A DNA stretch of 64,000 nt. Origin: Phanerochaete sordida. Taxonomy: Eukaryota > Basidiomycota > Agaricomycetes > Polyporales > Phanerochaetaceae. Shown piece after piece: positions 1-64,000 of this stretch; position 1 is the first letter of the stretch; every line of letters starts with the position of its first letter. The notes below the pieces were generated by a model that saw nothing but the letters and a program-made list of their open reading frames with translations, was not told where the DNA came from and did not search any database. The stretch is taken from assembly GCA_019973155.2 (NCBI GenBank), contig BPQB01000027.1, positions 248,001 through 312,000 of the forward strand, given 5' to 3'. A program made the translations under genes and the position numbers.

Positions 1-101
1 ATGCAGTGGATGCACAAGGCCCGTTATGGCTTCGCGTGCAGACGAAAGCGCTGCAGCGCCCACGGATCGCGAGGTCCATATGCAGTGGATGCTCAAGGCT
101 C
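1..101. repeat. Short direct repeat pair
   Basis: The motif ATGCAGTGGATG followed by C(A/T)CAAGGC occurs at about 1-21 and again at about 80-100. It is a near-perfect direct repeat of about 20 bp. No gene is recognised here. Confidence 0.6.
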
Positions 102-287
102 AAGAGATGGCAAGATTTTCTCTGTCCGGTCTATGAGTCATGCCACCGTGCTGATGACTCCTCGATAGGCAGAAGAGGCCTTGGCTGCGGGCGAGGTCCC
201 GGTGGGCTGTGTCTTCGTACGAGTGTGCCTTCGATCCCATGACACTGGCGTCGTCTGTGACGTGACGTGACCTGCCCAAGGCTAAAT

Positions 288-430
288 GTCAAGCGTTCGC
301 CGGGCGCGACACGGCCTCCGAGATCTGAGATCAAGCGACTCTCACTGGCAGTCCGCGGCATGCTCGACGTCGAGCTACATGGAGTCAAGCGTTCGAGCGC
401 GCGACACAGCCTCTGAGATCTGAGATCAGG
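288..430. repeat. Direct repeat pair of about 45 bp
   Basis: A block beginning GTCAAGCGTTCG, followed by GCGCGACAC and ending GAGATCTGAGATCA, occurs at about 288-333 and again at about 384-429. The copies are about 96 bp apart with a few mismatches. The ending TCTGAGATCTGAG also appears near 63294. The stretch 102-653 is otherwise without a recognisable gene. Confidence 0.65.
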
Positions 431-653
431 CCACTCAGGAGCAGACTCTCGCAGTCGTCGCGGATACCACAGCTCAATCATCAATTCTTCTCTGACGCTG
501 GTGCAGGCACGCACCCTGCCAATTTCCATGGTCGTTCCTCATAAATAGCCGCGATGGCAGCCTGCGGAGTGGCAGAACCTGCGGCAGAGCCTGTGTCTAC
601 TCCTCCAATCTCCCCATCCACCAAGCGCAGGATTTCCACACAATGGCGCAGGC

Positions 654-1370
654 ATGTTCACTTGTCTTGTTCCCTCACGGCTGGGTGTTGAACTCATACG
701 AGCTCGGCAGTCTGTTCTCGTTGACGCTAGGACCCTCCGTGTTGAGTTTCGTTCCGAACTACAGCTAGTAGGCGGTGGTCAGGCGCCGCCCGCCGCCGCC
801 GCCGCCATGAACTCCAAAGCATCTCGAGAGCCCGGGCTCGCCAACATCGAACACTTGAATATTGTCGTCTACACAACCACCTGTACGTCATCGAATTTTT
901 TTCCCTCTTCCTGTGCCACCGCGCGAGTCCTGTACTCATCAGCTGCATGCGTCCCAGCCCTGCTGGAGGCTCTGCGACAGTGCGACCTCGCCCGCTACCC
1001 CGCCCTGCGATCCCTGTCAATCGAGATCGTGTACGACACCGTCGACAGCAGCCGCGTCGTCGACGTGTGGCGCAGCATCCTCGCCGTGCTGCGCTCTATC
1101 CCCGCCACCACCGCCCTCGAGCACTTGACGTTGACGAGCCCGGTGCCGCTGGCGGCCCTGTGCTCGGGGTGGTCGCGCTCCGCGCTTGTCGCCGTGCTGC
1201 AGCAGCCGCTGTACAGCATCGACCACTGTCTTGTCAGGATTGTCGATCGCGCGCCTCTTGAGCATGTCACCGTCGTCCCGCCCCAGGGAGAGACGTTCTT
1301 CTCGAGCAACTGGGCGCGTGTCCGGAGCTTCTTCCGCGCCCTCTATGATTACGACATGCTCCGCTACTGA
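654..1370 (+). CDS. Hypothetical protein, F-box/LRR-like C-terminal type
   Basis: This is an open frame of 238 codons from 654. The second half (around residues 100-235) reads like the C-terminal leucine-rich part of the very numerous basidiomycete F-box proteins. It has the order ALRSLSIEIVYD, then VWRSILAVLRSIP, then LEHLTLTSP. A probable intron starts with GTACGT near 882 and ends with CGCGAG near 927, which would remove a poorly coding stretch. The real start may lie nearer 807, at MNSKASREPG, because the upstream 50 residues are low complexity. No F-box motif is visible, so this may be a truncated family member. It is separated from the convergent trehalase gene by about 270 bp with no visible feature. 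Function is unknown; the family resemblance is a judgement by eye. Confidence 0.4.
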   Translation: MFTCLVPSRLGVELIRARQSVLVDARTLRVEFRSELQLVGGGQAPPAAAAAMNSKASREPGLANIEHLNIVVYTTTCTSSNFFPSSCATARVLYSSAACVPALLEALRQCDLARYPALRSLSIEIVYDTVDSSRVVDVWRSILAVLRSIPATTALEHLTLTSPVPLAALCSGWSRSALVAVLQQPLYSIDHCLVRIVDRAPLEHVTVVPPQGETFFSSNWARVRSFFRALYDYDMLRY

Positions 1371-1637
1371 GAAGTGTTATCGTACACTGCACCGTTCCCA
1401 TTCTACGGTGCAACGGTATTCCTAGCGCTGCTACAGACCAGCTGTCTTCATATCTCCATATTCCAGAATCTCTCCCTCCTCAGTGTCATCAGCAAAATAA
1501 TGATGACCTTAGAAAGGGTTTAGTAGCCCATACCAGCGTCACATATCCTTTTGGGTGGTACAACAAAATTACACTATCACAGTATCCATGGGCACAAGCG
1601 CGCAACGGCGCCACAGCAGCCAAAATTTGTTCCTCGA

Positions 1638-4212
1638 CTACAACAGGTGCATCACCGCAAGCAGCGCACTCAGCACGAGGGCAGCAACCGACGGCGCACC
1701 GCGGATCGCGCCGTTCGAGCCCGTCGTCGTCGCGGTCGTGGACGCCGCTTGCGCGAGGAGGTCGGGGCACTGCGGCGCGGTGAGCACGCTGCCGTACTCG
1801 CTCGCAAGGATGAGCACGACGCCGTTCGTCCAGCCGAAGCCCGCCTGCACAGTGTACTCGCCGCCGCGCCCGGCGGAGTCGATGTCCGAGATCGAGAACT
1901 TCTCGAACATCTGCGCATCTGTCAGTACTCGCCAGAGCATATCGAGACGGAGAAGAACGCACGTTGCCGGTGTTGTTCACGCTCTGCGTCACGTTCAGCT
2001 CCTGGTCCGACAGGCGCGGGAGGATGTTCGGGATCGACCCGCCGGTGGCGTGCCAGCTGCAGAAGGCGCTCGCGAAGTAGCGGTTCGCGAGCTCGCGCTG
2101 GAGCGTCTGCGCCCAGCCCTCGCCGGCCGTCGCGTTCCCGCCGTTCACGACGGTGCCGTTGAGCGTGTTGAGGTCCGCGCCGGGCCCGCTCTTCGTCGCG
2201 TTGCTCGCGCCGATGATGAGCTGCCCGGGGAGCTGGGCCTCGGGGATCACGAGCTGGCCGGAGGGGATGAGGTCAAAGGTTGACTGGTTGCCGCTTGGCT
2301 TGGGCAGCGCGGTGGAGGAGACGTTCGCGGGCAAAGCTTTGAGCGCCTCGAGGATGATGTGCTGGTGTGGCGGCCAGGCGTTCGGCGCGTCCCACTGGAG
2401 GCCCGACTCGACGAACGTGACAGGGACTGTACCGTTGTAGCGGTTCAGCACCATGTTCACGACGGAGAAGAAGCCGAATGCGTTCTGCGTTGAGCTGAGA
2501 AGCTCATCAGGGACGATCCCGTTCCAGAGCGGGTAGAAGGTCGCAGTCGTGAAGATGTCGTTGCGTGCATTCGATGTCTGGTTGAAGTCGTAGAATGCGA
2601 GCTTCGTCGGGTCCCAGAAGAGGTCAAGGATACCGGCACGGATGGTAGACGCCGTTGAGCGGTGCGAGCTGGCAGCCGAAGAATTTCCCTGCGAGTCGTA
2701 CAACTGGGCCAGGAACCCGTGTGAAGCGTCTATCAATGGTCCTCAGCACGGATGTTACGATAAATCGGCGCATGTACTCACAAAGAATGCTGTTCAAGTC
2801 AACAGGAATGTTGTTCTTGATGTTGTAGCTCCTCAGCGCCGGGTTCGTGTTGTTCGATCCGCCAGCGAGAGGTTCTTTGACGAACCGGGTCGAGTAATCC
2901 CAGCCACTCTCGGCGCCAGAGGCGAGCTCAGAGTACAGTTCTGCGCGTTCGTCGTCCGTAAGAGGAGTCGTGAGCATCGGATCGTTGGCTGTGAGGTAAT
3001 CTGCGAGATAGATGAGCATATAATTCGCGCAAGAGTAAGCTGATTCGCTGACCAGTGAGATATGATTCGGGACGAGGCGCAGTATTGACCACCGCGTAGC
3101 GAGCCATGGGGTAGGTTTGGTTCGTGAATGGGCTCGTGACTGTCACTGTGCGGTTCGTCGTCCACCAAGCCAGCTCCTTCTCAGCAAGCGGAAGTGCCCG
3201 AGACAACATGGACGTGTCGTTCGTGGTTGACACGTATTCGAAGAGCATTCGAATGAACAGCGGCGGCTGAGAACGGTTGAGATCTGGAGCAGGCGCGTGA
3301 GCTTCCGCGTACATGCAATAATCAGACCGTGTTCCCCACAATAGATGCGTCCGCCATTCGGGATGAAGCCGAAGTGATCTAGCTCGTCCATGAAGTTCTG
3401 GAGGGTATCATTTGCCACGGCAAATAGCTCCGACTTGAGGAGGCCGCGGACGATCCAGTACGAGTCCCAGTAGTCTGCACAGATCCAGAGTCAGGAATGG
3501 CCGCATATATGCGCGAAAAGTGCTCACATTGCTCCCTGAAGCGACCACCCGGGATGACAAATGTGTGGTTGAGGGGGATGAGCGAAGACTCGCACGACCC
3601 GCTCTCCGTACCCTCAGGACACAAGGTTGTATCGTTTGTCGAGCGAGCGAGCTGAGTCCAGTAGCCGTGAACGGTCTGGGACCACGCCTTGAGAAGGGGG
3701 TCCGTGACATTGTTCAGGAAGGCAGGGTTCGTGTTGAACTGAGGAAGAGCGACGGCCTCAAGCTCAAGACCTTCGCCCCGGAAGTCGTTGTCCAAGAACG
3801 TCACGATCGAGCCCTCTGTCGTGCTGGCGTTGAACAGCGCGTTGAAGTCGGATAGGACTTGCTGCGACGACTTGGACGTTGGCTTGTCCACGATAGTCTT
3901 CTGGTCCGAGTATGGCTGCGCCAGGTTCACGGTTTGCAGCAGCTAGCTCAGCAAGTCAGCAACGCGCCTTGTGACAGGGTCCTAATCACGCACCTCGCCC
4001 GCGCAGAAGATCTCGCTCGGACACCATGCTTGCTTCGGCGGCAGCGGCACCTGCGAGGGCAGCGTGTTCGTGAGGGGGGCCGTCGGCGCAGGGGTCGCGG
4101 TGGACAAGGTTATGGAGGGTACACCGGTAGAGACTTGAGCCTGGGGAACACCGCGCACGCCGTGGGCGAGGCAAAGCGCGACGGCGGCGACCTCTGCGCG
4201 CATGGACTTCAT
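1638..4212 (-). CDS. Secreted GH37 trehalase, probably GPI-anchored
   Basis: The gene encodes an alpha,alpha-trehalase of glycoside hydrolase family 37, which splits trehalose into two glucoses. Both family signatures are visible: PGGRF in the exon near 3540 followed by DYWDSYW near 3465, and QWDAPNAWPP near 2395. The C-terminal GGEYTVQAGFGWTNGV near 1850 is also typical. The start at 4212 gives a signal peptide (MKSMRAEVAAVALCLAHGVRG). Many NxS/T sites suggest glycosylation. The last exon ends in a Ser/Thr-rich stretch, then a small-residue region and a hydrophobic tail (VAALVLSALLAVMHLL), the pattern of a GPI-attachment signal. Several short introns interrupt the gene. The product is probably a cell-surface or periplasmic enzyme that lets the fungus use external trehalose. 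Family assignment is firm; individual splice sites are inferred. Confidence 0.9.
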
Positions 4213-4642
4213 CGTCTGGCCTGTGGAGGGGCGATCGAAGGCGACGGATGCCCCACACTCCCCCGCATTCTGGCTTTATAGCCCCCGCATCACGATCAAC
4301 CCCGTGGGCCGTCGGACGTCGCCTGCAATTCAAGGAAGAGGCCTGCGTCCCTGCCGTGTTCTGATCAACGCTGTCCCAGATCTTCGTGCGACGTTCTCCG
4401 GATATGACGTTTATTCGCGGGGCCTCCGTGCAGTACCTGGGCACGAAACCGTAAACGCGGTCGTAAAATTGGAACCGAGCGGCAGGCGCACCGAAGATGG
4501 AAGGCCTCCTGACCAACCATCATCGTGCAGGTCATGAGACAAGTCCCTGCGCCCCACATGGCCCACAAAATTTCATCGGCGTCGCGCTGCGCTTGCCTGG
4601 AAGAGTGAAAGGCCCGGCGGGTGCACTCATGCTAGAGTTTGC
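4213..4642. other. Intergenic, trehalase upstream region
   Basis: This interval lies between the trehalase start and the left end of the outer transposon. No gene is seen. It should contain the minus-strand trehalase promoter. The last nine bases (4634-4642, AGAGTTTGC) are the left target duplication of the outer element. Confidence 0.5.
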
Positions 4643-4747
4643 TAGTCTCGTGCCCAGCCGCTTTCTGACTCCGACAGCCTAATGCTGTCGGCCAGTCAAT
4701 CGGACATCGAAAAAACGATGCCTGCTGGCTCGTCAGAGCGTCTGGTC
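4643..4747 (+). repeat. Left terminal inverted repeat, outer part
   Basis: These 105 bp match in inverse orientation 9115-9219. The repeat resumes at 6510 after the hAT insertion (CACTTGAACCGGCGGGGTG) and stays recognisable to about 6556, ending near CACGTGAC. Identity is moderate, which suggests an old element. Confidence 0.85.
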
Positions 4748-6501
4748 CAGGGGTCAACAAAAATACCATTATATTGCATTATACTGGCTTATTATCAATA
4801 ATTTCTAAATAAATATTTGGTCCTCACGCAGACCCTCAGAGCCAGTATACAGAAGTACATTACAATACAGTACCATTACAGTACCAGTACCTGCTCGTAA
4901 TTATTCATAATGCATTTGTGAGAGGCACTAAAGAGCATCTAAGCTGAGCGTGGTGGATAAGGTTTGTAACTCTTGCCTCTTTCGTCTTCACTCCTCTCAC
5001 ACTGCCTTCAGCACCATGAGATCGCCGTCGACGTCCTCAAGTCGGAGAAGAATCGCGCGAAGTACCGTAAGCTGTGCCGCAACTATGTTCCCAAGGGTGC
5101 AAAGCTCCTGGTGCTTGTCCGCAGCATGCCTATTCGCTGGAACACGGTATACGCTGAGCTCAAACGCGGATGGAAGCTGAGGGAGGTGCGTCATGCCGTT
5201 CGCCTTGGTGCCCTGGTATCATATTCATGGATACTCTGTGTGTCCATTGCAGGCGACAAAGCATTACGTGAAGGGCCTCTCCTCGGGTCTCACAGGCAAG
5301 AAGTTCGATGCCGCTGTGCGGAAAGAGGAGCGGCTCTCGCTCTCAGAGTCGGACTGGGGCCTCATCGAGGTTCTGATTCTCATACTCGAGGTACGCCTTC
5401 GTTGGCTGCCCTTCTGATACAAATGCTATTGCTCACACCCTATGCTTTGTAGCCGTTCACCGCCATCACCCTCAGCTTCTCGAGAAAGGGCACCCCGACT
5501 TTCTGCATCGTCGTGCTCTACTACAAGAAGATAGAGACCGAGCTCAAGAACGCCGAAATCGCACACAAGAAGTGCAATGCACAGCTCAAGGTTGGCTTCG
5601 AGCGCGCTCAGGCTAAGCTCAGCAAGCACCTCGAGATTGCTCTCACAAACAAGTACATTATCCTCGGAGCTGGTACGTACCTCACGGTCATGGCTACAAT
5701 GGTTGTTTACTCACGCGCACGCTGTAGTGTTACACCCCGCCATCCGCGTCGCGTACTTCGAGCAGGACGACTTATGGGCGCCTGAGGTTGGCGTGCGTGC
5801 GCGAAACATCCTCGAGGACGCGTACGTCGAGTACGCGGCCAAGATTCGGCCAACCGCCACAGGCTCTACCGGCAAAGCATCAGGCACTGCCGCTGTCAGC
5901 CCAGCGACCAGCTCAACAGCGAGCCTCTTCAGCGCCGCACTCAACATTCGCCGCACAGCTACCATCACTCAACAGGAGTCGGAAGTCGAGACATATCTTA
6001 GACCGGACTTCTTCCCTCACGAGTCTGAAGACGGCGTGTTTTAGTGGTGGAAGGTAGCTCAATCCTGCCATATCCCTGCTGATATGCTGACTCCTTGTCA
6101 GCTTCGGCAGCCTAGCTCATCGTTCTCGCTGCTGTCACGCGCGACGTCCTCGCCATTCCCGGTGTCAGCGTCTCGATCGAGCGCCTTTTCTCGCAGTGCC
6201 AGGGCCCAGCAGACGATTCGGGACCAACGATCGTCCATGTCCGCGCGGACGGCTTCGCAGACCGTGCTTGGCAAGGTCTGGCTCCAACAAGGGCTTGGTG
6301 ACGATGTCGACTAGTACCTGGAAGGCATAATCCATCTGGCATGCTCGCCGCGAGCAGTAATTCCCAATAGATACCAGTATCTAAGTATTACAATACAATA
6401 CATTACCAGTATACTGCAATACGACGCGTGACCCCCTCATAATGATTGGTAATCAGTAAATACGAGCATTTCTGGTATTTATTGGTATTTGTCGAGCCCT
6501 A
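4748..6501 (+). mobile_element. Nested hAT transposon (defective)
   Basis: The element starts CAGGGGTCAACAAAAATACC at 4748 and ends, read in reverse from 6501, TAGGGCTCGACAAATACCA. These are short imperfect terminal inverted repeats of hAT type. The 8 bp GTCTGGTC stands on both sides (4740-4747 and 6502-6509), the duplication length expected of hAT elements. The two ends are AT-rich and full of short CAGTAC/CCAGTAT motifs, typical subterminal binding-site clutter. The centre carries transposase remnants. At 1754 bp it is shorter than usual autonomous hAT elements and it lacks a visible BED zinc finger, so it is probably an internally deleted copy. It inserted into the left repeat of an older element. 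Confidence 0.92.
4973..6314 (+). pseudogene. hAT-family transposase remnant
   Basis: Joined exons read SMPIRWNTVYAELKRGWKLR near 5125-5185, then a central block with EPFTAITLSFSRKGTP near 5450 and HPAIRVAYFEQDDLW near 5735. The C-terminal dimerisation motif DVLAIPGVSVSIERLFS follows near 6145. The RWN motif and the LAIPxxSxxxERLFS motif identify the hAT superfamily. After ERLFS the frame must shift by one to continue RSSMSARTASQTVLGKVWLQ and stop at 6314, so one frameshift lies near 6190-6215. The N-terminal zinc finger and the first catalytic part are not found. Introns near 5186-5252 and 5391-5452 are plausible. The product is probably not an active transposase. Confidence 0.8.
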
Positions 6502-6678
6502 GTCTGGTCCACTTGAACCGGCGGGGTGTAGGTCGCTCGCACGTGACCCGGCGCGCGAGCTCATTAAGGTAACTCTCGACGTTCCCGTCCGTGCGCTTCG
6601 TCCTCTCGCTCGCGTTCGTCACACCTCCGCTCATTACCCGTATACCCTGTATATGCTAGTCTATACCCTCTCTATAAT

Positions 6679-8622
6679 ATGCTCGACGATTCCATGCCAA
6701 TTTCCCCGCCTGCGGGCTCTCCTCCGCCTCTCTCTCGGCCCCAAACACCTGTCCCGCCGCCATGTCCCTACCCCGGCAACGAAGCGTCGTACACGCTGCT
6801 GCAGAACACGCGAAGACAAGCCACGGCTGCCCATGGGTACTCATCCGAGACCACCCGCAACCTCATCATCGACACTCTCAAAGCGAAGTACGGCGTGCCG
6901 CCTCACTGCTGGCAGGTCGACGTCTCGGAGGCGTTCCACCTTCGACTTGACGTGTCCTTGATAGCGGGAACCGGCGCGGGCAAGACCTGGACGTTCCTTG
7001 GCATGCTTGCCGCCGATACCACGGGTGAAAAGCTGCTCATTGTCGTGTGCCCGCTCAATGAGCTGCAGCGTGACCAGGTACGCATTATCAGTCTATTTAC
7101 TGACCTCCGGCGCCGTCTCTATCGTTCTTGTGCCACACTGACACGCGACGTGCTGCAGGTCAAGCGCTTTAAGCGAGCGGGCTATCCTGCGGCTGCCGTG
7201 AACTCAGACACCTGGTCCAAGGAACTTCGCGAGGTTAGTCTGGGATCATCTCGCTAATTACAAGCGTTCTGACCATAGCATTGTAGGATCTGATAAACCG
7301 CAAATTCCGGGCCATCTTTACATCGCCTGAGATGCTCCTCGAGCACCACGGGCTGTCAGCCCTGATCCGCACGCCCAGCTTCACCGAGAACGTCCTGGGC
7401 ATTGCCGTCGACGAAGCGCATACAATCACGCTTTGGGGCGCAGAATTTCGCAAGCAGTTCGCCGAGCTCGAGCGATTGCGCGCATGCCTTCCACTTCATA
7501 TCCCCATCCTTGCGACCTCTGCTACCATGACGCCGGCGATTCTCAAGGACGTTCATGAGAAACTTCGCATCCGGCCGGAGAAGAACTTCCACCTCAATCT
7601 AGGGAACGATCGCCCTAACATCACGCAGATCGTCGTTCGAATCAATAGCCCAAACGACTTCAGCGCCCTCGATTTCGTCCTGGACGAAGTTCTGGCGTCC
7701 GGCGACCCCAAGGATCTTCTTCGTACCCTCGTCTTCGTGAAGACACGCGATCTCGCGCGGAACGTCTGGGAACACCTCAACAGCAAGCTACCGGCGCATC
7801 TACGAAGCTGTATCGACTTCCTTCATGCTGGCCGCCATAATCGAGCGAAGCGACGCGTCATGCGACGCTTTCGTGCGGGCGAGATTCGGTTGCTTGTGGC
7901 GACTGAAGCCGCCGGCCTAGTGAGTCATCAATTCTCTCAATTGTGTTCGTCTAGCTAACATATTGTAGGGTCTAGACATTGGGGACATTGTTCGTGTGGT
8001 GCAATACCTCGTTCCCGGTGACCTCAACGAGTGGATCCAGCACCATGGCCGAGCCGGCCGTGGCGGCCAGCCAGCCATTGCCATCATGCTGGTCGAGGCA
8101 ACAGCCTTCCAGCTGATCAAGAAGCGCAAGAGGCGGCGCAAGAAAGGCCAGAAGGGCCTGCCGGCGAGTGTTGGAGATGCCGGTGGTGCTAACGAGGCGA
8201 GCTCAGACGAAGATGAGGATGGCGGCAACTCTGCGAACGGCGAGGACGACAGCACATCTAATGAACCCAATGGACGACCCACCAGCGACCAACAGGGTGC
8301 CGACAAGGGCCACGATGCTGCCAGCGCCCCCGCGTCGCCGGTGACGCCGCGCAAGCGACCTCTCGAGCTTGAAGAGCCTTCAGATGTGCCCTTGCATTCA
8401 ACACGCAATAATGACAGCGGCTCTGAAGACGAGGGCGACGATGGTGATCCTGATGAAGACGAGGACGATACTGGCGGCGACCACGAGCTACCGGCCGATA
8501 TTGACGACACAGAGGAGCTTGCAAACGGCGCACTTGCGCCGGTGAATCTCGACGCAGGAGATGACGACGACAAGGAGTTTCGGACGGCCATGCGCGCGCG
8601 GCGGTCGGTACCAGTTCTTTAG
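6679..8622 (+). CDS. RecQ-like DEAH helicase of a transposable element
   Basis: The joined frames give a superfamily 2 helicase of about 600 residues. Walker A is GTGAGKT near 6975, motif II is DEAH near 7412 and motif III is SAT near 7523. Motif VI is QHHGRAGRGG near 8038, in the RecQ-type arrangement. Two or three introns are visible: GTACGC near 7078, GTTAGT near 7232 and GTGAGT near 7920. After the helicase core comes a basic stretch (KKRKRRRKKGQKG near 8120) and a long acidic low-complexity tail. There is no RQC or HRDC domain. The final residues before the stop at 8622 run into the antisense of the neighbouring truncated gene, so the original C-terminus has probably been lost. Such helicases are multicopy in agaricomycete genomes. 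Here the gene lies inside target-duplicated inverted repeats, so it is element cargo rather than a host repair gene. Confidence 0.85.
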
Positions 8623-8973
8623 GATGGTCCCGAGCTCCGGGCTCCACATGAGCGCGGTGCGCGCGTACTGGATCTTCCCGTTCGAGGTGCATTCAGGGAC
8701 CGTCCACGAGATTGCATGGAGGAACGTCGTGAGGTCAAGATCGTTCTTGTTCATCGCTTCCAGGACATTAAGGCAGCGGTCTCTCATCCATGCGCCGTCC
8801 TTGAGCTTATGAAACTCTCGCAGAGACTCGGTCTGTCCAGTTGCAGGAACAGCACCTGTGGGCTGCTGGGGCTGTTCAGGCTGTTCTTCAAGTTCGTCCT
8901 CTTCGTCGTCATACCGCTCATCGTCTTCGTCCTCCAGGTCGACTTGGAGCGGTGGCATGGCAGGCAGGGGCAT
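8580..8973 (-). pseudogene. Truncated N-terminus of a DUF6589-like element protein
   Basis: The minus-strand frame starts at 8973 with MPLPAMPPLQVDL. It continues with an acidic stretch (DEDDERYDDEEDELEEQ) and then a structured part: LREFHKLKDG, RCLNVLEAMNKNDLDLTTFL, ARTALMWSPELGTILKNW and YRPPRAHG near 8590. This reads like the N-terminal segment of large multicopy agaricomycete proteins annotated DUF6589, in which a similar helical segment ends in a W-x-x-PPR motif. The resemblance ends at about 8585, exactly where the helicase frame of the other strand takes over. The two genes would have converged, and an internal deletion appears to have removed the 3' part of both. Family assignment is from memory and not confirmed. 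Confidence 0.5.
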
Positions 8974-9064
8974 GTGCAGAAAGATAGAATATATTTGCCG
9001 TGTCTAGAGGTTTCCAGTTGGGCGGGAACCGTCGCGGACGTCGCTCACGGTGCTCACCTAGGTC

Positions 9065-9219
9065 CTACGCGTGCGTCACGTGCGACCGAGCTACACCCGG
9101 CCGGTCGAAGTGGACCAGACATTCTAGCAAGGAGGCTCGACATGAGTTTTACGATGTCCGATAAAGACTCCGACCGGCCTATGCCGGGCGCTTGCTAAGA
9201 ATGGCTGGGGACGAGACTA
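9065..9219 (-). repeat. Right terminal inverted repeat of the outer element
   Basis: This is the uninterrupted partner of the left repeat. Read in reverse it contains GTCTGGTCCACTTCGACCGG at the point where the left copy was hit by the hAT element, so it shows the empty-site sequence. It is flanked at 9220-9228 by the AGAGTTTGC duplication. Confidence 0.85.
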
Positions 9220-9228
9220 AGAGTTTGC

Positions 9229-9773
9229 GTGCTCCAAAAGCCGTCATCTTGGGATGGCTGAACCACTGAACGTTTACTGAACGGTCGAGTCCCGAGAGTG
9301 AGATACAACGTAGGTCATACTGTAGTGGGGAAGCAACTGTCACACAAGCGTATATTCGCACTGAGGTTCTTGCAAAGGGGTGCAGTCGAGGAAGGGTCGG
9401 AGTGGTGACGCGACTATCGAGCGTAAGGATGTAGAGGAAATTCAGCAGAAAACAAACAGAAAATGCTGGACAAATGACGACATGACAGCTGTAAGGACCC
9501 CATAAACCGCAGAGCGTCTGCTTGTACGAATCTCGGTGTCGTATTTAAATCAAGTCAGAGCACGTGCACCAATATACAGATTGTGTGTGGTTGAGATGAG
9601 AGATACAATTCTCCCAACCCGCGAGTACATTGTATACGGGGCAGGAGAACCCGGAGAATAGTGCTTACTTCCTGTTGATGGGGTCAGGGGTCCCGAAGCC
9701 ATGGATGATGGCACTAGACGCCGACGTGGACTGCTGTCCGAGCGTCGCGCCGTCCTCTCCGTCATACCAAGCG
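9229..9773. other. Intergenic, ALG11 upstream region
   Basis: No gene is recognised between the outer element and ALG11. In-frame ATGs at 9630, 9678, 9705 and 9708 precede the chosen ALG11 start. The interval probably holds its promoter and 5' leader. Confidence 0.4.
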
Positions 9774-11561
9774 ATGTTCACGCTGCTGGTCGCACTCGCG
9801 ACAGCATTTTATCTCCTTCGCCGTTACGTGCTCGGCATAAGGACGCTCAATAATGCACGCAAGGAGTCCCTCCTGAGAGAGCTTGGCGCGAGCGGAGACA
9901 AACGCGTCGTCGGGTTCTTCCACCCGTACTGGTGAGCAGCTCCCGGCCATACCCTGCGCAGGCGTCCGTTCCTGATCTTACGAAGCCTGGCAGTAATGCA
10001 GGAGGCGGCGGAGAGCGAGTCCTGTGGACTGCTATTGCGAGCATGCAGCGTACGGAGCCCAACATGATCAGCGTCGTGTATAGCGGAGACATCGACGCCT
10101 CGAAGGAGGAGATAATCCAGAAGGTCAAGGTGAGTATATGCACTCCGTCTTCTCTACCATCCCTTGACACTCCACTCTGCAGACTCGGTTTGATATCGAG
10201 CTCTCCCCTAATACCCTTCATTTCGTCTGGCTGCGGAAGCGACATCTCGTGGAAGACGCAGCATGGCCGCGCTTCACTCTGCTGGGACAGAGTCTTGGGT
10301 CTATGGTGCTAGCCTGGGAGGCCATGAATGCGTTGATCCCGGACCTATTCATTGGTGAGTTACCATCCTTGAACGGCAACCGAAGGCAGTTCGTCCTCAT
10401 ACCCCGCGTGCTTCAGACACAATGGGCTACGCCTTCACCTTCCACATCGCAATCCTCCTCGGCGGCATCCCCGTTGGCGCATACGTGCACTACCCTACGA
10501 TCAGCACAGACATGCTCGCGCGCGTCAAGTCGCGCAAGGCATGGCACACGAACTCGGACGCGATCTCGTCGTCGAGCGTCCTGAGCCAGGGCAAGCTGCT
10601 CTACTACCGCCTCTTCATGTACTACTATGCGCAGTCGCTCCGGTGCGCGTCCTTCCTCATGGCGAACTCTTCCTGGACGAAGAACCACGTCGACGCCATT
10701 CTTTGCCACGAGGACAAGCTTCTGGACGTCCTCCACACGTTCACGCCGCTCGTACTCCTGCGTCTGCTGCAGTTCGGCCATGTGTCCCCGAAGGAAGCGA
10801 AGATCGTGTACCCGCCCTGCGACACCCGCGAGATGGCGACGTTTGGACTCGAGAAGAGGGGGCCCATCATCCTCAGCGTGGCACAGTTCAGGCCTGAGAA
10901 GGACCACAAGGCGCAGCTGCGTGCGTTCGAGACGTTTGTGCGCAAGTATCCTCAGTTTAAGGAGAAGGGCGTCAAGCTGGTGCTTATTGGCGGCAGCCGC
11001 AACGCCGAGGATGCGGCTCGCGTTGACAGGCTGCGAGGGCTCGCGAAGGAGCTTGGTATTGAGGTACGCCTGCTACGTCAGTGGACCTTGATGTATACTC
11101 ACCTCGTGTCCGCTCTAGGCGTACGTGGAGTTCATCGTGAATGCGCCCTATCCAGAGATGTTACAATACCTGTCTCGCTCCAGCATCGGCCTGAGCACGA
11201 TGGTCGACGAACACTTCGGGATCAACATCGTTGAGTATATGGCTGCAGGGGTCATCCCTGTGACCCATGCCTCCGGCGGACCGCTCAACGACATCGTTGT
11301 ACCCTTCAACGGCAAGCCTACCGGTATGCCACCTGTCCATGAAGCTCTCTGCCATCTTGCTGATCTTGCATAGGATTCCATGCCATCTCTGCTGACGAGT
11401 ATGCGGACCACTTCCACACCGTCCTCAGCATGAGTTCCGAAGAAGAGCTGGAGCTGCGCTCACGTGCGCGTACCTGGGCTGTGCAGCGTTTCTCAAACGA
11501 GGAGTTCGAGAAAGGGTGGAATGAGAGCGGCTGGAAGAAGTGGGTAGCTGTCGGCGCATAG
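9774..11561 (+). CDS. ALG11: GDP-Man:Man3GlcNAc2-PP-dolichol alpha-1,2-mannosyltransferase
   Basis: The product adds the fourth and fifth mannoses to the lipid-linked oligosaccharide on the cytosolic face of the ER, a step of N-glycan assembly. Conserved blocks are [17 protein letters not shown] (split by an intron near 9934), [20 protein letters not shown] and [36 protein letters not shown]-like [10 protein letters not shown], the GT4 donor-site block [15 protein letters not shown] and [11 protein letters not shown] follow. The start at 9774 gives an N-terminal membrane anchor ([19 protein letters not shown]). In-frame ATGs upstream to 9630 would add up to 48 residues of unconvincing sequence. 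At least four short introns are present, near 9934, 10131, 10354, 11062 and 11323. The stop is TAG at 11559-11561. Gene order around it shows no operon-like relation. Confidence 0.93.
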
Positions 11562-11938
11562 ATACAGTATTATGTCTCAGCAGGCGTTGGTCCGACTGTC
11601 TTGTATGCCTTTGCACAGAACTTTGAACACTTCCTGGGGCCTATTTTTTCTTTGCCACCCCAAGCTCCGTTTCCCGACCATAGAGCGCGGGACACATCTG
11701 CCGATAAACATCGTACTCAAGGGAGCAGGCTGAGGCTTGCAGGCCTGCATGACTTTACTAGCTCTCAGACTCCAGTTCGCGTCGAACGCGGTGCACGCGC
11801 CGGCTCGGATATTGGAAGCCCGGGCGTCTGCGAACTGGGGCTTTCTTCCGCAACTTCCACGACCTCCGAGGGCTGCCACAGGTGGACAGACTCCTCTACG
11901 AACAAACACAGCTCCAGACTAGCGTCCGTGTGCCTGCC

Positions 11939-13401
11939 ATGGCTATCTCCCCATCCACGAAACGAGCCATCGTCGACGGTAAGCTACTCCACACTCTGGT
12001 CCAGGCGCGAACGGAGATGCTGAACCGAACACTCGTAGTTGCTCTTTTTGTCGCCTCACAAGTGCGTCACTCGTGTTCACCTTGTTGTACTACGCTGACT
12101 CACATGCAAGGCAGCCCTGTACTACACGGTACGAGTAAGTGCTTGTCGTGCTGTGTTTCCGCAGAAGTGCACGCGTCTTACCGGCCGTTCCGCAGTGGGT
12201 GATGCAGAGCATGAACCCCGTGGAGAAGAAGGACGTCAAGCAGAAGAGCCTGAAGGCACTCGAGAAGCTTGGACACAAGAGTCTGGAGCTGGACGACTAC
12301 GAGAGTGCGCTCTCCGTTTGCTGTGTTCGAGACCCGAGCTGATCGTGTCGGTGTACCCAGGACAAATAGCGTCAGAAATCATACATCCAGATGACATCGA
12401 CGTGCATTTCTCAGGTGCGTAGCCGTATAGGTCGCGCCCGTGCCTCATGCTGACATATGTGGTAGATATTGGCGGCTTGGAGCCCATAATATCTTCACTG
12501 CAAGAGTCTGTCATCTACCCTCTGCGCTTCCCCGAGCTCTTCGCGTCATCGACACTTCTCGGAGCGCCGAAAGGTGTCCTATTATTCGGCCCACCAGGGT
12601 GCGGCAAGACGATGCTTGCGAAGGCTCTGGCGAAGGAGTCCGGCGCGACCTTCATCAACATCGCAGCGTCTGTCCTCACGAACAAGTGGTATGGCGAGTC
12701 GAACAAGCTCGTCGCCGGCTTGTTCTCGCTCGCGCGCAAGGCGCAGCCGAGTATCGTCTTCATTGACGAGATTGACTCCTTCCTGCGCGAGCGGACAAAG
12801 GGCGACCACGAAGTGACGGGGATGATGAAGGCGGAGTTCATGACGTGCGTCCACCTAGCGCACACTGCATAGCGCGATGTTCATATTTTGTGTAGACTAT
12901 GGGACGGCCTCACGTCAAGTACAGACCGCATTGTCGTGCTCGGCGCCACGAACCGCCCAAACGACATCGACTCCGCAATCCTGCGGCGGATGCCCAAGCG
13001 CTTCTCGATCGGGCTTCCCAGCATAGAGCAGCGGCTGAAGATCCTGTCCTTGGTGCGCACATATCCCGTGCTATCAGCCCGCGTACTCGTGTTGACACCG
13101 CCCGCAGATCCTGCGGGACACAAAGCTCGCGCCGGGCTTCCAGCTGACGGCCTTAGCGGAGCGCACGCAGGGCTACTCGGGCTCGGATCTGAAGGAGCTG
13201 TGCCGGAACGCCGCGATGATTCCCATGCGCGAGCTCATGCGCTCCGCCGGCGCAGACAGCGCGGAGCTCGCGCGGATACAGGCAGAGGGCGTCGAGCTGC
13301 GGCCGTTGAAGCTCGAGGACTTCTTCCAGGCCGACGGGACGAGTGCGCTGCCGCCACCGGAGAACACGATAGAGGTGATCATGGAGAAGCTTGCTGCGTG
13401 A
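11939..13401 (+). CDS. MSP1: Mitochondrial outer-membrane AAA ATPase (Msp1/ATAD1)
   Basis: Msp1 extracts mislocalised tail-anchored proteins from the mitochondrial outer membrane. The start at 11939 ([13 protein letters not shown]) leads into a single N-terminal membrane segment spliced from small exons (VALFVASQ, then ALYYT, then [10 protein letters not shown]). The AAA domain follows: [16 protein letters not shown], Walker A GPPGCGKT near 12595, and the pore-loop region [10 protein letters not shown] near 12683. Walker B is FIDEID near 12760, sensor 1 is ATNRP near 12950, and the arginine fingers are RRMPKRF near 12985. The C-terminal helix block [21 protein letters not shown] matches Msp1 closely. 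Six or more short introns split the gene. The stop is at 13399-13401. The chain is complete and looks functional. Confidence 0.92.
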
Positions 13402-13602
13402 CGATCGCGATGCTGTTAATGCTCTTAGTATACTATGAACCCTAGACGACTACGCCGGTGTCCTACGGCCGGTCCTAATGCATTATGGATTAGTTATACA
13501 TTTCCTGATGGACAGCAGTCCTGTGCTCCGCCGCCGACGGATGGATGTAAGCAAAGCATGGATATATTACACAGATGGGAGTAGTGTGAGATGCCGACAA
13601 GG

Positions 13603-14637
13603 TTACATGAAGTCGTCTTCGAGTTCCCAGACAGACTTCTTGGCCTTCGGCTGCTCCTCTTCCTCAAAGTCATCGCCCCCGGAAAACAGGGCGTCGTACG
13701 AGCGCGCGGCCTTCTCCGCCTCTCTTTGCTTTGCGAGCTCTGAGTCCGCCTTTTTCTGCGTATCCGTAGCCAGTCAGCACATGTGCAGAGCACACGCGAG
13801 TGTATCTGGCGCACCTTGAGCAGCGCAGCGGCGCGCTTCTGGGCGTTCTCCTTCTTTATTCGCTCGACGCGCTCCTGCTCGTGGTCGACCTCGCGCTCGA
13901 CCTTCGTCTTGTTGAGCCGGTTCACGATGACATTTTCGCGCTTTGGCACATGCACTGTGGGGGCCGTTCACTGTCTGGCTTTGAAAGACGGTCAAAGCTA
14001 CGCACCTCGCTTCACCTAGGGAAAAGCCAATGAGGGTCGCCACAGCAAAGAAGGCATATTAGCACGCACCTGCCTGTCGTTGTGGAAGGACACTTGGCCG
14101 ACGGCCATGTCGCCCGTTTTCTGGTGCCTGTTCTAGCACATCGCAGCGAGATGGATAGCAGCGGGACACACCTTCAGGTTATCTCCCGGCGTGTATATGA
14201 TCGAGATGTTATCCTTCTTGTTGCCTGCACTCTGCCGCTGTGAGCTCAACCTTTCTTCGCCATCTACGGAAACACCGCGCACATACCTTCGATGGAATTC
14301 GCCTTCACGAGCTGCGCACAGTCGGTGAGGAGCGCCTCGGGGATGGCGTCCCAGGTCATGCCGTTGGGCATGCGCAGGTAGACGTGCGCGGACGAGAGCT
14401 TGTCGACGTGGAACCACACGTCCTGCGGCCATGCATACTTGATGAGGTCCTCATCTGTGCAGGACTGTGGTTGAGTTCGACATGTGAGGGGACTGCGTGA
14501 GGGGGAGACGCACTCTCGAACTTGTCCTTGCCCATGTAGATGAAGGCTGGCGGGCTGATTGCTGCGGAAAGGGCTCAGCTAGCGTCGGACTACATCCAGG
14601 AAACCATCGCACCTGTCGATGTAAAGAAAAGCACCAT
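13603..14637 (-). CDS. JLP2: CCDC25/JLP2 family protein (NFACT-R domain)
   Basis: The minus-strand exons join to a protein matching the CCDC25 family along its length. They read MVLFFTST at the start (14637), then [63 protein letters not shown], and [20 protein letters not shown]. The C-terminus is a charged coiled coil ending DDFM before the stop at 13603. The NFACT-R (DUF814) domain occupies about the first 120 residues. In animals CCDC25 has been described as a membrane sensor of extracellular DNA; the fungal role is not established. The yeast homologue is called JLP2. Six or so introns, some very short exons. Confidence 0.88.
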
Positions 14638-15288
14638 ACTGCAGGCTCTAGAGTGTGGATAGGAAGAAGGACTTGTTGGACGGAGGTAGAGATGATCGCA
14701 GGGCGCTTCGTGCAGAACGCGGCACACACGCCGGACAGTTGTGTGCGGCAGCGCACGCGAGCAGCACGCTGAGAACCACTGATTACTGTGACAAGCGAGC
14801 GGGCAGGTAGAAAGGGGGATTTTTAGAAATTGTATGCATTATGCCGAGGACAACGGGACGTAGGGTATAGATGCGAGAGATACAGAGGTATATACAAGGA
14901 TGTCATGAGCTCGAGGTCGCCTCCAACGCTCAAGAATACGTGTGACAGCAGCTACAGCAGGGTGGGAGGGATGACAGATATGCAAGTAATTCTACGACAA
15001 CAACAAGAGGGTAGTGCAAGAGAGTTCAGCGACGAAGGGTGTACAAAGTGTTCCGGGTCGTTTCAGTCGTTAACAATGTCCAATGAGTCTAAGCAGTCGC
15101 CGACGCGCAGCGACTACGGGAGAGAGGCTGAGTAGTACGTCGGCGGCCGCGACGTTGACGTCGGAGCAGATGCCTGGGGGCTCGCAGCGGGCTGCGGCGC
15201 CACTAGGACATCTATCGACACTGCGGACGTGCTATGCCGCAATGCGGGGCCCGACGCTTCAGGCGCGAGTATCGTCAAGGGCACAGCC
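14638..15288. other. Intergenic, no recognised gene
   Basis: The stretch holds scattered short frames without conserved blocks. It probably contains the minus-strand CCDC25 promoter and the 3' end of the next minus-strand gene. Confidence 0.4.
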
Positions 15289-15744
15289 TCAGCAGGAGGT
15301 CTGCAGGCAGGCTCGCGTCATTGCGCAGCACGGCAAGCAGGGACGGACGACGCACCCGCTGACACCAGCTCCGCTGTCCACGGCCCACACGCCCAGCATC
15401 TCCATGTTGGCCCATATCCACCACTGCACGAAGGTCAGCGGCTCGTCGCGCTTCGGGGCGTAGAGTGTCATGTGGACGAGTGTGCCGAACAGTACGATGC
15501 CTGGCGCACGCGAGGTCAGGGTGGTCGAGCGAGCGACTGGGCGCGACGCACCTGCAATGAGCATGCAGATGACGAGGACCGTCTGCGCGACATCCGATAT
15601 GGGCGGAGGGTCGATCGCGTTGTTCGGATCGGCGGAGAGGACGCTAACGGCGGAGACAGATTTTGCTGTCCCAACTGCCTTGGAGATGTTGAGGGAGGGG
15701 GTTGGGTACGCGCCGGGCGCAGCAGGGGATGGAATGACCGTCAT
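15289..15744 (-). CDS. Small hypothetical membrane protein
   Basis: A minus-strand frame starts MTVIPSPAAPGAYPTPSLN at 15744. A clean 51-bp intron (GTGCGTCGC to CGCCAG, with a CTGAC branch site) lies near 15500-15551. Removing it joins VAQTVLVICMLIAG to IVLFGTLVHMTLYAP, giving one strong membrane segment, and then a second hydrophobic stretch FVQWWIWANMEMLGVW. The predicted product is about 134 residues with a Cys-rich C-terminus. No family is recognised. The frame on the opposite strand (15470-15880) is less convincing because it has no membrane logic. Confidence is limited by size and lack of homology. Confidence 0.4.
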   Translation of the reverse strand: MTVIPSPAAPGAYPTPSLNISKAVGTAKSVSAVSVLSADPNNAIDPPPISDVAQTVLVICMLIAGASRPVARSTTLTSRAPGIVLFGTLVHMTLYAPKRDEPLTFVQWWIWANMEMLGVWAVDSGAGVSGCVVRPCLPCCAMTRACLQTSC

Positions 15745-16431
15745 TGCCCTCTGCGAGGGGATGGTGGCGAGAGTCAAGGAAGAGAACAAGGGAGGGCGTC
15801 TGGGCTGGGGTCGCCCGCCGGTGTATGGCCTGTGCACGCCTCTCGCTCGACGGCGAGGGGATCGAGTCGCATTGCCATGAACAAACGCCTTACAATCTCG
15901 GAGCCGCCAGAACAAGCCACTCGGCTGTACCTGCGTTGCGAGCAGGCACCCGCGCGAGCATCGACGATACGGTCATGGGAAGCCAAGAATAGCACGGCGA
16001 ACGGGCGAGGACGTGCAGAACCGCGGCGACGAGGTCGGAGGAGCGAAGTTAGCGGAGGACTTCGTGAACCGTAACAGAGACCATCTGCGCGCCAGATGGG
16101 CCGGCCACGCAACCCGCAGCTCACGCGCCAAGCCATACCAATGAGTGCACCCTGCCGTGCGGCGGTGGTGAGAGCGGACAAGCGAGATGTACACAGAACA
16201 CTGTAGAAATTGAGCTCGACAGAGTGCAGTAATCCGTAGATATATGAAGCCAAAGCGACTACTTAATCCAACTGCACTAGGAAGGACAAGCACTGGCAAG
16301 TTGCATCAAGTGAATGATCTAGCAAGGAAAGACAGCCACGAATATCTGGAGGGCGTAGGCAAGAATTACGAGGGGTATACGTAGTGTAAGTGGGATCGGG
16401 TACCACAGACATCCGTGGCGTACAAGGGCGT

Positions 16432-16994
16432 CTAACGGGATGCGACATACACGGGTGGAGGTGGCTGGGGGTGAACGACAGGGCAGTCGGTAGGAAAGTG
16501 CACGAGGGTTGAGCCGGACAGTGATTCGGAGGACGAGGTTCGATGTGGCGCATAAGAGTTCATCGCGAGGGTGTCGCGAGGAGGAGTCGGTGAGGAGGAG
16601 CGAGAGCTTAGCCAGCTGCGTAGGCTCTTGCTCCGGGCGACGGAAGTCATGAATGTATGGCGAGGAGAGATGAGGGAGGGTTGCGGTCGGCGTTGACGCT
16701 TCTTGCCCACAAGGCATACGCTGAGGACGACGGCGATGAAGATTACTGCGACATACGCGGACAAGAGGCATGAGTACGACGCGATACACGCGTCGGGATG
16801 GTGGCGCGCAGGCAGAATCTCCCACCTAGTAGGATACCCATCGCGACTTTGATGCTCGTGAGGACCCCGCCCGCAGGCTCAGCGTCGGGTACGGCGGCAG
16901 CCAACGCTAGGCACGACGAGCTGCACGGCGAGGTGGGGTAGAGAGAAGGGGACATCGTGGACGTCGTGGACGCGAGCGTGTCGATGGGGGCCAT
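16432..16994 (-). CDS. Single-pass membrane protein with Ser/Pro-rich cytoplasmic tail
   Basis: The start ATG is at 16994 (MAPIDTLASTTSTMSPSLYP). An 80-bp intron (16746-16825) removes a non-coding stretch. It joins IKVAMGILL to VIFIAVVLSVCLVG and is followed directly by the basic stop-transfer KKRQRRPQ. That makes a textbook transmembrane helix and gives exactly 161 codons to the stop at 16432. The N-terminal 50 residues are Ser/Thr-rich and would face outside; the C-terminal 90 residues are Ser/Arg-rich and end PQPPPPVYVASR. The layout recalls fungal SKG6/AXL2-type single-pass surface proteins, which are numerous in basidiomycetes, but no named domain is seen. It may be paralogous in style to the neighbour at 15289-15744. 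Confidence 0.6.
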
Positions 16995-17850
16995 GTTGGG
17001 AGTCGAGTGGGAGGACGTTTGGCCCGCGCCGTGAGGATGGGGAGATGGGATGCAGAAGAGGGCCTTTATACCACTGGCACGCAGGACGAAATTGGCATTG
17101 TGAGGATGTAGAGAAGCTGTCAATGTCAGTACGCTGCGGCGGCGAGGCGCCCTAGGACGGTCGGGCGAACACGCTTGGCAGCCGTGACGGTACGCTCATG
17201 CTGGTATGTGCGTGCCGAGCTCCACATTCTAGGTGCCGTGAAAGCGCTAGCGAAGCCGGGGCGTATCATGGCCAAGCTGAGGGCGGTCGGACGAGCGGGA
17301 GGGGGATGGCCAATGGACTCGGGGCGGAAACGCCTCAAGCCGTCGGAGCGCACGGTTACTAGACCAGAACCAGAGAAAAGCATCCAATGCACCGGGCATT
17401 TCGTCAGAAGCGGGCTGACACCAAGACCTGCAGAGAGGCAAACGGCACGAGAGGTTCGTCGTAGAAGATTGGCACAGACTTGCGCACAGCCCCGTTGGTT
17501 GCGCCCGTCAGCATGCACGGATGACACTCCGAGAGAGCAGCTCTGAGGGTCGAGACGCGACGCAATTAGCCAGGAATGACGCAAGGAGCCGGAATCGCGG
17601 AAGGTAGGGGAGGCTCCGTCGAGAGGGTGCGTAGAGGAATGCGCGTCGCGCACGCCTCACAGCAAAGCGAGACGTTCAGACTCCGATTGATTGCGTTGCT
17701 CTCCGCCCGCGCAAATAATTCGATCTCAGACGACTCCGCTTGAGGTCCGGCGACATCGCCGTGGGCGTTTCATCCCGTCGTCGCCGTTACAGACGTCCTG
17801 AACGTCCTGCACACTCTTTCCCTCGCTCCTTGATTCACAAGGCTGCCTCT
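16995..17850. other. Intergenic between divergent genes
   Basis: This is the shared upstream region of the minus-strand membrane protein and the plus-strand LEA-2-like gene. A 175-codon minus frame (17126-17653) is present but shows no domain or splice logic. An in-frame upstream ATG at 17740 could extend the plus-strand gene by 37 basic residues. Confidence 0.4.
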
Positions 17851-19235
17851 ATGGACCACGACCGCAAGTCCGTCGTGTCCTCCTTCTACGGCGGCCGGAG
17901 GGCCTCCACCGACGTCCTTCAGCAGGACTTCCCCTCACCATCCCACTACGCCGACTTCGCCTCTCACGCTCGGCAAGACTCTCGCTCCTCGTTCTTCAAC
18001 CCAAATGCCCCGGCGCGGGGTAGTGTCGAGCTCCTCAATCAACACTCTGCCGGCTACAACTCTACCACCTTCTTCGACGGCGGCCGGCAAGAACCCGTCA
18101 AGGGCGCGTACGACGAGGAGGCGGCCGCATTCCGGGACGAGCCTTTCGACATCTACGCCGACTTCAACAATGAAGGCCCGCGGTACTCGCGCGCGACGTT
18201 TGGTGCGGATGACGGGTACATGCTCTTGACTTTGCGCTGAAGGCCGACACATTGACCGGGCTGCTATCGCAGGTACCGCCGTGTGAACTCGCCGAGTCTA
18301 TCCAAGGTAGACGCACCAAGTGAGGCGACGACGATGCCCGTGGAGATGGTCACAGTCCCCGCACTAGGCCCAGAGTGGCAAAAGTCAGAAATGGGAACTG
18401 TGGCCAAGAAAGCCCGGCGGGAGGATCGCGCAGACCGGCGAAAGCAGAAGTGGAAGGAGTGGAAGCGCGGCGAGCGCGGCATGTGCGGGAGGTACTTCAC
18501 GCGCAAGTTCACCGTGTGGTTCATGTTCTTCCTCATCGTGGCGTACGTGCCCAGTCCGCTTGTTTGGCGTCGTGCACCAGTCTCATCCCGGGTTATAGTG
18601 TCGGCATCGTCTTGGTATTCGTGATACCCAGGGTACCCGACTTCCAGATCAACCAGCAGGATCCACTACAGACTGCAACGGGCAGCTTTAACAAGACAAT
18701 ACCAGCCGAATTCAGTCGGGCTCCAGCGAACTTCAGCTTCCCCGCTTCCACAGACTTGCAAATCGATACGCACTCCAACTTCCTCCCACTTAAGTTCGAG
18801 AGCCTTCACGCGGACGTTTACGATCTCACTACGGATCGTCAAGTGGGAACTGGCGACCTTGGCTCCATGACATTCCCCGCTAAGGCGTTCACGCCTCTCA
18901 GCCTCCCCCTCAACTTCAGCTACGTTGCGAGTAACGACTCAGATCAGACTTGTGCGCCTTCATTCACATTATCTTCACTCGTCATTAATGATTTGCACAG
19001 GGAACAACTGGTACAACGCCTGCAAGAACAAAGCGATCTTCGTTGACGGCAAGCGGCCGCGTGAGTGTCTTGTCATCGGCGCTATGTGCAGCGTATTGAC
19101 ACCAGTTTGGCTGCAGCTGTGCAATTCCGCCTCCTTCTCGCGTTCAAGATTGCTGGCTTGATTGGCACGAAGCATACGGCCACCGATGTCACAAGTGCGA
19201 ATTGCCCTATTGAGCTGCCTCAAAATGCCGCGTAG
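17851..19235 (+). CDS. LEA-2-like single-pass membrane protein
   Basis: The chain starts MDHDRKSVVSSFYGGRRAST at 17851 with a long disordered cytosolic region. This ends in a strongly basic stretch (KKARREDRADRRKQKWKEWKR near 18405-18470). A transmembrane helix follows, split by an intron (FTVWFMFFLIV joined to GIVLVFVIPRVPDF near 18540-18635). The outer part contains N-glycosylation sites and the pattern of a LEA-2/immunoglobulin-like beta domain (LQIDTHSNFLPLKFESLHAD, then LPLNFSYVASND). It ends after an intron with KIAGLIGTKHTATDVTSANC and a stop at 19233-19235. This architecture is common to uncharacterised basidiomycete and ascomycete membrane proteins. Function is not known. An upstream in-frame ATG at 17740 is an alternative start. 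Confidence 0.7.
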
Positions 19236-19661
19236 GGGCAGCTCGTGGACCCTCTACACATGCCCTCCATCTGCGACTCTCATCTCATTCTTGCATCATA
19301 TTGGACTTTTGGTATTGGACCTCAATAGGACATCATATATATGATACGTTCATCGTTCCCAGAGACATAAGATACAGTACTCTCACTTCTTAACCCCTTG
19401 CCACCATCGTAGTCTGCATTCGTTTCTCACTCGCCTGGACATGTACTTTTTCTGCACCGAACAATATGACAGATTTCGTCCACTGCGTCTGACGCCATCC
19501 CAATTTCGACCAGTCAGAGACATGGTGCGTGCGTCGGGATCCGGACTGCATGCGCTGACCAGCTGTTTATAGATTGTCGTAGCCCAGTGGTGAGGCTGAC
19601 GTGCCTAGTGGTCTGGACGACAACACGATGTTGCTCTTGCACGGCCATCTTCGACTTCTAC
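19236..19661. other. Intergenic, tetraspanin upstream region
   Basis: No gene or repeat is seen. In-frame ATG at 19587 would add 25 residues to the tetraspanin but lies in weak sequence. Confidence 0.4.
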
Positions 19662-21358
19662 ATGGCCTATCCACAGCCACCGTCGATATCGTCTGCCCGC
19701 TCTTCGATCCGTCAACGCTCAGGTGCCATCAGCCAAGGGCTGGGATTAACACAACAAGGACCGCAGACTTCGAACCATCGGGCTCCTGCCGCGAACGAAG
19801 ATGTCGACTTCGATCATGCGAGACCGACGGTCACACTAGTGCAGAAGAGGTCCCATCCTCGCATTCCCAGTCTGCCGATCTTGCAGCCCGCGCCGGGATA
19901 TCCCCAGTCAGCAGCGAACGCGTTACTCTTGCAGCTCCCACCTAGCGACTCCAGGCCATTTGATTCATTTAATCGCCATCAAGTACCCGTAAACCGCAAT
20001 CCTGCACCATCCGGTCCTGCAAGTGAGGTGCAGCCCCCATCTTCGCGCTCACTCGGGTCTATCCCCGCCTCGGCGTCCGACATCCCACTTCTTGCTCAGC
20101 CGAGCCAGCCTGATTATGAAGCTGCTCACGACTCTCTGCCACACCTGCACCATGCCCTCGACCCAGATCCAGGGCGGCTCGCACGCATGCCATCGTCCTC
20201 GTCCACGGCGACGTTCCCCATGCGCCCGAAGCCCCCGCCCAAGGCGCCCAAGGGCTGGACGACATTCGCTTCGCTGAGCGCTGGGGACCGCCTCACGCAG
20301 AAGTTTCCGATCTCGAAGACTATCCGTGGATTAGCACTCGAAGGATCGCAGACCTGCGATGCAACGAGATCTGTGATGGCGACGCCCGAGTCGATTGGCT
20401 CGTCCCTCGAGCGCAGCCGCGGCCTGGGCATGGACAGGCCGAACCGCTGGACGCCGCACAAGTGGTGGCTGTTCCTGTCTGTGTGCACCGTCTTTGCGAG
20501 TGGCGCGCTGGGCCTGGTGTATGCGCTGCTGACGTGGTTCAAAGGTGAGTGTCTTGGAGCGCATGTAGCCAGCTAGTTTCGCCGATAGCTGATGTTGAGT
20601 CATTGGCAGCCTGGGAACACGCCGACGTGTTCTTCGTCGCAGACTATGATGTCCTAGTGCTCATTACCCTCGCGTCGTCCCTGCTTCTCTTCACTTTCAT
20701 CGTCGGCATGACCGGCACGATCCTCAACTCACGTCCAATCCTCGCCATGTACGCACTGCTCCTCTGGCCCGCGTTCATCGCAATCCTCGCCGTCGGCTAC
20801 ACGTCGTACAAGCGCTCCGCGTTCGCACTCGACCGCAAGCTGAACCTCGCGTGGAGCAAGTACTACTCGGCGCCGGGGCGGCTCATCGTGCAGGACTCGC
20901 TCTGGTGCTGCGGGTACAACAGCCCGCTGCACGAGGCCGCCGCGAGCGGGCGGTGCTTCGCGCGCGCCGCGCTGCCCGGGTGCAAGGGCAAGCTCCTCCG
21001 CTTCGAGCGCGCGGTGCTCCAGACGGTGTACACCGCCGCGTTCGGCGCCGTGCCGCTGCACATCGCGAACATCGTCGCGGCGCTCCTCTGCGCGAACCAT
21101 GTCACGCGGACGTTTGGGAAGGGGATCACCCCGCGGCAGTACAGGCTTTGCGGCGCGGACGTGCAGTCGGACGCGGAGAAGATTCTCGGGACGATGCAGA
21201 CCCTGGGGCCAGTCAGGCCGCCCGCGGCGTCTCGACCTTTGTCGTTCGTGAGCTACAGGGAAGACAGGGAGGATCCGCCGCCGCCACCATTGGGTATTCC
21301 TGCTGCCCTGAGGCCGGGCATACCGAGCGGCCTGTGGAGGCGCCACAAGCATGGATGA
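19662..21358 (+). CDS. Tetraspanin with long N-terminal extension
   Basis: The first 260 residues from 19662 (MAYPQPPSISSARSSIRQR) are Pro/Ser-rich and probably disordered. Four hydrophobic segments follow: WWLFLSVCTVFASGALGLVY near 20463, VLVLITLASSLLLFTFIVG near 20650, MYALLLWPAFIAILAVGY near 20748, and VPLHIANIVAALLCA near 21050. The large loop between segments 3 and 4 contains the CCG signature (SLWCCGYNSP near 20900) and further cysteines, as in tetraspanins. One intron lies at about 20545-20609. The short cytoplasmic tail is Pro-rich. Basidiomycete tetraspanins of the TSP2/PLS1 type act in cell-surface organisation; which subtype this is cannot be told here. Confidence 0.82.
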
Positions 21359-22337
21359 CGCATTATGCGCAACTGCGAAGCCGTCGTGATACAAAATGCA
21401 GACATCTTTCCGAAGTCTGAATTCCGGTCGCGTGCGACACGGACAGCAAGGTTCCGATACGGGGGGTTTGGCAGCGTAATCAAAGATTGCGAAGATCTTG
21501 TACTTATTTGCACTCCGGTTACTTGCACCTTCTGGCTATGCGCCATCTTCTATATGTACGTTGCATGCTGGATCACACGTCTGATCAACGCGAAGATGAC
21601 ATCCTTGACTGTCTTGTTATGCATTACATTCGAAGCTCACGGACCAATGGGCGCGTCGCAGTATTCTGAAAGCTCGGCTCCCGTGAGTGCGTCTATGCCT
21701 TGGAGACATTGCTGAACAGATACGGGATGTGTATACTTGCCGTAGTACCAGCTATATGTGAACGTTCCGAGTTGTAGCAGCCCATGGCTACGAAGGGCGA
21801 TGCGCCAAATAAGGTAACGGCTGTACGAAGGCGTAGCGGCGCCGTCGTGCGACTCAGCGCTCATGAACCTGTTGTCTTTACGAATTGCTACGCAAAGATA
21901 GCCAACGAGGGCCCTCAGGATTGTAGCCCATGATGTTTAATCAGCGATAGCAGGTAGACGTGACCTCGGAGGGCACAACCTCGCGCCTGTTTCTGCAAAA
22001 CGTCAGCGTGCCATTCGCCGTGGATTGTGTATGTAACATCGCCTCCTGCTCGAAGATTCCCGCAGGTGTCGTGGGCAGCTGGGCGGGTCCAACCCCCGGT
22101 AAGCAATTCCTCGCCGCTGCCTAAGTTGTGCCCGGAGCGAATGAAATTATGGCGATAGCAGTCACGTGACAAGATCTTTACTAAGTTTGGCGGGCAGTGG
22201 ACGTGACCAGCGACCTTCATCTCGAGGCCGTATAAATCCCCAAGCTGTTCGCCCCTCGACGATTCCCATCGTTCTTCAAGCTCCTCACACGCATCCTTTC
22301 CACGGCCGCTCTCGTCTACGAGCCCCCAATCGTCCCA
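21359..22337. other. Intergenic, TRR1 upstream region
   Basis: No gene is recognised. The sequence TATAAAT at 22231-22237, about 107 bp before the TRR1 start, is a likely TATA box. Minus frames across 21915-22379 show no domain. Confidence 0.5.
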
Positions 22338-23521
<1,184 letters not shown>

Positions 23522-23839
23522 GAGTCTCGCCTTCGTTTCTTTCTTCCTCTCCTGGGACACATTTAATCTAACGCATAGAATACACTGTACGACCAGCATT
23601 ATACCTCTACAGCATGTCCTCATGAGCTTGTCCCATCTTATATATGAATTTGGCGTGAATTATCGCGGATTTTATGACGTAGCGCCAAATTCAAGCGGAG
23701 CCCAATCGGAGTGATGCCGATCGGAGTGTGCCGGCATTGACGCATACGCTCACCAGCGGGCGTCGTCGACGACATCCAACATCGCAGCCAGCACCGCCGC
23801 CGTTGTACAACACCTCTCTTCGTCGCGACTATCCACGAA

Positions 23840-24716
23840 ATGTCTGACCTCTGCCCCGTCTACGCTCCCTTCTTCGGTGCCATGGTACGTGCTCTGCCTC
23901 ACGCTGCGGTGGTACTCGGGCTCAACGCGACGTTCACGTACAGGGCTGCACCAGTGCCATCGTCTTCACGTGTAAGTGTCCCGTGGATCGTGTAGAAGTG
24001 TTGATGCGAGTGTTTTGGGTGCTCTTGTGGACGTGCAGGCATCGGCGCGAGGTGAGCAACCTTCCTGTGCGCGCCGAGACACCCCGCTGACGGTGCTGCG
24101 CTAGTTATGGAACTGCGAAGTCTGGTGTCGGCATTTCCGCCATGTCGGTCCTCCGGCCTGACCTGATGATGAAGTGTGTTGTCCCCGTTATCATGGCTGG
24201 TATCATTGCTGTGAGTCCCGAGTCGAACATGGTTTGCTCAGCCCGACTCAAGGCGCTGTTCACAGATCTACGGTCTCGTCGTCTCGGTCCTGATCTCTGG
24301 TGGACGTAAGTGCGAAATAGCAGCCTGATGATCCAGACTCTGACGACGCCATGTAGTCTCGCTGCAAATGCCCTTGTTCCAGGGCTTCATTCAGCTCGGC
24401 GCTGGTCTTTCCGTCGGCCTTGCTGGTCTTGCTGCGGGCTTCGCCATTGGTATCGTCGGTGACGCTGGTGTCCGCGGCACTGCGCAGCAGCCTCGTCTCT
24501 TCGTCGGCATGGTGTGTCTTGCTGCGCTTGGAACTTGACGCCAAACTGACTCGCGTCCTAGATCCTGATCCTCATTTTCGCTGAGGTTCTGGGTCTGTAC
24601 GGCCTCATCGTCGCCCTGATCATGAACTCTCGTGCCAGCGGTCTTGGCGCTGACATCGTATGTGTCCTGTTGTATCACGCGTCCTGCGCGTACTGACTTC
24701 ATCCTAGTGCAACTGA
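23840..24716 (+). CDS. VMA3: V-type H+-ATPase proteolipid subunit c
   Basis: This is the 16-kDa membrane rotor subunit of the vacuolar ATPase. The exons join [18 protein letters not shown], then [54 protein letters not shown] and [60 protein letters not shown] and [14 protein letters not shown] complete the chain. Four helices are clear, and the proton-carrying glutamate is the E of IFAEVLG near 24580. The last exon is only three codons including the stop (TGC AAC TGA at 24708-24716). At least six introns cut a gene of about 160 codons, an unusually dense arrangement. Start at 23840 fits the conserved N-terminus. Confidence 0.95.
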
Positions 24717-25175
24717 GGTCCCTTTCCGACGCGCATGAAGCGGGAAAACTATATGCAGCGAAGGACGGCAGAACACATGACGTAGTGTTCGCTGCAGTGC
24801 ATACAAATGGACCATTTCAGACAGCAACGAGCTGTCGACACATGTTATGACCGCTTTGGAATTTCAGCTTTCGCTCAGTTCAGTTCTGCTGTGACCAGTA
24901 TTACAACATTGTTCATAGCGTCGATCCGCTTCTCTACCTAAATGTACACACATTCACATACCCCGCAACTTATGACCATTTCTCCGAGCGTCCATGCTGC
25001 GTGCGTGTCCGTTCATGCGTGTCTGACGTGGCGCGCGCCGTATGCGGTCATTCTGAGCGAGGCTCGCGTCGGTCACCTCCACACCTTGCCACCTGCCACC
25101 ACCACGCTTTGCTAGCTCAAGCGTTGGTCACGCGAACACGGCGTAGGCATCTCTGCCTCTCCACGGCCAGTTCCT
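24717..25175. other. Intergenic, no recognised gene
   Basis: Downstream region of VMA3 and upstream region of the SUN-domain gene. No feature is seen. Confidence 0.4.
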
Positions 25176-28101
25176 ATGAGATCCTTTCGCCTTCTGCCAG
25201 TTCCGCTGCTAGCCCTGCTCTTCGCACTTCCTGTCCTTTCAGAACCGACCACACCCAATGACCCGTTCCACCACATCTCAGCTCTAGCGAGGAAGGAACC
25301 AGAGCTGCCAATATGCTGCCTCCGACCGCTAAGCCCTCTCGAGGACACGGAAGAAGAGGTCGTCCTCTCGTTCGAGGAGTGGAAAGCGAAACAGGCTGCC
25401 GGGTCAGACAAAAGTCGACCACCTGTGCTTGGCCCTCAGGGACCTAACCCCGCTTCCCAAGACAGCACCGCAGACGTGGTCTCCGAGACGTATCCCGCCG
25501 TCGATGCCAGCGTGGGCGCAGGGCCGACCCCCGCGCCGTTCGACCCGGCGGAGGTGGACGCCCCGCTGTTCAAGATCCCCATAACGGACCGCTTCAACTA
25601 CGCGTCGTCGGACTGCTCTGCGCGCGTGCATGCGGCGCACAAGACCGCGAAGTCCGCGTCGTCCATTCTCTCGTCGAAGAAGGACCGGTACATGCTCAGC
25701 CCGTGTGCGGCGAACAACCAGTTCGTCGCGGTCGAGCTCTGCGACGACATCCGCATCGACACCGTCCAGCTCGCGAACTACGAGTTCTTCAGCGGCGTGT
25801 TCAAGGACTTCTCGGTCTACGTCTCAAAGCGGTACACGTCCGACCCCAGTGCGTGGACGTTTGCTGGGACATACAGGGCGGAGAACGTTCGTGGTGTGCA
25901 GGTGCGTCCAGATTCTTCTACGGGAGAGCTATGATTCAAGATGTCTTTATGTAGTCCTTCCATCCCCCGAGAACGCTGTCGGACTTCTACCGGTTCATTC
26001 GGATCGAATTCCATTCACACTACGGCAACGAGTACTACTGCCCAGTGTCCCTCCTTCGCGTGTACGGGTTGACACACCTCGAACACTGGAAGTGGGAGCA
26101 GTGGGAAGCCGAAAGTCAAGCCCGTCGCGCTTTAGAGATTGTCCCGGTTTCGCACCCAGAGATTGTTGTCGAATCAACAACTACCTCCCTGTCCTGGGAG
26201 GACCTGCCAGAACCTCCAAAACGCGGCGACCATTTCGCGCCGAGCGAGGTTGTCTCCAACGAGGAGCACTCGACTACATCTACCCCTGCACAGACATTGA
26301 GCGACAGTTCGGTACACGAATCGATGCAAGAGATTACGGCTCCCTCTACATCGGATTCCATGTCATCCATTCTGTCCACCGAGCGTACCGTCGCTGAACC
26401 GGCGACACCTCCATCATTATCTACCCAAAACACGCTATCCACTAGCACCTCCCCGGACATAGGCACGGATGCCAATAACGACGCTTCACGACAGCTTAAT
26501 ACGGATTCATCACTGTACACTACCACTTCGTCCTCGGAGTCTCGTACCACGAGGACTGTATCATTATCTGACTCGGTTCCTTCATCCTCAATTTCCTCGT
26601 CGTCATCATCCTCTCACCTACAATCTGGGTCTCCACAGTCGATCTCTTCTGTCTCTACGTCTAACCAGTCCTCGCAAGCCACTCGCTCTGTCTCAACCCC
26701 CGTCGCTACAGTCATTCAGTCCGTCACCGTCCTTCCTCCTGCGTCAGCTCCTGCCTCTGGGGGCGAGTCCATCTACCGCACCATCATGAACCGCCTCACT
26801 GCCCTCGAGAGCAACAGCTCGCTGTACGCGAGATTTGTCGAAGATCATGCTGCTAGCGTCCGCGAAATGCTGAGGCGACTCAGTGAGGACGTAGGACGTC
26901 TCGAAGGCATCGTGAGTCATTGTCACCACTCAGGTGGAGAATATTGATAATGACGTCGGGATAGGGAAGGGCGCAAGCGCAGATGTACCAGCGCTCCGTC
27001 GGCCAGTTTGAGCGACAGCAGCGAAGGCTCGAGGTCGAGCACAGCGAGTTGATCTCTCAAGTTAGTCGTCTGACGGACGAGGTACGACTTTCGCTTTCCT
27101 ACTCCGTACAACCTCTCTCTAAGTGTCTTTCGTCTAGGTTATCCTCGAGAAACGACTAGGCATTGCCCAGTTGTGTCTCCTGCTCGCGGTACTCGTCTTC
27201 ATGGCGTTCACTAGGGGATCAAGAAGCGAGCCACTCCCTGGTCGGCAGGGTTCCGAACGCGTGCATTCACGAACGCCATCTTTTGTCGGCTGGGGTCAAC
27301 GGACCCTGAACATTAGTGGCGACTGGGTCAACAAGCTGAGGCAACGAAGCTTGAGCCCTTCCTCTTCTACTGCACCCACAGAGACACCAGCCAAAGCGAG
27401 CGTTGACCCGGCCAGTGAGCATCCTGGCTTTGCGCGCATCTGGATCTTTCGCTGACATCTTCGCAGCCTTGGCAGTCAAAGTCGACTTCCCGTCTCAAGA
27501 CGTGCAGTCCGGCGATGCTTTCCCTCGTAGCAAGCGTCCACACCCCATCACGGGTGGGCACCGAAAAGTCGGATCGACGACGCGCCCACGCACCCCACAA
27601 TCCGCACGCGCACACCCTTTCCGGCATAGCAGCCCCTCGCACCCCGCAACACCAACCTCGTCAGCCTCGGCCGCTGCCGTGCTCACAACGCGCGCAGGGC
27701 CTCCCGCCCGCCCGCCGATCCAGCGCGCGCACTCCAGCCTGATCGCGCAGAGCTTCAGTACAGGCGGGATCGGGCCCGTGCCGAAGAGCGCGCGACGGTG
27801 GGCACGGACAGCGCACCTGCACGAGGTGAAGAGCGCTGCGCCGACGCTCGGCGCGAGCAGGAGCGAGGGCGCGCGCTCGCGCCAGCCGTCGACGTCGGAC
27901 GACGATCATGCGGACACGGGCCCCACCCTGGCCAGGCACGCAGACGTGTTCAGTCCGCGGCCCGAGTCGCCTCCTGCCCAGCCTGCGCCGTCGCCGGGTG
28001 TGCGCGGAGGACTAGGCTTGGTTGACCTCGATGTGGCGAACGAGGCGGATGGGTGGGTCGATACGGATGCCGAATCCGATTCAGAGCATATCAGGAGCTA
28101 G
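25176..28101 (+). CDS. SLP1: SLP1/SUCO-like SUN-domain ER membrane protein
   Basis: The start at 25176 gives a signal peptide (MRSFRLLPVPLLALLFALPVLS). A motif EEVVLSFEEWKAKQA near 25360 is characteristic of the SLP1/SUCO family. The SUN-like domain follows: DRFNYASSDCSARVHAAHK, then KDRYMLSPCAANNQFVAVEL, YEFFSGVFKDFSVYVS and FYRFIRIEFHSHYGNEYYC. It spans about residues 130-290 with an intron near 25905-25952. A long Ser/Thr-rich linker (26160-26750) leads to a coiled coil (SIYRTIMNRLTALESN and MYQRSVGQFERQQRRLE). One transmembrane helix follows (LGIAQLCLLLAVLVFMAF near 27160), then a cytosolic tail of more than 200 residues. In yeast Slp1 works with Emp65 in the ER to protect soluble proteins from degradation. 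The C-terminal exons are joined by eye. Confidence 0.85.
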
Positions 28102-28336
28102 CGAGGTTTACCTAATGCATTTGGCTTGGGCTATTCGTCGTATTGTTGAGCAAGGGGTGTCTCCTGAATCTACGTGGTATACATAATTTATTTTGATGCG
28201 TAGGAGGCGGAGCTACACAGTTTTCCCGCTGTTGAGCACTGTGAGCGCAAGGGCGATGATTCGAAACTGTGATAGCCTCTAAAAAAGCTTTGACAATAGC
28301 TGGGCGGGGTCGTACATGCCGTCCTGATAGGCACAA

Positions 28337-28641
28337 TCATTTTGTCCATCGGAATGCGCTGCCGATGAGGAAGCCTGGCGCAGGTGCACGACGGCGGTGA
28401 GCCCCGCGCGGGTCCTCCAAGAGACCAAGGAGCACTTACAGACGCCAACGCCTGCCATGATGCGTTTGCCGATGACGGACCCTGGCTGGTGCGCCCGCGA
28501 CTGGTTTAGCGCATAGAAGCCTGTTGCAGCGAGTGCACCTGAGCCGATGATGCGGCAGGTGAGGCACTCTTGAGGTGCCTCTTGGCCTGCGGCAGGCGAG
28601 GCCCCGGAATTTGCCTGGATAGCTGGGGCGCTCGCAGACAT
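28337..28641 (-). CDS. DMAC1-like (DUF4536) small membrane protein
   Basis: The minus-strand gene starts MSASAPAIQANSGASPAAG at 28641 and contains the family block ECLTCRIIGSGALAATGFYA. A 65-bp intron at 28375-28439 must be removed. The spliced end reads GKRIMAGVGVCFLIGSAFRW, then TK and stop at 28337, giving a second hydrophobic helix and exactly 79 residues. A CxxC-type pair followed by two short helices is the DUF4536 pattern. In animals the related DMAC1 helps assemble the distal membrane arm of mitochondrial complex I. A mitochondrial inner-membrane location is likely but inferred. Without the intron the frame would run on to 28279 with no second helix. Confidence 0.72.
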
Positions 28642-29476
28642 CTGAGCTCACGGTTACCTATAGAGGTTTATAGTGGTTTATTGTCAACGCCTTTCTATAT
28701 GATCATGTAGCTCGACAGACTTACAAAACGATGTGCTCGTGGGCGTTCGGAGGCAACATACTGCGAGCGCCTAATATAATCCTCTCTTCTGCAGCCGGCG
28801 CTGTGCCGGGAGCGTGCGTGGCTCTCGTTTATTTGCGACGACATCTGGTGTGTGTATTCTCCCTCGTATACGAGACGACGTCTTCGTCATATATGCGACC
28901 ATTATATCCCGTATCGCCGACGATGTGTTTACCTTAAAGGAAGGCCGCCAGGTCGGACGGTGCGAGGCCATAATATCCACTCAGTACCTTCACTGATCCC
29001 TCTTGGGTGTTGTCAGATTGCCGAGCGCTGAATAGAATACTTACCGGTAACACCGACTGCGAAGGATGCCGCGGAGGCAGCGAAACCAGCTTTAGCTCTG
29101 ACGCAAGCTACATTTGGCACCTGCGTTTCACGGATCCTTTTCTCGCGATGCTGACTTCTTGCAGAAAGAACGCGGAGGGAGCGCTGTGCTATTCATCGTC
29201 CCAGCGTTGCGCCCAGGTGAATTCCAGGATGTGTGCGGCTAGGCCGGTGCCCGGTTCGCCGTTGCGTAATTCAGCGCGTTGGCCCTGAAAGTGCGTTCGA
29301 TGGTCAGGGGGTCCACAGATCGACCATGTCTTATCACCCGGGAGCTCTCAAGCGTGGTGACACACGCCTTGTTGTTGCCGACACGTCCGTATAAAAGCAG
29401 CATCGTTGCATCATCGTTTCGTGCGCCCTTTCCTGCCCCTCTTCCCCCAGAGCAGCCGACAGGACTATCCTCGACG
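28642..29476. other. Intergenic between divergent genes
   Basis: No gene is recognised. TATAAAA at 29390-29396, 81-87 bp before the oxidase start, is a likely TATA box for the plus-strand gene. Confidence 0.5.
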
Positions 29477-31179
29477 ATGACGGACGCGAAGAAATCCTGG
29501 TCGTCGTACATGCTCGACATCTACCTCGAGCGCAAGCCGCTCGCGCTCCCGAGCTTCTACTTCGACGACATTGAGCGCGAGGCCCGCGAGAAGCTCAAGG
29601 ACCGCCAAGGTACGCAGCGAGGCTGTCCAGTGCCGAGTCTAATCTGACATCCTCTTGACATATCCGCAACACCTGGCACGTCCTGGCAATGCTGCAACCT
29701 TCTTTCGCTCCGCTGCATCCTTTCGCGTCCCCTGGACAGACGCGTTCCTGTACGTGTTCGGGAGTGCGGGCAACGGCTCGGCCGAGCGCTGGAACCGGCG
29801 CGCGCTGGACAGCTGGCGAATCATCCCACGCATGCTGCGCGACGCTACCGAGCGCAATCTCGAGGTGCGTCGAGCCCGTGCCTGGCCCGCGCCGCGGGCC
29901 CCGTGATGCGCCTGCTAACACGCGCGTGACCCGCTGCAGACGACGCTCTTCGGCGTGCGCCATCGCAGCCCGCTGCTCGTCGCGCCCGTCGGCGTGCAGG
30001 GCATCGTGCACCCCGACGGCGAGATCGCGTCCGCCAAGGCGGCAGCCGCCGTCGGCGTGCCGTACATCATGAGCACCGCCGCGACGCGCACGATCGAGGC
30101 CGTCGCGCAGGCGAACGGCGACGGTCACCGCTGGTTCCAGCTCTACTGGTGCGTCCCTCTGCGTCCCTCCTCCTGTGTGTCGCACTGACGCCGCGCAGGC
30201 CTGTCTCAGACGAGTGCACGATCTCGCTTCTGAAGCGCGCAAAGGCAAACGGCTTCACCGCGCTCGTCGTCACGCTCGACACGATGCTGCTCGGCTGGCG
30301 CCCGCACGACCTCCAGACGTCGTACCTGCCATTCCTGCACGGCGTGGGCGCACAGGTCGGCCTCTCGGACCCCGTCTTCATGGCGACGCTCGACGAGCCG
30401 CCGATCCTCGACGTCCCCGCGTTCCCGTACGACCCCAAAAAGACCGAAAAGCTCCTCCAGGCCGGCGACGAGAAGACGGAGAGCACGTGCAACGCCGCCA
30501 TCGCGTGGATGCGCCAGACGAACTCCGGCACGTTCCACACCTGGGACCAGCTCAAGGTCCTCCGCGACAACTGGGACGGCCCGCTCATCATCAAGGGCAT
30601 CCTGTCCGTCCAGGTCCGCCGCCCGCGCCGCGCCGCGTGCACTCCGCTGACACCTCTCGCCGCAGGACGCAGAGCTCGCCATGGCGCACGGCGTCGACGG
30701 CATCATCGTCTCGTCCCACGGTGCGTCCCTACGCCGTGCTCCGAGCCCACGCTGACACTCCCCGCAGGCGGCCGCCAGGTCGAGGCGGCGGTGCCCGCGG
30801 TCTGGGCGCTTGAGCAGATCTGCGGCGCGCCGCGCATCCGCGACGCGCAGAAGAGCGGGAAGCTCACCGTGCTCTTCGACTCGGGCGTGCGCACCGGCGG
30901 CGACATGCTCAAGGCGCTCGCGCTCGGCGCGCAGGCCGTCCTCGGTGCGTATTCCCACCTCCATGTACAGATCTGCGCTGAGATGTTGATGTGCGTGCAG
31001 TCGCGCGCCCGTACATGTACGGCCTCGCCGTCGCGGGCCAGGCGGGCGTCGAGCAGGTGCTGCGTGCGCTCCTCGCAGATGCCGAGATCTCGCTCGGCCT
31101 CGCAGGCTACAAGAGCGTCGACGAGATATGGCACAACCGCGAGGAGGTGCTTGTCAAGCTCGGCGACGCGAAGCTCTAG
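29477..31179 (+). CDS. FMN-dependent alpha-hydroxy-acid oxidase, lactate 2-monooxygenase-like
   Basis: The exons join to a full-length member of the FMN alpha-hydroxy-acid dehydrogenase family. The start at 29477 reads MTDAKKSWSSYMLDIYLERK. Family blocks are PRMLRDATERN, SPLLVAPVGVQGIVHPDGE, YIMSTAATRTIE, HRWFQLYW, ALVVTLDTMLLGWRPHDL and PLIIKGI. DGIIVSSHGGRQVEAAVPAV, then LTVLFDSGVRTGGDMLKAL and ARPYMYGLA follow. The catalytic His is in SSHGGRQ near 30714-30775, split by an intron. The usual N and D of the NHGGRQxD motif are replaced by S and E, so substrate handling may differ. The WRPxDL and long loop before the active site point to the lactate 2-monooxygenase branch rather than cytochrome b2. 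Five or six introns of about 50-60 bp. A soluble cytosolic or peroxisomal enzyme is likely. Confidence 0.87.
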
Positions 31180-32463
31180 AACCGCGCGACGCAGGGCTGG
31201 TGGGATGCGGGGAATATCTTGGTTGGGATGTAGCTTGAAAATATGGAATGTTTCATTTATTTGCTTCCAACGATTGTTCGCGTTGGATGAAAGCTCGAAA
31301 TTCGAAGGACGAGACTCCGGGACAAGCGGGAAAGTCTGTTAGCGATGGCGCATCAGGCGCATCAGATGCGCATCAGCTCCCTTCTTGGCGCTATCTACGG
31401 TGATAAGGCCAGGTTCGTCCGCAACTCTATCAACGCTGGTTCCAGAACGCGTTCGGCCCTCTCGACGATGCCGCTCACAGCGCGCTCAGGCCGTCGGCCA
31501 GCGTGCTGCGGACATTCAACGTCGTCTCGACGCCATCTGTGCTGCGCTCACTGGTATGACTGAGCCGCAGTGCACCGTATTGGCGGATCATGCTCGAGGG
31601 GAAGAGGAGGTCGCTCCAAAGGAGCTGCGATACGCGAGTCGCGGTGAGTCAGAGAGTTATCTGAAGCTTTGTCCCTGACCACTGCTTCATGTGCTTCATA
31701 GAGGCTTTTGACCGGACGTCCCTAGCTGGTGTAGGATTGGCGCCTGCTATGACTCGGTATCAACAAGTACGTGCGGGACGCCGATTATCCTCGCGTTCAA
31801 AGCTTATACAGCCCTGGCGCCGCTCAGCGTGAATTGACTGGGGCGGTGTTGGCGCAGATGCCAAGACGTGCTTAAAATGAGCCGTCAGGGAAAGACGAGG
31901 ACCCGCTGGATGTGAACAGAACGGCGTACGATACAGCGTACCAGGTGAGACGTCGAAGGACCACCAGCGGCTGCTTGTGTGTAGTCGCAATTGTGCAACG
32001 CCTCGTGTATCACATCGTGGACCGGGAAAACACGCGTCGCATCACGACCAGGGCGGTGTGACCGCTGAAATGTAACTTTCTCCAGCAGGTCGCCTGAGCC
32101 CTCTGTCCGCAGATCCTCCTCATGTCTGCCGCGGACGAGTACGAAAACCCGGCCATCTATCTGATATCGGACCCGCAGCTTCCCAGTCAGCCTCCTAGCT
32201 GGTGGTAGCAAGACGATTGCAGCCATCGCGTGGCCGTGGACTGCGGGTCCGTAGCAGGCACCGCCGCGGGCGTGCATGCGGGCGCGAAGTGTGCGTTGAC
32301 GCTCTTGACGACTGTAGATGACGCGTCTGCGGGTATATATCGACGGGGTACAAAGCACGTCGTCTCACCGCCTCCAATTCAAAGCCAACGACTTCTATCA
32401 ACTCATCGGCCCAGTCTCCAACCTCTTCACCGCGCCCCTCGAAAGCCAGTCGCGTCTTCAACC
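31180..32463. other. Intergenic with GCGCATC palindromic repeat
   Basis: No confident gene. A palindromic repeat copy lies at 31346-31375. A minus frame (31885-32358) containing GKLRVRYQIDGRVFVLVRG reads protein-like but shows no start logic or domain. TATATA near 32334-32340 is a likely TATA box for the following gene. Confidence 0.4.
31346..31376. repeat. GCGCATCAGATGCGC palindrome, copy 1
   Basis: The sequence reads GGCGCATCA followed by GGCGCATCAGATGCGC. The core GCGCATC-A-GATGCGC is a perfect palindrome around one base. Similar blocks occur at 39648-39674 and 43310-43324. Confidence 0.65.
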
Positions 32464-32957
32464 ATGGGTAACAAAGGCTCCTCCACCACCTCCACGTCGC
32501 ACAGCACCACGTCCGCGCCGACACCCGCTACCGCGCCTTCCGCCGCACCCACGCCCGCACCCACGCCTGCCCCCACACCCGCGCCCACACCCGCGCCGTC
32601 GATCGCAAGCTCGACGGCGCTCGCGGGCACCACCACGCTCACGACCACCGCGGGCGGCTCTACCGCGACACTCATCCCCAAGGTACGCCCTCTGCTTCCT
32701 CATACTCTCGATACTCTCACACCCTCCCGCCCTCTCCCACCACCCCACCACCCGCTGCCGTCGCGCGTACTGACCCATCTTAGACGCAGGCAGGCACGAA
32801 GGCCCCCGGCGCACCGACGGCCCAGGGCGTCACAAGGGACTGGGACGCCGCGTACGGCGAGCTTGCGAGCCGCATGGGCTTTGGCGCGACGGCGCCGACG
32901 CTGCCGCACAAGACGAAGAAGGATAGGAAAGCTGGCGGGAGCGCGGTGCGGGTGTGA
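32464..32957 (+). CDS. Small Pro/Ala-rich protein with possible N-myristoylation site
   Basis: The start at 32464 reads MGNKGSSTTSTSHSTTS, which fits the N-myristoylation pattern MGxxxS. It is followed by five or more PTPA repeats near 32540-32600 and a Ser/Thr-rich part. An intron from GTACGC at 32682 to CTTAG near 32784 leads to the second exon with GVTRDWDAAYGELASRMGF and a basic end (KKDRKAGGSAVRV), stop at 32955-32957. The product has about 125 residues. The RDWDAAYGELASRMGFG segment is probably a conserved short motif in basidiomycete small proteins. No function is known. The repeat length may vary between strains. Confidence 0.6.
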
Positions 32958-34088
32958 GGGGTTGTGAGGCTTGGGGGAGTTTGGTAATGTTGTCGCTGCT
33001 TTGTGCCGACGTGAAGCTTGGTTTGGTTCTGAGACTGCCGTGGCGCGTGGCTCGGAGGTTTTTGCTCTCTGGTCTGTGCAACGGCTGATTAGTTTGGTGT
33101 GTGCTCTAGATATTATTGGAGGAATATTTATTGAAGCTCCAGGTGATGATGATGGATCCACGTTGTTTTATGCTATCGAACCGCATTAATTTCATGTATG
33201 CTGTCACGCACACGAATCTCGATACTTACGCTATGGCTCGCGGAGAGGGCGGCCACATTGGATTTGCGAGCGCGAGCGAGACGAGCCCGTCGATGGGCAT
33301 CAGCGGCCGCTGCAGGTGCGCGGCGCTGTATGCCGGCCATAGCAGCAGACCGTGGCCGTTCGTGTCTAGCGCGACGACGAAGTGCATAGTCGTGCTTCAA
33401 TCTTGAGACTCGGCGTGTCCCGTACCTTTTCCTGGGTGTCCATGAAAAGTGTCCTTGACCTGTCACGCTTTCCGCTCGGTATTTGTTGATGACTTGGGAA
33501 TCAGCCATTGTTCACGCAGCCCTCACAGGAAGCTGGTGAGTCCGTGGAACTACTGGCTGATCGATCTCGAATACCATGTACACCTTGGATATACCGTACA
33601 TCCAATTAATATACTACTCTAGATTTTTGCATGCGGCTACATACCTGCGAGGCATTTCCAAGGCCTATCTTCGCCACGACTAAGCGAATGAATAGACCTT
33701 TTCCCTTAAGCATCTCTGAGCAAAGCGATAACTGACTGGGAGACGCTCAGAGAGCAGATGGCAATTCAGGGCTCACTCTTGTCCTCGATGGCGGTGCGGC
33801 AACGCTCGACGATGTTGAGATGGGATATGCTCAGGCTGCAGACAGCCACTTCGAATGGATATGGCTACGATTGTCTCGATATCTTGATCATCGGACCAAT
33901 CATGGTCACAGCCACAGTAGTACAATCCTGTGCAGTTTCCACTGAAAGCCCTGCCAGTCCTGGGAAAGTCCTGCTGAGTAACCCATATACCCCATGCCTA
34001 GCGCAGAGAACACGCGCTGTGACGCAGCCGCAAAATCCGTCCCACGCCCAAATCGTGACTTCTCCCCTGAACATCCTCGCCGTCAGCT
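32958..34088. other. Intergenic with an esterase relic
   Basis: Apart from the esterase fragment listed separately, no gene is recognised. ORFs at 33758-34204 lack conserved blocks. Confidence 0.4.
33265..33392 (-). pseudogene. Relic of a carboxylesterase 3' exon
   Basis: Read on the minus strand this stretch gives HFVVALDTNGHGLLLWPAYS, then AA, MPIDGLVSLALA. It matches the last exon of esterase A (HFVVALDPNGPGLLSWPAYS, then LDGPVPLALSED). The nucleotide match is also visible: GCGCGGCGCTGTA(T/C)GCCGGCCA at 33318 and 36541, and GCGACGACGAAGTG at 33371 and 36595. No stop or upstream exons are found. It is a decayed sixth member of the esterase group. Confidence 0.75.
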
Positions 34089-36240
34089 ATGTCGCGACGC
34101 TACAAGCCTCACCCTTATGTGACTGGATCTATCTTGTATGCATACGTTGTACCGGATCATCTCGGTTCTTCAGAACTACAGGGTATTTTCAGGCCATGCG
34201 GTAAGACAGTTTGCACCAAAGTAGACAGGCCGTCGGATTCTAGCCTCTGGAGAATTTGCTTCTCGTCGGTTTTCAACGGTATGCGCCACATGAGCAATTG
34301 AACTTGACGGCATCTGTTTAGTATCTTTGCTTTAGCCGAAATGGCGTTAGCCACTATGCAGGAGCCGGCCATGATACCAGACTTCCCACGGGAAGGAAAG
34401 ACACCTTGGACCCCAATCCTTTGGCCATCCCCAGTCCTACGACCATCAAGTGCTGGGTTTCCCACAGCTCCCACTGTGGCATATTTTGTGTCACAGTCAT
34501 CACCCCTCGAGCATCCTCTGCAGTCGGCTACGACACAGCAGCTGTTCAAATACTTCCGCCCTGCGGGCCCTCTTCTACGGGTCACTCTGCAAGAGTTTCA
34601 CGTTGCAAACCAAAACCTGCAGCCTCTTCCCTTTGTCGAGTATTGGTATCCGGAGGATGGGGAGTATGCGGCACAAATTTGCCCGCATGGCCTCCACCCT
34701 AAGTTGCCGTCCATGCCGCCATTTTCCTTGCGCGAGTTCACACCGTATGGAATAACTCTCTTGGTGAGTATGCATGAAAGGGGCGGAGCTGCGGGCACGC
34801 GTCACATTGTCGCCCATCTGACGCGTCTTCCAGAACACGGGCAGTTCGCCTGACACAATGCGCCGAGCGCGTGCGGTAGGCATTTTATCAGAGCACGTTG
34901 AATGTCCTGTCTCACATGGATCAAGTCGATCATGCCAATGGTTCCCAAAGGCGCTGTCTTCCGGTGAATCGCGCATATTCAGACCGCCAGATGCTACGTC
35001 TCGATGTTGATGTCATACTTAATTTTCAGTATGTTTTTGAGCGGAGCAAAGAATTTAGATTGTACACTTGTGAGCGACTCAAGAAGCCTTCGTGAGTATC
35101 ATTCTGCTGTGCTCTTGCTAGCTGCATTAATAATGGATCGGAACAACGTCCTCAGTGATGCTCGCCGTCATCAACATCGCCAAAACGATAGGCATACCCC
35201 ATGGGCCAGATCACAAATTTCTCAAATGGAGGTACATGGATTTTCCGGCAACGAGAGATCTACTCAAAGCCAAATCACGAACTACGGCTGATAATTTTAA
35301 GGTCTTCGTCGAGGTAAACACAGTGCATGATGTATATTTTTTGTCTTGACAATTACTGTTACAGGACGTCAAAATGAGCGAAGCTGTAGCAATCGAAGGC
35401 AAAGAAGCTATGCGACCGATTGAAATGCAAAGGACACTCAAGTTCTTGCGCGCACGGGCAGCCGAAGAGAGGGAATACGCAGTCCATTTTTTCGTGCCGG
35501 CAGATACCCAGAGAACTCGGAGGGAGACGCTCAAGAAGGCAGCTGAAGAGCGCACCAAACAAGCAGCCGCGGAGAAGAAGCGCAAGGAAGCCGCGGAGCA
35601 TGCAGCTAGAGTAGGCGCAGAGAAGAAGCGGCGCCGCGCCGAGCAGACGCGCAGAGACGCGGAGGTCGAGGGGATGCGGAGGCGCATGGAGGAGATGCGC
35701 GTCCAGGAGGCCGCGGACCGGGCTGCGCGCGCGAAAAAGCAGCGCGCGGCGCCCGAGCCGCCGCAGATGACAGGCGAGGAGCAGACGCGGCGCCGCCACG
35801 CCCACGCCGCTGCTGCGAGCGAGCGCAGACGGTACGCCGAGCGCAATCGCGGGTGGGCGCCCTGGACGGACGAGCAGCACGTCGCGTGGTTCATCGCGAT
35901 GGGCGCGGAGTTTGACAGCGCGAAGTTCGACGCGGCGCGGCCGTTGGTCGTCGAGGCTGTCCCGTGGCCGCTGCTCCTGCCTCCCGACCAGCACACGCTT
36001 GACACAGTTGAGTGGGACGCCGTCGAGAGGTTCTTTGCTGCAGCGAAGGGCGTCCTCGATGGCGAGGTATATCAACGGATGGTGGTGAGCGCCCACCGAC
36101 GGTTCCATCCTGACAGGTGGAAATCGCGCGGGCTTCTCAACACTGTGCTTGATGAGGATCTCAAACAACGTTTGGAGGAAGCTGGCAACGTAGTGTGTCA
36201 GGCCATCACACCAATCTGGCGTGCAGTCAAATCTGCATAG
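34089..36240 (+). CDS. RRM-like/coiled-coil protein with C-terminal HPD motif, paralogue 1
   Basis: The first exon (start 34089) reads ILYAYVVPDHLGSSELQGIF and then RPCGKTV, an RRM-like beta-alpha-beta start. A splice at about 34280-34331 joins SVFN to AEMALATMQEP. A second RRM-like unit follows (QQLFKYFRPAGPLLRVTL, then FVEYWYPEDGEYAAQ, then MPPFSLREFTPYG). After further exons (34990-35340) comes a charged Lys/Arg/Glu-rich region (35500-35830) and a conserved C-terminal block. That block reads WAPWTDEQHVAWFIAMGAEF, VPWPLLLPPDQHT, AHRRFHPDRW, SRGLLNTVLDEDLKQ and NVVCQAITPIWRA. It contains the HPD tripeptide of J-domains at the right place after a helix, but no full DnaJ domain. Paralogue 2 lies at 40005-42476. 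Exon joins between 34764 and 35383 are uncertain. Function is unknown. Confidence 0.65.
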
Positions 36241-36426
36241 TGAGCAGCTTATTTAATTGTCGTCGCCGGATTACTGACGAACGGACAGGCACTAGTTCTC
36301 CAAGCTTGTAATTCCTGTTGGGCAGAAGGGGGTAAAGACATGCGAACGCGATCTTGTATTCGTATCCAGACCTCGACTCGTCGCACCTCCGCGATACCTA
36401 TATACGCTATCAGCGGCCCACGGCCA

Positions 36427-38806
36427 TCACAACGGATCCGCAAGCGACAGCTCCGTCACGAAGCTCATCCCCTCCGCGCGGAACGTGTCCTCGCTGAGTG
36501 CGAGCGGGACGGGCCCGTCGAGGAACGTCAGCAGCTGCGGGCGCGCGGCGCTGTACGCCGGCCACGACAGCAGCCCGGGCCCGTTCGGGTCGAGCGCGAC
36601 GACGAAGTGGATCAGGTAGTCCGCCATGTCGCCGCCGCCGTACACGTTCAGGAGGTCCGTGCCGTGCGCCTGCGCCGCAGGACGTTAGACGGTGAACGGG
36701 CGACGAGAGGAGGGCGCACCGAGCCGACGCCGGGCGTCGCCTTGAGCCGTTTGTTCACTACGCGCGTCAGCGGGGTGCCTTCGGAGTGCACGACGACAGA
36801 CGACACGCACAGAACGCGAACACGCGCTGCGCGCCCGCGCGCTCCCCCGCGAAGAAGCGGCGCGGCGCCTGGAAGACGAGGTCGCCGAGCAGCGCCGCGA
36901 GGCGCTTGTACTGCGGGCTGAGCGCGTCGAGCGCGCCCGTGCCGAAGGGCGCGCCCTGCGCGGGGTCCGCGGGGTAGAGCGCGAGCAGCGTGTCGAGCTG
37001 CGCGGCGGACGCGTGCGGGAGGAAGAACTCGGCGAGGTACGCGCGGAGCTGCGTGTCCGTGCTGGGAAGGTGTAAGCGGGGGAGGGTGGGAGAGGGTGGG
37101 GAGCGACGGACGTGATGTTCAGGTTGGAGAGCGCGAAGATCGTGCCCTCGTCGTCGCAGTCCTGCGCGGCGTAAGCACACACGTCCGTGGCACGACACAC
37201 CGTCTGGCGCGCACCCCGGTCACGAACGGCACATCCGCGACGCGCCCCTGCTGCACGAGCACCTGCGGGTCATCCGCGAGGAACACCCCGTCCGCGCGCG
37301 GCATCCACGCGAGCGCCAGCGACTACGCATACAACCCACTATAAATCTTGCCGACGGGTACTTATACCTCGCACGCACCTGCCGCGACGTGATCGACGGC
37401 GACGCGTCGACCGCCGCGAGGAGCGCGGCGAAGGGCACGCCGCGGAGGCACTGCAGCGTGTCGCGCGCGGGCGCGCAGCCCGTGCGCGCGACGAGCGCGT
37501 CGTAGTCCGCCTGGCCGCGCGCGACGTCGCCGACGGGCGTCGGCGAGCCGCTCTGCATGAACGCGCCGCGGAAGAGGCCCTCCGCGGCGCCGTTGTGCGC
37601 GAGCAGCTGCAGCGCGACGCTGATCGCGCCTGCGGACTCGCCCCAGCTGGGTGCGTGTCAGGGGTGGGGGCGGGCGGGGAGGGGGAGGGGGCGTACATGG
37701 TTACTTTGGTGGGGTCGCCGCCGAAGGCGGGGATGTACTGCTGGACCCAGCGGAGCGCCTGGCGTTCTGCGCAGAAATGTGAGATGGTGTCGTGAGCGCA
37801 AGTCAGGCACGTACGGTCCTGCAGCCCCAGGTTGCCTACGCCGGCGTCTTTAACCTCTTGTCCTGCGAGAAAGCCGAAGGCTGCGCGCGCGGCCATGAAA
37901 TTGAGGGCTGCATCAAGGATAGCAGCGCGCAGACGTACCGGATAGCCTGTCTCTCGTGAGCATGGACAGTGGAGTATATGCGGGTTGAACCTCACCGATA
38001 GTTCATGCTGACGTAGACGACAGGCGTGCCCATCTCGACAGAGCGCGAGACGATGACGCCGCCGTCGTACCTGCTAGACTGTCAGTGAACGAGAACGGTC
38101 CTGGACGACGAAGGCGTACATGCTTGTGCCTCCGAATTCAAAGCCGCCTGTATGCGTGCTTTAAAGACGGGAATTCCGCTTGCAAGCAGGGAGCATCTCA
38201 CCGCCAAATATCCACTGACGAAGCAGGCTTTAGCTTGACGGCAGCTCTAAGGAAAACAATGACTTACGACGACGACCGGCAGCTTCGCACCAGCCGGCAC
38301 ATCCGCAGGCGTCCACACATTCACCGTCAAACCTACAAACACACATCAGTTCCCGCCCCACCACACCCCACGCCACGAAAACCACACCCACAGTCCTCGC
38401 TAAACGGGGTCACGACCGCCGTGACCGTCTCGACGATGAACTGCGTGACGTTCGACACGATGCCGGGCGGGACGGGCAGCTGCGCGGCCTGCTGGGGGCA
38501 CGCGGGCCCGAACGAGCCCGCGTCGTGCGCGCCGGTGTACGGTGCGTTCGGCACGGGGAGGTTGAAGCGGAGGTTGCCGGTGCTAGTGCCAACCTATGTC
38601 AGTGGTGGCGGAATGGGAAGAGGTGGGGGTGCGGCGTACGGAGGCTGCGCAAAGGGGATCCCGAGGAACTTGTTCGCGAGGCCGGCGGGCGCGCCGGTAA
38701 ACGTGCCCTGGTCGAGTGTTACGGAGGGCAGGCCCCGCGGCGCGGGGGACGCGGACGCCAGGACGGCGGAGCCTGCGCTGAGCGCGAGGAGCGTCGGGAC
38801 GTGCAT
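36427..38806 (-). CDS. Secreted type-B carboxylesterase A
   Basis: This is a complete alpha/beta hydrolase of the type-B carboxylesterase/lipase family. The start at 38806 gives a signal peptide (MHVPTLLALSAGSAVLASAS). Blocks are LANKFLGIPFAQPP, NLRFNLPVPNAPY, LTVNVWTPADVPAGAKLPVV, a WIFGG oxyanion-hole region and GTPVVYVSMNYR. The nucleophile elbow GESAG lies near 37640. The acidic residue is in DCDDEGT near 37155, and the catalytic His is in AHGTDLLNVYGGGD near 36650. The gene is split by about eleven introns, with an 8-nt microexon at about 37939-37946. A likely TATA element (reverse TATATAG) lies near 38863-38869. It sits between two paralogous RRM/HPD genes. Substrate is not predictable; relatives include sterol esterases and Candida rugosa-type lipases. 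The frame of 325 codons on the opposite strand is a GC-rich shadow. Confidence 0.9.
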
Positions 38807-38860
38807 TGTGCAGTGCGGGGCGGCGGGTGCGCTGCAGCCGCGCAGCATGCACTCTCCCCG

Positions 38861-38870
38861 CCTATATAGC
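38861..38870 (-). promoter_or_regulatory. Probable TATA box of esterase A
   Basis: CCTATATAGC lies about 57-63 bp upstream of the esterase A start on the minus strand, within the range seen for esterases B to E. Confidence 0.5.
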
Positions 38871-40004
38871 TGGCCGTTTGCGTTGCATCCAGAGAGATCA
38901 TCGGTCGAAAATGGCTTGGGGGCCTGCGCTGGGAACGCGCGTGCTGCCCGCGCGCACGCTGGCACGCGGTCACAAGACTCCGCGGGCGACATTGAAAGCA
39001 GCCGTGCGATTGAGCTCACGTTGCACGCCTGCGTGGCTCGCGAGGGGCCACCTCTGTGGTAGCGGGGTCTGATGACGACGGGTGAGTGCCCCGGGGCGTG
39101 TGACGAGGCGGGGCACCTGGTGTGCTCCCGCGTGTACTCTTGCATATGCGGGTTCGGCCTGAAAGCCAAGAACCGTGCGCGAGTGGCCATCTGACTTTCA
39201 TTTCAATGGGAAGCAGACAAAATATCTGCAAAAGTCCACATTTATTAGAGACTCCCCGTGCAGTCCGGTATCCTTCCCTGAGAAAGCGGCCGGAATCATA
39301 TGCACTCACCATGGAGCAGCTGTCAATCTTGGCGGATTCTTAACCACAAAGAGCCTGCTACGGAATCTGCGAGAGGCCAACAAATACAACCCGAGCCTCG
39401 TGTTGGTGTAGGGCTGGGCTGATCGTCTCACGAACGACTCCGAGAATGTCATGAAGCCTGACGCAAGTCAAGCCGAGGCCAGGTCAGCAAACAGGAGAGC
39501 AGATAGATAGGACGGTATAATGTGCAATTATTTAATGTTTTTAAGTCCCGCGCTTGCGCACAATTTCGACAATAAGCTGAGAGGGGATTACGAGGAAGAC
39601 GAACAAACTCGGAACGCCGCTGCAAATGGAAAGTCTATCAGGCCAGGGGCGCATCACGCGCATCAGATGCGCCTCGAGGCTCCCGCCGCGCGTCTACCGG
39701 CAACAAAACCGGCCATCAAGCACAAACTGCCCGCCAAGTTGGACGGAGGTGTAGTTGGCTCCATCCACCACCCAGTCTTGCTGACTACGTTCACTGGAGG
39801 CTCTTCGCATGCGGAGCCTCAGGTTACGCGCAGACAATCCAGCGGTGCCATATGACGACGTCGTGGTACTTATAGCAGAATATTTTCAACACAGCCGTAC
39901 AAGTTCCCAAGAGTCGGATTTGTGAGCGTAGTCCGTTGTCTCCATCTCAATCCCTTTGGCGGATGATCGCCCGCTCTGCTCGCCATGAGGCCCTCCAATG
40001 TGCG
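38871..40004. other. Intergenic with palindromic repeat copy 2
   Basis: No gene is recognised. The repeat GGCGCATCA followed by CGCGCATCAGATGCGC lies at about 39648-39674. Flanking GGAAAGTCT before it and CTCCC after it also match the copy at 31346, so the repeated unit is longer than the palindrome. Confidence 0.5.
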
Positions 40005-42476
40005 TTACTGTTTGCTCCTGGAAGCTAGCCATAGTGGGGTAATGGCCTGGGCCACAATATTGCCTGCCTTCTCCACTCTCTCGCGCAGCTCGACGTCCAA
40101 GACTGTGTTCAACAGCCCACGAGAGCGCCACTTGTCAGGATGGAACCTCCGATGGGCTTTCTCCACGATGGTCCTATACTCAGCCTCACCGACCGCACGC
40201 TTCGCCGCCGCGAAGAACGCCTCGACGTTGCCCCACTCGAGGAGGTCAAACGTGTGCTCGTCGGGCGGCGTCAGAAGCGGCCACGGCACGCTCCTGAGCG
40301 TGAGCGGCCGCGCCGCCGCGAACTTCGCGTCGTCGAACTCGGCGCTGACGAGCTTGAACCAGCTCACATAGCGCGCGTCGGTCCACCGGACGCCGCGCAG
40401 GCACCACTTGTGGTCGCGCTGCACACAACGCTCGTGCTCGCGCGCGGCTGCCTCGTGGTACTCCTGCGCCTGCCGCGCCTCGCGCTCGCGCTCCTCTCGT
40501 TCCGTGCGTTCGCGTGCTTCCCGTGCAAGCCGGGCTGCCTCTTCTCGGCGCCGCGCCGCTTCTTCGCGCTCTTCGCGTTGTTTGCGTTCGCGCTCTTCTT
40601 TGGCGAGCCGGTCCGCCTCCTCGCGCTCCTCGCGTTGCTTGCGTTCGCATTCTTCCTGTGCGAGACGGGCCGCCTCCGCTTGGTGTCGCGCCGCCTCCTC
40701 TCGCTCCTGCTTCTCTCTGCGCTCCCGCGCCTCAACTTCCCGCAGCGCCTTCATGCGCCGTATCATCTCCTTAAGTTCCTCTTCGCGGCGCGCAGCCTCG
40801 TCGACAGGCGGCTCCTTCTCCCGCAGCTCCGTCTCCCGCCTCTCCGCCTCTTTGCGGGCAAGCTCCGCTTCCGCGAGCATGCTCTCCGCATGCATCTTCT
40901 CCGTACCCACCGCGCGCAACGCCCGGTCCGCGTCGCTCTCGGCCGCGCTCGCACGCTCGACGCGCGCGAGCACCGCCTTCTGGCGTGCCTTGGCGGCCGC
41001 GAGGGCCTGCTCGGCGGTGCGCACCTCTGCAGAGGCCGCGGAGAGCGCCGCCGTCGCGCCCGTCCGCTCGCGCGTCGCCGCCGCGTGCGCGGCGTGCGTG
41101 CTGCGGTACCGCGCCGTGAGCGACTGGGCGTGCGCGCGTGCGGCGGATTCCGCGGCGTGCGCGAGCTCGCGGGCCGCGGTGGCGGCGTGGAGCTTGCGCT
41201 CGTACTCGGCGCGTGCGGCAGCGGTGGCTTCGCGGCGAGCTTCTGCTTCTGTGGTGCTGCTGTCATTGGGCGCGTCGTCTGCTTGTGGAGCTGCCTCGGC
41301 CTTGTCGGGCTTGCCTGTTGGACTCTGGGCGATGGGTCAGCGAGGTGATTCTGTGTCGTGTATTGACTTACTGAAGGGGGCTCCTCGTGGTGCACGGGTA
41401 GCCTGCGAATATCGCGCTGAATTTCCAGTAGAAAGTCGGACTGCTTCCCGGGCTCAAAATAGCGAACGTGACGAGTGGTCCCCGCAACTTCTGTTTCGTT
41501 TAGCGCGGATATGGCGGCGGCTGCGGCCTCGCGGGTGGAGAACGAGATGGTACAGTGACAATCTGTGCTTCCTACTTTGACTATATGCGAGCTGTGGCAC
41601 ACATAGTGAAGACATGCACCCGCCAGTACGGTGACCTGATTACGTACTGCAGGATGCTCCCAAACTATTTCAGAAGGGAAGGATGAGATCTAGCGAGCAC
41701 TGATGTTTGAGGGCTATCGTACCTGACCAAATGTCTTCTGCACGTCTGACGCTTTGAACGACGGTCCCAGATTCTGTTGACCATCTCAGAACACGCGGTC
41801 CCGTTGTCCACTCGGATTAAACTCACACTCGCAAGCACACAGTGCGGCGCAAACGTCCGCAGGCTGAACGGCTCCATTCCACGAAGCATAGAATGCAACT
41901 CGCCACGCCAGCGCCGCGCATAGTCCGCGCCTTTGACGTCCCAGTACTCGAGCACGCACGTCCGCTGCGGGTACCCGACGTCGACGCCCGTGCGCACGAC
42001 GACGAGCGGGCCCGCGACGCGGAACCAGCGAAACACCTGCTGCGCGCTCGCGAGGTGCAGCGCGTGGATGCCGCCTGCCTCGCCGCCCTGGACGAACTGC
42101 GCGCAGGGCGCGTCTGCGGGCGCGGGCGCCGCGCGCGCGAGGCCCGGCGCGTGCGAGAGCGCGAGGGCCCACGCGGGGCTCGCGGCCACGGGCGCGCCCT
42201 GCAGCGTCGCGAGCGCCATCTCGGCTGGAGGCTCGGGGGTGAGAGGGGGCTGGGGCGGGGCGCGTGGAGCGTACCGTCGAGCAGTGTCTCGAAGTGGATC
42301 GTCCATCGCTTGCGCCCGGTCTCGGTCGTGCTGCGCTTGCCTGAGCGGACGTCGCCGCAGGGGCTCAGGCAGGCCTTGAGGTGCGCCCACTTGACACGGT
42401 CTGGGATGTCGACTGCATAGAGGGTCGGTTCTGTCAGTAGCGGATGAGGCCGTTGGCAGGCTTCGGCGAGTCCCAT
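40005..42476 (-). CDS. RRM-like/coiled-coil protein with C-terminal HPD motif, paralogue 2
   Basis: The start at 42476 (MGLAEACQRPHPLLTEP) leads into an RRM-like unit: LYAVDIPDRVKWAHLKACLS, then KRWTIHFETLLD, then AEMALATLQGAPV after an intron. A second unit contains QQVFRWFRVAGPLVVVRTG and MEPFSLRTFAPH. A third RRM-like piece reads DCHCTISFSTREAAAAAISA near 41545. An Ala/Glu/Arg coiled coil of about 270 residues follows (41250-40450) with near-repeats of REEREEA. The C-terminal block is VRWTDARYVSWFKLVSAEFD, VPWPLLTPPDEHT, AHRRFHPDKW, SRGLLNTVLDVELRERVEKA and AQAITPLWLA, stop at 40005. It aligns end to end with paralogue 1, including the intron before AEMALAT. The coiled coil is much longer here. 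Function is unknown; RNA binding is an inference from the RRM resemblance. Confidence 0.68.
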
Positions 42477-43309
42477 GCTGCAGTCTCGTTGGTTTATGCG
42501 ACGGCAGTGAGGAGTATGAGCATACTTGCCTAGTCGTTTGGGATAGTGTCGCTGTTGAAGCTTTGAAAACCTGGTAGAATGAAGTCTGGAGGTTGGAAAA
42601 ATCGCGGCATAGGATACGGTAATGCGAACCCTAATACCAGATAGCGCTGGCATGTTGATGATGGCAGTGATACCAGACAGCGTTCGCGTACCTCGACAAC
42701 GAGCTCGAGCTCTGCTTCATGCATACCTTCACGACGACATCGGCGCAGGTAGCGTATCTGACCAGACCAACCTATTCCATGTCGGCGGCGCGATAGACTC
42801 GGATCCCAACTCCGGGGCACAGTATCACAGCGAGCGAGATGACGGCCAGCGCGATGACATAGATGATGGCGTTCTCTGGTAATTTAGGTACCACAGTCTG
42901 CTCCGTCGTCCAGAACGTCGCGGTTATACGAAACCTCGGTAAGGTGACGCCTTGAGGAAAGCGTACATAGTAATATCAAAATCAATATCTGGAGTCTCAT
43001 CAGGATCGCTTTCGCTAGGCACGTTTACTGCTGATGAGTGGCTTCCGAGCTCACCTCTCGTTAGCGTGTGTGGCTTCTTGGGACAATCGGCAAGCGCGCC
43101 TTAAATGGTTGCGCGGTGAGAGTAGGAGAGCGAGAGGCGGGCTACGGCTTAGTCGTCGTGGGCGCGTCCCGCGCTGTCTCGTGCTATGAGTCTGAGGAGG
43201 GTGTGCAGTGCGTGGCGCCGAAGACCCTGGCGGGCCGCTGCTGCGTTCTGGTCGGGGTCCGGGGAGAAAGAGCTACGAGCTGCGGATAAATTTCCTCCGG
43301 AGCGCAGCA

Positions 43310-43324
43310 GGCGCATCTGATGCG
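43310..43324. repeat. GCGCATCAGATGCGC palindrome, copy 3
   Basis: The core appears here in the opposite orientation (GCGCATCTGATGCGC), flanked by GCAG and CTTTC. Confidence 0.6.
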
Positions 43325-43354
43325 CCTTTCTCCTGATTCGTCTAATGTCGGGGC

Positions 43355-43395
43355 GCTAAGCAAGGGCTTCGTGGCGCGAACCCTAACCATACCAC
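43355..43395 (+). repeat. Terminal-repeat motif copy R1
   Basis: GGGGCGCT, then GGGCTTCGTGGCGCG and AACCCTAACC form a 38-bp motif shared with copies at 44203, 48450, 59461 and, inverted, 62735. No inverted partner is seen nearby. Confidence 0.7.
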
Positions 43396-44202
43396 GCTGG
43401 GGAAAATCGGATCCCACGACGCCGACGACCACCTTCACCCGAACGTCGATGAATCCCGCTGCCTTGCTCGCTACCTTACATCATCCTCACGTCGCGCAAC
43501 CGCCAGCTCTACAATCAAATACGTACGGGGCAAGCTGACCGACGTTCAGGACAACACACATATATATATTGAATACCCGCCTTCACGATGTCCGATACGG
43601 ACGAAGCACTGTGCTTCCCCCTCTTGCGACCGAGTCAGCTCTAACCAGACACCTTGGCTGCAGAGGTCATCTTCGCAGCCTCCCTCGCCGTCGCATCACC
43701 ACCCCTGCCCGACTCCAGGATTTCTGACGCGAACATCCCCGCGCCCCTGCGTTGAATGCAAATCGCCGTGGAGCCGCGAACTTTTGCGCATCGGAGACGC
43801 AGCATGAATAACATGTCTGCGCTCGTGCTCGCGTGGCCGAAGTTCTCTGCCGAAGCCCGAACGCCGTTCTCCCAGCGACTTTCCCGCTGATGCCGCACTT
43901 GCCCGCCTTCCGCATGCAGAGCCTCATGTGCGTCGCTGTGCTTTTTTACTGGACTACACGGGAACTTTTAAGCTGATCTCGACGGGAACGACAGTTGATG
44001 AGGACTTCATCCGAGTCTTCGTGGATCATCAACACGGGGAACCCGCGGCCATCCGTGAGCTCGGTCACTTCATCGGCAGTTCTGCGGGGTTCGTGTTCCT
44101 CTGGTTCGTGGTCCCGTCCGAAAAGAAAATCTCTGTCCGCGGGGATGCTGAGGTGAGTGTCAGCGCCCTGGGAGTAGTTGAACATCCGCCGTTGTTTTGG
44201 CG

Positions 44203-44395
44203 CTTACTGGCAGCTTCGTGGCGCCAACCCTAACCATAGCGGCGGAGGGCGAAATCCGTCCACGTCAGCCGTCGCCTCTTGCCTTCTGCCTCTTTCAGCC
44301 CAAGCTCGACCGCTACTGGAACCTCGCAGGAAAGGATATAGATGGTCTGACCGAATGCAGGAGTTATAGCAGTACAGATGCCCAGTAATTCTCCA
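44203..44395 (+). repeat. Terminal-repeat motif copy R2 with extended homology to R3
   Basis: The motif GGCGCTTA, then AGCTTCGTGGCGCC and AACCCTAACCATA is followed by GTCCACGTCAGCCGTCG. A further 150 bp are loosely similar to 48500-48640. Confidence 0.65.
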
Positions 44396-45837
44396 AAAAA
44401 TTAGGTGTGTGCGTGTTTCGAGCAAGAGCGTCGCGGGGAGGTCACCTGGGTTTGTCTCTAGTCGCCACTTATTTGACAAAGCGGTTCTCCGACCGCTGGG
44501 AATACGGTAAGCATATTTACCTTATGCCAGTGTCCGTCTGACATGACATCCTTGACCACCCGAGCCAGAGCTCAGCACACCTGGCACTAGGCCTGCGGTC
44601 TTTTCCGTAACCTCGCTTATGATAGGCGTTCCGAACGCAAGCAATTTGTTGTCATGTAAGCACCTCTATCCATCAGCAACCGTTCTTTGGCATCTCCATT
44701 CTCAGTGCACCTGAACCGATGTCATTTCTTAAGTTTCATGTGCTTCAGCGCCATCTCCCCAGGCCAACGAATGCTAGGTTGTCGCAATATACTGCCCTCC
44801 GGCGCGCTATGGACGCGTAAACAAGCCGATGCTGAGCGGAATCAGCTGTGCGAAGCGCAGAGGAATGTCGTAACCTCGGCACCGCCATGTTCTTCGGCGA
44901 GTTCATCTCACTGATCGTCTTCCATGTTGGTAAGGCGCAGTGGCTGGAAGCATGCGCTGCCTCGCTTACTTTAAGCTTTCTCAAGTCCAGCCGAAGCTAT
45001 TATTCACTCCATTTTCTGGCCCGCCGCGTCTTGATATTCTCGTACAGCCCCGTAGCGGCGGTAACGTGCACTCACTTCCTCCGCAGGTGGATGTACACAG
45101 AATGGACATCTGAGAGGCAGAGGGTCTGCCGTACAGCGCCTCTCGCTCTCCCGCCTTCGTCCTGCGCACATCACGAGGTTTCTGATGCAGATGATCGCGC
45201 AGCCCTGTACCGCCCAGAGCGCACCGTGGGGCCACAACGTCCGAACAGTGCACGTCTTTTGTCCGGGCTGGGGTTTTCAGCGGCGAGCGCCTCCACCACG
45301 CTTCGCGAAGCTCGCGCTCATGCAGTCGTCCCTGGCGCCGGAAGGCAGCAGCCCGGCCCATGTGCGCTCCCCGCATGAAACCGTCCCTGACGTTCGTGCG
45401 AACGCTCGTAGCCTGCCGCCCGCGGCGCCCTCGCCCGCCTTCCACTTCCAGAGCCTCGTGTGCTCCGCCGCGCCTCGGCGATGCCCAGCACGCTTCCCCG
45501 GCCGCTCCACAGTCCACACCTTGCCTTCCGGGGAATGCTACCACCTATGACTGAGCAACATTCAACTAACGAACGCAACATCTGCGCTACCGACAAGTCG
45601 CATTCGACTCGCGCCTTTGGATATCCGAATGGATTGCGGCGGTGTCATCCTGCGTCTACTAGGTAAGTTCTCATGACTTTTCTTGTCGTAATGGTGCCGA
45701 CGTACGAACGCCTGGAACGCCTGCAGCGTCCATCATCGCAGCCGTCGCCCTGAGACCGCCCTCAGCCCAGCGCCGTGCCCACAGCGACCGCTGCGAGCTG
45801 TCCCTTTCGGCGACGAATTGACGCGTAGCACCACCAG

Positions 45838-45877
45838 TATAAATGCCAGCAGCGCAGTGAGTGTCCTGCAGTGCAAT
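45838..45877 (+). promoter_or_regulatory. Core promoter block of esterase B
   Basis: TATAAATGCCAG at 45838-45849, followed by GCGCAGTGAGTGTCCTGCAG, is nearly identical to the block before esterase C at 49979. The TATA box is 57-63 bp before the start codon, so the duplication of B and C included the core promoter. Confidence 0.75.
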
Positions 45878-45900
45878 CGCATTATCTCGCCTGCTCACAC

Positions 45901-48304
45901 ATGCTCCCCTCTCTCGCTCTCCTCTCGCTTCTCCTAGGCCCCGCGGTGCCCAGCAGCGCCGCGCCCGCCGCCAGCGCGCCCTCGGTCACGCTCGACCACG
46001 GCACCTTCGCCGGCAGCGTCGACGGCCTCGCGAACCGCTTCCTCGGGATCCCCTTCGCCGAGCCTCCGTGCGTACCCCGCGCACGCGCCCGCCGCGCTGA
46101 CTGACCCTCGGGCTGCGGTCCACCACAGCGTCGGCGACCTGCGCCTGCGCCTGCCCGTGCCGAACGCGGCGTACACCGGCGCGCACGACGCGAGCGCGTT
46201 CGGGCCCGCGTGCCCCCAGCAGGCCACGGTCCCGCAGTTCCCGCCGGGCATCGAGTCGAACGTTACTGAGTTCTTCGACAGCATCGCTATTTCCGATTTC
46301 GCGGAGGACTGTGAGCGCCTCGGTAGCACCTTTCGAGTCGGAGCTGAAGGAGTGCAGGCCTGACGCTGAATGTCTGGACCCCGGCGGATGTGCCGAAGGG
46401 CACGAAGCTGCCTGTCGTCGTCGTAAGTTCTCTCGCAGAGTTGCTCTGTCCGGAGACGGCTGACGAGATCTGGGGTCTAGTGGATTTACGGTGGTACGCC
46501 CCTCGTGCACTGGTCCACCACAATGTCGCGCTCACATTCCCGCTCGCTAGGCGGATTTGAATTCGGCGGCACTAGCACGTGCGTAGACAGCTCTCTGCCT
46601 GTAGCTGACCTGATGTGAACTGATAAGCTGTGTGTAATAGGTACAACGGCAGCGCGATTGTCTCGCGCTCCGTCGAGATGAACACGCCCGTGGTGTACGT
46701 CAGCATGAACTATCGGTAGGTGTATCGCGTTCTCCGCTCAAATCACACAATTCTGATTTCGTGCAGGCTCACAGGTACGATGTCGTGGATATCAGCACGG
46801 AAAGATGCTGAGCTCACGTTGTGCTAGTGTTCGGGTTCCTGGCCGGTCAAGAAGTTAAAGAGGCTGGGATCGGCAACCTTGGCATGCAGGACCGTAAGTC
46901 AGATTTGCACACCGATATACTGTGGCTGAATTCCTCGCCCTTGTAGAACGCCTAGCACTGCGCTGGATCCAGAAATACATCTCTGCCTTCAACGGCGACC
47001 CAAGCAAGGTCACCATGTACGTCCCATCACGTTCCCACTGCCCCCGCTCATCCCGATTTCTCCCTAGCTTCGGCGAGTCCGCCGGCTCGATCTCCGTCGC
47101 GCTGCACATGCTCGCCAACGGTGGCAACCCCGGTGGCCTCTTCCGCGCGGCATTCATGGAGTCGGGCTCTCCCGTGACCACGAACACCATCACGCACGGC
47201 CAGCCAACGTACGACACAGTCGTCTCACAGGTCGGGTGCTCTGGCGCGGCGGACACCCTCGAGTGCCTCCGCCAGGCGCCCTACCAGGCCCTGCTGGACG
47301 CCGCGAACGCGTCGCCGGGTTTCTTCTCGCCGTTGGTGCGTGCGGGAGTCTGCGATGGTGTCGCGTGCTGATGCGTGCACGGGTAGGCGTTGAACCTAGT
47401 GTGGGAGCCGCTCATCGATGGGGTGTTTTTGACGGATGACCCGCAGAAGCTGGTGGCGCGCGGGGCTATTGCTGACGTGCCGTTCGTGAACGGGGTGCGT
47501 GTCGGTGCTGCAAGTGACCATCCATGTTCTAACATAGCTCTACTTGCAGGATTGCGACGACGAGGGGACGCTGTTCACCATCCAATCACTCAACATCACG
47601 TAAGACTCCGCATACACTCATGGTCATTCATAACTGACCCCAAGAATATGCAGAACCGACGCAGAAGTTCGCGATTACCTCACCGAGATCTACATTCCAA
47701 ACACGACCCCGGCTCAGCTCGACACTCTCCTCGAGATTTATCCTCAAGACCCGGCACAGGGCTCGCCCTTTGGGACAGGCGACGACAACGCGCTGTCGCC
47801 CCAATTCAAGCGGCTCGCCGCTATCCAAGGCGACCTCTTCTTCCAGGGCCCGAGGCGCTTCTTGCTGAACAACCGCGCGAGCAAGCAGCCCACATACTCG
47901 TACAGTAAGTCGACTCGCCGCTCCTCGTTAGAATCGGTCTTAACATTATGCCAGTAAACAAGAGGCTTAAGTCGACCCCTGGGCTCGGCAGTGTACGTGC
48001 CACCGCCTCAACTATTTCTCTGCTAGCTCACACGATGCACTAGGCTCATGCCACGGACATTCTGAACATGTACGGCCCGGGCGACATGACGGACTACCTC
48101 ATCAACTTCGCGAGCACGCTCAACCCGAACGGCGCGGGCCTGCTGAACTGGCCCGCGTACACCACCGCCGGCAAGCAGCTGCTGACGTTCCTCGACGGCA
48201 CGGTACCCCTCGCGATCACGAAGGACGACTTCAGGACGAACGGGACGGACCTGCTCACGCAGCTCTTGCAGGTGAACCCGTTGGGAGGGGGCGTCTCGTC
48301 GTGA
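45901..48304 (+). CDS. Secreted type-B carboxylesterase B
   Basis: The start at 45901 gives a signal peptide (MLPSLALLSLLLGPAVPSSA). Conserved blocks are VTLDHGTFAGSVDGLANRFL, GIPFAEPP and LRLRLPVPNAAY. LTLNVWTPADVPKGTKLPVV, the oxyanion region GGGFEFGGTS and NTPVVYVSMNYR come next. The nucleophile elbow is FGESAGSIS near 47070. The acidic residue is in DCDDEGT near 47550, and the His is in AHATDILNMYGPGD near 48050. All triad residues are present. About eleven introns of 50-70 bp are visible, including an 8-nt microexon at 46767-46774 (GCTCACAG) that joins MNYR to the VFGFLAG exon. It is the closest relative of esterase C 4 kb downstream. The stop is at 48302-48304. A secreted esterase or lipase is likely; the substrate is not predictable. 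Confidence 0.92.
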
Positions 48305-48442
48305 AGCCACGTAGTAACTGTGGAATTCTAGGAATTCTGAGAAGGTAGTTCACCTGTAGAGACATGTGGAAATCGGATATGTACAGATTTTCCCGGATCA
48401 ATATCTCAGCCTGGCCCTTACTGCGACCGCCCGCGCCCCGTG

Positions 48443-48640
48443 CGGTGTTTCGGCGCTAGCGAAAGGCTTCGTGGCGCGAACCCTAACCATAAGCTCGAAG
48501 GCCAAAAACGGTCCACGTCAGCCGTCGTCTTTTGCATCTCGCCTCTTCCAACAACATAATCTTGCACTCTTCCAAAAACATTACAAAGGGATGAATATAG
48601 TGCAGATCGCTGGTGAATGCAAGAGCTAGTATCATTCGGC
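48443..48640 (+). repeat. Terminal-repeat motif copy R3
   Basis: GGCGCTAG, then GGCTTCGTGGCGCG and AACCCTAACCATA lie about 140 bp after the esterase B stop. GTCCACGTCAGCCGTCG follows, as in R2. R2 and R3 have the same orientation and bracket esterase B as direct repeats. Confidence 0.7.
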
Positions 48641-49978
48641 AGAACACAAGTGAAATATGGGAGGTTCAGACGAACTTGTACGTGCTCACTGCCGGCAAGC
48701 GCGATGCACGGATATTGACGAAGGCTCGCAGACTGTCTTTGCAGCGCGTATTCGTTTGGGCCAAACATCAAGGCGCAATTGAAGCTGTGCCTGCTATCAC
48801 GAAGCGATTCAATACTCTGTGCTTCTGTTTCTCTGTTTGCGTCACCCGCGACCGTAGCGCCGTCGTCTCTTTGCAGTGCAATATTTGATTGCCCTGTAGG
48901 TCAATTCTGCCCGTCTGTTAGTTTTGTGCTGTATAACTCCTTCCAATGTGCCTGACAAGGCACCACATACGCTCTCTACGAGCTTCATACGATTTATCAG
49001 CAGGGATACGCAAATATACGCTCAATTTGCGCTATATTCCTCCTTTCTGGTGCGTCGGGCAAGCAGAAGACCCGAGGCTTCCCGTGTTAAGCTGACTGAT
49101 GTGCAGGGCATCCGGAGTGTCGTGAAACTGGCGCCGGCAACCTTTCGACGGGCTCGCTGCATTAGTCATCCCCCTAGTAAGTCTGTGTGACTGAACGCAT
49201 GTGCTTCCTCGCTTACTTGCTGGCTCTCAGGTTTCAGGCCCTGCCAAGGCCATCGTATAGCAGGCTGCTTGGTTCGCTGTCTCCTTGCTCGTTGCAGAGG
49301 TGGAGAGACGAAGTTCAGGACGTCTGAGCTCCCAAGCGAGTTTCTCCTGGGCGACCCCCGCCCGATGGCCTAGTTCAAAAGGCTATGATCTCACTTTCCT
49401 ACGTCGCGTTGAGCTGGTCGTGGCGCCACAATGGTCCAGCAATCGCCGCTACTGCGCAAGCCTTTCCTGGCGCCCTGCGTATCTTCGTGAGCGCTGTTCT
49501 CGCGCTTTACAAAACGTGCGCTCATACATTGGTTTCTAGCTCCGGACGGCAGTCGCGCGACGAATGGGAGCCCGCTCCAGTGCAACAGCCCGCATTTACG
49601 TAAAGACGCGGAAGGACATTTCCCGCAACGCTCTCGCTCGCATGTTTCGCATTCGACATCGTTGTGCACCTCGCTGCTAATGTGTGGGTTCAAGCGCATC
49701 TCCTGCACGCTGAAGCAACCTTTGCTTTCTTTTAGAAGACTGCGCTGGGTTGGCTGAGAGCTGGAGAGTCAACCGGGGTCAGAAATGCGAAGCGAGATGT
49801 GTCCTATTCGACCGACAGTCTACTAGCCATTTCGCTGATCCAGGCTCCCCGCGATCACTCCGCTTACGAACGTCTGGTATGTCGCCGGCTTTCACCATAG
49901 CGGCCGCTGCCTTGAAGTCGCCTTTCAACCCAGCGCGACTATCCGTTTTTGCACCCGCTTGGCGCGTGGAAGGACAGG

Positions 49979-50017
49979 TATAAATGCCAGGCGACGCAGC
50001 GAGTGTCCTCCAGTGCA
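49979..50017 (+). promoter_or_regulatory. Core promoter block of esterase C
   Basis: TATAAATGCCAG at 49979-49990 and GCAGCGAGTGTCCTCCAG match the esterase B promoter. The spacing to the start codon is 65-71 bp. Confidence 0.75.
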
Positions 50018-50049
50018 GCGGCACTAACTCTTGCGTCGCATCCTCAACC

Positions 50050-52470
50050 ATGCTCCCATCTCTCGTTCTCCTCTCGCTCGCCTTGGGGCGTGCCATGCCT
50101 AGCAGCGCGGCGCCCGCCGCCGCGCCCTCCGTCACGCTCGACCACGGTACCTTCGTGGGCAGCGTCGACGGGCTCGCGAACCGCTTCCTGGGCATCCCCT
50201 TCGCCAAGCCTCCGTGCGTCCTCTGCGCTCCTCTGTGCTTCCCTTACTGACACCGCGCTCGCTTGGCAGCGTCGGCGACCTGCGCTTCCGCCTGCCCGTG
50301 CCCAACGCGGCGTACAGCGGCACGCACACCGCGACCGCGTTCGGGCACGCGTGCCCGCAGCAGACCGCGCCGCCGCAGTTCCCGGCGAGCGTCCAGTCGG
50401 ACGTCACCGCATTCGTCGACAGTACGACCATTACGGACATTGCTGAGGACTGTGAGTGTCTGCGCCGCGTGTCGGGCGGATGAAAGGAGCTGACGGCTAC
50501 CAGGTCTGACGTTGAATGTCTGGACCCCTGCGAACGTCGCGAAGGGCGCGAAGTTGCCTGTGGTTGTTGTAGGTCCTCTCGTCTGTCAATCAGCTTGGCC
50601 GTTACTCACGACGATATTTTCGCGGCGACAGTGGATATATGGTGGTACGTATATCGTATTCCATAAACGCAAAGCGCGATTCTGACAGCTTTCGCTCCGT
50701 AGGCGGATTCGAGACCGGCGGAACCAGCACGTAAGTTGGCCATGTCATGCCGGTGGCTTGGTCTCCGGTGAGCTGACAAACATCGTCGTCCAGATTCAAC
50801 GGCAGCGCGATCGTCTCGCGCTCTGTCGAAATGAATACGCCTGTGGTGTACGTCAGCATGAATTATCGGTGAGGGCGTCACTTATTTCGCTATTTGTACA
50901 CGACCCTGACTCCGTGCAGACTCACAGGTATGATAGACAGGCGATGGCCGCCAGGAATATGCTAAGGACGGCATATAACAGTTTTTGGGTTCCTCGCTAG
51001 CCAGGAGGTCAAAAATGCCGGAGTAGGTAACCTTGGTATGCAGGACCGTAAGTACGCCCTCGATCCCTGCCAGCCTGGTATATTTGAGCTGAATCGTGCA
51101 TCATCACAGAGCGCCAGGCAATGCGCTGGGTACAGCAATACATTTCTGCCTTCAACGGCGACCCGACCAAGGTCACAATGTACGCCCAACCCCCTTCTCC
51201 ACTCTCCCCCCACATCTCAATCGCACCACAGCTTCGGCGAGTCTGCGGGCTCGATCTCCGTCTCGCTGCACCTGCTCACCAGCAACGGCAACCCCGGCGG
51301 CCTCTTCCGTGCCGCATTCATGGAGTCGGGGTCGCCCTTCGCCATGAACGACATCACGCACGGGCAGCAGACGTACGACGGAATCGTCGAGCAGGTCGGG
51401 TGTGCCGGCGCGAAGGACACCCTAGAGTGCCTCCGCCAGGCGTCGTTCCAGGCCTTGATGGACGTGGTGAATGCGTCGCCGGGGCTGACCTCGCCGTTGG
51501 TACGTGCGTGCTGCTGTTGTATCGGAGGTTGCTGATCCGTGTGCGTGCAGGCATTGAATTTGCCGTGGGCGCCGCTCGTCGATGGGGTCTTCTTGACAGA
51601 TGACCCGCAGAAGCTGGTCGCGCGGGGAGCTATTGCTAATATACCGTTCGTGAACGGGGTACGTGCTCAGATCTTCTGGCTACTGCCACAGCCCTTTTAA
51701 TTGCTCTGTTTATAGGACTGTGACGACGAAGGAACGCTCTTCTCTATTGGAACGCTTAATCTCACGTACGCTTCCACGCATGTGTGGAGCAGCTGGAAGC
51801 TAATACGCCCCCCATCACAGCACCGATGCAGAAGTGCGCGCGTACCTCTCCGCGAACTACTTCCCGAATGCTACTCCATCCCAGCTGGACACTCTCCTGG
51901 AAATCTACCCTCAAGACCCAGCGCAGGGTTCGCCCTTTGGCACGGGAGACGCGAACGCAATATCCCCTCAGTTCAAGCGGCTGGCTGCCATACAGGGCGA
52001 CCTAGTCTTCCAAGGTCCGAGGCGTTTCCTCCTAAATAGTCGCTCGAGCAAGCAGGCCACGTTCTCGTACCGTGAGTACCCGTGTCATTCCGACTGCGCA
52101 GACATTTAATGGCGTCGTAGTGAACAAGAGGCTCAAGGCGACCCCTGGCCTCGGCAGCGTAAGTCTCGCTCGCTCTTGCAGTATCGTAGAAGCTCACACG
52201 AGAGCCCAGGCCCACGGCACGGACCTCCTGAACATGTACGGCCCGGGCGACATGACGGAGTACCTCATCAACTTCGCGAGCACGCTCAACCCGAACGGCC
52301 CCGGGCTTTTGAACTGGCCCGCGTACACCATCTCCGGCAAGCAGCTGCTCACGTTCCTGGACGGGGCGGTACCCCTCGCGATCACGCAGGACAATTTCAG
52401 GACGAACGGGACGGACTTGCTCACGCAGCTCTTGCAGGCGAACCCGCTCGGAGGAGGAACATCGGAGTGA
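50050..52470 (+). CDS. Secreted type-B carboxylesterase C
   Basis: The start at 50050 gives a signal peptide (MLPSLVLLSLALGRAMPSSA). It follows esterase B throughout: VTLDHGTFVGSVDGLANRFL, LRFRLPVPNAAY, LTLNVWTPANVAKGAKLPVV and NTPVVYVSMNYR. The nucleophile elbow FGESAGSISVSLHL lies near 51235. DCDDEGT lies near 51720 and the catalytic His is in AHGTDLLNMYGPGD near 52215. Introns fall at the same places as in B, including an 8-nt microexon at 50920-50927 (ACTCACAG). The intron after the microexon ends TATAACAG and restores the frame into VFGFLASQEV. No stop or shift is seen, so the gene looks intact. It is a tandem duplicate of B and convergent with esterase D, with about 415 bp between stops. 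Confidence 0.92.
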
Positions 52471-52885
52471 ATCGGCACGTAAAGGGCAAGATATTGGGAC
52501 TCGAAATTCTGAGGTCTTCGCGCTTTGGAGAGATGTGAAGCTTCTTGAATAAATACTCGCCTGGATCTCAACACATGCTGATTGCGCCGATTCGACCAAC
52601 GAAGCGGTATGGAGCATGGAGGATGTCTGAACTATTGTATCGTGCAATTCCCAAAGACTTAATGAAGATCTCCAGCGCACCCAGCAGTTCGATGTGCATG
52701 CAGTATAATATTGCAAGTCGCGCAAACACTGCGGTACACATGCATAACACCTAACCAATCGTCCCGAGCGCAAGTCACACAGTGTCCGCCCGAGCCAGCT
52801 CAAAGAGTCAAAACACACACACAGGCCTCCTCTCCTCGACAAAGTCCAACACCCAGCCAACAACACCACCAAACAAACCTACGCC
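52471..52885. other. Convergent intergenic, esterases C and D
   Basis: Shared 3' region. No gene or repeat is recognised. Confidence 0.5.
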
Positions 52886-55272
52886 CTACTCAAGCGGGTG
52901 CGCCTGCTGCAGCTCGGTGAGCAGCTGCATCCCCTCGACGCGGAAGTCGTCCGCGGTGATGTTGAGCGGGACGGGCCCGTCGAGGAACGTCATGAGGCGC
53001 GGCGCCGCGGTGCTGTACGCGGGCCAGCCGAGCAGGCCCGGCCCGTTCGGGTTCAGGCCCACGACGAAGTTCACGAGGTACTCCGTCATGTCCGTCCCGC
53101 CGAACACGCTGATGATGTCCGTGATGTGCGCCTATCGGGCCATGTCAGACACGGCCAGGGACAGAGGAGGGAGGGGCGCACGCTGCCGATGCCCGGCGTG
53201 GCCTTGAAGCGCTTGTGGATGTACGCGAACGCCGGCTGCTTGTGCGCGCGCTCCTGCAGGAAGAAGCGGCGCGAGGACTGGAAGACGAGGTCGCCCTGGA
53301 TCGCCGCGAGCCGCTTGAACTGCGGCGAGAGCGTGTTGTTCGTGCCCGTGCCGAAGGGCGAGCCCTGTGCCGGGTCCTGCGGGTACAGCTCGAGGATCTT
53401 GTCGAGCTGCGAGGACGACGCTTCAGGGAGGTAGTTCGACTGGAGGTAGGCCTTGACTTCGGCGTCCGTGCTGGGAAGCCGAAGGTCAGCGTGGTCAGGT
53501 CACTCAATTGGTGGTGGACGTACGTGATGTTCAGAGTGGCGAGGGAAAAGAGCGTGCCCTCGTCGTCACAGTTCTACGGAAGAGGGGTCAGCCGAATGGT
53601 ACGGTGGAAGTGGCCATGCACATACACCATTGACGAACGGGACATCCGCGACGCTACCCTGCTTGACAAGGGTCTGCGGGACATCCGTAACAAACACGCC
53701 GTCCACCCGCGGCTGCCACGAGAGGTTCAACGCCTAGACAATCTCCATCAGCGGGCTGCCAAAAATCACAATGCGTGCATCGCTGCGCACCGACGGCCCA
53801 AACAGCGCCGGCGACCCGTTCGCCGCCTGCAGCAGCGTCTCGAACGGCGCCTCGCGCAGGCACTGCAGCGTGTCGCGCGCGGCGGCACACCCGGCGTCCG
53901 CGACGATCCGGTCGTAGTCGGCCTGCCCGCCGCTGATGTCGCCGACGGCGAGCGGCGCGCCGGACTGCATGAACGCGCCGCGGAAGAGGCCCTCGGCGTC
54001 GCCGCCGTTCGTCGTCATGTGCAGTGCGACGGAGAGCGCGCCGGCGGATTCGCCCCAGCTATGGGAGGGTTGAGAGGGAGGGAGAGATGGAAGAGGAATG
54101 TGACGTACAGGGTGACCTTGGCCGGGTCGCCGCCGAAGGCGCTGATGTACTCCTGGACCCAGTGGAGAGCGAGGCGTTCTATGGATCACTACATGTCAGC
54201 GAGTACTCTGAGCGGGATATACGCAGTTTGACGTACGATCCTGCAGGCCGAGATTACCGACGCCGGCTTCCTTGACCTCTTTGCTCGCGAGGAACCCGAA
54301 CACTGCGTGAAATGTTGTGAGTGTACCAGACCGGCTAGCGACGAAGAAATACTCACGAGACAGCCTAGAAAGCGAGTTCAGCCTGAGTTCGAGTGCACTC
54401 AACGACCTTGGAAGAACTTACCGATAATTCATACTGACGAAGATCACGGGCGTGCCCATCTTGACAGAGGTTGCGACGACCGCGGTGCCATCGTACCTAC
54501 GTAACAAAATAATCAGTATACCTGCGGCTGCGCTGAGGGCAATGTGATAGACGTACGAGGACGTGCCGCCGAACTCAAAGCCGCCTGTATGCGTAGAAAA
54601 TCAATTGCACGGCCATAAAATAAACCGGGAGGCTACGAACCGCCGAAAATCCACTGCAAGGAAGGGGAAATCAATGCCAGGCGCGGCCATCAGAAAGACA
54701 ACCCGACGCACCACGACGACCGGGAGCTTCGCGCCCCTCGTCACATTCGCCGGCGTGTACACGTTCAGCGTCAGACCTGCGCGCGGGTCAGCCCCCACGC
54801 CCCCTCCCATCCTTCAAATACGCACAGTCCTCGCCCGACGGCGCAATGACACCTCCTCCGAGAAACTGCGTGACGTTCGACACGATGGCGGGCGGTACAC
54901 GCAGGGTATCGTTCTGCTGGGCACAGGCGAGCCCGAACGCGCTCGCGTTGTACGTCCCGGCGTACGGCGCCGCGGGCACGGGCAGGCGGAAGCGCAAGTC
55001 ACCGACGCTGCCAGCCGCCCCAGAATCAGCGTATGGTAGTCGATAGGGTGCGGGCGCACGTACGGAGGCTGCGCGAACGGGATCCCGAGGAACTTGTTGG
55101 CGGGGCCTTCGGACGCGCCGACGAATATGCCCGCGTCGAGCCGCACGGTCGGCGCGGTGGGCGGGGCGGCGGCGGATGGCGCGCTGAGGCTGGCGGGCAC
55201 GGTGCTCGTCGGCACTGCTCTCGAGAGCGCGGCGAGCTCGGCGAGGGCGAGGGGGATGTAGGAGAAGTGCAT
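52886..55272 (-). CDS. Secreted type-B carboxylesterase D
   Basis: The minus-strand start at 55272 gives a signal sequence (MHFSYIPLALAELAALSRAV). Blocks are VRLDAGIFVGASEGPANKFL, GIPFAQPP and LRFRLPVPAAPYAGTYNASA. The block NVYTPANVTRGAKLPVVVV comes after a splice, then TAVVATSVKMGTPVIFVSMN. The nucleophile elbow is WGESAGALSVALHM near 54050. DCDDEGT lies near 53560 and the catalytic His is in AHITDIISVFGGTDM near 53120. The stop is at 52886. An 8-nt microexon lies at about 54357-54364. Compared with B and C it has an insertion around the third exon (RRVVFLMAAPG near 54690, probably intron). A TATA box (reverse TTTTATA at 55321-55327) lies 49-55 bp upstream. The triad is intact. It is more distant from B and C than they are from each other. 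Confidence 0.9.
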
Positions 55273-55320
55273 GAGTGGTGCGGTCGTTGCTGCTCTGATC
55301 TCTCTGCGCTGCGTCCCAGG

Positions 55321-55327
55321 TTTTATA
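55321..55327 (-). promoter_or_regulatory. Probable TATA box of esterase D
   Basis: TTTTATA on the plus strand reads TATAAAA toward the esterase D start, about 50 bp away. Confidence 0.55.
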
Positions 55328-55879
55328 CGCGCGAGGGCGCCGCGCCCGTCCCCGAGCGCGTGAAGCGCATGCCGGGACTGGGCCGTCTCGGGGAGCGGGT
55401 GCAGGGCGGTGCGTCGCCTGGCAGGCGTGCTGCGGGCCAATATGGCGTATGATGCACGATCGTACGACGCCAGGCGCGGGAGGCGGTGTGTACGTAGTCG
55501 AGGGGCTGCACGCTTGCGGCGTTGTGCTGAGATCGCGCTGGAGATGTGGCCGGCGGAGATGTCTTCTCGCGGCTGGACGCTCGGGGAGACCTATCACACG
55601 CTAGCACTGGTGTCTACCTGGTCTAATTGGGGCGACTACACCTGCGCGGGCGAACCTTGAGGGATGGCCACTCGGGCACGGAGCGCCTGCTTTGGGTTCG
55701 TGGTTGTTAGCGCCTCGTGAACGAACGACGACGACGCCTGCCGTGCAATTTATCCGCACTCGTCCAGCTCCTTAGCACTGCTTCAGCGCAGTCTCCGCGT
55801 AAAATAAGGGGCTGAAATACCGTCTCGCGCGATGTTGGGACAGTGGCGGTCGTTCACGCATGGACGACGCAGCGGCGAA

Positions 55880-55980
55880 AGCGTGGCACGACTTCCGCGA
55901 AGCCAGACACAGCCACTCCGCGGCTATCAGAATCTAACGTTCAAGGTTTGCAACACCGCAGTCAAGGGGGTTGCAAGATT
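55880..55980 (+). repeat. Repeat S, copy 1
   Basis: ACAGCCACTCCGCGGCTATC, then TTTGCAACACCGCAGTCAAG and GGGGTTGCAAG. The first part matches, inverted, the sequence near 63700-63750 (ACAGCCACAGCGCGGCTATC in reverse). The GTCAAGGGGGTTGCA part matches, inverted, 57907-57921. Confidence 0.55.
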
Positions 55981-56339
55981 AAAAAATGCGACCTGATGCC
56001 GCATTTTTTCGTTAAGGTCCTCACGGACCCCCCCTCCCCCCCTACCCCTTACTTATAAGCATAGTAGATAAGTAACCTGTATAGATATGGCAACAAGACC
56101 TATAGGAAGTAATTAAGTACATGATTTCAGCCTGTGCCTGCGCTTTGCCACCTGCCGTGCGCCGTGCCTGTTAGCACGCGTGCCGCAGCGCAGCTGCCCT
56201 TCGAGGCGGACGAGCGCGTGGCGGACGACACGGTCGCTGTGCTCGCGGACATCGCGCTCATGAGCCCGCTCGTCTACGTCCCGGACGTCTCGCCCATCGT
56301 GCGCGTCGATATCACGCACGCGGCTGGCAGCGCGTGCTC

Positions 56340-57040
56340 GCCGACCAGTTGTACACCGACGCGGGGCAGAGCGCGTGGCCGGCAACCCTGTGGCCTTCGA
56401 CCAGCGACGCAAGTGTGGCGACAGGTGTCTCTGACACCACGGGTGCGCCATCGTCTTGCGCGGGCAGTCTGAGCGCCGTCCCGAGCGATGAGTCATTGGA
56501 ACCGCGGCAGGGCGGCGGACCGTGTCTCAGGGGCCTGTTTCGCGGCCTGAGCTCCCTTGTACGGCACCCAGAAGCACGTCGGCTCGAGGTGGTACGCAGG
56601 GAGGTCCGTGAGGCGCGCGCCGAGCGCGAGGGCCGCCGCGCCAGTCGACCGTGAGCTTGCCGGGCCGCACGCGCACCGCGAGAGCCGAGAATGCCCGTCT
56701 AGTTCCGCTCCGCCATGAGCTACGCGCGGCCCGGCACTAAGCGCAGTGCGTCCTCGAGCGTAGGCACGTCCGCAACATTGAGCGCGGTGGACTCCTTCAA
56801 ACTAGTCTCGCGTCAGTAACGCGCACCCGCGGCCCGCACAGCAGGCAAAGGACGCACCTGTGCCTGGCTACAGCGTCCGGCTGCACGCTCCACACGCGCC
56901 AGAGCTGCGCAAGCGACGCAGTAACCGAGGAGGCTCCGGCGTGCCCGAGGTTCTCCTTCGCGGACGTGACGAAGAGTGGGGCCGCGGGCGGGCGCGGTGC
57001 GAGCACGGCGCGAAGTGCGACGAGCTCGACGGGGTCGTCC
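56340..57040 (-). pseudogene. Relic of a non-reducing-type polyketide synthase
   Basis: On the minus strand, 57040-56895 reads TDDPVELVALRAVLA, then PLFVTSAKENLGHAGASSVT and ASLAQL. This corresponds to the ketosynthase region in which intact enzymes have a DPVEL motif and a K-x-N-x-GH motif with the catalytic His. Further along, 56612-56553 reads LTDLPAYHLEPTCFWVPYKG, the conserved LPxYxxxxxxYWxPYxG element after the acyltransferase domain. Then 56397-56351 reads GHRVAGHALCPASVYTD, the start of a product-template-like domain. The order KS, linker, PT is right. The acyltransferase domain and most other sequence are missing, with stops and shifts between pieces. It is a decayed remnant, not a functional gene. 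Confidence 0.65.
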
Positions 57041-57894
57041 GTGTCCGCGCGCATGTCTGTGTGCGTGTCAGCCGGGGTGTGTGCGCGATGCGTGAGGAAA
57101 CGGTCTCGCGCGCACTTTCTGCTAGCACCCACTCGTATGGTCAATCCTGTGTGCCTCCGTTCCTGCTCACTGCGTGCTGAGCAGCGTGCGGCTTCCCTCA
57201 GCGGGAGGCTGGCGCATCCAGTAGTACTGCTTGTTGCGTAGCGCTGAGCTCCTGGCAGGACGAGTGCGGGACAGGCGAGGGTGGCGCCAACGCGCAGGGC
57301 GCGGCCGGTGCGCGAGAACTGCACGGACGCGCGAAAAGGCGCAAACGGCGGTACGGGTTCATCGGTCACGGCGTGTGCGCCGCTGGGACGACAAGCCCGT
57401 CGCCATTAACGAGACCCAGCGCGGGGTGAGGCGAGTAGGCAGCACGACGGCGCGCGAAACCGCGGCGTGGCGGAGCATGTTGAACATGTTGAACGTTGAA
57501 CAGCTGAGCGGCCCCCGACGTGTCCGTGTGTCAGCGGGTGTGTGCGCGGTGTTAGGAGCACGCACCGGTGCCGTGCGCCTCCACAACGCTGAGTTTCTGG
57601 GCCTCGTCTGCTGCAGACTGTTAGCGTGTGCCGACCGTCGCAAGAGTGCAAAGGAGTTGGGATGATGTAGGTTTCCTGCGGCATCGCGGAGGGCGGACCG
57701 TCGCCCATTTTGGGCAATCCGGATCAATCTCCACGCTCGGAAGGCTCCCAGGGCCGTAGAGCGAAGGCTTTCATCGTGGGTGGTTCGGACTGGTGTACTG
57801 GATATATCAGCACGGTTATTTGCAACGGAATCCATGTTTTGTCAAAAATATTTTAAGCCCTCCTCAACCCACCCCCCCCTCCCCGCATACGGTC

Positions 57895-57990
57895 GGGCGC
57901 TTAGATCCTGCAACCCCCTTGACCGCAGTGCTTACGCAGTCGCGTTCACGTACACCGTACGAGGCAGTAGTGCACTCTTCGGCCATGCGT
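57895..57990 (+). repeat. Repeat S, copy 2
   Basis: CCGCAGTGCTTACGCAG, then CACGTACACCGTACGAGGC and AGTGCACTCTTC match, inverted, 63650-63700. Its translation on this strand, TQSRSRTPYEAVVHSSAMR, matches the minus-strand TQARARTPYEAAKHSSAVR near 63640-63690, so the unit may derive from coding DNA. Confidence 0.55.
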
Positions 57991-59460
57991 GGGTCTGCTC
58001 CATGATTTCAATACAGCGGTGGTTCGTAGCTTCCTACGAGCACACACCTTTGCGCGCGCGCAGGACGCCAGCCGTCCGTCCTTGATGCGAACAGTCAAGC
58101 TTTAAGGCAAGGGACGTGACTGCGTACCGCCACATCGCTTTGATCGCTAGCATTGTGGGAGCCCCGGTGAGGTGTTTTGAACTGTATGTGCCGAACGTGT
58201 CCTGCCTGGCATCCAATGAGACAACCCTTCCTAAAAACGTGAGCCGTCCCTAGTGTGTGCCAGGGGTCCAGATCCGCGCGAAGCGATGTCATCCATGGAC
58301 ACCGTCGGCTGGCGACTTGTCCTCGAGGTCCGCCATCACACCTCCTCGAGACAGCAGACACCGAGCAAATTGGACAGCCAGCTTACGGCATCTCGAGATC
58401 GCCCGGGCGTTTGGCTGCAGTTTGGCCGCGGCGGTGCACGCGTATGTGCCGCAGCGTCTGGCGCGGCTGGGGACGATCCCCGCTGTGTGCCCGTCCCGCG
58501 CGCAAAGTGCGGGGCGAGCGCGTGTGGCGACAGCAACGCGCAGGCCCGCCGTCGCGTATGGAGCGGCGGTGATGCGACGGCGCGCGGCTGAGGCGCTTTC
58601 AATGTCTGTGGCGGCGCGGCGGCGCACGAGTCGTGCAGGCGACGGACTCACGCGGAGTCGGGGTTGCGCATGGGCGTGCCTGAGGCTTGAGGCCTGACCC
58701 GCGATGGTGCGCTGCATGGCGCAAACAGCAGCTTTCCGAGCGGCTGGTGTAAGTGCGCGGGGACCGCATCGGGGGATCGACTGGAACGGCTGCGGGGGGG
58801 CTGGAGAGCGTATGAGCGGCGGTGTTCTCGGACAGGCAGGGCGTACGTGCGCTACTCGCCGCCTCTGTTGCTGTTACTGGTCTGCACCATCGCTCGCTGC
58901 GATGGCACGACGGAGTTCTGTAGACGAGTGGGTGCGCAGCCTGGTGTTCGAGCGTATGGCGGAGGCAGGCGGCCCATTCGGAAGGAGAACGTTCGTGGAA
59001 TGAACATGCCTTGAAGAGTTCTTGTCTAATCTTGCCCGGTCTCGTCTCGTCTAGTCTGGCAGGGTGAAGGTCAGCGTCCCAAAACCCGATTCGATCATGC
59101 TCGAACAGGACATGGACAGGTGCTCCGAATTGCAGTCCGAGTGTGCTGGCAGTGAAGCGACGGCTGGTTGACGCCGGCGTCTGAGGCAGGCACGCTGCTC
59201 CGCCAGCCTACGCCCAAGGGCCTGACGCGCGCCGTCTGTCTGACGTTCGCAGTCGCGTCCACAGGCCCCACCGCTTGCCAACCACCTGGCAGCGTGTCCT
59301 CAACCACCGCTGCGATCCACCACGGAGCGTCCGCGCACAATGCCTACCCACGCAAGGGCTATCCGACGGGGCGTGCGGCGACTCCGAGTCTCCCGGCCGG
59401 TTGGTGGACGGAGGACGAGGAAGCGTGCAGACCATGCGCGGATGCGGACAAGTTTGTTGC

Positions 59461-59722
59461 GGGGCGCTTAAGGTTGGCTTCGTGGCGCGGACCCTAACCC
59501 CAGACCGCGGACATAACGCGGCCAAACAAGCATCCCACCTGTCCCCTGCCGTCTTCAGCAGATGTTGCACAGCAGCCTCAAATGCACTCGACGGAAATGC
59601 CAGATCATCGACGTCCGCGCGCTGGCCCCGCAGGCTCGCGGCCGGCAGCGGCGTGATGACGTCCGTGGGTTGACCGCCATCACCTTCGGACGGACGCCAT
59701 CACTGCGGAGGTGATGCTCGCC
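59461..59722 (+). repeat. Left inverted repeat of the esterase E unit (R4)
   Basis: The outer 38 bp are the same motif as repeats R1 to R3. The inner 220 bp match only the right partner at 62511-62771. Confidence 0.8.
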
Positions 59723-59854
59723 GCTGCTCGGATGCGGGCATGCCATGCCTTGCGCCTGCTCAGGCAAATGCGACCCTTCGCTTGCCCGCCGCTGACTCAA
59801 ACAGCGCTCCGGTTGCCTCAGCGAGCGACCCCTCGCGCCTCGACGCAGATCAGC

Positions 59855-59862
59855 ATATATAA
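59855..59862 (+). promoter_or_regulatory. Probable TATA box of esterase E
   Basis: ATATATAA lies about 45-50 bp before the start codon at 59906 and inside the inverted repeats, so the promoter is part of the unit. Confidence 0.55.
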
Positions 59863-59905
59863 CGCGGCCCTCGCCAGCGAGCTGCCTCGCGCGACGTTCG
59901 CAACC

Positions 59906-62271
59906 ATGCACCCCCTCCCCGCCCTGCTCGCCGCCCTCGCGGCCCACGCCTCGCTCTCCACCGCCTCCGCCTCTCCGAGCGCGCCGACGGTAACGCTCGA
60001 CCGCGGCACCTTCACCGGCGGCGTCGACGGCCCCACGCACCACTTCCTCGGCATCCCCTACGCCCAGCCGCCGTGCGTCCCGCTCTCTCCTCTCCACGAC
60101 GCTCCGCTGATTGTGACACGCGCGCAGCGTCGGCGACCTCCGCTTCCGCCTCCCGCGCGCGCCAGAGCCGTACATCGGCGCGCACGACGCGACCGCGTTC
60201 GGGCGCGCGTGCACGCAGCAGGACACGCGCCCGCAGTTCCCCGCGAGCATCAACTCGAGCGTCACGCAGACGCTCACGATGAACGCGCTCGCGGAGCCGT
60301 CTGGCGAGGACTGTGCGTGTGGGCCGCGTGCGCGTCGCGTGGTCGCTCATTGCGCTTTGCAGGCTTGACGCTGGATGTCTGGATGCCGGCGGACGTCGAG
60401 GAGGGCGCGAAGTTGCCTGTGGTTGTCGTACGTCGCGTCGCTTCATTCGCTGCGCGTTGGCTGACACATACTCTGGCGCAGTGGATGTTCGGCGGTAGGC
60501 AGCACATCCGCTCGCTCCGGGGCGCGCTCATGACTGTCGTTCGCAGGTGGGTTCGAGGTGGGCGGCACGAGCCTGTACAACGCCAGCACCGTCGTCTCGC
60601 GCTCGATCGAGATGAACCAGCCGATCGTGTACGTCGGCATGAACTACAGGTGAGCGCGCTCCTTCCCCGAACGCGCGTCGCAAGCTCACGCTTCGCAGGC
60701 TATCACGTACGTCACAGCCTCCGCGTCCGCTCTCCACCGCTGAACGCTCGACGCAGTCTTCGGCTTCCTCGGCGGCAAAGAAGTCAAAGAATCCGGCGTC
60801 GCCAATCTCGGTCTACAAGACCGTAAGCACCCAACTCCACGCGCCTCGCGCCACCTCTGACAGCGCGCGCCCCAACACAGAACGCGAGGCCCTGCGCTGG
60901 GTCCAGAGATACATCGCCGCCTTCCACGGCGACCCGTCCAAAGTCACCCTGTACGCCCACCCTACCCCCCTCCCCCCCTCCCCTCCCCTCCTCTACTCAC
61001 CTACGCCCCGCGCGACAGCTGGGGCCAGTCCGCGGGCGCGATCTCCGCGGGCCTGCACCTCCTCGCGCACGACGGCGACGCGCGGGGCCTGTTCCGCGGC
61101 GCGTTCATGCAGAGCGGCTCGCCGCTGCCCGTGCGCGACGTCGCGTCGCCCGCAGACCAGGCGCGCTACGACGCTGTCGTCGGTAAGGTCGGGTGTGCGG
61201 GCGCCGAGGATACGCTGGCGTGTCTCCGCGGCGCGAGCTTCGAGGAGTTGAAGAGTGCCGCGGATAAGTCGCCGGGGCTGTATGGCTTCGAGGTGCGTTG
61301 TGGGGTGAAGAGGGATTGGGCGGAAGTGCTGACTGGGGGCAGAGCCTGAACATCGCGTGGCAGCCGCGCGTCGACGGCGTCTTCCTCACGGCCGACCCCT
61401 GGGCGCTGATACAAGACGGCGCGGTCGCGGACGTGCCGTTCGTCTCTGGGGTGCGTGTGCGCCGCGAGCGTTCTGTGCGTGGTGCTCACCGGGCGGCAGG
61501 ACTGCGACGACGAGGGCACCGTGTTCGCGATGCCGAGCCTGAACCTCACGTGCGCCCTCCCCTCCCTCCCTCCCCCACCCACTCCTAACACCCCATCCCT
61601 AGCACCGACGCCCAAACCGCCGCATACATCCACAGCACCTACCTGCCCGCCTCCACCCCCTCCCAACTGCGCGCCCTGCTCGCGCTCTACCCCTCCGCGC
61701 CGGGCGCAGGCTCGCCCTTCGGCGTGGGGCTCAATGATAGCCTGACGCCGCAGTACAAGCGCCTCGCGGCGCTGCAGGGCGACCTCGCCTTCCACGCGCC
61801 GCGGCGCGTCCTGCTCGGCGCGCGCGCTGCGAGGCAGCCGGCGTGGACGTACCGTGCGTTTCTATGCGGGTTTGGTTTTGTGGTGGGCAGGGCTGATGAT
61901 GTGGTAGTGAGCAAGCGGGAGAAGGACACGCCGGGGCTCGGCAGCGTGCGTGTGCCATTTTTCTTGGGGCGGGAAGGAGGCTGACGGGGCGGCAGGCGCA
62001 CACGACGGATTTGTTTAATTCGTTCGGCGGGGGTGACTTGACGGACGTCGTTGTGAACTTTGTCAACCACCTCGACCCGAACGGCGCGCCCTCGACCAAC
62101 GCAAGCGCAACCGCGAGCGGCACACTGCCGTACTGGCCGCGCTATGATACGGAGCGGAGGGAGGTGTTGGTGTTGTTGGATGGAGACGTGACGGCGGCGG
62201 TGCAGCGCGATGACTTTAGGGAGGCGGGGATTGCGCTTGCGGGGGAGCTTGTGGCTGGGAATCCGTTCTGA
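59906..62271 (+). CDS. Secreted type-B carboxylesterase E with GQSAG elbow
   Basis: The start at 59906 gives a signal peptide (MHPLPALLAALAAHASLSTA). An in-frame ATG at 59711 would add residues that do not look like part of the protein. Blocks are VTLDRGTFTGGVDG, HHFLGIPYAQPP, LRFRLPRAPEPY, LTLDVWMPADVEEGAKLPVV and NQPIVYVGMNYR. The nucleophile elbow is WGQSAGAISAGLHL near 61020, with Gln where the other four have Glu. DCDDEGT lies near 61505, and the catalytic His is in AHTTDLFNSFGGGDLTD near 62005. The stop is at 62269-62271. An 8-nt microexon lies at 60699-60706. The last exon has an Asn/Ser/Ala-rich insert (PSTNASATASGT) not seen in A to D. It is the most divergent copy and lies within the inverted-repeat unit. 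Confidence 0.88.
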
Positions 62272-62510
62272 GGGGCGGTGCATGCGAGCATGGCTGGGAG
62301 TTTTGGGAGGTGCTGAGAGACGTTTATTAGATGTTCTAGGCGGTTGGGGACCGTTGTTGTACGTGGTTTCCTGCGAATGTCTGCGCTGAGGCGCTGGATA
62401 TCTGCCGCTAGTAGCTGCTCGTCGACGTCGGTCTGGCTGTTCGTATCGCGGACCGCGCGCGGTCAACGGGTGTTCATCTGTCCGCGGGCCACGTTCATGT
62501 ATCCGGGGAT

Positions 62511-62771
62511 GCATCACCTCTGCAGCGATGAGATGCGTCCGAAGGCGATGGCAGTTAACCCACGGACGTCATCACGCCGGGGCCGGCCGCGAGCCAGAGA
62601 GCACAGAGCACGAATGTCGAAGAGCAGAAGATCGTCTGGAATTGTTGTCGAGTGCGCATTTTGAGGCTGCTGTGCAACATGAGCCGAAGACGGGATGTTT
62701 GCTGGCCGTGTTACATAAGTCCGCATGTTGGGGTTAGGGTCCGCGCCACGAAGCCGTTCGTAAGCGCCCTA
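62511..62771 (-). repeat. Right inverted repeat of the esterase E unit (R5)
   Basis: Inverse copy of 59461-59722. The outer motif reads GGGTTAGGGTCCGCGCCACG on the plus strand near 62731-62750. Confidence 0.8.
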
Positions 62772-64000
62772 GCAACTGCTCTTCGCCTCTAACTTCGAGA
62801 CGCCGCTCTGGCCGTTCGGGATCTTCCTTACTCGAGTCTGATCCGTCGTGTCAGCACGAGCTGGCTGGGGCGAGCATACCGCGGAGGTAGGTATGGCCAT
62901 GGACGCGCCCTAGACGCGCGGAGTCTCGCACGAACTCAGTGCTCCTCTGAGTCCTTTCTTTCCGCGCGCTGTCACCACGCTCACGTGCTCGACAGAGTTC
63001 CTCCGACAGAAACGCTTTGCTGGGCTCCACGTGCGCCTGCCTAGCCCCTCCACGAACACAGCACGCGTCGCCGCGTCACCACCGTGCATATCTCTGCGAC
63101 GGGCCTCCCCCAACACGGACGTCGTTCCACACGCGCGCGGCGGTCTCACCCGGGGATCGTCCCTGCGCAGACGCAGGCGCTGCGTACTCGGTCGCAGCCC
63201 GCGATCTGGACGATCTAGAGATGCCGCAAGCGTGCTGTCCGATTCGCTTGGTCGTCGTCTCACGGTTCTAGCAGAATTTAGAACGAACGGACTCTGAGAT
63301 CTGAGGGGCGATCCACGGGAACCTCATCAACTCCGCAAATGCAGTCTCCTCGCGCGGATCTGACAGGCACAAGTGGGGAGCCCATCCGCGGGGACCCTCG
63401 GGCGCCTCGCGTCTCTGGGTCAGGCCCCTTGGACACCTCGTACGACACGTTCTATGCGCGTCATTTGATGCACCTTGTTTCGTCGTCGCCAACGAGGGCA
63501 CACAGATCTGGCGATCTACACTAGGGTACTTGTCTCCCTCGTTCTGATCGTTCGCATCACGCGCCCGCTAACTACACTCCAGCCACCCGTAAGAAGAGCC
63601 AAACCCCGGTCGAGCTGAAGTCACAGCAAAACGTACGGCGGAAGAATGCTTCGCCGCCTCGTACGGCGTACGTGCGCGCGCCTGCGTAAGCACTGCGGGC
63701 TCGCGTGCGCCGCAAACTCTAAAGCCCGATAGCCGCGCTGTGGCTGTATTTGGCGCCGCGGGAGTGAGCGCGTCGCGCCTTCGCCGACCTGCGCGCAGCG
63801 TGCGATGACAGCAAGCTCTCGGAAGCTCCGTGAGGATTACACACGGAGTGCTGCTGGGCCCGTCCAATTACAGGGACGAAGCCCGTTAGCCGCGTTCCGC
63901 GGCAAGGACTTCGAACTCACTACTAGGCGCTTCGTTCCCGAATGGCCAGTTCCTCACGCTTCAGAGCTCCCGCACAAGCACGGTTATCTCAATTCACCGC
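62772..64000. other. Distal region with repeat S copy 3, no recognised gene
   Basis: No confident gene is seen to the window end. Near 63600-63770 lies an inverse copy of repeat S. Motif TCTGAGATCTGAG at about 63292-63304 resembles the repeats at 288-430. Frames up to about 115 codons have no conserved blocks. Confidence 0.4.
63600..63770 (-). repeat. Repeat S, copy 3
   Basis: Read in reverse it contains ACAGCCACAGCGCGGCTATC (matching 55905), then CCGCAGTGCTTACGCAG and CACGTACGCCGTACGAGGC (matching 57923-57960). It is the most complete of the three copies and links the other two. Confidence 0.55.

Follow-up and report, generated by a model that had tools for sequence, protein, structure and literature searches.

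Structure and gene content of the element

The window, i.e. the whole 64,000-bp stretch that was analysed, contains an element with a RecQ-like helicase gene, the remnant of a second gene on the opposite strand and a smaller element nested in its left end (Table 1). Both ends of the larger element are inverted repeats that open with TAGTCTCGT. An identical 9-bp sequence at each outer side, as claimed in a preliminary description, was recovered exactly; AGAGTTTGC has two exact copies on the window's plus strand; for a random pair of 9-mers from the window, the chance of a match is about 8e-6. The same description gave terminal repeats of about 150 bp. This length holds once the nested element is recognised (about 145 bp), but the left repeat is discontinuous, because the hAT-like element was inserted into it. 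The window element is a genuine DNA transposon, mobile as judged by its structure, and the window copy is an incomplete one, namely a deletion derivative with a nested insertion.

Table 1 Features of the window element and its fuller relative (window positions unless a contig is named)
Feature	Position	Strand	Remarks
9-bp target-site duplication AGAGTTTGC, left	4634..4642	.	
Whole element	4643..9219	+	4577 bp, TAGTCTCGT...ACGAGACTA; ends common to 6 other elements in the genome
Left terminal inverted repeat, outer part	4643..4747	+	Aligns to right arm; matches the C15 mini-element at 97.8% over 90 bp
8-bp duplication GTCTGGTC around the nested element, left	4740..4747	.	
Nested hAT-like element in left repeat	4748..6501	+	8-bp duplication, CAGGGGTCAACAAA/TAGGGCTCGACAAA ends
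8-bp duplication GTCTGGTC around the nested element, right	6502..6509	.	
Left terminal inverted repeat, inner part	6502..6547	+	89% complementary to 9075-9120
RecQ-like helicase gene	6679..8622	+	Gene model: four predicted exons, 586 aa
N-terminal remnant of DUF6589-type transposase gene	8581..8973	-	Homology runs out at about 8584
Right terminal inverted repeat, uninterrupted	about 9075..9219	-	Aligned to left arm; genome search
9-bp target-site duplication AGAGTTTGC, right	9220..9228	.	
C37 element	C37:137422-144408		6987 bp, two convergent genes

The nested element ends in CAGGG and TAGGG and has one match in the host genome. Its hAT label is drawn from these ends and the 8-bp duplication alone, the length typical of hAT transposons, since the three frames examined gave no Pfam match. 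The window element is flanked by genes for a trehalase (2930-3942, minus strand) and an ALG11-like mannosyltransferase (10359-11231, plus strand), which are divergently transcribed, so that the insertion lies within an upstream region common to both.

The predicted introns of the helicase gene are located at 7078-7158, 7234-7286 and 7920-7968. The protein shows the Pfam domains DEAD (E 3.9e-19) and Helicase_C (E 3.5e-17), its best match in the PDB is WRN (E 1.4e-30) and its best NCBIfam model is TIGR00614 (recQ_fam, E 1.1e-45, with 156.3 bits below the cut-off of 219.8), which bears out its earlier designation as RecQ-like. The C-terminal region is gone and the reading frame stops within antisense transposase DNA. 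The transposase remnant was matched at C27:256581-256964 (E 1.6e-19, 41%) and, in a second comparison, at E 3e-19 with 38% over 98 positions. The stretch covered by the DUF6589 Pfam model does not include it, and it yielded no Pfam match of its own above a cut-off. Since the helicase frame enters this remnant and ends there, one internal deletion most likely took both the transposase body and the helicase tail from the window copy.

Related elements with the same ends

When the genome of the host, a wood-rot fungus, was searched with the right end, 12 matches were obtained, which represent at least seven elements. Besides the window copy (4577 bp), these are C37 (6987 bp), C36 (1286 bp), C9 short (1276 bp), C3 (1295 bp), C6 (341 bp) and C15 (189 bp). 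All seven are bordered by an exact 9-bp duplication, each of a different sequence (AGAGTTTGC, GACACAGTG, GTGCGTCCT, GACTTCGAC, GCTCGTCGG, CGGACGTGT and GAGGTTCAG). Further copies with independent duplications had been proposed as a check on the claim that the helicase gene moves as part of a DNA transposon; with these seven and a helicase enclosed by the inverted repeats, the claim stands.

The smallest element, C15, consists of hardly more than both window ends (100% identity over 99 bp and 97.8% over 90 bp). A non-autonomous family of 1.3 kb is found at C36:253472-254757, C9:421073-422348 and C3:1145908-1147202. Its members are 75-81% alike over their full length and their ends are 95-98% identical to those of C37, as if the ends were younger or were held alike by selection or conversion.

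The C37 element carries a plus-strand gene with four predicted exons, encoding 899 aa with a match to Pfam PF20231 (DUF6589, E 8.1e-126). This protein (P0001) is 100% identical to 'hypothetical protein PsYK624_102570 [Phanerochaete sordida]'. The minus-strand gene encodes a RecQ-like helicase with DEAD and Helicase_C domains, to which the window helicase is 41% identical over 461 aligned positions. A complete second gene, which the preliminary description had suggested looking for, is thus present in C37, while the window copy retains the N-terminal remnant only. A short insert in turn interrupts the C37 element (about 540-975 of stretch L016); it has inverted ends starting GGTAAGCCC (43 bp, 93%), telomere-like CCCTAA repeats within and GACGGGTGT at either side.

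Taken by itself, the window copy, in which a helicase is present and a full transposase is absent, would also fit the capture of a host RecQ gene, or part of one, by a small MITE-like or hAT element that has no dedicated transposase. We regard such a capture as highly improbable: the same kind of ends bound a DUF6589 gene together with a helicase in C37, a remnant of the same DUF6589-type protein persists in the window copy, and convergent DUF6589-helicase pairs also occur at C2, C26 and C189, there with other ends. The hAT superfamily was rejected for the window element in view of the 9-bp duplications in all seven elements and DUF6589 as the only Pfam match above a cut-off.

The DUF6589 protein as presumed transposase

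The structure predicted for the C37 protein has an RNase H-like DDE fold, with a large helical insertion ahead of the E. Its nearest neighbours in fold are Hermes, the P element and RAG1, with moderate scores. The conserved residues are D302, D472 and E714. A histidine following the second D (H507 of P0001) was observed in 40 of 40 letters of the alignment and is also present in the relatives at C20, C12, C9 and C189. Compared to the C/DxxH motif, which passages of PMC10045372 describe for some superfamilies, the H is kept (H507) and the C/D is absent. A Pfam scan of the C37 protein returned no match above a cut-off other than DUF6589.

The DUF6589 protein is very probably the transposase, and it, not the helicase, is the presumed mover of the element. 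In many mushroom-forming fungi, DUF6589 proteins are annotated as of unknown function; this Pfam family would thereby gain a concrete likely role. DUF6589 was mentioned nowhere in the limited set of literature searched, so that, as far as this set can show, the assignment may not have been published before. Literature listings on Academ and on RecQ in Basidiomycota contained no link between DUF6589 and Academ among the matches listed.

Divergent DUF6589 loci

Ten loci in the 40.8-Mb genome match Pfam PF20231 above the cut-off. Duplications next to TA-ended termini were found at six of them (the left end of C9 long is TG), with lengths of 9 bp for C37, C20, C189 and C9, 10 bp for C2 and 8 bp for C26 (9 bp if one T is shared). 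Taken over all 12 elements, the duplication measures 9 bp in ten, 10 bp in one and 8 bp in one (C26). Apart from C37, and from C20 and the right end of C2, where words of TAGTCTCG are visible in the 8-10 bp scan, the ends at these six loci were chosen by scans for repeats of 8-10 or 9-10 bp, so that their duplication lengths are not independent evidence.

A loose scan for a terminal inverted repeat with a 9- or 10-bp duplication was performed around 12 loci. In a control with 400 random pairs of window segments, 21 pairs gave at least 14/20 repeat matches plus a 9-bp duplication, two showed TAG at either end, and in 53 each end agreed with TAGTCTCG in at least 5/8 positions; a loose inverted repeat with a 9-bp duplication is not rare in such a scan. 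Given these 21 of 400, the ends of C9 long would be unconvincing on their repeat score alone (14/20). They were accepted because the similarity to C152 stops at the same base: C152 starts inside an element, the right end of which coincides with that of C9, with 92% identity over 5980 positions up to the predicted terminus in both. The end scans detected none at C12 (both stretches, L054 and L060), C213, the left side of C152 and the helicase-only stretch L061 of C20, and none at C30, which lies at a contig start. The loci C30, C62 and C64 (L057-L059) were scanned for 8-10 bp repeats, outside the loose 12-locus scan. For the window element (L022) the loose scan gave no result, presumably since its range stopped at or short of the ends; the 8-10 bp scan found this element. 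An element-like structure was seen at C64 (L057, 3729-4950), with 16/16 matching ends TAGTGAAGGACAGGGG and the 8-bp repeat GGCGCTCC; a helicase match lies close by, at the start of the contig.

C37, C2, C26 and C189 each have a clear convergent helicase. Those at C9 and C152 are weak; there the genome search with the window helicase alone revealed them and no Pfam helicase match was obtained. At C213 a helicase lies nearby in another arrangement, and none was found at C20, C12 or C30. The proposal that such elements explain the number of helicases in Agaricomycetes could be addressed for this genome: some helicases do lie at DUF6589 loci, but most of the 73 Helicase_C matches of the genome are located elsewhere.

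An element without a detected helicase

The element at C20:458740-462450 (L055) is 3711 bp long, with 144-bp terminal inverted repeats at 97% and a 9-bp duplication. Its one recognised gene encodes a DUF6589 protein (E 7.4e-89). Neither the C37 nor the window helicase gave a tblastn match in this element at E 1e-4, a weak negative, because the same run missed the DUF6589 gene there. The element is also absent among the 31 genome matches of the window helicase, and four of its longer frames showed no Pfam helicase. None of the 73 Helicase_C matches falls within it, in a search that matched the window, C37, C2, C26 and C189. Likewise, none of the 37 DEAD matches does, in a search that scored 36 of 88 candidates and, of those five, matched C2 only. 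The Helicase_C search overlooked the helicase at C213; the absence of a helicase from the C20 element is therefore likely, not proven.

Should the C20 element owe its movement to its own protein, the 9-bp stagger would come from the transposase. Alternatively, a helicase may have acted in trans or have been lost once the element had inserted. Based on this element, with its inverted repeats, 9-bp duplication and DUF6589 gene and with no helicase found, we see even chances that DUF6589 proteins act as the DDE transposases of a large transposon group whose members may or may not carry a helicase, with the stagger of 9-10 bp set by the transposase. According to passages in PMC10045372, the different duplications of AcademH (9-10 bp) and AcademX (3-4 bp) were suggested to relate to helicase versus nuclease. 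An optional helicase and a stagger set by the transposase would, if true, contradict this published suggestion that duplication length reflects the encoded helicase or nuclease.

Proposed nature and mobility of the element

Taken together, we propose with a probability of roughly 80% that the window element is a non-autonomous deletion derivative of an AcademH-type cut-and-paste transposon, whose fuller relative C37 encodes a DUF6589 DDE transposase and a convergent RecQ-like SF2 helicase. The terminal inverted repeats, the 9-bp duplications in seven of seven elements, the two genes and divergent relatives with similar ends were all observed. The transposase would bind the inverted repeats and join the ends to target strands at positions 9 bp apart. 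The helicase may serve as an accessory enzyme that unwinds the ends or helps in gap repair or copying, and would not set the stagger. On this view an internal deletion deprived the window copy of both the transposase body and the helicase C-terminus, and its left end received a hAT-like insertion; such a copy would be movable only by transposase made elsewhere.

Some fungal RecQ-like helicase genes are now tied to a mobile element. A single genome combines an element with both genes, copies shortened by deletion, mini-elements and a relative that apparently lacks the helicase, and so offers a test bed for the role of this enzyme.

Comparison with known transposon groups

The predicted RNase H-like core with its large helical insertion resembles hAT (Hermes), the P element, RAG1-Transib and IS256 (ISCth4), although DUF6589 showed no sequence similarity to PDB entries (0 matches at E up to 1).

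Kolobok transposons generate 4-bp TTAA duplications, in contrast to the ten 9-bp, one 10-bp and one 8-bp duplications found here. This difference, and a transposase without a Pfam match above a cut-off except DUF6589, make KolobokH or another helicase-bearing Kolobok the least probable of the readings weighed. What speaks for a Kolobok transposon with a RecQ helicase are passages in PMC9587614, by which KolobokH encodes such a helicase and is known only from fungi, and the RecQ helicase of the red-algal Kolobok-1_CCri is encoded on the complementary strand, like the helicase of the present element. KolobokH, with the helicase downstream of the Kolobok transposase domain, was set apart by description, as the helicase here is a separate convergent gene with DUF6589 as its partner.

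The nuclease of AcademX is XPG. AcademX was rejected, since its duplications are given as 3-4 bp in passages of PMC10045372 and those found here have 8-10 bp, and no nuclease domain was detected in the C37 proteins scanned (exclusive of the C-terminal helicase piece).

Kojima reportedly named the AcademH lineage of the Academ superfamily in 2020, in a paper (Mob DNA 11:15) whose title is said to include animals as well. AcademH elements have terminal inverted repeats. The named proteins in both DUF6589 profile searches were fungal among the matches listed (best 120 of 182 and 120 of 154, many nameless), in contrast to this reported presence in animals, but such searches reach only relatives sharing exact 5-residue words. 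Together with the silence on DUF6589 in the literature set and an Academ link that consists of passages in other papers, not of a sequence comparison, this could point to a separate, unnamed superfamily, made up of DUF6589 DDE transposons, some of them with a RecQ-like helicase, that converge with AcademH in helicase and 9-10 bp duplications. We consider this unlikely, as the length of the duplications, the helicase domains, the phylum of the host and the low copy number all match AcademH.

The window element most likely belongs to AcademH, an assignment based on descriptions in other papers. Passages in PMC10045372 describe AcademH as helicase-encoding with duplications of 9 or 10 bp, and passages in PMC10799480 report it at low copy number in Basidiomycota, Ascomycota and Mucoromycota and ascribe DEAD plus Helicase_C domains to AcademH, KolobokH or Helitrons. 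The present elements share terminal inverted repeats, the DEAD and Helicase_C helicase (window and C37), duplications of exactly 9 bp in all seven elements with window ends, a predicted RNase H-like DDE transposase and a low copy number (at least seven elements with window ends and the ten DUF6589 loci). The earlier statement that no named superfamily was known to combine such a helicase, such a terminus and a 9-bp duplication is accordingly superseded, as far as these passages go. One relative, C20, differs from AcademH in that no helicase was detected alongside its DUF6589 gene, inverted repeats and 9-bp duplication. The point of interest is hence not a new superfamily but the role of DUF6589 and this apparently helicase-free relative.
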